The notes under the pieces were generated by a model that was given only the letters and a program-made list of their open reading frames with translations, searched no databases and was not told the origin of the DNA. A program made the position numbers and the translations under genes. Shown here piece after piece: positions 1-64,000 of a stretch of 64,000 nucleotides of DNA (within the stretch, counting starts at the first letter, position 1; the number at the start of each line of letters is the position of its first letter). Where the stretch lies: positions 62,001 through 126,000 of the forward strand of contig FWCC01000075.1 in assembly GCA_900169235.1 (NCBI GenBank), written 5' to 3'. The stretch is from Zarea fungicola (lineage: Eukaryota > Ascomycota > Sordariomycetes > Hypocreales > Cordycipitaceae).

Positions 1-2853
1 CCGACAGACTATTTCATGACTGTTCATCCAACGGCCAAAGGTACGGTTTAAAGGCCCCGGGCAGCTTGTTTTGTAAGAGATGACTACTAATTCGCAATAA
101 TAGGTGACGGTGTAACTGATGATACCTTTGCTCTGTCCCTTGCCGCTGCCGTCGCAGTGTCCAGAAAGAATGCTCTGTACATTCCCATGGGCTCATACAT
201 TGTCTCGCAACCAATTCTCGTGAGTTTTTCTGCACCCTTATCTTCTCTATCGTTCCTCCCTCTTTTTCACGCGTCGATATTTCTTGGTCAAAAGCACTGA
301 TTAGTTTGTAGTTCCCCCCTGGTTCTGTCATCGTCGGAGAGTGCTGGTCTCAAATTGTAGCCAAAGGAGATGTAAGTCAAGGTTTCGCAACAGAATCCTT
401 CATGCTGCTAAGCTAACGTCTTTGTAGATATTTGGGGACGTCTCCAACCCAATGCCAGTAGTCGTTGTGGGTAACAAGGCTGACACAGGCTCCATGGAAA
501 TCCAGGACTTGTTGGTGACGGTGTCAGGACCGACTGCCGGGGCTATCCTGATGGAGTGGAACATTGCACAAGATGCGCAAGGATCAGCAGCCATGTGGGG
601 TAAGTTGATACTGCTTCTTTGTCAAATTATTGTTGAGCGTCACTGACAGCTAATTAGACGTCCATTTCCGCATCGGCGGCGCCGCGGGATCAAACCTGGA
701 GGCCTCCAACTGTCCAAAATTAACCGGCGCTGTGAATAAAAACTGCAAGGCAGGATCCCTAATGCTTCATATGACTTCAAAATCCTCGGGATATCTAGAA
801 AACGTATGGGCCTGGGTTGCAGACCATGAGCTGGATGGTGGCCCCAGCCAGGTTCAAATCGACATATACGTTGCAAGAGGTAGTAGCAAGCTAAACCATG
901 CTATTTTATTCCTGTGCTAATGTCTTTCTGCAGGAATCTTGATAGAGAGCGGTACAGGCCCTGTTTGGCTGTATGGAACTTCCTCGGAGCATTCTGTCTT
1001 CTATCAGTACATGATACACGAGGCTACCAACGTCGTCATGTCCATGGTATGTTATGTCGAACTGTGCTTCTATTACTTAGACTGATCAATGTCTCAGATA
1101 CAAACAGAAAGCCCGTACTACTTGCCGAACCCCCAAGCCCCAGAACCATTCAAAGAAGTGGCTCGTTTTGGGGGTGACCCAGACTTTTCCGACTGTGCCT
1201 CTTCCAATCCTCACTGCGCAGCAGCCTGGGGCCTTTATATTCTCGGATCTACAAGTATTCATGTCTATGGTGCTGGTTTATATAACTGGTTTCAACAGTA
1301 CACACAGCCTTGTGTTGATTCCCAGGACTGCCAGCAGCGCGTCGTCAACGTCAGAAACAGTGGTCAAGTCTGGCTCTACAACATTTACACAATCGGAACA
1401 GTCGAAATGATCAATCACGAAAATGATAAGCCTATTCTGGCCAAGCCCAATACGAACACTAACATACACCCGTTTACCTCCGTTATCAATGCCTGGCTTC
1501 GTGCTTCAACTGGATAGTTCGTATACGACTGTGCACACAATTGCCATCTGACAGGCGGATACTAACGCATTTCATAGTGGTTCAAGTAGCGAAGACGACG
1601 ACGATGATGATGATGATGCCGATCAGTACGTTAGTCCTGTTCTCTGCGAAGACCTCTACACAAGCCTTGACCAGGTGGAGAGTTCGTATGACCGTATCGA
1701 CGATCGGTGCATGAACAAGTATCTAGCCGAAGTTTTCTCCAAGAACCTCACCAGCAGCAGAGAAAAGTACAACAAAATCATCAACAACGACTATCATTCG
1801 AAATACGAAATCTATCACGACGTTATTAAGGAGCAATCGATTTATCAGATTAAGAAATATATGCTCGACGACAAAGCGGTGGGGTGGTCTTGTGGCAGGT
1901 CGTCGCCAAAGAAGTGCTGCAACGAATGCTCCAATGGCGGTGGCAATTATATGGATCCCGTTTGTTTCAACTTGGCCTGCTTCGGCTCCGATGAGGGATC
2001 ACCAACAAAATGCAGCAGCGGCGAGGACAGAAAGGTGAATTGCCCAACTATCGTTGGTGATTTTCCCGGCGCCTATAACTGGGACCTAGATGATAAGGAC
2101 AAGTTCTTTGATAATCTTGAAAAGAATTACGGTGTTTTGCGGGACTGGGTAGAGTTTATCCGCTATGATGTCCACTACAACTATGGTTGTGTCTGGGGCC
2201 AGACGCAAGAAGATCCCCGCAACATGGCACGGTGCGCGAACGACACCGATGTGTTTTGGACAAACTTCCCGTCACTAAAGAGTGACTTTGACCTCAAGGA
2301 TCCGTCGGATATGATCAAGGCTGCGTACGACAGCGTGACACGTCTGATGGCGGAGACTGAGATTCAAATGAAAGCGGCTGCAGACGGGTTCGGTAGCTAC
2401 GAGGACATTGCCAGCACCCTGATGCTCCCGGCTATGTCCATGAGCTCTGCCGTACAGAACATGGAGGGTGTCGTTAAGATCGCTAACCAGAAGATCGCCC
2501 AGGATCGGGAGGAGGGCATCGCCGCCATCATCACCTCCATCTTCTTCTTCATCCCCTTTATCGGCGAGGCTGCCGCCGCAATTGGCATCGCGGTGCTGCG
2601 TACCATCATTGACCTCGCGGGCGCGTTCGCCGACATTGGTTACTCCATTTATGACAGCGTCAAGCACAAAGACAACCTGCTGGGCAACCTCTTTGGCATG
2701 CTCTTTAACGCGCCGGTCATGGGCGCGGCCTTTAGGCAGATAGGCAGGGAGTGGCGGACGATGAAGCAGGAGAAGATTGATACACTGCCTGAAACCTTCA
2801 TCAACGATGTAAAGAGGACTCGAAAGATGCAGGCCATGTGCAAGTTACATTAG
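1..2853 (+). CDS. GH55 exo-beta-1,3-glucanase (C-terminal half) with a long C-terminal extension; 5' partial
   Basis: Secreted cell-wall glucanase that would hydrolyse beta-1,3-glucan. Exons read by hand: <1-40, 104-219, 312-371, 428-599, 658-879, 934-1046, 1098-1516, 1578-2853; all junctions keep phase. The first visible residues carry AKGDGVTDDT, the start signature of a pectate_lyase_3 beta-helix, followed by family patterns GPTAGAILMEWN, GSAAMW, LENVWAWVADH and QTESPYY. This is the second helix of a GH55 protein; the first lies left of the window. Exon 7 would stop at TAG 1515-1517, but a 61-nt intron (donor GTTCGT at 1517, branch TACTAAC at 1560, acceptor TAG at 1577) splits that codon. 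Splicing continues into an Asp8 linker (GSSSE then D8) and about 410 further residues. That extension has many cysteines (CCNEC) and a hydrophobic stretch around IITSIFFFIPFIGEAAAAIG. I do not recognise a named domain in it. If the weak donor is unused, the enzyme ends at 1517 and the downstream frame is separate. Confidence 0.75.
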
Positions 2854-3343
2854 ACAGCCGTCTTGATTTATAGTTGATTTGTAAGAGAAAGTAAATGAAA
2901 GCATGTCGGAAAGTGGGAATGCACAACCCCTTTATGTGAACAGAAGGAAGAATACAGTAAGAAGTATGGATACAATGGAATAGTGCAACTATGAAGACAG
3001 TATCGAGAAAAGAAACCAGCCCTTTTGTTCTTTAGTCCCGCGCCAGCGATGTATTAAAGCTTCGGAGAGTTGTGAAGTAGAGACCCTCGGGTCGCGAAAA
3101 CATGGGCGTAATGAACGGACTAATTGGTCAAGAGGTACGGTAAAATCGGCAAGCTCGCGCCTTGACATCCGTTGTCTGTCTTTAAGGCGGATATGCTGTA
3201 AATGAGTGATGATCGGTAGCGTATGACTCGTATTAGACGAGCATGCATAATAAGTACATGCTGAGCATTACAAAACCACTTTTTTGCATCGACGGCGGAT
3301 AGCCTTAGCTAGCTGTGTAGAAACATAAGATGCTCTTCGCAGC
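2854..3343. other. intergenic, convergent 3' ends
   Basis: This is the shared 3' flank of the GH55-type gene (+) and the Zn2Cys6 regulator (-). I see no credible open frame, RNA gene or repeat in it. Confidence 0.6.
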
Positions 3344-5274
3344 CTAGGCAAAGATACCCGATACTTCTCGTCCTTCTAATAACTTGAGGTAGGCTCCTAT
3401 CGCGCTTCGGTTTAGCATTGGGTACTTGATGAAGAAAACGGACGTCAGTGAGACTAACCAGCAGCCTTCCATCTCAAATCCATTGTTGCCAGCGTTTGGC
3501 GGAGAGTGGCGAGTGCTTTGACCGAATCGGGCAAACGACTTTCTCGATTTATTCTAATGTATGAGACGCTTGCTTGGTAAATGAGATGTAAACCCCACGG
3601 CGCAGTTCCTTCCAGGTTCTCCGTCACTTTGTGTGCATTTATCGCTGATTCTGTGGCGACTGTTTTTGAGATTTCTGCGACGGTATTTTGCTTCCAATGA
3701 TAATACTCTGGACTTGATGGAATTTCACTCCTCAAAGAAGTATCTGGGTCGTGGAGGGTAATGAGGGCACTAGCGAACAACACTGTTAGTTTTTACACGC
3801 GCAAGTATGTCATCTTCTGTTTTCTGTCGTTACCTGTAGCAGATTCCTATTGCCTCGCAATTTGACGTCTTGACCGACTCAGCAGCTTTGATGAGAGCGC
3901 GAAGAGTGCAGTCTAACCGGACACCTTCCTCATCGTGGAGCGGATGGTCATGGTGTTTGCTGGAGACGTGTCGGAGGACTTGCCCCAGCAGCCATGCAGA
4001 CTGGGCCACCAAGCCGAATTTGCTCATGTGGCTGCTCGAAGGCGAAGTTACCGTGCGGGCATCATCCGGCGGCGTCAGCTACGACGAGATTAGAAATATT
4101 ACTACCCGTGTGGCGGGATCTCACTTACACCAAGGTCCCATGTGGCGTCGTCGGTTGGCAGTAGGTCGTGTGGCTCTGGATCTTCGACGGCGAAACGTCG
4201 TCCCACACAGCCTAGACTTGCGAAACTAATGGCACAGGTGGTTAGTATCGTTTTCCTGTGGGACTAATTTTGGACGCGTTGAATCCATGCGTAGCGTCAC
4301 GACGGTTTTCGTACCGATCCAATATGACAATGGCCCACCAGAGCCTCCGCCTCTCTTCCCACTCAACCCACGTAAACGGCTGGCTCAATGCCGACATGGC
4401 ACCCTTGTTCATACCCAGTGCATACGCATATCGCGCACAAGCACCAATGGACAGGAATGCAGAGGGATATATAGCATGACCAAGCTCATACATGGAAATT
4501 AAGATGCCAGCCTGCAGAACCTGGATGGAGAGAATCCCAGCCATTTCCATTTCCAGATGTAACTGTTTAGCCATATAATACAGGGAGGTCCGCGGGCTGC
4601 TAGGATGCTCAGGCAGCACGCTAGTAACAAGTTTCATGCAAATGAGAAGAAATTGCAGGTCAGGGCGCAAAGAGGGCTGGTGGTTGTCGAGCTCAAAGAA
4701 ACGCTTCTTGGAGATGATGGGAAGCCATACATGAATCGTGTCGAAGAAGTAGAGCGCAAGATTCAAGGTGTCGCCAGCGTCTCCGAGGAGACTACTTACA
4801 TGCGGTGAAATGCGAATAGAGTGCTCTGGGGCCTGGATACGACTGTGTTGCAGAACCCGCGGATCCAAAAAGTACATGGTTGGAAAGTTAAGGGACTGCA
4901 GGCTGTGTCCGGTTTCCTTGACCAGCGAACTAAATTGCCAAGATCCTGATGTACCAGAGGCATCTGGAGACAGTTGTGTATAGTCACACTCCCAATTTTT
5001 CCTAACAAGCCTGTATTAGCGCTATTCAATTAATGCTTGTTTTGCATCTCCCAAGACGGCTGACCACAAGGCCCATTTGAGAAGCCCGTCGCATGCCATG
5101 CATCCAACGCCTTTCATTAAACAGAAGCCATACACTCGGAGAGACTTTGACCCACTTTGTACAGAGAGCACATTTTGGAAGTCCTTTGGTGCATTTCCTC
5201 TTGCGCATCCTGCAGGAGGAGCATGCTTGCTCGGCCTGGGTGACATCGGATCGCGGCGACGTCGACTGCGACAT
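3344..5274 (-). CDS. Zn2Cys6 transcription factor with Fungal_trans domain
   Basis: Predicted nuclear DNA-binding regulator of 503 aa. Exons on the minus strand: 5274-5156, 5001-4315, 4225-4129, 4078-3834, 3769-3459, 3396-3344; total 1512 nt, phase kept throughout. The N-terminus has a complete binuclear cluster once the 154-nt first intron is removed: C18-x2-C21-x6-C28-x6-C35-x2-C38-x6-C45, with the sixth Cys supplied by exon 2 (KNWECDY). The middle is a Fungal_trans (PF04082) region with RRRLWWAIVILDR, then FAVEDP and LLPTDDATWD after the next intron, which has a perfect GATACTAAC branch. The last exon gives the usual short C-terminus (GAYLKLLEGRE). If the final intron were retained the protein would end at 3454 instead. 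Target genes are unknown; the next gene is more than 800 bp away, so no clear regulon is implied. Confidence 0.85.
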
Positions 5275-6135
5275 ATCTCGAGTGGCTGATGTTAGCTGGC
5301 GGGCTGCTACCGGACTATCGGTGCATAGTTACAGAAGAAAAGAGGTGGAAAGTTTGCGGCCGAAAGCTGCGGCAACGGATTTCGCTTCGTCCCTGGTGCT
5401 GACCTGTGAGGTGGCAACAATCCAGAAAGGGAAACTGACAATTGACTAATTTCACCAACGGTCGGCTCCGCGGCCGGAATAGAGGTTTGTTTATTGGCTA
5501 GCTTATAGAGTTAATGCGGGCTTTAAACTTTACCATTTGGGCGTGCCGACTTGCGGCCGAATTTGCGGCCGCTCGAATTAGTCCGCAATGGGGTCGGCTT
5601 AGACACTGCCTCACTCAGGCAATTACAGTTGCCAGAATCAGTTGCCAGGCCAAAGAAGCGGATGGGGCAGATGGGAAGGCATGTTGTACGTTTTTGAGTC
5701 TTTTTCCTTTTTACTAGTTGTATTGACGAAATGTATTGGGGCGTGGGGGGATTTTGTGATCTGTGGTCGCACGCCTCTGGTTTGAATGTCGATGCAGGCT
5801 TCAGATGTATCACCCAGTTTGCGGAAGAGAATGATGTGACAGGAATATGAAAAGAAAGGGAAACTATTGAATTATTCATAAATTATACGGTCCATAATCT
5901 ATTATTGGTAAAAGACTGCCATAAGACTGGTCCGATTTATTGCCAATTTCCAACGTAAAGCTTCCATGTTGGTTTACACCACGATACAGTATTTAACTCT
6001 CAACGTCAACAATCCGCGACTGAACCAGCCTCTTGCAAGTTCAATACAGCCACCACCAAGCTTCCTCGACTTGGTCAGATTGCAGAAGATGACGAAATAG
6101 CTAGCCAGATTAAAATATATATCCATTCTCAAACC
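5275..6135. other. intergenic
   Basis: Upstream region of the Zn2Cys6 gene and 3' flank of the omega-GST gene. It holds several short GC-rich words (for example GCGGCCG near 5350 and 5565) but no gene that I can support. Confidence 0.5.
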
Positions 6136-7435
6136 TTAAACACCAGCTGTTGCTGCTGGAACCTCTTGGTCCAGCGGCATGATATGGGGAAGCGGACCGG
6201 CGGGGGTGATTCCCTTGGGGTTGATTGGAATATGGCTCCTCGTGTAATGGTTCTTGATGTGTAGAAAGCTGGTAGTATCTTTGAACGCAGGGATATTCCA
6301 GTACAGATTTCGTAGCCACTGATGAATTTTCGGATAGCCAGAACGGATGTCGCGAATGTTGCACTTGAAATGTTGGACATAAACGGGCTAAAAGATGTTA
6401 GTCCAGATGGCAGGGGTCGCGGAACACAAAAGACAAACATCAAAGCGTATAAGGGTTACATATCTAGAGAAATTGTTAATGTCATAGTTGCAAGCCAATA
6501 TCTTGACTGAGAAATTACTTACAGTCTGATATCAACTTCAGTCATCTGTTCGCCAAACCAATATGGTCCAGTGGACTGCTGGAAATGATCCTCAACCTTG
6601 TCAAGAGCAGAAAAGAGATTGAAAACGGCGCGATCATACGCTTCTTGAGTACCTGCAACTCCACACTTGTACACGCCATTGTTAATACTCTCGTAATGCC
6701 ACTCGTGGACCTCGTCTATTTGCGCACGGAGCGCTTCCGGGTACAGTACGGCTTGGCGATATTGAGGCTCAATCAGGTCGTCAAACTAGCACCGAGTCAA
6801 TGCCAGATTTCTATTCGATTGTTTTTTTTTTTTGGAGGGATCCTACCACTGTGCCAAACATGCGAAGAATTTCGCTGCTCTCGTTGTTTACAATCGTCTT
6901 TTGAATTTTGTCATACAGCACCGGCACGCTGAACCTGGCTCCGTAGTTGGGCTCGGTCGCATAGTACACTTGTCGCAGGTGAGTAAAGTCTTTGTGAAGC
7001 GGGTCTGGCGTAACATTCTCGGTATCGTCTTCCTTTTCATCGGCAGTCGCAAATCGCCAGCCTATGCATTTGTTAGATGCCGCCTCCTTGCTCCTGTTGG
7101 AAGAAGTGGTTTAGCTGTGCGGGTCGTATGACATACCACCATCCTCGAGGTGCCAATGCACAGCAGTAAACGAAACAATATCCTCTAGCCCTTTCAACTT
7201 TCGCGCAATAAGAATTCTGTGTGCCTATTTATTCGGTCAGTCTGCGATTCCAGTCGGTTTGCCGATTACGTACCCAAGGACAGGCATAGCTGACGTATAA
7301 ATGATACCGTCCCTTTTCCGCTGGAAATTTGGCGCCAGCCTCGCCAGAAATGAATTCGCGAAATGTAGTCTTGGGGCGGTTAAAATCACCCGACTTATCC
7401 GCAAAGGCATCCCAGTTTGAAATCACGCCGTTGGC
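6136..7435 (-). CDS. omega-class glutathione transferase / S-glutathionyl-hydroquinone reductase (Gto/ECM4 type); first exon unresolved
   Basis: Cytosolic glutathione-dependent reductase that removes glutathione from S-glutathionyl-quinone conjugates. Coding exons on the minus strand: 7435-7274, 7224-7137, 7061-6847, 6785-6523, 6463-6439, 6387-6136, about 334 aa. The N-terminal thioredoxin-fold part has YVSYACPW|AHR with the catalytic Cys of the omega/ECM4 group. Further family signatures are FTAVHWH, EDDTENVTPDPLHK, VPVLYDK, NNESSEILRMF, GPYWFGEQMTEVDIRL and RFDPVYVQHFKCN. The fifth coding exon is only 25 nt. The start codon lies in an upstream exon I could not place: an ATG at 7597 is followed by a good donor, but the phase does not fit. 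The tandem neighbour (8319-9063) is another GST. Confidence 0.88.
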
Positions 7436-7597
7436 CTACATTTAAGCAGAAATTTTAGTGTAAGTTGATGATGCGTGACCATATTGTGCTCATTGTTCAA
7501 TAAAGCGGCGCCTTTGAGCTCAGGTTGGTTTGAAGGGCAATTTACCATTGTAGTTCTGTTCTGCTCGGTCGTCGACAGATGGGTATTCCAGTGTCAT

Positions 7598-8318
7598 TTC
7601 GCTGTTTTCACCATGGCAGAGACATGAGTATATACATTAGATTGCTTATTGATCTCAAGGTTAACATTACAAATCAGGTTCATCCCCGCAGGTGAGTTTA
7701 ATGCAGATGAAGATATTGCCCCGTCTTTACTTACATCGCCACCGGCGTCACGCTGAGGCGCAAGCCGGGGTAATTGAGGGAGCAGCTTGTTCTGACCTAT
7801 GAGGAATTACACCGCTATAATTTTGTGGGCGGGCTACGATTTCGGGTTGGCCACCCACTAACTGTCGTGAGTCCGCCTCGACCTATTCATGTGGCCAAAA
7901 GTCCATGGACTCGCCGCGGCAGCCACGGAACAGGCAGTCTGAGAATTACACGGCTGAAACTTGACAAATGAATTGATTTAGACAATTTAGAATGTCACTT
8001 ATGGAGCAGAAACTAAGCGATTATTTCAACTTCTACTCAACTACCAGGTAAAGGCGTAGATCGTGTTGGCGCGATCGTGATGGCTGTAGGTAGTGGCGCA
8101 CAAGGCTGATGGATGGGGTGGTCGGCCGGCAATTGCCTTTAGTTAAAAAAATCGTCGTACTTTACAAATTGCAGAAAATCAAGTTATACGAGCATTATTA
8201 GAAGGAATGAAGTATATGTCAAATTCATCTGTTGATTGTCACGGCTGCAGTCGCCTGCGCGCTGCAGCTACTTGTACAATACATGATTGACTATTCCACC
8301 TCGACACATGCTGCCAAA
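7598..8318. other. intergenic between two GST genes
   Basis: Promoter side of the omega-type GST and 3' flank of the phi-type GST, both on the minus strand. No additional coding region is supported. Confidence 0.5.
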
Positions 8319-9063
8319 CTAGGCAACCTGGGCCCAGCTCTCTCGCTTCTCGAGACTATTGAACCATTTTTCGACATTTGCATACTTTTCAAACGTGCTC
8401 TTGAACCCCAAGTCCCGAGCTAGTTTACCATACGGGAGGTGGAAAAGGTCCGCGAGCGACACCTCATTTCCACCGAGATACTTTTGCTTGCTCAGAATGC
8501 CGTCGTAGACTGCAAGCGTCTTGTCTAGCTGCTCAGAGTACTGCTCTACAAGCTTCTCATCCGTGGTGCCTCCAAGATAACTGGCTGCAGGTCAGAGGCA
8601 AGTCCGTTTTGGTGCTGTGTAAAACTTACGGCTTGAACATCTTTTCCGTGGCGATTCCCTCCGCCGGGCCGTTGAAATAGTTTTGTTCAATGGAACAAGC
8701 CTGTTAGAAGGTAGCTTGGTTAAAAAAGCCCTCGAACCCGAAACCGGTATTCTTCTTCCTTACCTGCTCAAACAGACCAAAGGCTTTCACCTCGTCTTCG
8801 GCGGGAACGAGCTTCGTGCCTTGACCGGCATACTTCTTTGCAATGTATTTGCAAATAGCTCTGCTCTCATACACAAAGTAGCCATCATCCTCAAGAACGG
8901 GGACTTTGCCAAATGGCTGGCGAGCGAGATAGGCGGGCTGCTTGTTCTCGGCCGTGGCGAAGTCGATGGGGACTAGCTCGTACGAGACGTTCTTCTCCAG
9001 AAGGGTCGTCAGAACGCGCTTGGTGCAGGTAGAACCGGCCACGCCATGAACCTTGATAGCCAT
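8319..9063 (-). CDS. glutathione S-transferase (phi/theta-like), 210 aa
   Basis: Cytosolic detoxification enzyme conjugating glutathione to electrophiles. Exons on the minus strand: 9063-8764, 8700-8630, 8580-8319 (633 nt). Start ATG at 9063 opens MAIKVHGVAGSTCTKRVL, where the S-T-C of the first loop is the usual GSH-activating position in phi/theta GSTs. The GST_N fold continues with QPFGKVPVLEDDGYFVYESRAICKYI (glutaredoxin-like VPVLEDD and E-S-R-A-I), and GST_C carries KYLGGNEVSLADL and ANVEKWFNSLEKRESW. Length is typical. It lies 0.9 kb upstream of the omega-class GST on the same strand, so the two form a detoxification pair of different classes rather than a recent duplication. Confidence 0.9.
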
Positions 9064-10014
9064 TTTGAGGGTAGTTTTAGATATGCGCTTGATAGAGTAT
9101 TGATTTTTCTTTGTATATCCGTTGGTAACTGCGTGGTGAATTGCTGTCTCATGTCGGACAACAGACCGAGTATTTATACAGCGATTACTAGTCCACCATA
9201 AGGTCTGTCATACGGATGAGAAATTGAATCCCTACGAATCGATTACAAATTGAAATATGTTCTATCTACTGCAGTGATGTGTGGACGATGATCATGCTGT
9301 TGCACCTTGCCATCAACGATGATTCCTGGTGCTATGTTGTGCTGAATCTTCGGTTAGTTTCGCCCAGTATTCCACCCATCGCCCGCACTCTCGGCCGCAT
9401 GTTCGGCCGCAGCGTATTAGTTAAAGATTGCTCGCAAAAACAGCGCTTTAGCTGGGGCTTATCACTACGCCGATCGGAATCTGTTTTAATAAATCGCATT
9501 TATCCATCGGGAGGATTGCGTACGCTATCAGGCTTGACAACATTCACGCACGTTATATAGACTAGCAGAACAGCAGCTGCAAACGGTTGTAGATGTGATG
9601 ATTTTAGTGAAGATTTAAATCTAATTTTACTGCCTGATGTGACTGATCCTTGATCTGTGGTGCCCAAGGGTGCCATTGAAGTCTGCAGATGCAGTGGCTT
9701 GGTTCTCCACTTACACGAATGATGGCTTGAACGAATTGTTGTTTTTATTTCGGCGTATCGCGGAGAGCCACTATAACAGCGCTAGGATATTGATTTATCA
9801 CGCTTTATAATACAAGCAAGAACGACGCGCTAAATGACTAATATTGAGGCTTTACCTACCCTATTGGCCGTTGGAACCATGCGGCAATGTATAAGCACGC
9901 GTGGGAGAGGCTAGGAACATCGAAAACAAGAGTTACATCGCAGTTTCGAGGCAATTGTGCTTCAAGTCATTACATTTGGTGGAAAAGTCGACACAACATC
10001 ATAGCTGCGCAACC
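9064..10014. other. divergent intergenic region
   Basis: Shared upstream region of the GST (-) and hemerythrin-type (+) genes. TATTTATA at 9171-9178 sits about 110 bp upstream of the GST start. No gene is supported. Confidence 0.45.
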
Positions 10015-10630
10015 ATGGCAGCCGACGAAAGCACCACTGGTGCATCTCACAATGGCGGCGAGGAGCTACCTCCACTCTCAAAGGCAGATTACCGGCTGTA
10101 CAACAATCTTGCCGAAAGAATGGACTACGTTGTAATTTACTGCCCTTAAACTCCAACTTGATGCAACTGGTATGCACACAGGCTAATTAGTATTGAAGCA
10201 TACACATTTTCGTCATACGTGGACCTTTTTGTGGGAAACAGTTGCATCGGAGAAGCGCCTGTCTGAGATGGAGCTCTCTGTGTTCATACAGACAGGGATC
10301 GACTTGGCTCGCCAACTGACAGGGCACCATCGCACCGAGGAGCGCCTCGTGTTCCCCATTCTAGGCAAGAAAATGGTTGAATTCCGACCAGACGAGGGTC
10401 CTCTATTGGGACAGCATGAGAAGATTCACGAGGGGATTGAAGTTTTTGAGACCTACCTGCGTCAGTGTCAGAATGGCAAAGTAACCTTTGAGCCATCGGC
10501 ATTGCGAGAACGTATGGAGAGTTGGGGTGAGGTGCTTTGGACCCATCTCGACCAAGAGGTGGCGACGCTTGCGGCAGAGAATATGAGAAAGTACTGGAGC
10601 ATAGATGAGATACGCGCGATGCCTTGGTAG
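10015..10630 (+). CDS. hemerythrin HHE-domain protein, 182 aa
   Basis: Four-helix-bundle protein expected to bind a di-iron centre; hemerythrin-like proteins act in oxygen, iron or nitrosative-stress handling, and the exact role here is unknown. Exons 10015-10131 and 10199-10630. The intron (GTAATT donor, AAG acceptor) restores MDYVHTHFRHTW. Candidate iron ligands are H42/H45 in HTHFRH, H82/H83 and E86 in GHHRTEE, H112 and H116 in GQHEKIH, and H155 and E159 in WTHLDQE, in the order and spacing expected for PF01814. No signal peptide or membrane segment is visible, so it is probably cytosolic. The ATG at 10015 is in good context (aaccATGgc). The acceptor choice is the least certain part of the model. 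Confidence 0.85.
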
Positions 10631-11574
10631 TGGGTTGGGGTTTCGTCTTGTACAAAAGCCATGTGCTGCGTAACCTATATCATTGAAGCCGAAACTGTCG
10701 CTGGCGGGGCCGTTTCAATTGGATGGGGCGGGTAAATAAATTGTATAAATGAACAAACGAATGGAAATCATCCGTGCGGAACTTTTTCTCTTCCTGGATC
10801 AGCGTAGATCCAACAATAGGCGCAGGATTTAGCATGGTGATAAGTAACTGGCTGTCAGACCTTGGCGAAGGAGCGAAAACCATTGCGTCCAGTTAACTAA
10901 CACCCGCGTCGTTTCTTTTCGCTCGCCCCCTAATTGGGGTGGCCAATACATCCCAAACCGGCACTGGGCAGCTTCAGGTTTGAGCGGCCCCCTATTCTAA
11001 TTTCCAGTTAAATGCACGGGCCAGGCAAGCAGGCTCTGTATAGACCTCTACAGCACCCTTACTGGTACTTGACGATACTCGACGGACCAGTATGTCTGGA
11101 GTAGTTAGCCTGCCTAATAAGTCCAATTGAATAGTGGCTTTTCCAGGTGGCTGGCTTGAAGACTTTTTGGCTGATGTAGCTACCGGCTAGTCGCTCCGTG
11201 GCTGGCGAAGTGAACGGCTGGCTAATTAGAACTGAACTTCTGCCAAATGTCTCAACTGCGCCACTGCCTTTAAAACAGTGATTTGAGGTCGGCACAGCAT
11301 TCAGTCGAGATTCCCCATTCGCTGTGCTCTGCGACGAATGGCCACTGCTGATAACGGACGAAGCCTTGTCTGCGGGCCGAGGCTTGAACTGGCAATTCTC
11401 CGAGGGAGAACTTTTGTCAGCCACTAGTTATGCGGGAGCCGATTCCTCTCAACTCTCCCGCGTCATCCCCGCCCATCATCCCCGCCCCGCCACTACAACA
11501 ATGGGGGCCAAGCAGTTCTCCTTTCATCAGTCCAGACATGAGTTTGCAAGACAAGCGTAATCTTTTGGGCAGAC
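10631..11574. other. intergenic
   Basis: 3' flank of the hemerythrin-type gene and promoter of the MFS gene. Small open frames occur on both strands (for example 11059-11424 minus), but they lack an ATG in context, splice structure or family resemblance. Confidence 0.5.
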
Positions 11575-12906
11575 ATGAATAATCATGCCGAAAAGCCCTT
11601 CCTGGATGGCAGCCTCATCAGCTGGGTACAGGTAGCAGGAGGATTTTTCCTCTTCTTCAATTCCTGGTTTGCATTGTCCACAGAGCCCGGGGCAAAAACC
11701 TGACCGCTAATGTACAAGATAGGGGCCTCATCAATACCTTTGGCGTATTTCAAAGCTACTATGAGGATGTGCTTCTAACCAATTACTCTTCATCCGCGAT
11801 ATCATGGATCGGGACTATCCAAGGATTTCTTCTTCTGATAGGAGGTCTAGTCGTTGGGCCATTCTTGGACAAGGGGCACTTGAGGATCATTCTTTGCCTC
11901 GGCTCGTTCCTAGTGGTCCTTGGTCTCATGATGACCTCACTCGCCACGGAGTACTACCAGTTCTTTCTAGCCCAGGGTGTCACAGGCGGGTTAGGGAGTG
12001 CTCTGCTTTTCCTCCCGAGTGTCGCCGTCGTTGCGACCTATTTTGAAAGACGCCGAGCCGTAGCCATTGGGATTGTTGCTTCCGGCGGAAGTATAGGTAC
12101 GTTCGACTTGAATTTTTTTTTCGCCGTCTAATCATGTAAACCTGACCGCCGTAGGATCCGTTCTCTACCCAATCATATTTCATCGGCTGATTGGTCCCAT
12201 TGGATTTGGCTGGACTACCCGTGTAATTGCCTTCATTGCCTTGGTCACTTCAGCCTTTTCGGCAGTGGTGATGAAAGTGCGAGTATCGGGCCCCAAACAA
12301 AGCCGCCCGTTTTTTGACCGCTCTGCGATGAAGGAACCAGCTTTCGTCATGGCCGGCATGGGGCTATTTCTTGCATCCACGGGCCTATACATTCCCATCT
12401 TTTACCTGCCGACATATTTCGCTCACTACCTACATGCCAGTAGCAGTTTGTCATTTTACAGCTTGTCAATTCTCAACGCCGCGTCTATGCTTGGCCGCAT
12501 AATGCCTGGAATACTGGCCGATCGCATTGGTCCCATCTACACCATTATACCCGTCACCGCGGCCACAGTCACTCTAGCATTTGCGTGGATAGGAATCCGA
12601 AATATTGGGGGAATGATTGCGTTTGCTTGTCTGTATGGTTTTTCATCCGGAGCAATCTTGTCACTGCCACCAAGCATTGTAGCGTCAATGTCACCAGATT
12701 TGGCTCTGGTTGGTACACGCATGGGGATGTGCTTTGCATTTTCTAGCTTTGGAATTCTAATAGGGAACCCGGTAGCTAGTACACTGCTCAACTTGAAGGA
12801 TGGTGTCTGGTGGAAGATGCAGCTGTTCACCGGGGCAATACTTACTGGCGGGCTACTGTGCTTTATTGCAGTTGCGTTTATTCAACTACGCAGCAGAAAA
12901 AAGTAA
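11575..12906 (+). CDS. MFS transporter, monocarboxylate (MCT)-like, 405 aa
   Basis: Plasma-membrane major-facilitator protein; the fungal MCT-like group is thought to move organic acids or similar small solutes, and the substrate here is unknown. Exons 11575-11666, 11723-12096 and 12155-12906. The first intron (GTTTGC donor, GATAG acceptor) restores NSWGLINTFGVFQSYYE, the hallmark first helix of this subfamily. Later patterns include GGLVVGPFLDKG (loop 2-3), FLAQGVTGGLGSALLFLPS and VATYFERRRAVAIGIVASGGSIGSVLYP. The second half has GLYIPIFYLPTYF and ASMLGRIMPGILADRIG. About twelve membrane helices are expected. The short N-terminus (MNNHAEKPFLDGSL) lacks the acidic EAPEGGYGW segment often found in relatives, so a longer 5' exon cannot be excluded. 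Confidence 0.85.
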
Positions 12907-13516
12907 TTAACAAGTTTGTTGAAGTAGCCAGAGTTGAGGCTACAAGATGGTATACATAAGAGCCAGCCCCCTATGTTTAAGTGCATTAACTGCGTAGTTG
13001 TAGGCCCTCTGTTGGCCGAGATAATTACCGGCTGACACCTCTAATCGAAAACCGCGGCATTACTACATACTGACTTGATTTCACCTCAACTTCTTCTCCG
13101 CGTATTGGGGCTGCTCAAACTGCAGGGATTGTGAACCTTCGAGAAAGGTTTTGGAATACCCGATCACGTACAATTTAACTTTTGCAGCCAGGTCTTGGCG
13201 CTCTTTCATACAGTAGCTCGGTGGGGTTGTCCTGCAGACAACCAAAGATGTCGCTATTGCCAAGCAAAAATAGCAAACTATCAGATAATTTTTTTCCTCG
13301 CAGCAAACAATGTAATGAGAAAGAAATTAACCATTTGACTTTCATGCTTATTTTGAGCGTTTGTCACGTGGGTGACTAGTCGACAGTTCAGCCTTCAGCC
13401 TCAGTCTGTAACAACAAGAGGCTAGATTTGCATCTGACTCCAATAAATGGCCAATCGTGATTTTGGCGCAAGAGTATTCTAACCAAGCAAGTCTGACAAC
13501 TGAATTGGAATCGGAG
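12907..13516. other. intergenic
   Basis: 3' flank of the MFS gene and upstream region of the DUF6601-like gene. Nothing supportable was seen. Confidence 0.5.
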
Positions 13517-14641
13517 ATGCAAGACAGGGGCGAGGTAAAATACTAATTTTCCGATTGCTTCATCATGCTGTTACTAAATCTGCGGGCTGGATGTCTTCCC
13601 ATCCATTAGACACCACCATTCTGCATTCTACTTGATGGTAAGGAATTGAAGCTAGGTGACGATGAATTTCAAAAATTGCTGCAGCGCGGCATTCCAGCTG
13701 CATACAAAACCAGAAACTACGACATTGTATCGCCGCGCCACAACATGAGAGCATATCTGGAGCAGGAGTTTAGCATGGCGACGCTGGAACAAGTCATTGG
13801 GCACCTTGGCTATGCAGGGTACATGTATCCCAGCCGTCCGTTGCACACAATGCAGTCGCTCGGTCGCAAGCTCGTCATCACAGAGCGCATGGACATGCAC
13901 CTCGTGCTGGAAAACGCGAGCAAACGGATATACATCAAGCCCATACCCGAGATTCTCTTTATCCCGCAGTTTTGGACGGAATATCTGTCATGCCCCCAAA
14001 ACTGCCCCTGCCCAATGACAACCCCCACCATCAACATGGGTAAACTGCATCAGCAACTACCACGCTGTCCGCAGAGAAAGCTGCGGATGACGGTACTGGG
14101 GCTCCTATACTCGTACGCCGCACTCGTCTCCTACGAGAGCGATTTTCACATTGCAAAGAATGCCCATCTCCTCCCGTCCAGTGTAGACTGGACACAATGG
14201 CAATCCCTCGTCTATCAACTCGTCACGGAGAGCATATACACCAGGATCCACCCGCGCTTCCTCTACGGCGAGCTGCTCGTGGTCCAGCTCGATCTGGTAC
14301 TCATGTTCACAGGTCGGCGGCTTATCCCAGGCTTTGCCGGCCGCTGGAATCAATACAGCAGCTTGGTGCAGAACAACATTGCCGCCATTGTGACAGTGGC
14401 CGTTTTCACCGGGCTGATACTGAGCGCGATGCAGGTCGGCCTCGCGTCGAGCCGGCTTGCGTCTGATGCGTCGTTTCAGGCTGCATCGTATGGATTTGCG
14501 GTTTTTTGCATTCTAGGTCCGTTGGCGCTCTTTGGGCTAGCGGCGGTGGCGACGGTATACGGGATGGTGGTGAATAGATTTGCCTTGAATGAGACGGATA
14601 AAAATCGTGTGCAACATTTACAGCAAGCCATTCCGCAGTAG
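13517..14641 (+). CDS. fungal membrane protein of the DUF6601 type
   Basis: Conserved fungal protein of unknown function, about 350 aa. Its core patterns are SRPLHTMQSLGRKLVITERMDMHLV, then IYIKPIPEILFIPQFW and CPQNC. It resembles the family I know as DUF6601 (family name from memory, moderate certainty). Two hydrophobic segments near the C-terminus (IAAIVTVAVFTGLIL and YGFAVFCILGPLALFGLA) indicate a tail membrane anchor. The long frame is open from 13610 and its first in-frame ATG is at 13745, yet the preceding codons look coding. A short first exon at 13517-13534 (MQDRGE) spliced by a 75-nt intron to 13610 gives a continuous protein and is my preferred model. If this is wrong, translation starts at 13745. 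Confidence 0.65.
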
Positions 14642-15496
14642 GAGCCTCATGACATGGTTGTATTTAGCAGGTAGCCACAATGCCAAGCATGATCAAAATC
14701 CGCGTCGTGTTTCCGTGAGATTCGTCTTGGCCGGCCGGAACTAGGCGATGGATTACTCTAACATTAACTAATAACTAACTAGTTAGGTGGCTAGTTAATT
14801 AGTTAGCTTTCCATAGGAGCAGCCTTGAAAACGCTAGGTTAGTGGCAGCCGGTTAGCCGTGTGATTGAAATTTTCCACCAACAGGGCCAACAAGGATGGC
14901 GTTGATCAACTAACCACACACAACCAATAAAGCCTTGCCAGTCCTCCGGGGTGCCCGAGTGGTCCTTGACAGTCTTTCCAATGACAATCAATACTCTTTC
15001 TTGTCTTGGGTGACAAGTTGTGCATTTTATTTGCACTCTGGACCGGAAGAAAGAAAGACAAAGAAAGCCGACACGGTTGAGAGGCTGTCCTTCTGCCTAC
15101 AGTGGGGAGTTCCCTTGTGAAACAGCCAAAGAGAGACAGCAATTCAAAGTTCAGGGGTCTTCCCACCTTATTGCCATAATGCCCATGATTCAGACAAAAG
15201 CTAATAATAGTTAACCCACTATTACGAAGGAGATTGCGCCTCGGAACCCCTAATGATTACGGATACAATCAAACGCTAAATAGGCTATTTGGTCTTTCGT
15301 TCTCCCTTGCATCATTTGTCTTTCCCTATTATTAATGTGTAGTTCGTACTTGGCTTTGAATTTGCTCCTGCCATCATTCCTCTCGTTAAACACTTGACAA
15401 CTTAGTCCCCTACGCTCGTTTTAATTCGCGCCTACTTCCACCATCAGTCGTTACATTACGCTCTGTTTTCAATTCTCACCGTCAACGCCGTTCGCC
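14642..15496. other. intergenic with palindromic CTAGTTA-rich stretch
   Basis: Contains a short run of CTAGTTA/TAACTAG words (14764-14806) that can fold back on itself, then the pyrimidine-rich leader of the GPI-protein gene. No gene is supported. Confidence 0.5.
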
Positions 15497-16093
15497 ATGA
15501 CTCTCATCAGCACCGTTGCTGTCGCTCTGACATTCGCCTCGTCTGTACTGGCACGCACTGATCTCGTCGGCTGCACGTCCACCGATCTCGTCATCAAGCC
15601 TAGCCAGGGCGCTGCCTACGCCAGCCGTCTCTACTACGTGCCCGACACCGGCGAGGTTTGCGACTTCCTTGACTGTGGCGGCGGCCGTGCGCCTCCTAAG
15701 ACGACAGTCCCGGGATGCCCTCTTTACAGCGGCACAGAGACGTACTCGCCCTCCTTTATCAACCCAAAGACGCTCGGCAATGCAGTTGTTGCCAGTAGCA
15801 GCACTGCTGCAGCCACCTCGACGACCCCTGCTGCCGCATCCAGCTCTGCATCCAGTGCGCCCGCCACATCCACCACCATGACTTCGGTCACATCAGCCTC
15901 AGGAACGCAGAGTGGCTCAAGCTCCGCTCAAATTACAACTCCTCCATCGTCGGCGACCTCGTCCTCTGGAAATAACACCGCTGGAGCGAGCAGCAGTGCC
16001 GTCAAGACAAAGGACACCAATGCTGCCGGCGCGATCGTGCCAGCTATTGGAGGCGTCGTTGCTGCCTTTGGTGCTGCCTTTGCGCTCCTCTAA
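15497..16093 (+). CDS. GPI-anchored Ser/Thr-rich cell-surface protein, 198 aa
   Basis: Single-exon gene with its ATG at 15497 after a long CT-rich leader. Residues 1-19 form a signal peptide (cleavage near VLA-RT). The folded part (about 20-95) holds cysteines and the pattern CDFLDCGGGRAPPKTTVPGC, which recurs in a fungal family of surface proteins with no proven function. Residues about 98-175 are almost entirely Ser, Thr, Ala and Pro, as in O-glycosylated wall-spanning stalks. The last 20 residues (GAIVPAIGGVVAAFGAAFALL) are hydrophobic and preceded by small residues, a GPI-attachment signal. It is expected at the plasma membrane or in the cell wall. Confidence 0.85.
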   Translation: MTLISTVAVALTFASSVLARTDLVGCTSTDLVIKPSQGAAYASRLYYVPDTGEVCDFLDCGGGRAPPKTTVPGCPLYSGTETYSPSFINPKTLGNAVVASSSTAAATSTTPAAASSSASSAPATSTTMTSVTSASGTQSGSSSAQITTPPSSATSSSGNNTAGASSSAVKTKDTNAAGAIVPAIGGVVAAFGAAFALL

Positions 16094-18287
16094 GTACGAG
16101 GTTGTTCTCAAGCCAGGTTGCAGCTGTGGAAAATTGGTTTTTTATAAATAATAGATTTAAATATACACACTTAATTCAACCCCAGGTGCAGCTTCACTAG
16201 CCAACTTTTGCCAAGCTTTTTCATGCAAGCAGCGAGCGAGAATCAAACGAACCTTTAGGAATGGGTTGGGAAAATTGAGACCCCCGGAGATGTCGAAACA
16301 GGGTAATGGAAGTTGAGGGTGTATATGGAAGCCCCCTGGTACTTAAATGACAATCTTTCTGGAGCCCTCCCAAGCCCGTCGCCTCTTCAACGTGGTTGGT
16401 GACGCGCATGAGCGGCCTGGGCTAGCGATTGTATGGAGGAACGGGGAGGAGTCCGAATGATGACAATCAGCCAGCATCGGGAACTTTTTTGCTCGTATAT
16501 TAACCAATGCCCCCTTTACAAGTGCCGATCATTTTCACCTATAGCTTATCAAAGCTTTGTTATATGTCAAGACTCAAGCTGATTTCCAGGCATAGTGAGA
16601 CGGTCACTTCCGCCGCGGTTTCGGGGCGTTCGGCAGTGAAGGCTGATCTAGACCATATTGTGGGATGGACCGTCTTATCGCATGATTACATGTTAATGCG
16701 CAATTTCCTTGCTAAATACGCACGATTTATTAAATCGTGTCACGGGGAGAGGCGCTCAGCCTTTTGGAGGCTCACCTCGTTTGCAGAAGACATTTTGCTT
16801 ATTGGTTATGGGTTCACTAATGGCATGGCACAGTTTTGCAAGTTTGGAAAACGGGGCAGGATTTTGTTTCATCAAACTACTTTCGACTAAACGTTTCGGA
16901 TTACCGGTTCAAGCCAGCCTAGACGATAATTAGTATGGACAGTAAACACCACTCTTCTTCACGGTCCACGCAGAAGCCAGCCACCAAAGGGAAGAAAAAA
17001 GCCAAGACGACGCCACTGAGAATGGGGCATGGACTGACAAGGACGAATTAAAGTGTTGAAAATGTCGGCCACCCGCGAATAACGCCAGACAATCAACCCT
17101 GTTAGGGGCAGCATAAGCTAAATAGAGTGAACGGGAGCTAAAATGGCGGGCTGAGTCTGGCAAGTGATGGGACCAACGCGCCACAATTGATCTGATTGAT
17201 CCAGCCATTTTTCGTCTGTTGCTTACTGACAGCGGGCGAAATTTAGTCAGACGTCCCTCGACAAGAGAGTTTGAGGAGCTAAAGCTGTTTATTCGCAAAT
17301 ATAGCTAAATCTGCTTAGCTGAACATGAAACTTGGTATTCTGTGAATTCATACATTTGCTCGCAATAACGGATGCCATCACATGCTCTGTTCTGAACGTC
17401 TGCTCAGTCTAGCCCGAAGAGAGATGCCGCTGAAAGCCACTGAAAGCCACAAAAAGGCAAGAAACCCATGCGAACATGAGAGCCAGTTAGATGTTTCAAG
17501 GCGATAAAGAATGGCCCTGCCTTGATTGGCTCCATCTGTTGCAGTCGTTACTGCCCGACGGGTTCAAGGCCTCAGGGACTCGAGCCAACGACGTTTGAAA
17601 AAGACAGTTGCTCTCGTATAAAATTATTCATCACATGTCAGCGTTAGCAAGTATATTATATGAGGTGATTTTTCCTACCTGAGTACGATTTTTGTTTCCA
17701 TTCCACCTTTGGAGAGTTGCAGGACAGGGCTTGCATGCAATCCTGGCGTCATGTCAGTCTCGACTCCAAGCCAAGCTCCTGCAGACGCCACCTCCACATC
17801 GTGGCAATCACTTAGGAGAATACCTGAAATTTCGGCTGAAGCTGTCTCTCCACAATCGTACCGTTTATTCCGTAGTGATATGCTTTTTACGGGGCTTGCA
17901 TTTGATCCTCAACGGCGCCGTTTTGTCGGCAATCCCCGCTCCAGACAATCACGACAATCAGTCCTCGTGGCTGCCCACCTCTTGCTTCAGCAGCATGCGG
18001 CCAGAAAGCCTCGAAAAAATCAAATTTTTTTAGCCGACATATTTCTGGCCAGGCATAATACCGGCCTCTCATGCTGTAGATAAGCACGCAACCTACCCCT
18101 TACAATCAATGAGAGTAACACAAGGCTGAGAGTCGAGAAGCGGGGAGGGTTTGGATACAAGAAGGAGGTTTCTGCTCTCAAACTTGATTAAAAAGTTACT
18201 GATTCATACGTGAACCATCTTTGCCTCCTCCAACTCTATTCTTGACTCTCCCTTTTGATCGCACAACGACTTCTCCGACACGCCGTA
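16094..18287. other. 2.2-kb intergenic region
   Basis: Open frames of 60-127 codons occur on both strands (for example 16507-16890 plus, 16930-17298 minus), but none shows introns, family patterns or consistent codon use. A tandem CTGAAAGCCA pair lies near 17430. I see nothing else. Confidence 0.5.
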
Positions 18288-18965
18288 ATGAACAAAAGAC
18301 CAGATCGAACTGTTGGCTATTCTACAATGGCATACAACTCACTTCCAGCGACCTATGACGCCTTTTACGCCTTTGATACGTGTCATGGAGACATTCTTGC
18401 CAACAAAATCATGAGAGACCTCTTCCGAAAACACCGCGTCGAGTCTAAACTGGGCCTCGTGCTTCTTCACAAGCACTGCACTCTCAAACACGGCGAGCGC
18501 ATGACAGACGTCAATAGCAAACGCGGCCCCAGTTTAGGGAAAGGCAATGAGCCCTGTGTTTGGAAGATCAATCTTGCCGATGGGCGATTGATCCCGCTCG
18601 AGTTTTCCGTGGACGCTCGCGAGATTGACTGGCGCGATATTCGCATGCAAGCATTTGTGCAGGAGCTCTTGAGCGTCTTGATTGAGTTTGAGGCGTGGAA
18701 ATTTCTTGGACTGGCTCTGTATCCTGGCAAAGGCTACCATGGCCGCATCGAAGCCGCGTGTGGTCGCAGTGCCGTGAGTTTGTCGCCCGATGAGGTACGC
18801 AGCTGAAAGAAGAGGCCCCGTGCTTTGTGAGATGCCAGCTAACATATGTCGTGAAAGCTAAATAATCTGCCGCATGGCACTATTCGAGAGTCAGCATGGT
18901 TCTACACCAATGACTTCCTTGACCGGGGCTGCAAGTGCTACTGGTTCAGTGTGGATGACGAGTAA
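18288..18965 (+). CDS. conserved fungal hypothetical protein, 204 aa
   Basis: Function unknown. Exons 18288-18794 and 18858-18965 are joined by a 63-nt intron (GTACGC donor, AAAG acceptor) in phase 0. The protein begins MNKRPDRTVGYSTMAYNSLPA; a second Met follows at residue 14. The pattern KLGLVLLHKHCTLKHGER..., then WKINLADGRLIPLEFSVD, a QAFVQELLSVLIEFEA helix and FLGLALYPGKGY resembles a widespread but unnamed fungal family in which a LLH-H segment is followed by a P-x-E-F strand. Exon 2 adds SAWFYTNDFLDRGCKCYWFSVDDE. No signal peptide or membrane segment is visible. The first ATG at 18288 was chosen because it directly follows the leader. Confidence 0.65.
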
Positions 18966-20952
18966 AATGGGGATAACGATCATTTGTTTGTAACAGTATG
19001 TTCGGCTTTGGACATTAACAGTACAGCCAGACCTCTCACCAAAATTCTCGCACGTTAAAGATGCATTAAGTAGCTCTAATCCTCTCTGCTGGCGTGCTTG
19101 GCACTTTGTTGTCAATGCTTACTTCCAGTCAAAGTTGCTGATCACATGTGAAATTGATCTACAGCCATCGCAGCCCGACAATTATTAATGGATTAATTAA
19201 AAACGAAAAGAGTAAAAAATCTGTAGGCAGCTTCCCCACCTTGCAGCGATACCTGTGGCTGGTTGGAATTTACCGCGGGTTTTTGACCTGAGAAAACTGA
19301 TGTGTCGTAATGCTATACGGGAATATGGACATGACCATATTTCTACCATATTGCTCGTGATATCAAGTCAAAATAAGAAAGGCACTTGAACAGGTTCTAA
19401 ATGATGGCTGCAGCCAAAACTGTATTTCTTAGTTTATACATGTGCCTTGTGTTGATTCTCAAGCTTATTCCACGATTTGCGTCTCCGGCCCGAGCTCCGC
19501 CGCCCCAATTGCCGTAGGTCCGGCCTCACCAGCTAGGTTACTCAACGTACACAAACGGATTGGTGCAAACGCAGGCTCTCCAGTTATGAACACGTTCTGA
19601 ACAGACGGTAGTTTTATGTGGTCTTAATTATCCATGGTTAGGCGACAAAGCGAATTCGTTTTCGCTTACACTTGGGCAACGCTGCCCGACCTCAAGTTTC
19701 ACGATTAACATTTCAACCACTGCTTTAATATGAAATTGGGATCTTCACCCAGGACATGAGGTATAAATAGTTCATTCGGGGGTTTTACGGCTGCGACGCC
19801 GACTTGACACGCTTGGAACCTAAGGCTGCTAGCGTGGCAGAACCGTGGCAGAGCGTGAAGGCATCGGCGTACAGCTTGTGATGTGGCATTCTGCACCTGA
19901 TTAATTGCCGAACAGCCCCAACCCATGCTGTGGAACGAATTGCGGGGTCACTGGGCACGATATCGGGCGATGATCTACTGTTCGCCACACGCCGTACATA
20001 TGCATCCGTGCCCTGAAGACTCCATCAGGCCCATTTACCCACTGTTATAACCCAACAGTTTAAAGAAACTAGATACTGGGCCAATTTATCTTGTTCATTG
20101 GGGCATAGTTGTCATACTCATGGGCCAATGCAGTGGCTCTTCTTACAGCTGCAAATCAAATTGCAAAGCACCTTACTCTGGAGGCTGGAATGCGTTCAGT
20201 CGCCTGTCTGGAGTTATGCCCCTGCCAAAGGGGAAGTCCGTTGTTAGCGTCCCATGAAGTTTGTTCCAACGGCGGCGCCACGCATAACTTGGACGTCGAG
20301 TCATGTAAATCCTCTAACGGCTACCACTCCCAGTAACTTGGAGATGTCAATCTCGGGTTCTATACGGTCAGCCACACACGGGACGCAAGAAGGGACCGTA
20401 CTTGGCTAAGAGTCGTGCGCTGTGCCAGACGGGAGCTCATATTTACCACAGCCACAGTCGAGAAAGCAGTTGATTCTTGCGGTTTAAAAGGACTGATTGA
20501 TATCATAGCACCCTTTCGCAATTGTTTTTTTTTTTTTTAACCTTCTTCAATCAGCTATCCTAAGCGTTGTTGAGAGGCATATCCAGTGGGTAGGCTTTCC
20601 TGAACTGGCAGAATTTTGTGACGCTAACATTGGACTAGCTCTGCTCTCGATGCCACATGAGACCGCCATGCGACGAGCTGAGGAGGCTGTCGACAATTTA
20701 GCGGCAAACGCTTTGACTACCGGCGGAGGCGAAGAAAAGCCAGTAAACAATCTGCGCAAGGGCTGCATGGCGCCAACCGTTTATATTTAAACGTACAACT
20801 AGTTCTTTAAGCGACTTACAAGTGACTCGAGATCAATTTCATTTCATCATAGACTCTGACCTGTGCATTTGTAGGGCTGACAGTACTTCCTCGACCTGTG
20901 ATGCGCGATCTGGAGCTTGTATAGGACTAATGTGTTTTGCATAATCGACAAA
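18966..20952. other. 2-kb intergenic region with possible gene relics
   Basis: No complete gene is evident. Two stretches look more coding than their surroundings: overlapping Cys-containing plus-strand frames at about 20109-20336, and an ATG-less plus-strand frame at about 20547-20791. The latter follows a poly-T tract and a CAG acceptor-like site. Both may be relics or exons of an unrecognised gene. Confidence 0.4.
20547..20791 (+). pseudogene. open frame without start, possible gene relic
   Basis: A plus-strand frame running to TAA at about 20789 reads as a plausible helical protein (for example FPELAEFCDANIGLALLSMPHE and RRAEEAVDNLAANA). It lacks an upstream ATG in frame. A poly-T tract and a CAATCAG acceptor-like site precede it, so it could be a terminal exon or a decayed gene. 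I do not recognise the family. Confidence 0.25.
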
Positions 20953-22567
20953 ATGCGTTTCTGGCTCGTGGCGAATCTGTTGGCTCCGGTGGTGCCCGGA
21001 TTTGGTGCAACACAGCCGCCGTCTAATCAGCCATCGGCATCAGATCTATCTGCCCTCGCACAGCTGCCTGCATGCGCGGTGAGTCAACCTCATTCATGAA
21101 TACAATTTGATTCTAATCTGTGGGATATATGTGATGCAACAGAACCAATGTATCATTCAGATATTCTCCAAATCGGACTGCCTCCTCACCGACATCAACT
21201 GCATGTGTAACAGTGTTGCACTCGTATCGAAGGTCAATGATTGTGTTCTGGCTTCCTGCACGACACAAGAAGCGTTAAGTATGTGGAAACAATTCTTTTA
21301 ACTCTGATAGGAAAACGAGTGATCTGGATGGAGTGCTAACATCGAATCTGCGATCAAGTAACGAAAAACAGTACCGCCACGGCGTGCCACCTGCCTGTTC
21401 ACAACAAGACTAGCCAGTACATCGCCGTCTCCATCGCACTGGGAACCGTCACGATAATATGTGTTCTTATTCGCCTCATATTCAATTATTTCTGGAGCAC
21501 TAATAAGCCCTTTGGAATCGATGACAAGGTCATTTGTGGTGCCTTGGCTCTTCGCATTACCTGCATGGCGATCAATGTTCAAGGTCTGGCGGCCAATGGA
21601 ATCGGAAAGGACGTTTGGGCTCTACCACCAGAAGAGCTGACTGCTTTTGTGAAATACTTATTTGTCATGCTGGTACTTTACCTAGCCGAAGTTTCGATGA
21701 TGAAGTTGGTCCTAACACTCTTCTTCTTGCGGCTCTTTCCTGGTCCAATCATTCAACGACTTATTTATGGCACAATTATTGCCAATATTCTCTATGGGGT
21801 TGTTCTCTGCATAGCAGCCATATTTCAATGCACACCGGTGAGCCACTACTGGACACAGTACGTGGATCACTCCGCTGGGCACTGCGTCGATTCAAATGCC
21901 TTTGGCTGGGCAAACGCCTCGATAAGCGTCGCAATGGATATCTGGATGATGTGCATACCGCTCAGTCAAATTCGACGGCTTAAACTCCACTGGAGCAAAA
22001 AGCTCGTGGCCTCCGTCATGTTTCTACTAGGATCATTGTGAGTTCATTTAGGCTTGGCTGATTATGAACCACACGTAACTAACAGGTGGCAGCGTTACCA
22101 TTATCTCGATCCTGCGGCTCCGATTTCTGGTAACATGGGCATACACGTCGAATCCAACCTTTGACGAGTTTGATGTCATTTATTGGTCCACCATCGAGGT
22201 CAACGTAGGCCTGATATGCGCCTGCCTTCCCACTTTTCGCCTGATACTGGCACGGATGTTCCCTCGGGCCCTCAACACAAACAAGGGCACGGCTTCGGCA
22301 ACATCCCACGACAAAAGCCAACTATCGAAACTATCCAGCCAGCTTGCTGTTCCACGACGTGTATCATATGTTATGCGGGGATCAGTTAAAGACGGGACAA
22401 CGATTTGGGAGTTGCCAGCATATAGCCAAATTAAGCCGTCTAATACTGACGTTGAAGAATCCAGCGGTATTGTAGACGCTGCTTCGTCTGATGAGGGCGC
22501 TGAAGGCAAACGAACTGGTGGCGAGGATAAATGGGCGACATACATGCGTTCCATGCACAACCGATAG
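20953..22567 (+). CDS. CFEM-domain PTH11-like G-protein-coupled receptor, 471 aa
   Basis: Plasma-membrane receptor of the fungal-specific PTH11 type, implicated in surface or nutrient sensing. Exons 20953-21078, 21143-21278, 21359-22037, 22093-22567 (1416 nt). A signal peptide (MRFWLVANLLAPVVPGFG) precedes a complete CFEM domain with eight cysteines at 41, 45, 55, 62, 64, 76, 81 and 97 and the conserved Asp at 59 (LLTDINCMC). Seven hydrophobic segments follow, with hallmark patterns GIDDKVICGALAL, FFLRLFPGPIIQRLIYG, CIAAIFQCTPVSHYW, FGWANASISVAMDIWMMCIPL and SFVTIISILRLR. The last is restored by using the GGCAG acceptor at 22092 rather than the nearer AACAG. The cytoplasmic tail of about 110 residues is acidic and Ser-rich. 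ATG at 20953 begins the signal peptide directly. Confidence 0.9.
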
Positions 22568-23047
22568 TATTTGAACGGTATTTGTGAGGAGAGAGAGAAG
22601 TAATCCAGGAAATGGTTAATTAGTTGTAATAGAGTGCGATTAGGGTTGATTTATTAGTCAAAAAATCTATCCTTGATTCCCACTGCACTTGGCCAGAGGC
22701 TTTCGTCAACACAGCAACTAATACGGCGTGCGAATGCGGGCTGGTTTACGGAGAAATAATAATCCCAAAAGTGACCAAAATTTACCGACCTTCCTTCAAT
22801 TCCATTTCAAATATACAGTAGTCTTTTCTCCATTTAATACTAGTAGTACTGTTAATGCCAGCCCTTCGTCAGCATGGCGTCGATTGACGGGGTATACTAT
22901 AGGAGGCTGGTCTCGAACATGCTTTAGCCGTGTTAGCGTACCATGCCACGGTTTCACATCGTGTTAATTCCATTTTTTGTTTAAATAACTAATAATATAT
23001 TCATTATAGGACAAAGTCCCTCCGCCCACAGACAAGTACTCCCTCGC
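22568..23047. other. intergenic, convergent 3' ends
   Basis: 3' flanks of the receptor (+) and the permease (-). Nothing supportable was seen. Confidence 0.5.
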
Positions 23048-24660
23048 TTACAGGAAATTGACCTCATCGGGCGGCCCGCGGAAATCTTGTCCATGAGGTT
23101 AGCCACACGCATGCAAAAGGCTGAGTCGCAGTTCACTAGGGTAGCCGACTTACATTTTCTTGCCCAGATTGCGTACCAGACAGCACTCAAGGTCAGGAAT
23201 CCTATAAAGACGACGCTGGCGTAGTTCATCGTTTCCAATGTGACTGGGAGGGCCGTGGGCATAGAAAATAGGACCATCTCGAACAAGATCCATATAATTG
23301 CAACAATGTTGGCGATGATGCCCCAAACAGGTCCCAGCGTCCATCGCGCTTTAGATACATGCTTGCGCCCCGAGGCCAAGCTCGTCGCAATTGGGACCAG
23401 GTATGCGGCAGACAATGACATGACGCCGACAGACACGAAGGCGGTGAAAGCGCTTGAACTTGCGAGGTATATTAAGCCGAGAAGCATCTCGATGACAGTC
23501 ACAAGCGCAAGAGCGGGAAGTGGCGATCCTGATACAATACGGGACCAGAGAGTGTGCCCTGGGATGCCCTTGTCCCGGGAGAAGGCCCATGTATATCGCG
23601 ACGCCGACGTGGTGATGCTTATGGAGCAAAAGAGTGCAACAAGGAGTATCGCAATCATAACTACCAAGGCACCGCCACGCGATCCAAGAACAAGCTTTAG
23701 GACGTATGGCATCGCCTGACCGTAGGGTGCCTGAAGGACCTGTTCAAGTGGTGGCAGCGTGAAGCAAATTGGGAGGATAAAGAAGAGAGCAGCTAGACCA
23801 CCCATTGGCATGACCAAAGTGATGGCCCTCGGCACTTCCATCTGCGGATCTAGACACTCCTCTGACATTGACGTGACCATCCCGATGGCGCAGAAAGCAT
23901 AAGCCGGCGGCAACAAGCCGATAAAAAAGGTGAAACCGTCTCCCCAGCCCGAAAACTGTGAGTTGTAACTGCCGAGTGCGACAGATGCGCTGTGTTTCCC
24001 CTCCTTGGCTGTCGCTGACAGTGACACAAGAACGACAATAATGGTGATGAAGTTCCAGATTGCGGCGATGATGTCGACATAAGACAGCAGTCGGTCTCCA
24101 ACAGCGCAGATTACGAACGTGAGTAGACATTGGCCGTATAAGATGAGCAGTAGCTCCCAGTCCTTTGCCAACCAATCTTCCCAGTATATGGATACTGTCG
24201 CGGCAATGAGAGAGGCGATCCCAAAGTTCACCGAGAGAACGATTGTCCAGTTGCCCACAAGCCAAAGCCAGCCAGTGAGAAATGAGAGGGTATTTTTAAC
24301 TCGCGGTTCGGAGCCTTCCGTAAGGCGAAATGTCCAATAATAGGCACCTGAGGACGTAGGGAAGATGGAGCTCAGCTCGGCGAGAGACACGGCAACGGCG
24401 CCGTCGAGAATGAGCACCACTAAAAGGCCAACAACCAGGGACAGCTGGCCGCCGCCATAGATGGCACTGGTGAGGGTGGAACCAATTCCATAAGGCACCG
24501 CTACAATAGCGAGGGACATGCTAAAAATGCTGAGAAGCGATCGGTTTTTCTTAAGTTGCTGTGCGTAGCCGAGTTGGACATGCTGTGCAGCGCCGCTAGC
24601 TAATGACTCTGGCGGCTCCATGTCGACGCTGGGAGGCGGCTTTGCTGCCTTGGAATCCAT
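23048..24660 (-). CDS. APC-superfamily amino acid/choline/GABA permease, 514 aa
   Basis: Plasma-membrane transporter for amino acids, GABA, choline or polyamine-like amines. Exons on the minus strand: 24660-23154 and 23085-23048. The family start QLKKNRSLLSIFSMSLAIVAVPYGIGST is followed by a Gly-rich first helix (YGGG) and ELSSIFPTSSGAYYW. Mid-protein the SEECLDPQMEVPRAI segment is the APC signature before helix 8, and SASRYTWAFSRDKGIPG is typical of GABA/choline permeases. The last intron (GTAAGT at 23153, acceptor AAG ending at 23086) restores the usual tail ARKYFRGPPDEVNFL. If retained, the frame runs on to 22981 with an unrelated 60-residue tail. An in-frame upstream ATG at 24753 would add 31 residues; MDSKAAK at 24660 is the better start. 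It lies 1 kb from a divergent Zn2Cys6 gene. Confidence 0.9.
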
Positions 24661-25644
24661 TGCAGTTGAATGACCGAAGAGAAGCGTGAGAAATGAAAAA
24701 AAGTCTCTCAGGTCAAAACTAAGTCGCAGTGACTCGGCGATGCAATCTAGCATATTGGTGCAGGCAACTCATAAACGGATTGTACACGCATTTATACCCA
24801 GTTCAACTCGGCCAGCCGGAGGCCACGCTTGTCAAATCCCGGATCAGCAGCACTTCCCCAGAGTCTGGGTAGGTGATCCTGTGGCTTATCGTCCAGCTGA
24901 GGGGCTTAATCATGAAGAAGACATCCATTTAACAACTCACAAGTAGAGGTTCTGTAGGTTTTATGTACGAAATGACCAAAAACTTGCCAGTTCCGATCTA
25001 GCTCGAAGTTGACTCGTCCATTGGTCCTATCTCCTTCTCCACCACACCTTGCTGCCATGATCCTATTCGGCTCCCCGCTAGGCATTTGAGACGCATGGCT
25101 CGGATAGATCAAGCAGGCAATACTCACCTTTTCGCCTCATAAGGACCCGATTTGGCCACAAACGAGGGGACTTTGAATGTCCAACTGCCAAGGATGTATT
25201 GATGCTAAATTGCAACGCTTGAGAACGTGAGGGTATCAGTACGTGAAATTCAGGGCCGACTCTTGTTCTGATAACTACCCCAACACTTTGTGGCGCACCC
25301 CATTCCATATCGGGTAAAAACTTTGACCAAATGCCTAGCCTTCATCACTAGCGCGAGGTCGAAGATATCAGGTCGGCTTTTGGACCAACTGCCAGTGGCT
25401 GAGAATGAATATGGGTCTACGTTCTGGCCAAGCGTGGGTTCGTACGCTGGCATTCGATTGGGGTTTAGGTCCGGTTCGATTACAGTAAATAATCTGTTTC
25501 CAATGTGCGAACACCGCCAACCCCGCATATCTTCATCGCAGACCTCCGCAGCCCTCCGGCCGGAAGTTGTTCATCTCAGGTTTCAGCTCCCGACGTCTAC
25601 TTGCTCGTTACACTTTTACTCCATTCCGTGACATCGCACCATTC
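24661..25644. other. divergent promoter region, permease and Zn2Cys6 gene
   Basis: About 980 bp separate the permease (-) and the regulator (+), so this is probably their shared control region. No open frame here looks coding. Confidence 0.5.
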
Positions 25645-26976
25645 ATGGGTGGCCGAGTCCGCGTCGTTGAAGGTTCTTGCTGGGCGTGTCGCAAACGTCG
25701 CATCAAGTGTGACCTGACCAGACCCAAGTGCCGCCGTTGCGCACACATCGGAGCTCCCTGCCAGTACAGCGACCGTCACATCCGCTGGAAGAATACCGGT
25801 TGCGCCCAACTCATTGACGAGTCTGCGCTCTTGGCCTCGCGCGACGAGCAGGCCCTCGGATACTTCAAGGACCGCCTCTGGCCGCTTCTCACCACGTCCG
25901 CCGAACCCTGCGCGTCGCCCATTTCCCTGGCATTGGAAAACAAGACTCTACTGCTGGCGACCTGCCTTTTGGCGGATACGCATCGAGTTCTGCAAGATGG
26001 CCGCAACAACCGACGGGCGCCACAGATGAAGAGGCTCGAATGCCTCTCGGCCGTCCGAGGCGAGCTCCAAGAGACGTGCGAGACGGCGAAGCCGCCGTCC
26101 ATGACCAACCTGCTCATGACCGTCCTGCTACTGTACTTTGACGCGGGCTACCTCGACTGCACCGGCTCGTCGGGCGGCGCTTCCACGGCCAGCCACCATG
26201 CGGGCGTCAATGCCATCATCAACCGTCTCGGTGGCATCGGCGCCGTGCTCGACAGCGGACCCGCCGCGCTGCACATGCTCGTCTCCGAATTTGCCTCGAC
26301 CGACTTGTCCAGGAATATCCTAGCCAGCGGGCGCCCCAGCTTCCCCCCGGACACATGGGACGTAATCGACCGCCGCTCCGTCTGGTGGACGCGCGACACC
26401 GTGACGCAGCGGTCACTGGCCAGCGTCCTGCGCGACGTCTCTGGGCTCGCGCACCACCGCGCCGATGTGCTGGAGGGGCTGAGAGAACTGGATCCGGCCG
26501 CTGTAGCGGCATTTCAGGAGGCGCTGATGCCTACCCTGGCGCCGCAAGGTACCATGGCAGCAGCCGCATCTGGCAATGTCGACCTTGAAGCCGTGGACGC
26601 ATCGTACCTTGTGCGCTCATTCCAGTACCTTGGTCTTATTTTTCTGTGCCGTGCCATATACGGCTTATCCGTCAACCATATTCTCGTTCAGCAGCATGTG
26701 CAAAATTGCCTTGAATGCATCTTCTCCATCAAAAAGTCTGCAAAAGTGCTGAACTGTATTATCCTCCCTCTGCTGGTGGCAGGGGCACATTCAGAGACCG
26801 CGCAGGCCCGACGCAATGTTAGCACTATACTCAAATCAATCCACTGCGGTATCAAGTTTGCCTCGTTTCTGTCTGTAAGCGATTATCTGGAATATCTATG
26901 GCGGCGAGACTCCTTGGAGAACTTATCCTGGGATGAGATGTTCTCCAGTCTGAATCCAGACGCACTGATTCTTTAA
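25645..26976 (+). CDS. Zn2Cys6 transcription factor, Fungal_trans_2 type, 443 aa
   Basis: Predicted nuclear activator. It is a single exon with an ATG at 25645 (MGGRVRVVEGSCWACRKRR). The binuclear zinc cluster is complete: C12-x2-C15-x6-C22-x6-C29-x2-C32-x6-C39. The basic linker SDRHIRWKN leads into a helical region resembling PF11951 (Fungal_trans_2): LLATCLLADTHRVL, LLMTVLLLYFDAG, SHHAGVNAIINRLGG, YLVRSFQYLGLIFLCRAIYG and a C-terminal EYLWRRDSLENLSWDEMF. It lies between the permease and the aldehyde dehydrogenase, convergent with the latter, so it is the likely local regulator of the catabolic block (inference). Codon use is notably GC3-rich. Confidence 0.88.
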   Translation: MGGRVRVVEGSCWACRKRRIKCDLTRPKCRRCAHIGAPCQYSDRHIRWKNTGCAQLIDESALLASRDEQALGYFKDRLWPLLTTSAEPCASPISLALENKTLLLATCLLADTHRVLQDGRNNRRAPQMKRLECLSAVRGELQETCETAKPPSMTNLLMTVLLLYFDAGYLDCTGSSGGASTASHHAGVNAIINRLGGIGAVLDSGPAALHMLVSEFASTDLSRNILASGRPSFPPDTWDVIDRRSVWWTRDTVTQRSLASVLRDVSGLAHHRADVLEGLRELDPAAVAAFQEALMPTLAPQGTMAAAASGNVDLEAVDASYLVRSFQYLGLIFLCRAIYGLSVNHILVQQHVQNCLECIFSIKKSAKVLNCIILPLLVAGAHSETAQARRNVSTILKSIHCGIKFASFLSVSDYLEYLWRRDSLENLSWDEMFSSLNPDALIL

Positions 26977-27170
26977 TCCTCCAGTTCCGTCACTTTCGCA
27001 CTCTTGTACATTTTCGGACGATGGAATTATTCACATGACTTATTTTAGTATTCTAGTCAAGATGTGCTGTGTAGCAAGGTCGTACATGATATGGCTGTGC
27101 CTTGTTTTTTCGTTTCTTGTTTATAAAAAAAAATACTATCAACTTTTTATTCTAATTCTACCGCCTTAAC

Positions 27171-28670
27171 TCACAGAAGAGTTCCCATATTTACGTGGAT
27201 GGCCTTGGTCTGCGAGTACGCCGCCAACCCCGCCTCACCTAATTCTCGGCCTACGCCGCTGTGCTTCACACCGCCAAAAGGAACGCGATAATCAGAATCG
27301 TTGGAGCTGTTAATCCATACCATGCCTGCCTCCAAACCGACAGCGACGCGGTGACACAGTTCAATATCCCGGGAGAATAAAGCCGCTCCAAGGCCAAAGC
27401 TCGTGGCATTGGCGAGTTTTACTGCCTCCTCCTCTGACGAAAACGAGCTGATGGATACAAAGGGCCCAAAGACTTCCTCCTGAAAGATGGTCATATTTTC
27501 CTTGACATCAGCGAAAACGGTAGGTTCAATGAAGAAGCCCTTGCCGCCCAAGTTTTTGTGAGGACTGCCGCCCATGACCAATCGGGCACCTTCCTTGCTT
27601 CCCGAATCGACGTAGGACAGGATCTTGTCGTATTGGGCCTTGGTAACCTGTGGACCCTGGAAAGTCTCTTCATCAAAAGGATTGCCAATCTTGCTCTCTG
27701 TGCACAGTTTTGCAAAGCGAGCGATATACTCTTCGTAGATGTCCTGGTGGACAAGGATGCGCGAAGTGGACGTACACACTTGGCCTTGGTTGTACATGAT
27801 GCCAACATGGCCCCATTTGACAGCCTGGTCGAGGTCCGCGTCCTTGAACACCACGAGGGGCGATTTTCCACCCGTCTCCAATGTCAGATTCTTCAGATTC
27901 ACGCTCGCGGCCTTCATAATGTGCCGCGCCGTAGAAGTCGACCCCGTAAACGCAATCTTATCGACGCCCGGGTGGGACACCAGGGCGCTGCCGGCCACGC
28001 TGCCCAGGCCATTGACGATGTTGATGACGCCGGCAGGAATGCCCGCCTTTTGCACCAGCGTGGCAAAGTAGAGTATGGACAGGGGTGTCTGCTCCGCGGG
28101 CTTCAGGACGACCGTGTTACCGCACGCGAGCGCCGGCCCGAGCTTCCACGCCGCCATCATGATGGGGAAATTCCACGGGATAATCTGGCCGCACACGCCA
28201 ATGGGCTGCTTCAGCGTGTAGGCAAACTTTTGCGGGGTGGTCGGGATGGTCAGGCCGTGGATCTTGTCGGCCCAGCCGGCATAGTATCGCAGCACGGCAA
28301 TGGCCTCGCATAGGTCGTCGTCGCGGGCCACGGTGAAGGCTTTGCCATTGTCCCAGGCCTCGAGAGTGGCCAGGACGTCCTGGTGCTCCTCGACATGGTC
28401 GGCGAGCTTGTATAGGAGGCGGCCACGGTCTGTGTTGGAAATGCCGCCCCAAGCAGCACTTGTGAGCGCCGCACGGGCAGCTTGGACGGCAAGATCGACG
28501 TCTTGGGCTGAAGCAGCCTCAACTTCTGCAATGATACTCTCGTCACTGGGATTGATGCTAGTTATCTTGCCGCCTCCGGAGCTCGAGCTCACAAACGCAT
28601 TGTTGATAAAAAGACCAGTGGGCAGCTCAATCTTGGTGCCGTTGGGCGCTGTAAGGCTAATTGTTGACAT
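27171..28670 (-). CDS. NAD(P)-dependent aldehyde dehydrogenase, 499 aa
   Basis: Oxidises aldehydes to carboxylic acids in the cytosol. It is an intronless full-length ALDH. Catalytic residues are present: N167 in IIPWNFP, E265 in LETGGKSP (usually LELGGKSP; the Leu to Thr change leaves the Glu intact) and C299 in NQGQVCTSTSR. The cofactor loop FTGSTSTAR (from 241) and EEVFGPFVS and PFGGVKHSGVGRE are all as expected. ATG at 28670 (MSTISLTAPNG) gives a normal N-terminus without a targeting signal. Neighbours are RidA-type and N-demethylase-like genes on the same strand; a role in oxidising an aldehyde released during amine breakdown fits, but the substrate cannot be read from sequence. Confidence 0.93.
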   Translation of the reverse strand: MSTISLTAPNGTKIELPTGLFINNAFVSSSSGGGKITSINPSDESIIAEVEAASAQDVDLAVQAARAALTSAAWGGISNTDRGRLLYKLADHVEEHQDVLATLEAWDNGKAFTVARDDDLCEAIAVLRYYAGWADKIHGLTIPTTPQKFAYTLKQPIGVCGQIIPWNFPIMMAAWKLGPALACGNTVVLKPAEQTPLSILYFATLVQKAGIPAGVINIVNGLGSVAGSALVSHPGVDKIAFTGSTSTARHIMKAASVNLKNLTLETGGKSPLVVFKDADLDQAVKWGHVGIMYNQGQVCTSTSRILVHQDIYEEYIARFAKLCTESKIGNPFDEETFQGPQVTKAQYDKILSYVDSGSKEGARLVMGGSPHKNLGGKGFFIEPTVFADVKENMTIFQEEVFGPFVSISSFSSEEEAVKLANATSFGLGAALFSRDIELCHRVAVGLEAGMVWINSSNDSDYRVPFGGVKHSGVGRELGEAGLAAYSQTKAIHVNMGTLL

Positions 28671-29270
28671 TTTATGTGATTATATAAAGTTTGTGACAAT
28701 AATAGGCAGAGTAGACGGTGAGGGTGTTTGAGGTTGATGGCAGGCAGCAACACGAATAGGTGGCGCGACGGCAATTGATAAGGCCAGACCTGGGCAATTG
28801 AGCATTGCCAGCCAATATGTAAGTGGCTAGAATTACCCTTTCAGGAAAGAAACTGGGCATCGAGAGAGAGACTGTGGGACGATTCAGGCGTGCGGACATG
28901 TGCCGAGTGCCGACTGGCACATGAAGCAACACGGGGTAAACTCGTCCGAAAAGGGAAAGAAAATCGACCACCATGTGGTGCCACGCCTTATCATGACTTG
29001 CGCCACGCCGCTCGTAGCTTGGCAATAAGACAGAGTTAAAGTAGTCACAGGATGAATTCAAGAGATACTCTCGCTCAACTAAGAATTAACGTCGTTATCC
29101 ATTTCAACTACCGACAGCATGATGTCACAGGTCAGTGACCAAATGGGATACCTCCGGATCGAAGAGGCCAAAATATGACATTAGGGTACTACTTTTGGCA
29201 ATCTGCCGATAACCTTCCCGGCTGCGTCCTCTGCCTCTCCCCTCTCCACCCTTCTCCAAGACTCACACGT
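28671..29270. other. intergenic between ALDH and RidA genes
   Basis: Promoter of the aldehyde dehydrogenase and 3' flank of the RidA-family gene. No additional gene was seen. Confidence 0.5.
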
Positions 29271-29669
29271 CTAGGCCGGAATCTCGGCCTCGACCTCAAT
29301 TTCGACTAGCATCCCCTCAAGTCCCAACTTTCCAATCTCAACACATGTCCAAATCGGCCTGTGAGTGGGGAAAATTGTTTTAAAATGAGTAGTCATCAAG
29401 TCGAAACTGCTACCCATGTCGAGGTGGTAGGAGCGGATGGCGTAGATGTGCTCAAAGCCAAGGCGCGAGTCGGCAGCTTGGAGGGCATGCAACGCGTTGG
29501 CAAAGGACATTTCAATCTGTTTTCCCAGATTGAGCTCAATATTTCCCTTTGCATCCCAGCCACCCTGGCCAGATGTTCGAATAGTATTGCCGATTTTGAC
29601 GGCCTGTGAGTAGTGCAAATGTTCAGAGTTGGTCTCTGTGCCATGGTAGTTGAAATATTGCGGCGCCAT
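29271..29669 (-). CDS. RidA/YjgF/UK114-family protein, 132 aa
   Basis: RidA-family proteins hydrolyse reactive enamine/imine intermediates of amino-acid metabolism; some members are specific deaminases in aromatic-amine pathways. It is a single exon with ATG at 29669. Family landmarks are HYSQAVKIGNTIRTSGQGGWD near the N-terminus, a central FANALHALQAADSRLG helix, the loop YAIRSYHLDMG, and the C-terminal RPIWTCVEIGKLGLEGMLVEIEVEA. The G-x-E-G-x-x-V-E-I-E tail matches the family, but the usual catalytic Arg-x-Cys motif near residue 105 reads W-T-C, as in divergent fungal Rid subfamilies, so deaminase activity is uncertain. Clustering with ALDH, permease and the N-demethylase-like gene suggests handling of an imine intermediate. 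Confidence 0.88.
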   Translation of the reverse strand: MAPQYFNYHGTETNSEHLHYSQAVKIGNTIRTSGQGGWDAKGNIELNLGKQIEMSFANALHALQAADSRLGFEHIYAIRSYHLDMGSSFDLMTTHFKTIFPTHRPIWTCVEIGKLGLEGMLVEIEVEAEIPA

Positions 29670-30360
29670 AGTGACAAGAAGCGAGGTGCCGAAGATTGAA
29701 ATGGCAAGATAGGAGTTGAATAGATTTAGGATATTTTAGGATATTTTTGACTGACTTTCGTGGCTTGTATTCAGAATAACAGGTTTCCCAGATGATCTTG
29801 TCAGAGCATCAGCGAACTTTGCGCTTCGGGCCTATATAGTCAATATCGAGCATTAAACGGGGCTGTAAGGTGTCTGACTTACACAGGTGCACAGATGGTC
29901 ACGAGAATTACCGTTCAAGGCAGTAAAGGCGACCAAAAAGACGCTAAAACTCGGATATTTAAATATTGGATAATACGCCCGTTTGGTTCGTATGTGCAGA
30001 AGAAAATAGTCCGAGGATGAATTGGTGCCGCTTGGTGGCATCTTGGCTGGTCCACCGGCCAAGAAACCCCATCATGCGGTACCACATGCAGTTTACTTTT
30101 GCCAGGGAATCTAGTCGTCCATATAATTAGAGGGTTATATTTTTTTGTAGCTCTCTAGCTGATGTTTCTTATAGAAAGCCATGCTCTTCAGTACTTGTTT
30201 GCAGCAATCGGCATTGCAATGCAGTGATCCTCAAATCACCGACTGACATCCTCCACCACGGTCATCTACCAGCCACAACTAACGACTAATTTAGCTAAAA
30301 GTTGATAAACAGTCATTGATCAATTGCACCCTATTATGAAATAGCGCGAGTGTCCTAAAC
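29670..30360. other. intergenic
   Basis: Promoter of the RidA gene and 3' flank of the N-demethylase-like gene. Nothing else is supportable. Confidence 0.5.
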
Positions 30361-31846
30361 TTAATATGGGAATTCAGCCTCGGGCTGTGAAACAAGCAGG
30401 CCACTCTCCTGCTGGATCTTGTGCTGCTCATCCAGGTAGGGCAACAAAATATGATCCCAGTGCTTTTTACCCTTGTACTCGGCGACGGTATCATCCCATG
30501 ATCGGATGGCCTCCGCAAGGCGCCCGGGGACGTGTAGCTCCTTGGCGATTGTCGTAATGGGTTCAAAGTACGTCCTGACCGTGAACACCAGAGCTCTGGA
30601 CCTCGGAAGCCGCCTGAGAGTCTGCCTTTCCGAGCGAAAATGAATTTCTTCAATGGATAATCCCTCTGAGTTGGCGGCAGCCCAAGCTGATGAGATTCAA
30701 GTTAGCGAGGGACCGTGGAGTGAAACTCGCCCACCATGCTTGGAATGCGAGAAAACTTACAAGCCTCTTCGACTCCCCCCTGGTCGCCCATACGATGCGA
30801 CCAATGCAGGCCATCGTCCAGTTGAATAAAATACTGCGGCTTTATCAGTGTACAATTCAGGCGGATGGCAAGTGCAGTGAGTAGGTCAGTCACGTACATT
30901 ATTTCGAGTAACCGGACTTTCTGGTGCAAGCCGCGCAAAAAAGCGATTCATGCCCGTTTTGAGCTTTCGCTCGTAATGGGGAACTTTTGCATTTTCATGC
31001 AACTCGTCCAATGACGTCCGAAACTTTTCGCGGAGGCGCCAGAAGCCAGGCAGACAAATGGCCCCCGCATCAAATCGGTAGTGTTCGTCTGTGGCGAAGG
31101 AAAAAAAAAAATTAGTTGGGACCAGAGTAGAGAGTATGGACTGAAATTTGGCGTGCTCGATAACTTACCGTCGTTTTTAATCATCAAAACTAGATCGTCC
31201 TGAACGAGCAAGGCTGCCGTTGCCAAGGCGTCTGTCGGGGTTCCTAGGTGCAGCGGGTATTAGTTGACCGTCTCCTTGGTCTAGATAGAATTTATTATAA
31301 ATTCTCTCGGAAAGAAGGTGACTCACGTGCAGGATAGTCAAAAACCTCGCCGGTCAGCGTGTTTTTCAGAGTGCTCCCGTCAAGTTGAAACATGCTCGGA
31401 TACCGATTGGAGAGATATGCCGCGGGCTCCTCCAGCAGCTCAAAGCACGCATCGCGCGTGACGGCGTTGTCGACATACTTGACGTGGCCATGCAAGTCCT
31501 TTTTCAGCTCGGAAGCCTTTATGTCGTGATAACGCATGTAATTGCAGTCGAGTTGAATCCACTCATTCCAGTCCAGTTTGCGAATGCCCATGGTGATTTG
31601 GTTGGGACCATGGCGAAACGGGCGGTACTTGATGGGTTCTTTGGAGGCGAGGTCAAAGTCATCAAGGGCGTCGGGCTTGGGGGTAACAAATGGTCTTTTT
31701 GCGTCCAGAGCACTGTTTTGGGCCTTGTTCGATGAGAATCCATTTCGCTGATGGAAGCGAAACCATGCTAGAGAGACGACCAACACCGCCGCAAGAGCGA
31801 AGAAGAGCTTCGTCTGCGTCAGTGATTCTTGTGTCATGTCAGACAT
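30361..31846 (-). CDS. heme-dependent oxidative N-demethylase-like protein (HODM/DUF3445), 394 aa
   Basis: Members of PF11927 resemble the alpha subunit of heme-dependent oxidative N-demethylase, which oxidises N-methyl groups of small amines. Exons on the minus strand: 31846-31327, 31243-31169, 31088-30898, 30833-30761, 30686-30361 (1185 nt, all phases agree). An N-terminal segment (about residues 13-29, [16 protein letters not shown]) looks like a membrane anchor. Landmarks: [33 protein letters not shown], a Q-D-D-L-V-L-M segment, [17 protein letters not shown] and [21 protein letters not shown], where basic and aromatic residues are strongly conserved. Aldehyde (formaldehyde or imine) release would suit the neighbouring ALDH and RidA. 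Enzyme activity for fungal members is inferred, not shown here. Confidence 0.85.
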
Positions 31847-33005
31847 TTTCTAGATGGTGTACTAAGAAACCTAAAGACAGTTCATTTTTTTCTGTATCCA
31901 TGCATGACAAGTTGGATGACTAGTAATGTATTTAAACCAACTGATCAGACTTTCAATGGCGAGTCGGCTTCCTTGGATGGACCCCGCCACAGCCAGAGGC
32001 GGCTGGATGTCGCACTAAGCCTTTCATGGGCAACAGATTGCATGCCGCCCGATTATCAGGCTAAGACGAAAGTCGTTGCTCTTTCGTGCTGAGAAAGATG
32101 GTTCAATTGGAGTCCACACAGTCTCGACACACGCGACATTCGTTTAATAGAAATACCCGCACAGCTGGGTCTTTCCGGGCGCTTGTGCATAGAATGCTGG
32201 AGTTGGTCCGAAAAACTGCTTGTTTAAAACGGCTGCATGTCCCACAGAAAACTTGGGCCTTCCATGCCTAATTTGGCAACTTTCAAGACCATTTTCAATC
32301 TGTCGACACAGGTAGGAACTGCGGAGGTGGCGTGACAAATATTACTTGGCAGACAAGCAGAGCCATCGTCTTTTCAGCACCTTGTCTATTAGGCATCGTG
32401 ATCTTGAACATGTTTGGTTCGGATACTTTATGGCCTCGCACATATGCCTCGTGAATTATTGGCTCTATCCAATCTGTGACAAGCGACGAGGTCAACTACC
32501 CGGTTCCCGGACACCGCTACATTTTTACCCTGGGGCACCAAAAGGCTAAATAAATGGTATAATAAAAATAGTTTGAAATTATACTGAAATTATAATTATA
32601 TTATTTATAGTAATATCATATTGCGTGCAGCATGCTGGAGCTGTCAAGCTACGTAGAGACGCCGCCCTCGAGCCATCCGCCTATTCGCAACCGCACGAGT
32701 TGTGCTAAATCTGTTGACCCATCGCTTCTCGCCATCTGCTCGTCCATACTGCGAATTACCTTGTCAATATACTGTCCTGCCCCGGACGGATGCAAGATGT
32801 GTGCAATTGCGCGGCGTACCGCTAAGAGGCGTGGCGACGGCTCAATGGTTCGAATGCCCTACTAAATAATTTCACTCAACTCATCGTTACGCACAGTACT
32901 GAGGCCCTGAAGAGCATGAAAACGCGTCTTTCTTCTCAAGCCTCAATTATCAACTCTTACTTATTCTCATTCTCACTTATTCACCACCTCGTCCTGATCC
33001 TGATC
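31847..33005. other. intergenic with AT-rich tract
   Basis: Promoter of the N-demethylase-like gene, then about 70 bp of nearly pure A/T (32550-32622). No gene is supported. Confidence 0.5.
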
Positions 33006-33365
33006 CTAATCCTCATCGTCATCTTCATGTTTATATTCACCCTGATTCTCATCTATACAATCCGCTGGCGTCTTCTTACAGGCGGTACAATTATCCTCCG
33101 ATGGCTTGTTAGTGTAGCCAGGCCTCTCAAGCTTTCCAGCTCTGAACAGCTCGCACAGTCCGCACTCATTCCCGTAAAACCTGCGTTTACCTGCCTGCTC
33201 ACGCTGTGAGGTGCATGTAGAACAGCGATTACCAGTGAGCGCCTGTATGGCCTCTATAGAAATCCCATTGCCGTCGGTAGGCACGAGCAGTCTGCGACCT
33301 CGTGGTACCAATGACCGCGCGAGGATAACGCCAATAAAAAGTGTTGCTGTGGTTGCGACCTTCAT
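33006..33365 (-). CDS. small secreted cysteine-rich protein (effector candidate), 119 aa
   Basis: Single exon with ATG at 33365. Residues 1-16 form a signal peptide (MKVATTATLFIGVILA). The mature part has three CxxC pairs (CSTC, CGLC, CTAC) plus one more Cys, a basic stretch (VPRGRRLL) that could be a Kex2 processing site, and a very acidic C-terminus ending HEDDDED, encoded by a GAT/GAC-rich tract. It resembles no family I recognise; the regular CxxC pairs suggest disulfide or metal-bound knots. TATAAATA on the minus strand at 33488-33495 lies 123 nt upstream of the ATG. Confidence 0.65.
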   Translation of the reverse strand: MKVATTATLFIGVILARSLVPRGRRLLVPTDGNGISIEAIQALTGNRCSTCTSQREQAGKRRFYGNECGLCELFRAGKLERPGYTNKPSEDNCTACKKTPADCIDENQGEYKHEDDDED

Positions 33366-34873
33366 TCTTTTTTTTTAAAAAAAAATGTATAGAAGATATA
33401 GAAGAGTACGTGATGGTGTTGTGGATATAGATAGAAGAGGTAGAGCCAGCGACGTGGCAGTTATAGATTGGAGGATGCAGACGGCTATATTTATACTTTG
33501 GACGCCCCTATAGACAGCTCCAAGGCAAAAATCGGTCAAGGACGATTTTTGTTTTATAAAAAAAAAAAAAAAAAGGTTGTATGGCGTCGAGGACATCGTC
33601 CGCATAATCGCCATGTTGTTTTTGACCGCGGATAGCACGATCAAGTACCATTGAGAAACGCGTCCAAGACAAGTAGGGCCCTCCCTGCCCCTGATGAAAC
33701 CCTACAACTCATAGTTTTAAGCTTGGAATTTAAAGTGCTTGTCTGAAGAGGAGTCTATGGAGTTGGAATGTAGATGGCGTAGTGGCATGTAAGCCTACGC
33801 CTGGTTGATTCGATTCATGACCATGCACGGAATGGTCTGGTATGGTATGCATGGAGGCCATACCAAAAAATTGCCTCAGTCACACCTTTCACAGAGCCAA
33901 AGGACTTGCAGCCTTTAGCTGATTGTAAGCCTTGCACCACTATCCTCATGTGCAAGTAGCCACCCATTTACACAGTTACACAGTCACGTAGTCACCAAAT
34001 GGGCAGTTTTCCACCATCAGATTCATCACAAATCTACACAAATGAGGGTTTGTCTTGGTGTCATAGGTAGTATCGAGTGAACTTGTATAGTAAACAAGCA
34101 AAGGCACAAAACTAGCTCCAGTAGAGCACCTGCGACACCCATTCCGGTTACTAACGGTAGCTCCAATGTGCTTAGCACCCATATCTCAGAATGAGTCTCA
34201 AACAAGGACAGAAAGAAACAAGGCCTGCGCAGCGCAAAATTGTTGCTGAGAAAATAGGAAACAAAAAAAATATAACACAGCTTTGTCCAATTAAAAAATC
34301 TTTTCCATCCATAAAATATGAAAATTACAGCCGTCGTTGCAATGCCCTGTACCAGTCCCAGCTCAGTCTACACTATTCATTTTCAGTTACCGCATGTGAT
34401 GAGTCGCCGCAAGCATTTTTCTGTCTATTTATCAAGCTAGCAAGCTCTTTATTTATACTATATATTTATATATATATATAATGAAGCGTTGGCAAGATCC
34501 AACCACCTTAAATAAACCAATTCAATCAGCTGCCACGGTTCAGGGTCTCCCATGTGCGCCATTCTTTTTCAATATCCTGTCCAATGTGTCGTCTCCAAAG
34601 ACGTAAAAGCTCAATCGCTAGAAAAAAGTAAAAGAAGAAATCAATCTCCATATCAAAACATAGCTGCAAGGGAAAATATGACATCATACACATCATACAC
34701 CTCCCGAATTAAACACAGTCTGTTTCGATAAATTGCCCTCAAGACATGAATGGACAAGGGATATAAAAGGAAGAGCAGAAGAAAAAAGGTATATAATGCC
34801 AAAAGACATCAAGAAAAAAATGACAAAAGAAAATAGAGAATTGTATATCACGGGGGGCATCTTGGTTCAGTTT
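33366..34873. other. 1.5-kb AT-leaning intergenic region
   Basis: Holds the promoter of the small secreted protein gene, a TA-repeat microsatellite (about 34455-34482) and the 3' flank of the 523-aa protein gene. Short frames here are not convincing. Confidence 0.5.
33488..33495 (-). promoter_or_regulatory. TATA box of the small secreted protein gene
   Basis: TATAAATA reading on the minus strand, 123 nt upstream of the ATG at 33365. Confidence 0.5.
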
Positions 34874-36445
34874 TCAATCTTCGTCGACCCAACATCCCTC
34901 GTCACCTGCATCATCCACCTCAATCGTGGTCCCTAGAGCTTCTTTGCCCTGTCGAATCATGTCTTGGAGGCGCTTGTTAAACGCAGACATGCGGACATCG
35001 GTGTCGCGCTCTTCCATTTTGCGACGGGCAGCGAGATGCTTGGCCTCGGCGTCGAGGCGGGGGCTGTCCACATGAGACGGCTCGTTGGTGTCACCCCGGC
35101 TGGACGCTGCCGAGGCGGTGCTGTTGGCGCGCCGATGCGTACTCGTGGTATTGGTGTTGCCGCTGCGTCTCCGGCGGTGTCCCGCTGCGCCGCCTCTGGT
35201 CTGTGAATGCGAAAATGAGTATGGAGAGTGGGATGGAGATGCGGTGGAAGCGGTGCTGGCGGTGGTCTGGTATGCCGTAGCGCCAGAGGCAAAGGACGAG
35301 GCAGCGTTGGCTTTGATGGGGGAGGCGGATCGGGGTGACGCGTAGGACGCGGAGGAGGCGGGCCTGCGATTTTGATCAGAGGGCGTCTCTGGACGGAAGG
35401 AGAACCGGGCGGCCGAGGACATTGAGGCTCGGTTGCTGGTGGGCGTGGTGGAGATGCGGCGACCGGTGGTGACGGAGGGCGTGTGGTTGCGGTTTCGGGG
35501 GGAGGATCTGTAGCCTCCGCTAATCTTGCGCGGCGTGGCCGAAGCAATGGATCGACCCTGTTGGGCGGCTTCGTTTACGAGGACCCAGTTCCGACCGAGA
35601 TCGTCGCCGTGTGTGGTCTGTCGACGCTTTGCTGAGGGGATGCTTGGCGTTGGGCTTGCGGTGCGGTAATGTATGTCGGTGTTTTGGTTTAGGTCGTCGA
35701 CGGTGGCAGCAGTCGGCTCGGGCAGGACGTCGTCAACAGTAGCCCGGAAGGAGTATTCTGGTTGGGAGACGGGAAAATGACCGGGGACACGATGCTCGTA
35801 GTCGTCGTAGTGATAGTGGTAGCTGTAGGAATAATCATCAGCGGGCGGCAGGGTTCCGTCGCTCTCCACCATGGCCCCTGTCTCGGTCATGGCAAAGCCC
35901 CGGCCTCCACCGGCGTAGAAGCCCTTGAAGGCACCGGCCTTGCAAAACTCCCAGACGCGGCCGACAACACCGCCGACGACGGTAATTGCGGCAGAGCCCC
36001 ATCCTTGAGACGGGGAGCGTGGCGGATCGTCATGGTGAAAGAGTGATGTCGGTACGCCGCTCGAGGCATCGTCTTCGGTGTCGTGGCGGGAGCGCTTGGT
36101 GCCGAGTGCCTTTCGGTAGTCTGAGTCGGAGTACATGCTCTCGCCCATGACCCCCGAGTCTGCATTTCCTGGCGTGTCTAGGGTGCCTGCGAGGGCATAT
36201 GCCTTGACGGGCGTGTGTAGCGGCAGGGCAGCTTTGCCAAAGAGGCTGATGGAGGCTGGTGCATCGTCAGCGGCAGCGGGTGTCCCGCCTCGGACTCGCT
36301 TGCGGTTGGGCGTCGCATCGAGAAAGGCGGAGTTGGAAGGTGAGGGCGAAGCTACAGGTGGTCGGAATAGCAGCGGTTGTGAGGTCATGGTAACGGTATC
36401 GGCATGGAACTGGCCCGGCATAGTAAAGCCCGACGGGTAAGTCAT
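34874..36445 (-). CDS. conserved Ser/Pro-rich fungal protein of unknown function, 523 aa
   Basis: Single long exon with ATG at 36445. Most of the protein is low complexity (Ser, Ala, Pro, Thr, Arg), with many basic SPR/RRR motifs that could be nuclear-localisation or phosphorylation sites (KRVRGG, AKRRQ, GHRRRRSG). Two segments look folded and conserved: GSAAITVVGGVVGRVWEFCKAGAFKGFYAGGG (about 150-180) and the C-terminal helix RMSAFNKRLQDMIRQGKEALGTTIEVDD, followed by an acidic tail with W. The organisation matches an uncharacterised protein common in filamentous ascomycetes; a nuclear or chromatin-associated role is only a guess. A run of DYSYSYHYHYDDYEH is notable. Confidence 0.75.
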   Translation of the reverse strand: MTYPSGFTMPGQFHADTVTMTSQPLLFRPPVASPSPSNSAFLDATPNRKRVRGGTPAAADDAPASISLFGKAALPLHTPVKAYALAGTLDTPGNADSGVMGESMYSDSDYRKALGTKRSRHDTEDDASSGVPTSLFHHDDPPRSPSQGWGSAAITVVGGVVGRVWEFCKAGAFKGFYAGGGRGFAMTETGAMVESDGTLPPADDYSYSYHYHYDDYEHRVPGHFPVSQPEYSFRATVDDVLPEPTAATVDDLNQNTDIHYRTASPTPSIPSAKRRQTTHGDDLGRNWVLVNEAAQQGRSIASATPRKISGGYRSSPRNRNHTPSVTTGRRISTTPTSNRASMSSAARFSFRPETPSDQNRRPASSASYASPRSASPIKANAASSFASGATAYQTTASTASTASPSHSPYSFSHSQTRGGAAGHRRRRSGNTNTTSTHRRANSTASAASSRGDTNEPSHVDSPRLDAEAKHLAARRKMEERDTDVRMSAFNKRLQDMIRQGKEALGTTIEVDDAGDEGCWVDED

Positions 36446-38473
36446 CTATCAGACAGATTGGAATGTTAGCAGCGTGGCGTGGGGTGAGGCGAGCTGGAAT
36501 GCTATCGAGGCGGGCATCTTGTCTGTCTCGGGAAAAAAAAAGAAATTTTCTTACATTTTTAGAAAGAGTATAAAAAGTAAAATGTCAGACACAGCGCATG
36601 GCTGGCCGAGAGTAAGCGACGCAATCACGGACGGCGGCAAACACAGTGTGGCGGCGGCTTTGTCGATGCGGCCTGAGCGGACGGTGGTGCAATACTTTGG
36701 GCACCACAGTGAGTCGAGTGATGAGAGACAAACGTCCAGTCGAGAAGGAGGACGTTGTCAGGCCTTTGGTTCGAGTTTGTTGGGATTTTGCCTCGCTCCG
36801 ATGAGCTGTGAGCTGGGTTGTGTTTATTGAGTGGGTGGTGCTGGTGTTGCCGGACTTGCTCGTGACCCCACCAAACCAGTTGGTGGCCGGGTAGCTGCCT
36901 GGGCGATGATCAGAGGTGTGGCGGGATGATGAATCAGCTGATGCGATTCAATCTTGACACGAGACGACAACGGCAGACGGCAGAACGGGTAGATTTTGAT
37001 TCAAGATGGTTATAATATTCATCTCCTATAAGAAAGGAAATAAAAATTTTCAAAGTGTGCTGCACAGATGCCCAACTCGGTGAGTAGCACAACCAAGTCC
37101 ACCGCCTTTCCTGGTCGGCGGTGTGGAAGAGCGGCCCAAGCTACCGGTCTCCAGCGACATGCAGCGCCAACATGCGCTGTAGCGGGGTTTGTGTCCACTA
37201 GACTTTGCTGCGGCATCGCTGTGGAGAATCGTGGTTCAGTGCTTGCTTTAGCGAGCGAGACCCCTGTAAGAAATGGAGACGCTGCTGTTGGGCACTAAGC
37301 AGTTCGCGGACAGGCCAAACTGTCAGACCCGTTGCCATGGCATTTAAAATAGTGGGGCATGCAAAACATACTGCCCAATTCGGACCTGTTTAATTGAAAC
37401 TCACCAAAATCAAAGCAAGCCACGTTGTCCAGTACGGAATTTTGATATTAGAGACTTTGACTCCGTAATTATGCACGTCTATCTGAGATTGAATCTGGAC
37501 ACACTGGCGTAGAAGAAATGGGTCTCTTGGTCACAGCTTCAGGGTGCTCATCTGTCTTCAAATACACTAGAAGCTGCTTTATCTTTACTAGCTATTGATT
37601 ACGAAATTAAAGTGCCCTTGTGCACTGTACCTTCTTCCCATGCCTCTGCAGGGGGTTTACTTGTGCACATGTGTTTCCGACTCTATTTCATTACAGTCGA
37701 CAAGATGCCGACTGGAGACGCCGACTTGGTCTGGGATCGCAGAATCCTAAAAGCGAAAGACAAGGAACACGTGCAGTAAATTGCGCACCGCTCAGCTTTG
37801 GCCTGCTGAAGAGGAAAAAGGCAAGAAAGCTGCGGTTCCTGATCTGCTTCATTTTGGCCTCAATACCCAACGTTGGCAACATGATCCCCCGGACATATGG
37901 GCTCGGACATATGGGTAGCTCCGTTGTGACGGAGACATGCACTTGCTACCATGGAGCTCATGACTTTGGCTTGAAATATTAATGATATTGATTAAATAGC
38001 GCGCAACCCTGACTCGCAAACATTGGGCAAACGGCTTGCGTTGTCATGTTGCTCTATTCCAAGTGATCAGAATGTCTGCGTCTATTCCCCCGGAGTTGTG
38101 ATCATCCTTGGCACCAGCTCGCCCGACCGCTCTGTTTTGCTCTGGGCGCCGTGATGAGAGTACCTGATAAACTGGCCATTTTAAAGACGGGAGTTTTATA
38201 ACGTACTTTGAAATCAGCTTTGATGTAGCAGGATCTAATTCGGGCGGCCAGATCGAAATGTTTCAGCCTTCTCTTCCCCAACTTACCACTCTCGATGCTA
38301 ACTACGCAAATATCTCATGCAGTAGGGAGCTAAGTGGTTGACAAAGTATTTAAAGCGCTTGGTTCGCCGCTCAACATTGCCGCCATGATCAGTTCACCTC
38401 CAATCAAACTCTTGTACCACATCATATTACAATCTTCAGCTCTCAACAACCAAAGCAAAATCCAGTTCCCAAC
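36446..38473. other. 2-kb intergenic region
   Basis: Promoter of the 523-aa protein gene and long upstream region of the secreted protein gene. No convincing gene was seen; open frames of 60-120 codons lack features. Confidence 0.5.
38347..38354 (+). promoter_or_regulatory. TATA-like element
   Basis: TATTTAAA about 120 nt upstream of the ATG at 38474 of the secreted protein gene. Confidence 0.4.
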
Positions 38474-38803
38474 ATGCAATCCACTTACATCTTTTCCCTT
38501 CTCCTCGCTGCCTCAAGTGTCTTGGCCACCCACGTCAGTGGCTACGCCGATTGCTACAATCCTGCCAGCCCAGACTGCTGGGTTTCATGCAACGCGAACC
38601 ATTATAAATGGACCGTTTTTCAGTGCGGTAAAAATAAAGCCTTTAATGATTCCTTCACGTCCATCCGCGTGACGTACGAGGGACAAGGCGTGCAAGCCAG
38701 GACAAACAGCGACTGCACCGGCGACACGGTTGGCAGCTTCACTGAAAGTGGCTGCTATGATCTTAGCAATGAGGTTGTCAATTGTATTTGGATTCAATGC
38801 TGA
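38474..38803 (+). CDS. small secreted cysteine-rich protein, 109 aa
   Basis: Single exon with ATG at 38474 after an A/C-rich leader typical of strongly expressed fungal genes. The signal peptide is residues 1-18 (MQSTYIFSLLLAASSVLA). The mature protein of about 90 aa has eight cysteines (in YADC, PDCW, SCN, QCG, SDC, SGC, NC and the terminal QC), consistent with four disulfides, and an aromatic YKWTVFQCG strand. It ends exactly at a cysteine. I do not recognise the family; such proteins are often effectors or antimicrobial proteins. Confidence 0.7.
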   Translation: MQSTYIFSLLLAASSVLATHVSGYADCYNPASPDCWVSCNANHYKWTVFQCGKNKAFNDSFTSIRVTYEGQGVQARTNSDCTGDTVGSFTESGCYDLSNEVVNCIWIQC

Positions 38804-40043
38804 GACATTGGCTGTCTGCGAAAATGCTTCTTAAGAGTCGGAGGGTCAATTGTTTAAACTACTGTCCAGACGCAGCACGGCGCGAGCCTGGTACCCCGGA
38901 TCTTATTATGGCAGCCGCAGCGCCTCCGTTCCAACAAACGGTTTAAGGCATGCTTCAATTTCCATGGCTGTCGGTTTGCAATCTGCAAGCCTGGCAGCTT
39001 CATGGTATAGTTTCCATCTGATTTCATCTTTCTTTGCCTCGCACTCTTCAGATTTAGGTAGACAATTTGACAGAATTTACATCACTATCGCGACGAGCTA
39101 CGCAGCCAAATAGCAGGATACAATCAAGAATTAACTACAGTCAAGGTTGTGCACTTTTCCCTTCAAGCAAACTTCCCACCCCGTAGTTTAAAATGGGAGT
39201 TGCAACTCTCGTTGAAATTTAATATTTCATTATGCCATCCTTTGGGCAAATGGCGGACCTCTCCGTGGCCCCGTCTTGCTTACGCAGCTTCGTTGAACGC
39301 AGTCGAAGCCCAGACCAAAAAGCTAAAAATATTAATTACGGCTGCGGCCTACAACTAATGACCATAATCAACAACCAAAATCCAGACGGGAATATAATCT
39401 ACCGGCAAGTAGTCAAGTCTTGCTTTACTATAGAACAAGATCAATTGCATTATCTTACACCGACATTCTACTTTATACCTCCGAAAATGTCAAGTTACAA
39501 CCCTGGAGTCATATTCAAAGCCTAAGTAGTATAAAAATTAATTGGCTTATTCTTGAGATGAATGTGGACACATTGGTTTAAGAAACGGGTCTCTTTGACC
39601 GCAATTTGAAGTGCTCGCAAAAATTATGCGCATCTACGTGAATGCCTCATTCCACTTCACCTCCGTGTATCCATACTACTCACAAAGTCGGTTACTTTGC
39701 CTTGTTTTCAAATGCAGAGAAAGCCTGCGCCTTTTTCCATTTCTCAAACAGGTTTTTTTTTAACTCATCGTCTTAATTGTCTGTATAGTACTCCAGTCGC
39801 AGCTCCTCAGCCGACTTCGATTTATATTTATATTTGGGGCAAAAGCATATATGTTGAAAAGGTTTCCATGTCGATGTAGATAAGTCCTTTTCAACACGAG
39901 AAGGTGGTGGAGGACCTCTGCGAAATTTAAAAAGAGAAAAGTAGATACAGATGCCAAATGAAAATGTACCAGCGACACTCTCCCTGTTGGTCCATGGCGT
40001 AATATATTGGGAGGAAGAGGGACGTTGCGGGAGAAGCTTATGC
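38804..40043. other. 1.2-kb intergenic region
   Basis: 3' flanks of the secreted protein (+) and dynamin (-) genes. No supportable gene is present. Confidence 0.5.
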
Positions 40044-43000
40044 TTACGTCTGCTTGTCGCTCCCAGTTGTTGGGCCTGTACCGAAGCTGAAACCACCATA
40101 AGCTGGCGGTGCGTTGCTATCACTGCTACTGGAACCAGAGCCAGGCAAACTTGTACCAACCTTCGGAGCTGGCGCTGCTTTGATATCACTGCTGCCGGCA
40201 TCAGAGCCAAACAAACCTGTACCAGCCTTCGGAGCCGGCGCTGGTCGACCACCGAATAAACTTGCGCTAACACCCAGAGCTGGCGCTGCCTTATTATCAC
40301 TACTACCGGTACCAGAGCCAAACAAGCCCGTACCAGCCTTCGGAGCTGGCGCTGCTTTGCTATCACTGCTACTGGCACCAGAGCCAAATAAACCTGTACC
40401 AGCCTTTGGAGCTGGCGCTGCTTTGATATCACTACTACCGGCACCAGAGCCAAACAAACCCGTACCAGCCTTCGGAGCTGGCGCTGCTTTGCTATCACTG
40501 CTACCAGCGCCAGCGCCAGCGCCAAACAAACTCTTGCTGAGCGCAAAAGGCAACGGTGTCTTGTTGCTGGTGCTATTGCTGCTAGAGAATAAAGAGCTAG
40601 TCCCTGGCGGTAGAGTCAAGGGTGCCTTGTTGTAAGTCCTACTGCCGCCGGAAAACAAAGAGCCAGTCCCTGAAGCTACCGGCGCCGCGTTGTTCGTACT
40701 GTTGCTAGTGCCAAAGGAATTTGTAGTCGCTGAAGCTGGGGTTGCCTTGTTCTCGCCACTGCCAGGGCTGCTAGGCAACGATTTTCCGATGTCGTCAATG
40801 ATGTCTTGCAGCGACGTTTTCGTCGGAGCAGGCAAAGCCCCCGGGAGAGCCAGCTGTCCCGGAGCCGTAGTCTTAGGCAGATCTGGTAGCTTGGCCGGTG
40901 AGTCCGTCGGCAGCCAGAGGGAGCCCGCAATCGTGCGAATATTGGCATCGTATATGGGCTGCTGCTTCACAGGTTCCGCGCGCCGTCTCCAAAGTCGACA
41001 TTCGTTGAGTCCCTCTTGCAGCGTCTCGATTTCCTTACCGAGCTGGGACCTGAGGGCGTGTGCAGACGGAGGCTCAGAGGCCAGCTCTTTCAGTCTCTCG
41101 TCGTCCATCTCTCCGACCGAGAGCGGAGTAAAGATGGTCGGCAAATCTTGAATGAGACATCCCTCGATGGCCAGGTTCATAATATTCTCTGTAAATGTAC
41201 GACGAGACATCTGCTCCGGGAAAACGAATTAGCATTTTGTCATCGCCAGATTTAATAGAACCGAGCCGGTGCGCCGGGTTGAAATTACCTCATAGTACGC
41301 CTGCATCATATCAATGATTTTTTCCGTCGCGTATGTGCCCCCGTCCACGGATTGATTCACCTTCGCCGCCGCTGACAGCATCCTTTCCTCCTGCGGTGGC
41401 CCAAACGGGTGCGGTTTCGCCAACTGTGCCAGCGACAGACTCTGTAGCCTGTCCGCCATCCGCTCCACTGCCCACCGATCAACTATTTCCCGAAACTCAG
41501 CATCCAGTGGCACCGCGTAGCCTTCCATGTACGGCGCCAGAAGCCGATTCAGCTGCTGTTCGAGAAGCATCTCACGCTCCGTGAAGAAGCCATCGACATA
41601 TTTGCGTTGGATAGCATCGGCTGTCAGGTGTCCGTTCTTGGAGCCGATGATGTGGGCAAGGAGGTTCCCGACAAAGTCCTTTGCGGCATCCGTGACACGC
41701 TGGATGTGGAACTGGGCCATGGTACGCCAAGGAAAGGCCTGTATCTTGAAGAGGTAAACGGCGAGCTCGCTGTTGCACGCGCCGGGAAGCTCACGGCCTT
41801 CAGTTGCCGTGGCTAGGCTCTCGAGCCGTGCGTTCAAGACCTTCCGGGATACTCTTTTGGGCAGCGGGAAGTCATAGGAGTTGGTGGCGAGAAAACCGGC
41901 AATGGAATCGGGGACGACGGTGATTTTCTCGCTCTCGCTGTGTTTTTCATCGACTTCCTCGATGTGTAGTGTGTAGCCGCGCGTCTTGACGATGTAGTCA
42001 AATGCGCGGTGGAAGCCCCTGAGCTCAGCGCGGAGCCTGTTCCGTGGGGATGTTAGCTCCCCAAAGAAGCCGTCGGCGTAATGACCGCTGTTGGCATCGC
42101 GTGTCAGTCGCTGAAATTCGACGGCGATGCGGAGGAGAAACGAGCGCATGTCCTTTGGGTCTGATCGCTTAGGCCCGAGCTCGTCATGTTCTTTTTGTCG
42201 CCGCTCCAGATTCTGCTCAATATCGCGGATGACACCTGGCAGGCATGTCCGCGTGTGATTGTACAAGATGGAACTGAGTTTTTCGCGAAGACTAGCAATT
42301 CCGAGATCTCCCTGGTCAACTGTATTCCACATTGATGACGCAAAAAAGGCGCTTTCAATGTCATCTCGTGAATCCAAGCTTTTTTCGCCCTCTGCACGGT
42401 TGCGCAAGACGTGCCAGCCAAGCTTGAAGTTATATTCTGGTTCGAGATTCTTGGCGAGGTGGATATGAGCTGTCATTTGGTGTCCCGTGGCCAAATCAGG
42501 TTTTGTGATGACACCCAGACTGCGCTCAAACTCCTGATCGTGAGCCTCGACCTTGGCCAGTACATCGTGTCTCACGATATCAATGTGGGCCTCCACAACG
42601 ACTAGCATGATGCTCTTCTTTTGCGTCATGTAGCGATCCGTGAGGTAATTGACAGTCTCTATGTCCGCCTTGGTCTGTCCTTGGCCACCCACTCGGAAGA
42701 GGCCAGGCAAATCCACAAGAGTGAGGGGCGTCAATTCTGGTCCTTCCATGGTTACGCATAAAACGTCCTTTGAGAAGTTTTTACTGGCAATCCCAATACC
42801 CATGCATTCCTTTGCCTTGTCAATCAAGCCGGGGAGGTCCTGCTTATTTACCCCCGACTCGTCAAATGCTGTGTCAACTTTCGTATCGTCGTCGCACCGA
42901 ATGCGGACATTGACGCGGGAGTGGTCTGTTTTGTACAGCGAGATCTCCGTGGCGAAGCGCGTACATAGCTCTGCGGCAACGGGGAAACGAACGCCGGAGA

Positions 43001-43175
43001 TCGCTTCTAGGACGGATGACTTGCCCGCCCCCTGTTCGCCGATTACGACAATCTGGGGGAGATCGACGATGCCGCTGATGCCGCACGAGTGAAGCTTCCC
43101 CATGAGGATATGGAGCTCCTTGGCGAGCTTGGTGTTGAGCTCATCGAGAGCGGCAGTATCCACTGTGAGCGTCAT
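40044..43175 (-). CDS. dynamin/Mx-like large GTPase with GLFG-repeat tail, 1017 aa
   Basis: Membrane-remodelling GTPase. Two exons: 43175-41289 (629 codons) and 41210-40044 (388 residues), joined in phase 0 by a 78-nt intron (GTAATT donor, GAGCAG acceptor). Splicing yields QAYYEMSRRTFTENIMNLAIEGCL, the uninterrupted start of the GTPase effector domain. The GTPase domain has the P-loop GEQGAGKSS at residues 46-54, the G2 Thr (LCTRFATEI), DLPG in G3 and TKPD in G4. The middle/stalk region follows. The effector domain ends about residue 705. The C-terminal 310 residues are disordered and contain imperfect 22-residue units of the form GLFGSGAGSSDIKAAPAPKAGT, nucleoporin-like FG repeats. No PH or proline-rich domain is seen, so it is a fungal Mx-like member rather than Vps1 or Dnm1. 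Reading it as two genes would break the effector domain. Confidence 0.88.
40100..40680 (-). repeat. 66-bp imperfect tandem repeats encoding GLFG units
   Basis: Seven or eight diverged copies of a 66-bp unit lie inside the dynamin tail; the best-preserved ones span about 40190-40500. Differences are mostly silent or swap S/A/T residues, while the G-L-F-G core and APAPKAGT spacer are kept. Confidence 0.8.
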
Positions 43176-45119
43176 TGTTTTTTAATCTCCAAACGCAGTG
43201 TTGTCGTTGTTTTCATATGCTGGATTGAAGCATTAGATGAAAAGAGACACGGAGCCTGGCAAAAGCAGCCTGGTAAGGAATGGAGTCTACTGACATAGTC
43301 TAAATACATCTTTGGTCCATGGGCAGAATGTGGCTATGGTGCGAAGGATCTATGCAGGTGTAAGGGGCAGCGGCTACATGCGTCTCCTCATTGGCCCGAC
43401 TGCAGGCATCGCAGCACATTCAAAGTCAAGTTTGCGCCGGCTGCATGAGGCGCTGCAAATGGATTTTATACGTTCCATCAAGAGATTGTGGCCAAAGAAA
43501 GACTCTACTGGCGATGGAAGGCTTCGCAGAGAGATACCCTTGATGGCGCAGAATGAAACTGTTCATACGACGCGATCGCGCGTTAACTCGCAGGGTGCAG
43601 GCGTCAGACAGGTTGAGCGGATAGCGGAATAAACCGCCAGTAAATTCATATGTCCGTGCCCCACAGCGTCCCGGCCCTAGTTAAGAAGTTTATTAGGATT
43701 GCTGCGCCACTTGAATTAATGAGATGCCACTAGGGTTGGTTTTCAATAGTTCTGAGTAGCCTCTCGATGAGCCGTGGCCCTCTTGAGGGCCAAGTATTGC
43801 GCAACGCTTACCGTGATTCAAATCTACCCAGTACTGGTAAGGCCCGGCCCAAGCCGTTTACCAGAGTGGCTAGCCAAGTCTTCCAAAACTAGTTCAACTA
43901 TTCAGCCATCGGCTAACTTTATACAGCTTACTATAATAGTGTTTATTAGAAGAATAATGAAAACTACGGGTTTTGGTTGACTGGCATATCATTAAGGCAT
44001 TTTTTAGGCTCAATTGTACCTTCGTTAGGAGCCTGGATTCGGCCAGACCCTGGATCTATTATACCTCTGTAGTTAAAACACTGCACCTAATTGACAAAAA
44101 CCATTTATTGTCTCCCCCTAAATTTATGGGGACTCTAGCTACTTGACAACCCTTTAGCCGCTTACACTGGTGAATAACTGTTAGCCATAACTAGTGTTGC
44201 CGCGCACCGAAAACCGAAAGCCGGTTTTTGACAACGTCAGCAGGCAACTTCACGCTAGTCATGCCATTATAGGCCCATTTTAGACAGATCTTGTTTCCAA
44301 GTGTGTATCCAAGGCTAGAGCAACGTCCTTTGGTATCTATATGTCAATCTGACTCATGCCATATCGACGCTACACGCAGCAAACAATCGAAATCCCGCCC
44401 TGTCTGTCAGTAGACCTCTAGGGTCAAAGCTTTCCTTAGTTCAATAATTGTCAGGTCAGTCAACGTGACTGAGAACAACAGCACTAGAAAATTCGCCAAG
44501 CCAGCCAGCTTCTGCATTGATTCGACTTGACACGGAGCAAACTGTTCTGATAGCCCTGCAGATGGCCTCAAGTTCACCGTGAAAGTTTACTAGACACAAG
44601 AGTAAGAGAAAAAAAAAAGCTTAATGGCATTTAATATCAAGAAAAGCAACTCCTTGAAGAGTTATTCTGAAATACAGAGACTAAATCTGTAGTACCCACG
44701 GCGAAGCATCCTTCAGGTCATAATGAATGACACCTGTCCTAGTAACGCTATAAAACAGCCTTTAATTAGTAAACCATCCTCTACACCGACTTGTAATGCT
44801 CAAGTACCGACATCTATACAGGATAAAGAGCAGATTGTAACATATTTAGGCCTAGAACTTGGCGATTGCAATAACTGGACAGTGGACAAAGTTCCGAACT
44901 CTTCAGAGATCCAGTATCCGGGCAAGTATGGGTCTTTTAATAGAAACTGACATATTGTAAGAGCTTTGAAGATTGAATTCTAATCTGGCATGACTGAAAG
45001 TACACCTCGTCACTCATACGCGCTCCAACCGTCCGGCATCCTTCAGCTGAATATCTCTTTCGATGTTAGCTTCGCCCTATTGGAAAATATAGAAATGACC
45101 ACTCACTATGCTCTGTAGC
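43176..45119. other. 1.9-kb intergenic region with a dispersed repeat
   Basis: Promoter of the dynamin gene, then AT-rich sequence. A repeat copy (43671-43921) matches another at 53244-53340. No gene is supported; short frames near 43312 and 44723 lack features. Confidence 0.5.
43671..43921 (+). repeat. dispersed repeat, copy A
   Basis: Two blocks (43671-43711 and 43869-43921) match a contiguous stretch at 53244-53340. They share CGGCC-TAGTTAAGAAG, TTTATTAGGATT and TTCCAAAACT-GTTCAA. About 157 bp lie between the blocks here and are absent in copy B. It is a probable relic of a mobile element. Confidence 0.65.
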
Positions 45120-45260
45120 TTAGCAGTTGTTGCAGATCAAGTACTCCTCATGAGGAGCAGTAGCGGCAGCCTCCTTGGCGGCATAGGCATCCTCGACCGG
45201 GACAGCAATGGCAGTAGCAAACATGGCAAAGGCCACGGCGAGAATCTGAGAAGTGTTCAT
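45120..45260 (-). CDS. 46-aa secreted peptide; candidate RiPP precursor
   Basis: A gene of 47 codons including the stop, ATG at 45260, TAA at 45122-45120. Residues 1-19 are a clear signal peptide (MNTSQILAVAFAMFATAIA). A short hydrophilic, Ala/Glu-rich leader (VPVEDAYAAKEAAATAPHEE) is followed by the C-terminal heptapeptide YLICNNC at residues 40-46. A minus-strand TATAAAG at 45357-45363 lies 97 nt upstream. The Tyr-x-Ile spacing at the start of the terminal segment resembles cores of dikaritin-type fungal RiPPs, and two UstYa-type genes lie 1-3 kb away. There is only one core-like segment and no dibasic Kex2 site, unlike most described precursors, so it may instead be a small secreted peptide or signalling molecule. 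Expression and processing are unproven. Confidence 0.6.
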   Translation of the reverse strand: MNTSQILAVAFAMFATAIAVPVEDAYAAKEAAATAPHEEYLICNNC

Positions 45261-45275
45261 GTTGACGAAATTTAA

Positions 45276-45327
45276 GAGAATGGAATGATTATTGATACGT
45301 TATGAGAATGGAATGATGGTTGATACG
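45276..45327 (+). repeat. 24-bp tandem duplication in the leader of the peptide gene
   Basis: Two copies of a 24-bp unit beginning GAGAATGGAATGAT (45276-45299 and 45304-45327), 28 bp apart and identical at 22 of 24 positions. They lie between the TATA element and the ATG of the 46-aa peptide gene. Confidence 0.7.
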
Positions 45328-45356
45328 ATGCTGCTTGACGAGGAGGGATGCTGATG

Positions 45357-45363
45357 CTTTATA
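45357..45363 (-). promoter_or_regulatory. TATA box of the peptide gene
   Basis: TATAAAG on the minus strand, about 97 nt upstream of the ATG at 45260. Confidence 0.55.
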
Positions 45364-46251
45364 CTTGAATTCTAAATGTACTCCGACTCACAACTTGCTT
45401 ATCGCATATGGAGCTTATCACTTTGAAATGGAATATTTACGCAAATAGAATCAGCGAGAACTGATAAAAGTGGTACCGATCATCCGTAGCCATGCAGTGA
45501 CGGTCTCTGTTCCTATTGTCATACGACTGGCATACCGTCTTGGTACAGCGGTACCCTTGCTTGACAACCAAATACGGATGTGGCATTATTCGTAGACGAT
45601 TGGTTCCATCTGATCTACAAGCTGACGTGAGACCCGTTCTGACGCGAAATTCCTCGAGCTACCGAGACGATTCACATTAGACTGTCCTTTCTTTTTGCGT
45701 TACGGTGCCGTAACGGACCCTTGTGCCTGTCTTTCTTTATAGGAAAAACAGGAAGTATGGTTGGAGAAGACACAGTTTCTTACCAAACGTTAAGGGCAGT
45801 ACATGTACTGCTACTAACCTTTGAGGAACTTATGAAAGCATATTTGTGAAGAAAATGACTATGCTACCATAGAGACAACCTACAAGCAACTGCTTCCGGC
45901 GATATTAATTCCCATGCTCCGCCCAACAACAGTTTATGGTAAGAATTTAGTGAGACGGGGGGATATGTAACATGCACCTTAATCACTTGTGGGGTGCTCA
46001 TTTTTGATCCTAGTGATAAGGCGCAAGGAAAATCATACACAATCCCACACATTGCGGGTCGCCTCTTTTAGTTTAGGCTTCCATTAGCTGTTATTAGCCA
46101 TCTAGGCACCCGAATATGCAATAATGCAATGTCAGCTTCGTAGCGAGAAGAGCGGTGGGAGACTGTGAACGTGTCGTATTCCACTCACTCACAGTTCGAG
46201 CCTTCAGCTCCATTTGAGTTTAGCCATTGAGATTTACGGCAAACAAGTCCA
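45364..46251. other. divergent intergenic region
   Basis: Upstream region shared by the 46-aa peptide gene (-) and the first UstYa-type gene (+). No further open frame is convincing. Confidence 0.5.
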
Positions 46252-47042
46252 ATGGAGTCACCCGCGTCTTACCACGGCTGTCAAAATTGCAGCTCAAAAT
46301 GCGAGGAAAAGGCACCTCTAGTTAAGAGAGGAATGACAATTTTGCTCATACTCTCACTGGTGGCTAATGGCCTATTTGTAGCTGGATTCGGGTTCTGGCG
46401 TCAAAGACCATTGACAAGCAGCCATGCCCCTGAATTCAATACGGAGATGTCGTTTGGCGAGTCTGACCTGCGCTACCAGTCCCTCAACTACGCATACGAT
46501 GATCTTTGGAGTGGTAAATTCAGTATTGCAAATGGCTCTGGCATCCTCGATCTGCCGGACAGCGAACACAAAGAGGGGCTTCAAAAATTGGGCGGCATTG
46601 CCATGTGAGCTGAAGCTATCTATAGACACCACTGTATAAAATTGCTGAATAATTTTCAGGTTTCACCAACTTCACTGCCTTTGGATACTTCGCAGTGATA
46701 TCCGCAGCGCAGTAAATGGAGAAAGTATTGCCACAAACTGGGTTGATGCCGGCCATGGAAATCATTGTATAGACTATTTGAGAAAGGTAACTTTAATGCT
46801 TCTCCAAAATTTCAACCCTCTGGAAACCACTTTACAGATGTTAACTACGATTCCAGTCAATTTTATGCTATGCAGACCCAACAATTGAAAGACCAAGTGC
46901 CGTGGCAGGTGCCAAGGCAGCCGCAGATGGCGGCATTGCACTAGATATTCTTGGCCATGAGACGAGAAAGTGTCGGAGCTCATCTTTACTCTATGCACTG
47001 CGAGAAAACAAGATGATAAAACAAGGTCCACAGGTAGATTGA
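46252..47042 (+). CDS. UstYa-like (DUF3328) oxidase, copy 1, 221 aa
   Basis: UstYa-type proteins are membrane-anchored, probably copper-dependent oxidases that build ether or C-C macrocycles on fungal RiPP cores and act in some other secondary pathways. Exons 46252-46604, 46660-46786, 46857-47042 (666 nt). The N-terminus is cytoplasmic with one transmembrane helix (about 28-50, MTILLILSLVANGLFVAGFGFW). The lumenal part has YDDLWSG, then HQLHCL at 120-125 and HGNHCIDYLR from 150: the two HxxHC motifs that define the family, 30 residues apart. SILCYADPTIERP and HETRKCRS follow as in relatives. The third-exon acceptor must be CCAG at 46856, not ACAG at 46836, to keep CYADPT in frame. It lies 1 kb from and divergent to the 46-aa peptide gene. 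Confidence 0.88.
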
Positions 47043-47198
47043 GTTTATTTCAGTATTTTCGAAGTTGTACAATTAGTAGCAATGCGATAAATTTGGTGGA
47101 AAGATTACCAGTGAGCAATCAGAAGAAACATAATTAAGCCGAGTGTTGCGAATGTAGTAACTGAATTTAAATCTAAATCACTGTAGATCCAAGTAAAA

Positions 47199-48207
47199 CT
47201 ATATGCTTCTTCTCTTCGAGACAGAGTCTTTCATATCATGACCTGCCGCTGCCATAGATGACAACCCCGTCGTGTTCCTTTGTGATGCCCAATCCTTGAT
47301 CGCTTCAAAATCCCGGCACTTGAATTCCTGTGTACTCGGCAAAGTGTATGCGTTGTGCTCGTGGTCCCAGAGAAATCTCTGTGGAGTCGTGTCAGCGTGA
47401 CACATGAGTGTCAGTCGTAGATGCTCGATGCAGTGGTCTACAGTCATGTTAACGTAGTGCTGGGAGAGAAATTCAAAAAGTACGAACCCATGTGAAATTC
47501 CCAGAACCCAACTTCTTCACCGTTCTGCCATGATAAATGTCGCGGTTCCCATACCTGCTTCCGAAGCATAAGCTACCTACTTGTCAGTACCTGGCCATTC
47601 TTTATGTACAACACTTGGAACTTACCAGACAGTGAAGCTGATGGAAGACATTCAGCTCCACAACGTATTTATTTGGAATCCTCATGTCTTTTGTTGTGTG
47701 TAATGGGAGGCGGGCAGCCTCCGCTGAGCTGATACCGACGACGCCGACTGTTACACACTGTCAGCTGGGCTCGTTGCTCTCCACAGTAGTATTTTATTAA
47801 ATTTACTCACCACTAAGTAGATCTTTCCATGCTTTGTGAAGTGTTTCGGAGGGTCGACCGTGAAAGGCAGTGTCTGTCTTGGGGCCTAGACTCTGCCGTT
47901 GTTCGTTGGCTGGAGGGAAATCCTCAAAAATATCTATAAAAATATCTTTTTAGCGTCAAAACAGTTTTCAAATATCATTTAGACTGGGCGAACCTGGCCA
48001 TGTTTTTTGTATAGGGGCCGGCCTGGCTTTAAGGTACAACATCAAGTACAATAAGAAGAGTGTCAAATGGATAACCCAGGGTGCCCAGGCAATACATCGT
48101 CTCAGGGAGGCGTTCCTGTGCTCGCGGTGCCTGATACTGTTTTCACCTCTGGGTGAATCCGAGACTGTGTCAACTTTGTCATAGAAGGGCTCATTGGCTG
48201 CAGTCAT
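47199..48207 (-). CDS. UstYa-like (DUF3328) oxidase, copy 2, 260 aa
   Basis: Second UstYa-type protein, convergent with copy 1. Exons on the minus strand: 48207-47994, 47933-47811, 47747-47626, 47572-47488, 47437-47199 (783 nt). One N-terminal transmembrane segment (APWVIHLTLFLLYLMLYL) precedes FHGRPSETLHKAWKDLLS, which corresponds to the family's pre-motif region. The defining motifs are HQLHCL at 148-153 and HMDHCIEHLR from 180; the second is created by splicing exons 4 and 5. LTLMCHADTTP and FKCRDFEAIKDWA are typical of the family C-terminus. It is clearly diverged from copy 1, so it is not a recent duplicate; paired non-identical UstYa genes are usual in dikaritin-type clusters. Confidence 0.88.
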
Positions 48208-49928
48208 GGTGGAAAGCTTGGCGAGTACTCTGCTGCTACTCTGCTGCTAGCTTTCAACCACTTCGCCAGTGTTAACTTCAAAGTTCTGTCATTCCACATC
48301 TAGAATAACACGTGGCTGCAAGCCGGGATGCTCATAAATACTCACTTATTGCATCAACTTTGTTATTTAGATTATGAAGATAAACCCCTGTCGAATATTG
48401 ACTTTTTACGGTGGTTAAAGCGGACCAGATCAGCTACTTCTTACTACTGAAGAGAAGGTTGTAGTTCTACAAGTGGAACAATATCTACGGCTGTAAGCTG
48501 AGTCAGATATTGATTGTAAGAGTTGCGATTATAAGTTTTGTCTTTGTGCAATCATCTCAACCAGAGTTGAGACTCCTGCTAAGTAAGTACTTGAAAGCTA
48601 TCTGGTAGAACTAATGTGATGCGGTCTTGTTATTGGTACTGTTTCATTTGTAGCTCTTTGCCTCGTCTGAAATGCAGCAAATGCAGCAACCTTCAACTCA
48701 GTAATCTATTGTCTGAGGCGTGCAGCGATGAGTTTTGATAGCGTCTTTCTTCTTGCAAGTAAACCGTCATAATGAGCGGTTGTCTCCATAAGTGGATGCT
48801 TTGGACAGCTGTCCACAGCTCGACTTACTTTTCTATACAAAACAAATAATGATACGTCGCATCCAACGGAGAGCGCGGCAGACCATGAGCAGTAAATCCG
48901 AGCAGTAAATCCTGCCTCTCGCATTTTGAAAACGACCACACACGCTATACCTAACCTGTTCAACGGCCCACATACCCCTACTAGTACATAATAGTAGCCA
49001 ATCAAGAGTTAGTATTTATTACAACTGTTGGCCACTCTATGTAAGTGCCATTGAGATAGCCTCACTTCCTTGCCAGCTCCAAGTAGTTCAGTTAGCCAGC
49101 GCGGGCGGCGATGAAGATGATCATTTAGGTCCCAGACGACACACATAACCACTATAGCCGGCAATTTGTCATACATAATGCCGGCTTCTGTCTCGCCGGT
49201 GACCCATCAGGGCAACAGCATCAAATTCAGTGGCAACCTCAGTGGCAGCACACCGTTAAACTAGAATTACAATCAATTATTTCTTGGTGTAGTTGTCCCT
49301 GCAAATTTAGGTGGAGAAAATATAAGGGTGTTCTTAATATGGTATAGCGTGTGTGGTCGTTTTAAAATGCGAGAGGCAGGATTTACTGCTCGTAGACCAT
49401 CCCTGATTCATATTATTTATTGCCTCATTCTGCCATGCCGAAGTTAGCCACCCACGTCAAACTGGACTCGCATGATTGGTGCCGCGGATAATTTAGCCAC
49501 TAATAAAGACGATGATGCCGGTTTAGTTCAGGGCCGGAGATACGCCGCCGAAACCTTGCCAGTACCTACCTAATTAGTTGCTTGACTTACTTCCCAAATT
49601 TGATGGTAGAGGGGCTCGTTTGGCGTAGATTACTAGAGCTCCCTCCACTGAGTAAATCCCGGCGGATCTGTGGATATCGGACCAAAAGTTTCCACAGATC
49701 ACCGCGCAATGACTCAAGACCACCCCAAGCACCCTTCCTATTCAGGGTCGAGATCCGTCAAGTGGGATAGAAGCATTTATTAGTGGCTTTGTCTCCTCGA
49801 TGCCCAATAGATTGTCACGAATCCCGAACCTAACCTCTGACTGCTCTCATTAATATTTTGCCCTTTCAGAATACCGAGCCGAGTATCGAGTACACTATTT
49901 GCCGTCTCTCAACCTTCAATACCTAAAC
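48208..49928. other. 1.7-kb region containing an inverted-repeat element
   Basis: Promoter sides of UstYa copy 2 (-) and the 242-aa protein gene (+), divided by the MITE-like element at 48887-49393. No gene is supported. Confidence 0.5.
48887..49393. mobile_element. MITE-like element with 52-bp terminal inverted repeats
   Basis: Left arm 48899-48951 and right arm 49341-49392 are inverted copies differing by a single-base indel (share CAGTAAATCCTGCCTCTCGC and ACGACCACACACGCTATACC). AGACCAT occurs directly at 48880-48886 and 49394-49400, a plausible 7-bp target duplication. The outermost 13 bp of the left arm is duplicated in tandem. The interior of about 390 bp has no coding capacity. Confidence 0.75.
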
Positions 49929-50657
49929 ATGTTGAAGCTATTCCGATCCAAACAGTACAGTCCACTTCCTAATCATCACGACAAGATTGGAGAAGACTCA
50001 CTCGAGCAGAGCGAACCACTCGTCACAGACTCTCAAAACTCGATCAAAAGGACATCACGGACATCACAGTGGCGTGTATGGCGTGTGGCGTTTGGGATTG
50101 CCTTCTGCCTTTTCTGCATTGGCCTCGCCGCTGCCTTCATCTCGGGTAGTTTGTCGCAACTGATTGCCTCCAACCGCAAATGGACGCACTGCGGAAGCAC
50201 AGTAGAGGAAGCCCACGCTCGTGGCTGCCAATATGATGTCATGATTGGCTCGTGGTTATTGCCAGAATGCTTTGATGCTGAACTCATGGAACGATACCTG
50301 GCTGACCGAGATTGGGAATTCTTCCGGGATTCTAACCTGTCGCAAGTTCTTCCCATGGATGAGCTGCGACGCGGAGAGCACAGTTATCCGGTGTGGGCCA
50401 CCGTGCAACAGCATCAATACCACTGTGCCTACATCTGGGAGAAGCAATTCCGCTCAGCCGTAGCTGGCGAACTAATGGATGACCTGTCTGCGAGCGTTCA
50501 CCATACGCACCATTGTGCAACTGGGCTTGCCAATGGCATGCCCGGAGCCAAGGAGAACCTCGCGCTGGCCGTCAAGTACTTTTCATGTGTTCGAGCGGGG
50601 GAAGGAAACCCGAGGAGGGAGAACAATCCCAATAATACACTTGTAAAGATACCTTAG
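49929..50657 (+). CDS. membrane protein with two HxxHC motifs, divergent UstYa-like, 242 aa
   Basis: Single exon with ATG at 49929 (MLKLFRSKQYSPLP). The layout mirrors UstYa proteins: a cytoplasmic N-terminus, one transmembrane helix (about 53-75, VAFGIAFCLFCIGLAAAFISG), then a lumenal domain with HQYHC at 162-166 and HTHHC at 192-196. The spacing of 30 residues is exactly that of UstYa copy 1. The rest is different: CGSTVEEAHARGCQYDVMIGSWLLPECFDAEL and WEFFRDSN are hallmarks of a separate fungal family I have seen uncharacterised, often near secondary-metabolism genes. Likely an oxidase of related fold (inference). It is third in the cluster after two UstYa genes. Confidence 0.75.
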   Translation: MLKLFRSKQYSPLPNHHDKIGEDSLEQSEPLVTDSQNSIKRTSRTSQWRVWRVAFGIAFCLFCIGLAAAFISGSLSQLIASNRKWTHCGSTVEEAHARGCQYDVMIGSWLLPECFDAELMERYLADRDWEFFRDSNLSQVLPMDELRRGEHSYPVWATVQQHQYHCAYIWEKQFRSAVAGELMDDLSASVHHTHHCATGLANGMPGAKENLALAVKYFSCVRAGEGNPRRENNPNNTLVKIP

Positions 50658-52009
50658 CTTGAAAGTTTTTTTACTGTAACTTTTATTCTTATTGTCTTAT
50701 TAGAATAGCGGATGATCAAACCTAGCTTAGATAGTGAGCTGAGAAAGACAAGCAACTTTGGGAAGCCGCAAAGCAGATCAATGTCAAGGGAATTTTTGCA
50801 GCACGCTCTACCATCTCTGTCGCCTAGACCGGGCGAATCCTCCAATCCTCCAATCCTCAGTCTGCTGCGGTGACCAATTTGGCTTCAGGTACAGAGTCAA
50901 TATTGCCAGGATCACTCCTATGAGACTCTAAAAACGCACGAAGTTGCTCCTCTTCAAAAGGTTTACATATTTGCGAAAAGGTCCGCAGTTCGACATGCCG
51001 GCAGTTAGTTAGGTGCAATGATCCCAACTTCCCATGTATCAACTAGTATGACACATTTGGCAAATGAATGAGTGAAATGATCAAGTGGAGGGAGAATTTA
51101 ATACTGTTGACACGTCACAAGATGACGCCCCGGTGCTGACCATACTAGCGTATGGATTGAGTCAACGATTAAGCCAAGATTTTGGCAAACCTAGGTAGTG
51201 GATAGTTTTAAACTTATTCTCACACTACTGGCAAAGCAATGTTTTTGGTGACAATAATTAATAAATCCAGGAGTTTGTAGTCTAAATATTTTTAAAGTTG
51301 TAGTAAATGGTATGGTATCTTGAATCCAAGGTCCAGCCAGCCACGCAGGGCAGATATGATATTAGCATCGTCATTAGAAGACGGCAAACCAACAACTAAC
51401 CTAGCTTCTTACACTGATCCACTGCTATCATGTTTACCCACATCCGACCCTTCTTGTCGTATTACCGAAGTACCGACATCGCTGACGAAGAGAATTTTTT
51501 TAGTAAGATGTAATGTGTCGAGCATGATGACTCGCGAAACATTGTGTGAGAACAGCACCGCGGAAAAGGGTTGTGAACTGTTTCTCGTTCTCCACAACCG
51601 CCTGAGTCCGCGATAAAATGTCAACGTTTCAGAGTTATTGCGCACTATGGGGTGGTCATTTTTAAATGTAAGCAAGTTATCTGATTCTTTTTCGGGGGGG
51701 CGGTGGGGGATGTAGAGTTATTAACTATCAACAAATCGAATAATACCTCTATGAGAGTGGCATTATATTACAGGATCAATCAACTTATTTCCCGCGTAGG
51801 TGATATCTCCTCTTAGCTTAAGAAGAACGAAGGAAGGTGTCTGTCAGCTAGCTAAACGGCTATTATACGTAGTATATGAATAGCAAGAAGATACCATGCC
51901 ATTCGTAATAAGGTAACTTACTTGAACAGGATTGATTAAAATGTAACAATGGCTTAACGTATAAGTGACATTTGGGGTATGCTCTAGGGTAAGCTGGGTT
52001 TTGTCAAAC

Positions 52010-52279
52010 TGTTGTGACTGCTGATGCAGGTCAAGCAGCACTTCCTGAGAGGTACGACTCCTGCCGTGGATACGAGGTCATCGCAGCAGCTGAGGAGAGA
52101 AGAGAGATTTTCCTGGTTATTATTTGCTTTTCCCTACTCCCGAGTTTCTGTATATAGAGGAGGAATTCTTCCCCCAGCCGTAGCTAGATTTGGAATACAA
52201 TCAAGTTACAATAAGCGTGTCTATTGGGAGACACCTCTCTCAGTACCGTGCCCAGTAACTACCTGTGCTCGTACCAACA
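52010..52279. mobile_element. solo LTR of a copia-type retrotransposon (270 bp)
   Basis: Begins TGTTG and ends CAACA, the inverted termini usual for copia LTRs, and is flanked on both sides by the 5-bp direct repeat CAAAC (52005-52009 and 52280-52284). It contains a TATA-like GTATATAGAGG near 52150. No internal element sequence remains. Confidence 0.75.
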
Positions 52280-52947
52280 CAAACAGTACAGTATCTTGTA
52301 TAAGTATCATTAAAGTATGTCACATGTCTACACTGGGCTGCCAGGCCGAACTCAAAAGACTAAAAAGACTAACCACGACATTCACGGTAATGGCTCATTA
52401 GGTCCTACATACCTGTAACAATGTAGGACTCTCAATAGAAAGACTGTTTCTTGGATTGATCGATAAAGACCTAAACTATCTAGACTAGATACTAAAATAC
52501 TTCTTCCTTAAGCACCTATTTGTCTCTCTATTAAACCCTGCGCTCACTGCCTACTCGAACTTCGTGCAGGGCGCCCGTCACTAGGTCTCCTTCGGGCCGC
52601 CTCAGCCTCCCTTGTCTTAATGTTCTCTCGCTGGCTGGCTCGCTGGCTGGTTCTCTGACTGGCTAGGTGGCTGACTTTCTAGCTAGCTAGCTTACTAACT
52701 CATATACTAGCTATTATAATAGTGCACTGTTATCTTATTAACCTACTATACCTAGTCGCGAAGCTGGTTCCGATGCTTTGCACAATTCTTCTTTAATTTA
52801 CCAAAAATATAAGACTTTATACTGGGGGTTTGTATTTATAGAGGCACTACAAAGCACTACCCCTAGGTGTAAGCGTAGGACAGTAACGATCCTCAGTCCG
52901 TTGCGCCAATTCTAGTAAAAGGTTAGGCATTAGTGCTGAAGCGAGTA

Positions 52948-53220
52948 TCAACAATGAGGATAATTACTTCTTATAGCTATAGTGCGAGTACCAACTGGCC
53001 ACTCATTACAACTATCCCCGCCTTTCTGAGGTGGGGGCCCCAGACCTGAGGGTACTCGTACAAAACTCGGAGGGCTTATCGCTGCCTCAATCAAAACTGG
53101 CTCATGGCCCAGGCTCGTGGCCTCTTCAGCTCTGGCTCTTCCGGCTCTCTGGCTGGTACACATAACAAGAGTAAGAGAGTAACTGAAACCCCCCAAAAAA
53201 ATCCAAGTTGAATTTTGACA
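52948..53220 (-). pseudogene. possible retroelement coding relic
   Basis: A minus-strand frame with stretches such as ARAEEATSLGHEPVLIEAAIS and PSGLGPPPQKGGDS reads like a protein fragment rather than random sequence. It lacks a start and an ATG-led context and lies between a solo LTR and a dispersed repeat. Family not recognised. Confidence 0.3.
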
Positions 53221-53243
53221 CGAGTGTGCACCTCGTCGCCCGT

Positions 53244-53340
53244 ACCGGCCGTAGTTAAGAAGTTTATTAGGATTTCTGCGCCATTTGCTAGCCCAGTTCT
53301 TCCAAAACTGGTTCAAGTATTCAGCTAGAGGCTAATTGTA
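53244..53340 (+). repeat. dispersed repeat, copy B
   Basis: Matches both blocks of 43671-43921 in the same orientation but without the 157-bp spacer. Several differences are C/T or G/A transitions. Confidence 0.65.
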
Positions 53341-53464
53341 TGCAACATCCCGATACATACGACCATAGATGTAAGAAAATTCGGGGTCCCTATAGTCCTA
53401 TCATACCAAACCTTTACTCAACAATAACAAAAAAAATCCGCAATAGACTCCAGGGTCATGCCGC

Positions 53465-54484
53465 TTAATCCTTGGAGGTAACGTGCACGATGACTTTACC
53501 GCTGGTGGAGGCTTTCTTTACATGAAGAAAAGCGTCAGCTACGGCATCAAACTCGTACCTTGAGTCAATGATTGTACTGATCGTCCCATCTCCCAGCCAT
53601 CTCGCCAGTTGTTTCATATCATCGTGGTTGTTCTTCGATAAATAGGCGATAAATTTGCGACCGACGCCACCAATACAAGTGGATAGAAACAAAGCTTGGG
53701 CGACGCTGTAAGCATTTTGAATTGATGCAGAGCCGCCGACTGCGACAAAATGACCGTCCCGAATGAGAAAGAAGTCTGCTGTCGAGAAGAAATTTGGCGG
53801 CGAGCTCCCGACGTTGTCGACTACAAGGCTATAAACCTGGCCCTGTTGCTTCAACTGGGACACAATGTCTGATGTTTTGTAGTCAATAATGACGTCTGCT
53901 CCAAGTTCTTGGCAAAGCTTCATCTTTGCCGTCGAGCAGGATGTAGTAATATGGCAGCCAAGAGCTTTAGCAATTTGAATACCAAATGTCCCGGTAGCGC
54001 CAGATCCACCGTTGATAAAAATCCTGTCCCCCGGCTTGACGTAAGGCTTAATGCTTTGCAATGCTGTCAAGGCTGCTGTGGGTGCTCCTGCCGCCTGATC
54101 AAAGTCGAATCCAGGCGGTAATTTGGCGTAGCCGTCGCGGGCCACTATTACATGCTCCGCCAGTGATCCTGGAGCTTTCGTAGGGTCCATACGCGCCAAC
54201 ACAACATCTCCGACAGCCACGTCAGTGACATTGGCTGCAACACCAGCGACTAGGCCACTAAGGTCCATACCAACTGTCTTGGGAAAGGAAGTGAGGGCCC
54301 TGGCGCCAAGACCCATCTCTAGAACTTTGTAATCGGCATGATTGAGGGAAGCACTGACAACTTTGATCAAAACATGTCCCTCCTTGAGTGGTCCAACCGG
54401 CAATCCTAGGTTGTCGACCAGTTTCAATTCCTTCTCTATTGGCCCTGGTGCGGACTGTACCCATGCTTTCATGCCTTTCGCCAT
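53465..54484 (-). CDS. MDR-family quinone oxidoreductase / zinc-less alcohol dehydrogenase-like enzyme, 339 aa
   Basis: Medium-chain NAD(P)H-dependent reductase; relatives reduce quinones or enones and act as trans-acting enoyl reductases. Single exon with ATG at 54484 (MAKGMKAWVQSAPGP). The GroES-like N-terminal half has LNHADYKVLEMG and KTVGMDLSGLVAGVAANVTDVAVGDVV; the Rossmann half has FINGGSGATGTFGIQIAKALGCHI (GGSGATG nucleotide loop) and a TS-S binding region. Cys ligands of the structural zinc are absent, so it is zinc-independent. No start exists farther upstream in good context. It could be a tailoring reductase of the neighbouring cluster, but this is inference from position. Confidence 0.88.
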   Translation of the reverse strand: MAKGMKAWVQSAPGPIEKELKLVDNLGLPVGPLKEGHVLIKVVSASLNHADYKVLEMGLGARALTSFPKTVGMDLSGLVAGVAANVTDVAVGDVVLARMDPTKAPGSLAEHVIVARDGYAKLPPGFDFDQAAGAPTAALTALQSIKPYVKPGDRIFINGGSGATGTFGIQIAKALGCHITTSCSTAKMKLCQELGADVIIDYKTSDIVSQLKQQGQVYSLVVDNVGSSPPNFFSTADFFLIRDGHFVAVGGSASIQNAYSVAQALFLSTCIGGVGRKFIAYLSKNNHDDMKQLARWLGDGTISTIIDSRYEFDAVADAFLHVKKASTSGKVIVHVTSKD

Positions 54485-55531
54485 GTGAACGCTGTGCGTA
54501 AATTGCTGCAAGAGCAAAAGGGGTCGAAGGTAAACTTTTGTAACAACAAAATTTGAGAGGGTTGCAAGAAATTTTACTGGTGGACAGGCGCTATTTCTTA
54601 CTTTCACTGCATTGTAGTAACCAGTCTATGAGGAGGCGCGGTCTATTTGGACCAATTACGCATGTCGGCTCAAAAGGCCAGGCTTACTATGAGTAAATTC
54701 GCGGGGTTTTAGATGCCGCCGTTGTACTACCATTTACCTCCCATTGTAGAGCAGCGCTTTAAAAGTAGTGAAGTAGAGGCCCTAGTCCTTTCGTATTAGG
54801 GAATTATTACCAATTCCAAGGTCTGGTGCGTTGGTAAACCGAAATCGTGTTACAAGAATTATGGGCAATCCATCCTACTTAGTAACACACAGTGGTTGCA
54901 TAACTATTCCAGTGTTCGTTTGTGGTCAGCAATTATGGATTTGATGGTAGTCTCATCCTAGAGCTTAGCTGCATGTTCTCTTGTACACAGACAGTTTCTC
55001 GACCAAGAACTCCCTGTATGGCTTCGCCACCGTCTTCGAAACGGAGGCTAGTCGCGAGTCTCAATATAACTTAGCGGCGCTTTCCATAATAGGTGTAATT
55101 TAACTAGGCGGTACATTTCTAGCCAATCACGCTACCCTGTGTCAAGTAGCGCGTGGATCTGGTCCCCAGCGCCAGAACGTAAATGCTGAATCCATTTTGA
55201 CGAATTATAAAGCAACGTCAGGGCAGGCAATTCTGACTGGACGGTTTTCTGCCGAGCGTTTCACCGCGGCTCTTTGTATCTAGCTATCCTTTATTATTTG
55301 TCCTGGAACATTAGTAAGATACCATGTTACGTATCTTCGGATTTGAGTACCCCCGTGTCACATCATGAGCTCATCAAATCCAGGTCTTATGTTTAATAGG
55401 CATATATGTACACATTCTCCTCGTCGTGTTGTTTTGTCCCTTATTCTTGCCTATTCTCATATGTTTCTACCTCGGCGACGTCTGCACTTTTAGACATTGT
55501 ACACTTACAAGGCATTACTAAAGACTGTGCC
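54485..55531. other. divergent intergenic region
   Basis: About 1 kb between the MDR gene (-) and the MFS gene (+); probably holds both promoters. No coding frame is supported. Confidence 0.5.
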
Positions 55532-57133
55532 ATGGAATCTGGGACAGTCAGTCACGATGGCGCCGTGGTCAACCAAAATGAAGCAGTTCCGTCTGCTGGA
55601 GAAATCACGGAGAAGCCCGCGGAAAATTGGGTGGTTGAATCGCTGTCAACCTCCCACGAGATAGCATTGGTTCTGCTAATGTGCATGACCCAGTTCTGTA
55701 CTCGTAAGTTTTCCTAAAATACGCTTGCCGGGCAAGTAGATGGACACTCACTAACAATGTTCCAAGAAGCCGCGTTTACCGGAATTCTCGCCCTGCTTCA
55801 CGTGGTTGGGGATTCGTTCCACGAAACAGATACTCTGCAACTTTCCTGGCTTGTCGCAGGCTATTCTCTGACAGTGGGCACCTTTATTCTCTTTTCAGGG
55901 AGACTAGGTGATGTTTTTGGGTACAAGCGCATGGTGGTGGTAGGGTTCTCTTGGTTTTCGTTTTGGTCAGTCCTGGTCGGCATCAGCGTTTATACGGAGC
56001 TCAGGCTTGCGATTTTCTTCAGGGTTTTGCAGGGAATTGGCCCTGCATTGTGCCTCCCAAACGCTTTGGCGATTCTAGGATCCGTGTACCCTCCAGGACA
56101 TCGCAAAGCAATGGTTTTTGCCTTCTTCGGTGCTGTTGCGCCGCTGGGGGCTGTTTGTGGCGGTATATTCTCCTCGCTTCTCGCTCTGGCATGGTGGCCT
56201 TGGGCAATGTGGGCGCTTGGAATTTGGCTAGCCATATGTGCCCTGGCTGCAGCATTCCTCGTACCCGACATTCCGAGGGCAGCAACGTCTCGGACTTCCT
56301 GGAGAGCATGGTCGGACGCATTAGATCTTCCTGGCACTGTTCTCGGTACTGCATCGTTGGTTTTATTCAATTTTGCTTGGATTCAAGCACCAATCGATGG
56401 CTGGGGAACGGCCGTGGTAATCGTTCCTCTCATCCTAGGCCTTACCCTGTTTTTCGCATTCGCTTTCGTGGAGTTCAGGCTGAGCCCAAACCCAATTCTT
56501 CCATTCGCCGCCGTCAACGCAGATGTTGCGTTTGTGCTTGTGGTCGTAGCTTGTGGCTGGGCAACATTTGGGATATGGACCCTGTATTTATTTCAGCTTA
56601 TGGAGGATGTCCGTGGGCTATCGCCTTTGCTTAGTACCGTATGGCTCTCTCCGGCTGCAGTCGCAGGCGGTTGCGCAGCGGTGCTGACGGGAAATTTGTT
56701 GGGCCGCTGGCAGATTCAGCCGCCAATTGTCATGACACTTGCTTTGCTAGCATTCAGTATCGGCGTCATCTTGACAGCAACTGCGCCGCCTGGCCAGATA
56801 TATTGGGGCCAGATGTTTTTCTCCATGATAATAATGCCGTTTGGTATGGATATGAGCTTCCCTGCAGCAACACTAATTCTCTCCAATGCGGTTCCTAGGG
56901 AGCACCAGGGCGTCGGCGCAAGTTTGGTGAATACGGTTGTCAACTACGGCATTGCGCTAGGTGTAGGTTTCGCGGGTACGGTCGAGGTGCACGTTCGGGA
57001 ATCCGATAGGACAATAGGAGATCGGCTTCAGGGTTATAGGGGTGCATTCTACATGGGAATTGGCTTGAGCGGCTTAGGTTTAGGAATTTGTCTCGTGTTC
57101 ATTTGGCGCATGAACTTCCGCACCCGGAGATGA
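55532..57133 (+). CDS. MFS transporter, DHA2 (drug:H+ antiporter) type, 512 aa
   Basis: Plasma-membrane exporter candidate with 13-14 hydrophobic segments. Exons 55532-55703 and 55767-57133; the 63-nt intron (GTAAGT donor, CACTAACAA branch, CCAAG acceptor) restores MTQFCTQAAFTGILALL. Signature features: FSGRLGDVFGYKRMVVVGF in the helix 2-3 loop, a helix-4 FFRVLQGIGPALCLPNALAILGS, and antiporter motif C in helix 5, GAVAPLGAVCGGIFSSLLA. This pattern matches fungal relatives of aminotriazole-resistance and toxin-efflux pumps. It lies divergently from the MDR gene and within reach of the UstYa genes, so a role in exporting the cluster product is plausible but unproven. Confidence 0.88.
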
Positions 57134-58879
57134 TATTTCGGAGCCTGAGTGAGGATGATGGCATGCTACTAGCTACAGTATCTCACAGGCCAGAGCTGAA
57201 TCTTTTTAAGATCTATTCCATTGGAGACCATTGAACACGGCTTTTCGGCTCTGCAATAATACTCTACAGATATAGTGTTCTTCCATCCTAGCCCTTGAAA
57301 GCAACTTGCAGCATGCACTATAGGTCTCCAGTCTTCTATCTCCTGGGGCGCGCTTTACTTAACATAATGATTTGCCAGTTGGAGGGTCATGTATAACATA
57401 CAAACGGCAGACTCGGCGACGAGTAGTCAATCTCAGTCGGCACAATCTAGCCCGAGTCAGTCCATATCGGAAATTCAACTAAGGGTCCCACTCTAAGCTA
57501 GGTATGTGTTGCTTGATGCGGCCTATTCTATCCAATCATGGGGAAGCGGCAAAATTCACTTCAAGGTCAGTTGAACAGACAAAAGGTGTCGCCATATTCT
57601 TTGTTAAAACTATTGTACAGCGTATAGCATTTTGAGCAAGTAATATATAGCATGACGGAAGCCCAGTGTTACGAATGCAATAAAGCGAGATGGCCGACCA
57701 AAGGACAGCCAGGCTTAAGTGACGCAACTAGTAATATCCTAGATAGGAAGGAGGGAGAAGGTCATATAACTACTTAGTATCTACCCTAAGGACCAGGTCA
57801 AGATTCTTAGGCTAATTATAGATTCTTGACTTAAATACAAGTAGCATATTGCAAGGATGAACTCAAAGGGCCTCATCATATTACTAGAACTGACACGGTT
57901 TAAGGGGTTAACAGCTGCAATGGCTAGACAGTTGTTTTCTGCCACAGTGACCCCGGTTATAGATTAAGCCTCACATGTCTAGATACATGCATACAAAGAT
58001 AAACATAGGCCCCATCAACCATGTTCAACAACTAGGGGCACAGGCAATCGTTGGGACATTTCTCACCATGGCAACTGATGATAGCAAGGCGCACTCCGCA
58101 GCAGAGAGAAGAACCCTGAGGGCAGAATGAAAGTAGAATTCTGTTCCTTGATGTTCTTCTATAAAGAAATAATCTAGCTAGGAATAACTACCTCGATTTA
58201 TAGCCAAAATCCCTCGTTTACAGTGTCTTTTTCTGGTTCTTTATGTACCGTTTTGTTATTATACCTCTCTGTTGATTATTCGGTAGTTGTAGGTGGCTGG
58301 TGGTAGCGCACCCTGCGCGATATTTTCTGGCATGCCGACCCGGACGAGTGTGGGTGGCAGCCAACCTGCTCAACCACTTCTCTCTTAGCCTAGCCCGGTC
58401 CACAACAGTATCTCCCAAGTCAAGTGCCTAGGCGAAATAGTCTGTGAGTTCCTGTCTTCCTCCCGGGTTCAATTGTCCATCACATTGCTAAATGTTGTTC
58501 CATGAGGGTACCGCCAATATAAACGTTCAGCAATAGGGGAATAGTCACTTCATTGAGGTAGCTTTGTGTGCGATTGCGAAGAGTTGATATATAGTTTCCG
58601 CTGCAGGTGAGTTTGTAGTGGGGGAGGTAGTCCCAAGACGTGGTTTTTTTTTTTTTGCATCGTCATATATCTGCTGAATGGTCAAACAAGTAGTTATGAA
58701 AATGGGCAGAAGTAATTCTTCGATAACGGTAGTGCGGAGCGTGAATCAATATTAATAACAGCATTCTACCTTAGTTAGCTGGAAGAAGCCATCTGGGGAT
58801 AATCATAACATCACGCGAGGCGGTGCCAGACGCATCACCGTATGGCTGAATAGTTTAAGACAATATACAAACAAGACTT
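57134..58879. other. 1.7-kb gene-poor region
   Basis: 3' flanks of the MFS (+) and methyltransferase (-) genes and AT-rich spacer. A sequence with a GGTTCAATT T-arm-like box near 58470 was considered as a tRNA but does not fold as one. Confidence 0.5.
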
Positions 58880-59817
58880 TCAGTTTTTCGAGTTCTGGCC
58901 AATAACCCAGTACATGGTGAAACCGATCTGCGCGATACAACTATCAATTTCAGACTGAATCATGTCGGCCGCCTCGTCGGCATCTTGATGAGTCTTTAAC
59001 CACTCGAAGCCACCGCGATCGACGATACCATGCATTGATTGCCGCCCTGCAGCGTTAATAACTTTTCCGGCGTCTTCCTGTTCAGATTGGGTCAGAGAAA
59101 ATGTGCTCCATTCCTGTCGTGCCACATTTGCATATCCTACACCCTGGACTTGGTTCTTCAGGTGAAGAGGAGATCTCCAGGAATGTTAGCCAGTCTCGCA
59201 CTCTATTTATTTATTTTTTGTCAGTAAGATGGCGCTGGAGAAACATACGAGGTAGATCGACCGACTGAAGCGGCGTAGCGCACATCTGTTGTAATCCACT
59301 TTGAGAATGTCTCCGTCATAGGTAAGCATACCCAAGTTGGATATCCAAGTTCCTCCCAAAAGAGATAGCCTCCAGGTTGTAGCAAAGTTCGCAAATTGGC
59401 AGCTACTATCTCCCACTCATGTGATCTTAACGCAAACATGAGACATCGGACATGTACAAGATCGTATATTCCCAGTATTTCCTGGGGAAAAGGTTTCATT
59501 GCATCGGCAAAGGCTAGCTTGACATTTCCTGGTATCTTCGAAGCGTCCGAAAACTTGGAGGTGTCAAAGTCGTAGCCATCGAGACGCGATGTGGGTGGTA
59601 GCTGCGCCGCAAGATGCTGAATCCAAATGCCTGTGCCTGTGCCCACGTCAGCAACAGCAACAGGACGATGGAGCGACGATAAATGCGCTGCAACACTTTC
59701 TGGGATAAGTTTATTATCAGTCTGTTTCAGGAAAACATGGTGTTGAAAATCCAGGCGGCCTTCTTCAATGCCTTTTTGGCCGCTGTTCAAAGTGTAAGGG
59801 GATTGCCCAGTTGCCAT
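58880..59817 (-). CDS. LaeA-like SAM-dependent methyltransferase, 287 aa
   Basis: Class I methyltransferase of the fungal family that includes LaeA-like and secondary-metabolism O-/N-methyltransferases. Exons on the minus strand: 59817-59249 and 59174-58880 (864 nt). The N-terminal segment YTLNSGQKGIEEGRLDFQHHVFL is followed by the SAM-binding motif I VADVGTGTGIWIQHLA, a motif-II-like LDGYDFDTSKF, and YDLVHVRCLMFAL then LQPGGYLFWEEL (motif III). The second exon holds KNQVQGVGYANVARQEWST and a helical C-terminus. Choosing the acceptor CTGGAG at 59175 avoids in-frame stops. It lies on the same strand as the SDR gene, with a MITE between them. Confidence 0.82.
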
Positions 59818-60466
59818 TATTGCAAGGTCTTGTATGAGTAAGTGTTTAGCTATTAAGACGTAGAATTGCGAGGCTCGATCTCAGTGCAGTGAACTGGCAT
59901 CAATTATGTTTGACATCTCCTTATTCTGCGGCGGCCACTACATTCGCGTCCGCATGCGGATTTAGATTTCCGCGCTCTGATGACCAACTTCTCCGCGCCA
60001 TTCCTCACCCAACTGACCTAACTATTCAAGTGGGGTTCTAAGGTTTCCTGCCACATGACTAGACCAACAGTATATCTTCTTAATAGCACACTCGTTACGT
60101 TTAGTTCGTAATAGTTAGTAGCGTAGGTTAAGGTTAGTTAGTAGGGGGGTTAGGGTTAGTATAAAGGTTAGTATGGTATAAATTAATTATTAATTATAAG
60201 TAACTATCATATATTTTTCATAAAGATTAAAAGAGAATGGCAAAGCGATTAGTTAGTGAAGTATAAAAAGAGTATATTATTAGGCTAGAAAAACCTTAAA
60301 CCCCTACTTGAATAGTTAGGTCAGTTGGGTGTAGCCACCATTCTAACAGCGATTGGACTCGGCTTTGCGAGAGAATGATATACGTCGCCAAGTACTACAC
60401 TCAAATTGCAAACCAGAACCAGTGGTCTGGGGCGCTTCAACCCCTGAGCTTTTGAACATCTCCAAC
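59818..60466. other. intergenic with a MITE-like element
   Basis: Separates methyltransferase and SDR genes on the minus strand. Most of it is the inverted-repeat element at 60006-60331. Confidence 0.6.
60006..60331. mobile_element. MITE-like element, 326 bp, 41-bp terminal inverted repeats, telomere-like interior
   Basis: Termini 60006-60046 and 60291-60331 are inverted copies (CACCCAACTGACCTAACTAT at the left start, its complement at the right end), with a few mismatches. The interior is AT-rich and contains GGTTAG/TTAGGG-type words, including GGTTAGGGTTAG at 60148-60159. No clear target duplication was found. Confidence 0.75.
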
Positions 60467-61216
60467 TCAGACCTCAATCTCAAATTCTTTGGACTCGTAC
60501 AGATTCCAGGCACATGAGGCAATATTCTGCGGACTCGTTTCCTTTGCTGCTGAATCGACAACTCCCATCACCCGGACCATGCCAACATGGACACCTTTTG
60601 GCGTAAAGACTTCAGCAAGCGTTTGACACATATTCCTTTGCGCGGCTTTCACCAAAGACAATGTGAACAATGGTGTATAAGGGTCTCGGGAGAGCCATGT
60701 ACCAGTAACGAGGAAAGACGGTTTTGCCGACGCATCTGACTCGGCAAGGTCAACAAGCTTCGGCATTGCCCATTGCGCAGTATGAAGAAGGGCAATGTTG
60801 GTAATCTAGCACGAAATTAGAATGCTATATACCGTATGCGTTACATCATATGTGTTGGCATGGTATCTTACCTTGAAGTCATAAATCATTTGATCTTCCG
60901 TCTCCTCTTCAATAGATGTTGGCCGAATGACTGCCGGATTGAAGTAAACCGTCTCGATTTTCACACCCTCGGCCGAGACGGTGCGCAAAACTTTCTTAAA
61001 CTGCTCGCCGTCTGCAACATCGGTAACGAATGTAGAGACATTTACCCCGGGAGCTGCAGCTTCCACCGCCTTGCGATCAATGTCGAGTTGTTGCTGCCTC
61101 CTGGCAATAAGCGCCACATGATTGTATCTTTTTGCAGCGAAGAGTGTCGCAACAGATTGGCCAATGCCGGGGCCAGAGCCAATTAAGACCAATGCATATG
61201 GGGATCGGGCTGCCAT
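60467..61216 (-). CDS. short-chain dehydrogenase/reductase (atypical), 227 aa
   Basis: NAD(P)H-dependent Rossmann-fold enzyme. Exons on the minus strand: 61216-60872 and 60805-60467 (684 nt). The N-terminal loop GSGPGIGQSVATLFA and NHVALIARR define the coenzyme-binding strand and helix. The expected Y-x3-K catalytic pair is not present: the relevant segment reads FTLSLVKAAQRN, with a Lys but Leu/Ser where Tyr is expected, as in a divergent fungal SDR group. Residues FLVTGTWLSRDPYTPL precede it. Stop is at 60467. The role and substrate are unknown; it is the fourth tailoring-type gene after the UstYa cluster. Confidence 0.8.
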
Positions 61217-62899
61217 GATCGCTTTATGCTAGTAGGGTTAAGCACTTAGAATCAGTTTCAGTTGCTTTATAATTGCTAAGAGGCCGGCGCGAGTGCTGAT
61301 TATTTATCAGTGGCGGCGGTATATACCTGACTAATTGGCTAGATGGCATGGCTGTAGATGGCTTGCGCTTCTTGAGCTGCTAGAAATTCTAATTGGCGTA
61401 TATGTGCCGGCCACAAATATTGAAGCATTGATTATAAAGAAAGTTCAGACTTTACTCATAAAGTTTATTTGTGAGATTATCAAGACGCGGGGAAATGTGC
61501 AGGTTGTTAAGTCGGCGGCATATATCCGACCAATTGGCAGCAGGCATGGCTGTAGATGGCTTGCGCTTCTTGATCAGCTTCAATTGTCTAGTCGGCAAAA
61601 ACGTGCCGACCAAACAGATTCACAGCTTTGATTACCAAGAAAGTTCAGTCCTTATTATAAAGCTCTTCTTTACTTTTTAAAATAGGCAAATGTCTCGAAA
61701 CTCCTTAGAAAGCTATCTTACTAATATAAATCGGCAAGTGCGAGGATGACAAGGTCTTCCATTGGGATTCACCAAACTCAACACCACAGATAAGACTATG
61801 ATTCCGGAGTTTTCGCCGGATGCCAATCTTCGGGATTCTGTTAGAGAGACTGGTTTAATTTTTTTTCTATCAGCATTGCACGAGATCTCTCAACATAGAG
61901 GGGGGCAAGCGACCAAAAGTAACCAAGTCGATCATTAGCGGGCCTCACATGAAGCGCAGACTAAATGTTCGAAATCCGCCAATGAGACAGCTCAAACGGA
62001 CAGCTGACAGGGGCACCAGTGCTTCAATAAGACGAGGCCGCCGTACAATTTACTGTCACAGTGTGTTAAGTCGAACTTACAGATACTAAGAGTAACGCTC
62101 CACCACGCAGATGATTTAAAAGACAAACACTACAACCAGTGCAGAATATGTTCAGTATATTCGACCAGGAAATGAATCTAATTAAATACAGTGGCATTTA
62201 TGTATTTTCTACTCAAATATTAGTCATTTTCTTTCATATTGACTTCCCTCTTTGTACGTTCTGGAGGTATACGCTATAGCCAGGGGTATTTGGTTCGTTG
62301 TCACTCACATCAAGTGCTCCCATCACCAACGCCAGTGACTATAAGTCTCACCTACTGGCAAATTAACACGTAATGGGGTAATTCTAGCGCGCTGCTAAAG
62401 TTCGTGTTTGCCTGTACATCTGACGGATATATCCAAGCAGCCCCAGTCATTTATTAGAGCATATGCCTCGCGGCCTGCAAAAGCGGATACGCCATCCCTT
62501 GCTCAACACATGCCTTGAGATGGTGGGGACGGGCAAGTGACGTTAGTTATCGGACTAGTGCAGTCACACGGACTAGGGCAATCACTGCCGTGGAGCTGAC
62601 CATGACTGAACTTCGTCCCTGTGTGAAAAGCAGTGGGGTGATCTGCCGTCTCACTTTCGACTATCGACAGCCTGAGAAATTGCCAAGACAGCGCGTCAAA
62701 GCGGGATTTTCAACCCAGAACGAGACTAGACTATCTACATATCCATTTCCTCTTAGGCCTAGCATCCCAGCAGAGAATGCTAGAGCTGAATGGATACCTT
62801 CAGACTGTGGCCATGGGGATCCTTTCCATCACAGTGGAAGTTATCATCTTGAGAAATCAGCTGTGAACGCAGGGCCCTACCTGATCTGGAAGATAAATA
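61217..62899. other. 1.7-kb gene-poor region with a direct repeat
   Basis: Upstream of the SDR gene. Contains a pair of direct repeats with 200-bp period (61311-61468 and 61511-61665) and otherwise no coding signal I can support. Confidence 0.5.
61311..61665 (+). repeat. two tandem copies of a ~155-bp unit
   Basis: Copies at about 61311-61468 and 61511-61665 share GGCATGGCTGTAGATGGCTT followed by GCGCTTCTTGA, and GAAAGTTCAG near their ends. The second copy also carries an internal inverted repeat GTCGGCA...TGCCGAC (61591-61610). Confidence 0.7.
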
Positions 62900-63224
62900 G
62901 ATGCCCCTCGGTTTACCATCATTGAGATTGTGCTTACTCGTTGCAATACAGGTGTCCCAGTATGGTCTCCCGGCCGCGGAGGTCCTGTCGTTGACTCTTC
63001 TAAATTCTTCGACGAAGCATAGCATTCCAGGCTCTCGGTCCAATATAGTACAGACACTCAGTGTTTTCGTTGCCGAGGTCGAGACTGGTGCCTGGATCCA
63101 AGCGGGAGAGCCAAACTTTGCTCTCTTTACTTGTGCAACCAGCACCATTCAAAGTCTTATGCGCTCGGTGCTCGTGGCGCGGTCCTCTGACGTGCCGCTG
63201 GATACAGGCGACAACTTACTCTAG
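62900..63224 (+). pseudogene. probable C-terminal fragment of a fungal transcription factor
   Basis: A plus-strand frame to TAG at 63224 contains VSQYGLPAAEVLSLTLLNSS, an LSVFVAEVETGAWIQAGEPN stretch and FALFTCATSTIQSLMRSVLV, which together resemble the C-terminal helices of Zn2Cys6 regulators. No DNA-binding domain or intact upstream exons were found within about 1.5 kb, so this is probably a remnant. Family assignment is by impression only. Confidence 0.35.
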
Positions 63225-63831
63225 GAGTGGGATCCCTATACTAATTCGCAACACTGGGAATGGTTTTTGGATTAACCTTGCTGGCCTGCCTCACCCGACA
63301 AGCTAATAAATGAACCAAGCTGAATATGTCTGCCCTTTTCCCCATAATTGACCGATTTCATGTGGTTATTATGGGAAAATAGGACTAATTAAACTAATTT
63401 GCTCAAATGCCTATACCTTTTTTCTTTTCGTCTTCTACCTGCTCTGTGACTTTAATAGCAGCAATGTATCAGTTGCTACAAACGTGTTCAGTGTCCTCGA
63501 TCTTCAATCCACTGTAGTAATTAGTTTCGCAAACTTATAAAGCAGCGGCTTGATTCGCTCAAAAAGGTGCATAGATCGATCGTCAGTCACTGGTCACTAC
63601 GCTTAAGATTTGACATGGCCTAGCGACGACAAAAGTTGGCGGGCCAATCTCACGCCTTTTGGAGTGTGACTCCGCAACTCGCCGAGGCCGAAACCGGCGA
63701 AATTTTTATGTCACCCATGTTACTTCGTTTCTTCCATGGGTCCTATTTAAAGAACCCTTTTTCTTCTTCTTACATTGAGGCGGTGAAAAATGTCCTCTTC
63801 GCGCAATACACTGGCATTGAATTGAGAAGCC
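63225..63831. other. intergenic, promoter of the last gene
   Basis: No gene is supported. A region of about 600 bp precedes the ATG at 63832. Confidence 0.4.
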
Positions 63832-64000
63832 ATGTCTACGACATTAACCTCGTCGTCCATTGAGCTGACCAACTCCCTCGGCTTCTCAGCCAGCCTGCCC
63901 GTTAACACGACGGCTGCTAGCAACAGAAGACGAAGCGTTTTGAGCCGAACAGAGGATGAGATTCTAGAAGCGTCTCGTGCAGCCGACTCGGAAGCACCAG
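63832..64000 (+). CDS. 5' end of a gene running off the window, possibly an MCT-type MFS transporter
   Basis: ATG at 63832 opens 56 codons with no stop before the end of the window. The protein begins MSTTLTSSSIELTNSLGFSA and reaches RTEDEILEASRAADSEAP. The acidic -ASRAADSEAP ending resembles the segment just before the first helix of fungal monocarboxylate-type MFS transporters, where an EGGYGW motif usually follows. The call depends on sequence beyond the window. Confidence 0.5.
   Translation, partial: MSTTLTSSSIELTNSLGFSASLPVNTTAASNRRRSVLSRTEDEILEASRAADSEAP

Follow-up and report, generated by a model that had tools for sequence, protein, structure and literature searches.

A putative single-core RiPP gene cluster with two UstYa genes and a third HxxHC membrane protein in Zarea fungicola

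The window, a stretch of 64,000 nucleotides from contig FWCC01000075.1 of Zarea fungicola, holds a short peptide gene, two spliced UstYa genes and a gene for a third membrane protein with paired HxxHC motifs within 5.5 kb, all of them found where a preliminary description of the sequence had placed them (Table 1). We consider it rather probable that these genes form a small one-core RiPP cluster of the ustiloxin/phomopsin kind, in which the three putative membrane oxidases would act on a Y-L-I-C sequence. The same description had read the locus as a compact unit in which non-identical UstYa genes adjoin a gene for a secreted peptide, a reading backed by the EEYLI motif of the peptide together with the arrangement at C230 and C170 (see below).

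Table 1. Positions of the features of the candidate cluster within the window
Feature	Position	Strand	Basis
Candidate precursor peptide gene, 46 aa	45120..45260	-	ORF, coding log-odds and sole genome match
Inferred core region YLICNNC (residues 40-46), codons	45123..45143	-	EEYLI resembles EDYXI
TATAAA box	45358..45363	-	Lies 103 nt upstream of the start codon of the peptide gene
UstYa1 exon 1 (N-terminal hydrophobic region)	46252..46604	+	48% identical to P0013 over 98 aa
UstYa1 exon 2 (FHQLHC and HGNHC)	46660..46786	+	PF11807 on the spliced protein
UstYa1 exon 3	46857..47042	+	Gene model
UstYa2 exon 1 (N-terminal hydrophobic region)	47994..48207	-	Gene model
UstYa2 exon 2	47811..47933	-	Gene model
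UstYa2 exon 3 (FHQLHC)	47626..47747	-	PF11807 on the spliced protein
UstYa2 exon 4	47488..47572	-	Gene model
UstYa2 exon 5	47199..47437	-	HMDHC spans the exon 4/5 junction
Third protein gene, single exon, 242 aa	49929..50657	+	HQYHC...HHTHHC, hydrophobic helix

The 46-codon ORF translates to MNTSQILAVAFAMFATAIAVPVEDAYAAKEAAATAPHEEYLICNNC. It is laid out as a predicted signal peptide (simple hydropathy and the A-x-A rule), a leader of about 20 residues and the C-terminal sequence HEEYLICNNC. Going by the TATAAA box and the codon log-odds, the ORF looks like a real gene. Its log-odds of 0.27 per codon ranked first of 94 (runner-up 0.24) when compared with 93 other ORFs of 30-80 codons from ten intergenic stretches of the window. 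This is a weak test of coding, since the three oxidase genes of the cluster score just -0.05, -0.04 and 0.03. The peptide sequence has one match in the genome, the locus itself. A protein search for homologues likewise yielded one candidate, the peptide itself; this search was word-based and may miss short divergent peptides. After the signal peptide, neither a dibasic (Kex2) site nor repeats were present, and a search of the locus for repeat ORFs with dibasic sites that might represent a missed precursor found none. Spliced versions of the peptide with other ends (four models from a GTACTT donor) contained no repeats and no YxI core. A CaaX pheromone, suggested by the C-N-N-C end, was rejected because the peptide has a signal peptide and polar middle residues. 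The possibility of an alpha pheromone precursor was likewise rejected: MF_alpha_N scored 14.5 bits, below its cut-off of 22, and the Kex2 site is absent.

The C-terminus of the peptide resembles the motif EDYXI of ustiloxins and phomopsins (PMC6339444, excerpt). EEYLI differs from it by a single D-to-E substitution, while Y, I and their spacing match. The sequence YLIC is also consistent with the YXIX core described for ustiloxin and phomopsin, which are cyclised at Y and I (PMC7329392, excerpt). Among 380,543 six-frame residues (276 kb), [DE][DE]YxI occurs once, in the peptide, this pattern being a post hoc widening of EDYXI that was made with the peptide already seen. In the same residues, exact EDYxI does not occur, and the looser versions [DE]YxI and YxI occur 34 and 583 times, respectively.

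UstYa1 and UstYa2 lie 1.0 kb and 1.9 kb from the peptide. Their splice sites are predictions read by hand from the sequence. The spliced UstYa1 product comprises 221 aa with FHQLHC...HGNHC and scores 55.1 bits with PF11807 (cut-off 25). UstYa2, spliced from five exons, comprises 260 aa with FHQLHC...HMDHC and scores 136.7 bits against the same cut-off. Its HMDHC motif requires removal of a 50-nt GT..AG intron, and without splicing the frame runs into a stop. UstYa1 had no sequence match among solved structures at E<=1, and the predicted model of the UstYa homologue P0012 was poor (mean pLDDT 53.6).

The preliminary description had counted three paired-HxxHC membrane proteins. The motifs are indeed present in the third, but by Pfam this protein falls outside UstYa/DUF3328 and, judged by its sequence, is a distant relative only. 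A Pfam scan at E<=10 listed no family for it. Among six of the eight paralogues and two relatives scanned, the best PF11807 score was 10.8 bits, which is below the cut-off; the profile match of the third protein to UstYa reached a probability of 87.7. An AlphaFold2 model predicts a long hydrophobic N-terminal membrane helix, followed by both HxxHC motifs on adjacent helices: H162, H165 and C166 on helix 159-179, and H192, H195 and C196 on helix 190-202, with block pLDDT values of 84-91 for residues 151-200. A fold search of solved structures with this model gave no match at E<=0.001, the best value being 2.4. The third protein shares 48-58% identity with six aligned relatives from other sources. 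In the distant relative P0011 (32%), the second HxxHC is absent from the predicted frame, and no relatives were confirmed in viral contigs or prokaryote genomes. InterPro presumably has a phomopsin-associated family of similar proteins; neither of the entry codes was found in papers, and a phrase of that kind occurs in one paper.

Five of the eight third-family paralogues in the genome have UstYa matches no more than 3 kb away, and the remaining three have no UstYa match on their own contig. The binomial value of 6e-10 for this linkage is too optimistic because two of the five genes lie on either side of one UstYa gene and because biosynthetic genes are clustered in any case; counted by contig, the linkage is 4/7. 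The paralogues at C230 and C170 adjoin Kex2-repeat precursors, and the arrangement of precursor, UstYa and third-family protein is the same as at the window locus. Among the three paralogues without a UstYa match, the copy at C442 has a contig end about 2 kb away. Outside this genome, P0008 and the third protein share 73% identity over 137 aa. The JGI entries of P0008 and P0013 each give 3,012 bases as the longest contig, and P0001 and P0002, which are about 5 kb apart at this locus, are likewise listed with a common length of 12,129. One metagenome contig, that of P0008 and P0013, probably carries orthologues of both the third protein and UstYa1. Kex2-type repeat precursors were recognised by inspection at 10 of 24 fetched loci. 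Those of L031 and L036 were taken from the ORF scan and that of L033 was recognised separately in its right frame, while low-complexity or wrong-frame ORFs from the repeat finder were dropped by eye, including those in L030, L034 and at window positions 39776-40615.

In the favoured reading, the 46-aa peptide would be directed into the secretory pathway. A single N-terminal helix would anchor each of the three proteins UstYa1, UstYa2 and the third HxxHC protein, their binuclear copper-type sites would face the lumen, and they would oxidise the C-terminal core Y40-L41-I42-C43(-N-N-C46). By analogy with ustiloxins and phomopsins, an ether ring from the tyrosine oxygen to the isoleucine beta-carbon would be the likeliest step; an ether ring is described for this type (PMC6514808, excerpt). 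Further chemistry may take place at the two cysteines, and the leader would be cut off by a protease other than Kex2. Expression of the cluster and export of a product, which may be bioactive, are presumed in this scheme.

Compared to ustiloxin B and phomopsin, the locus shares UstYa-family genes next to a secreted precursor, and its putative core, with an acidic residue followed by Y-x-I, resembles the YXIX core. In the ustiloxin precursor, Kex2 sites separate 16 repeats (PMC10512285, excerpt), whereas the window peptide has one unit at its extreme C-terminus, no Kex2 site and a cysteine after the isoleucine. A tyrosinase and an S41 peptidase were not found nearby: PF00264 (UstQ/PhomQ type) had no match on the contig of the window (C290), and PF03572 had none across the genome at E<=0.001 in frames without introns. 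UstQ, the tyrosinase, is essential for ustiloxin (PMC6514808, excerpt). Asperipin-2a is also made by a very small cluster, of four genes with a UstYa-type oxidase and no tyrosinase listed in the excerpt of PMC6514808; it differs in its hexapeptide core FYYTGY and in having one UstYa-type protein instead of two together with a third family. KEPs (Kex2-processed repeat proteins), near 22% of whose genes DUF3328 genes are found (PMC7329392, excerpt), resemble the window peptide in their signal peptide and small secreted product. The latter lacks repeats as well as dibasic sites and would for this reason be skipped by KEP-based genome mining. CctR is described as a copper enzyme with binuclear copper, oxidase activity and motifs on adjacent helices (PMC12435403, excerpt). 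It and other DUF3328 copper enzymes share with the third protein an N-terminal helix and paired HxxHC motifs on neighbouring helices, although the third protein falls outside PF11807.

Whether the cluster is dikaritin-like, as had been proposed, depends on the definition. In the strict sense, a KEP precursor goes together with a UstYa homologue and an oxidatively cyclised peptide product. The UstYa/DUF3328 genes adjoining the precursor agree with the proposal, but the Kex2 site and repeats are absent. In one review, the defining feature of dikaritins is a repeat precursor that is processed by Kex2 (PMC10512285, excerpt), which places the peptide outside because it has neither repeats nor such a site. 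A looser published definition uses the DUF3328 gene alone (as reported in PMC12048977, excerpt), and under it the locus would count as a dikaritin.

The peptide might instead be an ordinary small secreted protein (a signal, an effector or pheromone-like) with a chance UstYa neighbour, the UstYa substrate being encoded elsewhere. We regard this as unlikely, even though the peptide is an orphan whose homologue was not found, shows the weak sub-threshold match to the alpha-mating-factor leader, and belongs to a kind of ORF that is not rare (two start sites in 56 kb of control sequence by the relaxed rule given below). EEYLI at the C-terminus, the divergent promoter of the peptide and UstYa1, and the like arrangement at C230 and C170 speak against a chance neighbour, and the region 44.5-52 kb holds neither a repeat precursor nor a second ORF passing the relaxed rule.

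It is improbable in our view that the locus is a relict, with a Kex2-repeat precursor shrunk to one unit and deprived of its cleavage sites beside a transposon-like insertion. The repeat precursors at other fetched loci and a MITE-like element between UstYa2 and the third gene would fit such a history. However, none of the four reading frames is broken and the splice sites are consistent, the peptide retains coding bias and a TATA box, and the third protein is 48-58% identical to the six aligned outside relatives. Equally hard to credit is a role of the oxidases in tailoring a small molecule that other enzymes produce, the role of CctR in cyclochlorotine. DUF3328 proteins also hydroxylate or halogenate non-ribosomal peptides (PMC12435403, excerpt) and occur in polyketide clusters (PMC12048977, excerpt), but none of 30 scanned window ORFs was an NRPS or PKS. 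The nearest is a 140-aa frame (60806-61228) matching KR and short-chain dehydrogenase models, which has the look of a reductase standing alone. Open frames above 650 aa are absent from the window, which ends 13 kb past the third gene.

If the one-core cluster is real, a precursor of about 46 residues with a single core would escape the Kex2-repeat rule, which surveys of such fungal peptides follow by seeking Kex2-separated repeats, and probably gene callers too; fungal cyclic-peptide pathways may therefore be undercounted. Leader removal without Kex2 would become a direct question, and the Y-x-I-C core would test UstYa-type copper oxidases on cysteine-bearing substrates. The third HxxHC family (about 240 aa, often near UstYa genes) offers a search handle that is independent of the tiny precursor.

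Tentatively, and with more doubt than belief, we consider a class of UstYa-linked fungal RiPPs with a single C-terminal core and without Kex2 processing, marked by the Pfam-less third HxxHC membrane oxidase and unseen by repeat-based mining; this one genome would contribute three members, the peptides of the window, C401 and C442. The first version of a rule for one-core peptides missed the window and C442 peptides and was then relaxed. In 21 locus stretches, the relaxed rule gave nine start sites: the window, C401 and C442 peptides, two each at L025 and L031, and one each at L035 and L039. Both L025 starts are in a single doubtful ORF, and one L031 start is a Kex2-repeat precursor. Given the relaxation after the first version and the start sites in the control, the peptides of C401 and C442 serve as leads and carry no statistical weight. 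A looser ORF scan of 44.5-52 kb showed two further weak ORFs of 30 and 36 aa. The C-terminal ends of the window, C401 and C442 peptides are EEYLICNNC, NEYGRGSGPN and DGYPIIENWK, respectively.

All four features claimed in the preliminary description, namely a short peptide ORF, two UstYa genes and a third gene encoding paired HxxHC motifs, were found to be present on re-reading of the sequence. The locus is a credible new variant of an ustiloxin/phomopsin-like RiPP cluster, with a pathway that is not yet proven. UstYa1 and UstYa2 passed the PF11807 cut-off with 55.1 and 136.7 bits, respectively. A 991-base interval separates the divergently oriented peptide gene and UstYa1; UstYa1 and UstYa2 are convergent, and UstYa2 and the third gene again divergent. 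The presumed 5' leader upstream of the peptide ORF contains two tandem 28-nt copies that are 89% alike (45272-45327). A 494-bp MITE-like element with terminal inverted repeats of approximately 53 bp is located between UstYa2 and the third gene (48899-49392); nine other contigs carry partial matches to it.

Features of the putative cluster, a nearby transporter gene and candidate precursors at other loci (window coordinates unless a locus stretch, L, is named)
Feature	Position	Strand	Characteristics
46-aa ORF	45260-45120	-	hydrophobic N-terminus with A-x-A site, C-terminal HEEYLICNNC
TATAAA	103 nt before peptide ATG	-	TATA box
UstYa1	46252-47042	+	3 exons
UstYa2	48207-47199	-	5 exons
Third gene	49929-50657	+	242 aa
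MFS gene	55718-57133		family match
C401 peptide	L020:6308-6543		spliced, 61 aa, ...IKNEYGRGSGPN, YxI absent
C442 peptide	L024:6222-6356		44 aa, ...TVDGYPIIENWK, YxI present

Of the 94 ORFs with 30-80 codons in intergenic stretches, the peptide ORF has the top coding score. Since UstYa1 (-0.05), UstYa2 (-0.04) and the third gene (0.03) all score below several of the 93 others, this score is not a strong test. Protein and genome searches (43.1 Mb, 456 contigs) yielded no homologues, making the peptide an orphan, and no dibasic site was present after its A-x-A/N-terminal region.

The motif EDYXI is common to ustiloxin and phomopsin precursors (PMC6339444); the window peptide reads E-E-Y-L-I-C. 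A core YXIX with ring closure at Y and I has been deduced (PMC7329392), and in phomopsins a Tyr-Ile ether closes a 13-membered ring (PMC6514808). In a six-frame scan of 24 loci and the window (275,982 bases, 380,543 residues, segments of at least 25 aa), [DE][DE]YxI occurred once, inside the final ten residues of the window peptide, and EDYxI not at all. Inside the final ten residues, [DE]YxI was found in 3 and YxI in 89 of 6,981 segments, the peptide included in both cases. D was relaxed to E only after the peptide had been inspected; the preliminary description made no use of the motif, which therefore provides partly independent support.

PF11807 yielded 55 exon-level matches in the genome, merged into 40 gene-like clusters at 35 loci. 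The third protein has eight other matches (E ≤ 0.1), five of them 0.3-2.9 kb from a UstYa match (contigs C230, C170, C401 and two flanking one UstYa gene in C182). The copies on C442, about 2 kb from the contig end, C286 and C272 have no UstYa match on the same contig. The loci examined were 24 (20 and 4 shorter), 21 with a UstYa match. Kex2-type repeat precursors were recognised by inspection at 10 of these, and C230 and C170 combine precursor, UstYa and third-family protein. This grouping indicates a precursor-plus-oxidases layout for the window, in which the 46-aa peptide occupies the precursor position. Kex2-repeat precursors adjoining UstYa matches are abundant (L023 on C230, L027 on C439, L021 on C170, L032 on C162, L029 on C167, L042 on C360), with related repeats NGDILYNN...GWGKR and NPDILYF...GWGKR in C230 and C439.

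Two database proteins, P0008 (73% identity over 137 aa to the third protein) and P0013 (48% identity over 98 aa to UstYa1 exon 1), are both JGI entries for which the longest contig is given as 3,012 bases. P0013 ends at the same residue as the unspliced first exon of UstYa1. The window proteins P0001 and P0002, about 5 kb apart, similarly have one listed length, 12,129, in common; P0008 and P0013 are thus probably on one contig.

The third protein matched no Pfam family at E ≤ 10 and failed the Pfam test for UstYa membership. Nine relatives, with identities of 32-73%, were found besides the protein itself among 5.8 billion proteins searched. Seven of these ten proteins, the third protein included, were aligned with eight same-genome paralogues, leaving out P0006 (long N-terminus), P0008 (a fragment) and P0011, the most distant relative, whose predicted frame is missing the second HxxHC motif. 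H162, H165, H192, H195 and C196 are invariant in all 15, and C166 is absent from the C442 copy only. The first motif of that copy (L024:4702-5406) is HDLHY, without the cysteine. In a comparison with a UstYa-type profile of seven sequences, two being single exons, the region of the paired HxxHC motifs was aligned with a probability of 87.7 (pairwise E 3.4e-6). In the AlphaFold2 model (mean pLDDT 70.6), residues 46-78 form a long helix and the two motifs lie on helices 159-179 and 190-202, which neighbour each other. This arrangement matches the description of CctR, which is reported to be a dioxygen-dependent binuclear copper enzyme (PMC12435403). Motif conservation, profile match and CctR-like model suggest that the third protein probably functions like a UstYa oxidase.

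The analysis establishes the genes, the motif, the family scores and the linkage. Based on known families, the peptide would enter the ER/Golgi and the oxidases would perform copper/O2 chemistry. We infer that all three may act on one substrate, that a Tyr40-Ile42 ether would be formed and that the leader would be removed by a non-Kex2 route; Cys43 and Cys46 may undergo further chemistry. The MFS gene product could export the product, with nothing linking this gene to the cluster.

The orphan status of the peptide argues against this reading, as do two negative searches. Tyrosinase gave no match on the window's contig and nine on six others; on C157 and C43 the distance to a UstYa match is approximately 0.4 kb and 6 kb, respectively, which brings these closer to the classical ustiloxin layout. 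A genome search for S41 peptidase yielded no match. The single-unit precursor counts against it too, being unusual because dikaritins are defined via repeat precursors in one review, in which ustiloxin yield is also reported to rise with repeat number (PMC10512285). A lichen survey names a single core merely as a possibility and reports a looser dikaritin definition by DUF3328 genes (PMC12048977). Neither a one-core, Kex2-free UstYa-linked precursor nor the third HxxHC family was described in the open-access titles and abstract starts searched.

C401 and C442 each hold a third-family gene and a short secreted-type peptide with its sole tyrosine eighth from the C-terminal end, and no repeat precursor was found there. 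These peptides are possible one-core precursors, yet a lead only, since an initial form of the rule missed two of the peptides and was then adjusted, and since a 56-kb control also yielded 2 start sites. The adjusted rule gave nothing at C182 and C272 and only a doubtful ORF at C286. Elsewhere in the window, an open frame (31295-31849) matches the first part of PF11927, a haem-dependent oxidative N-demethylase-like family.
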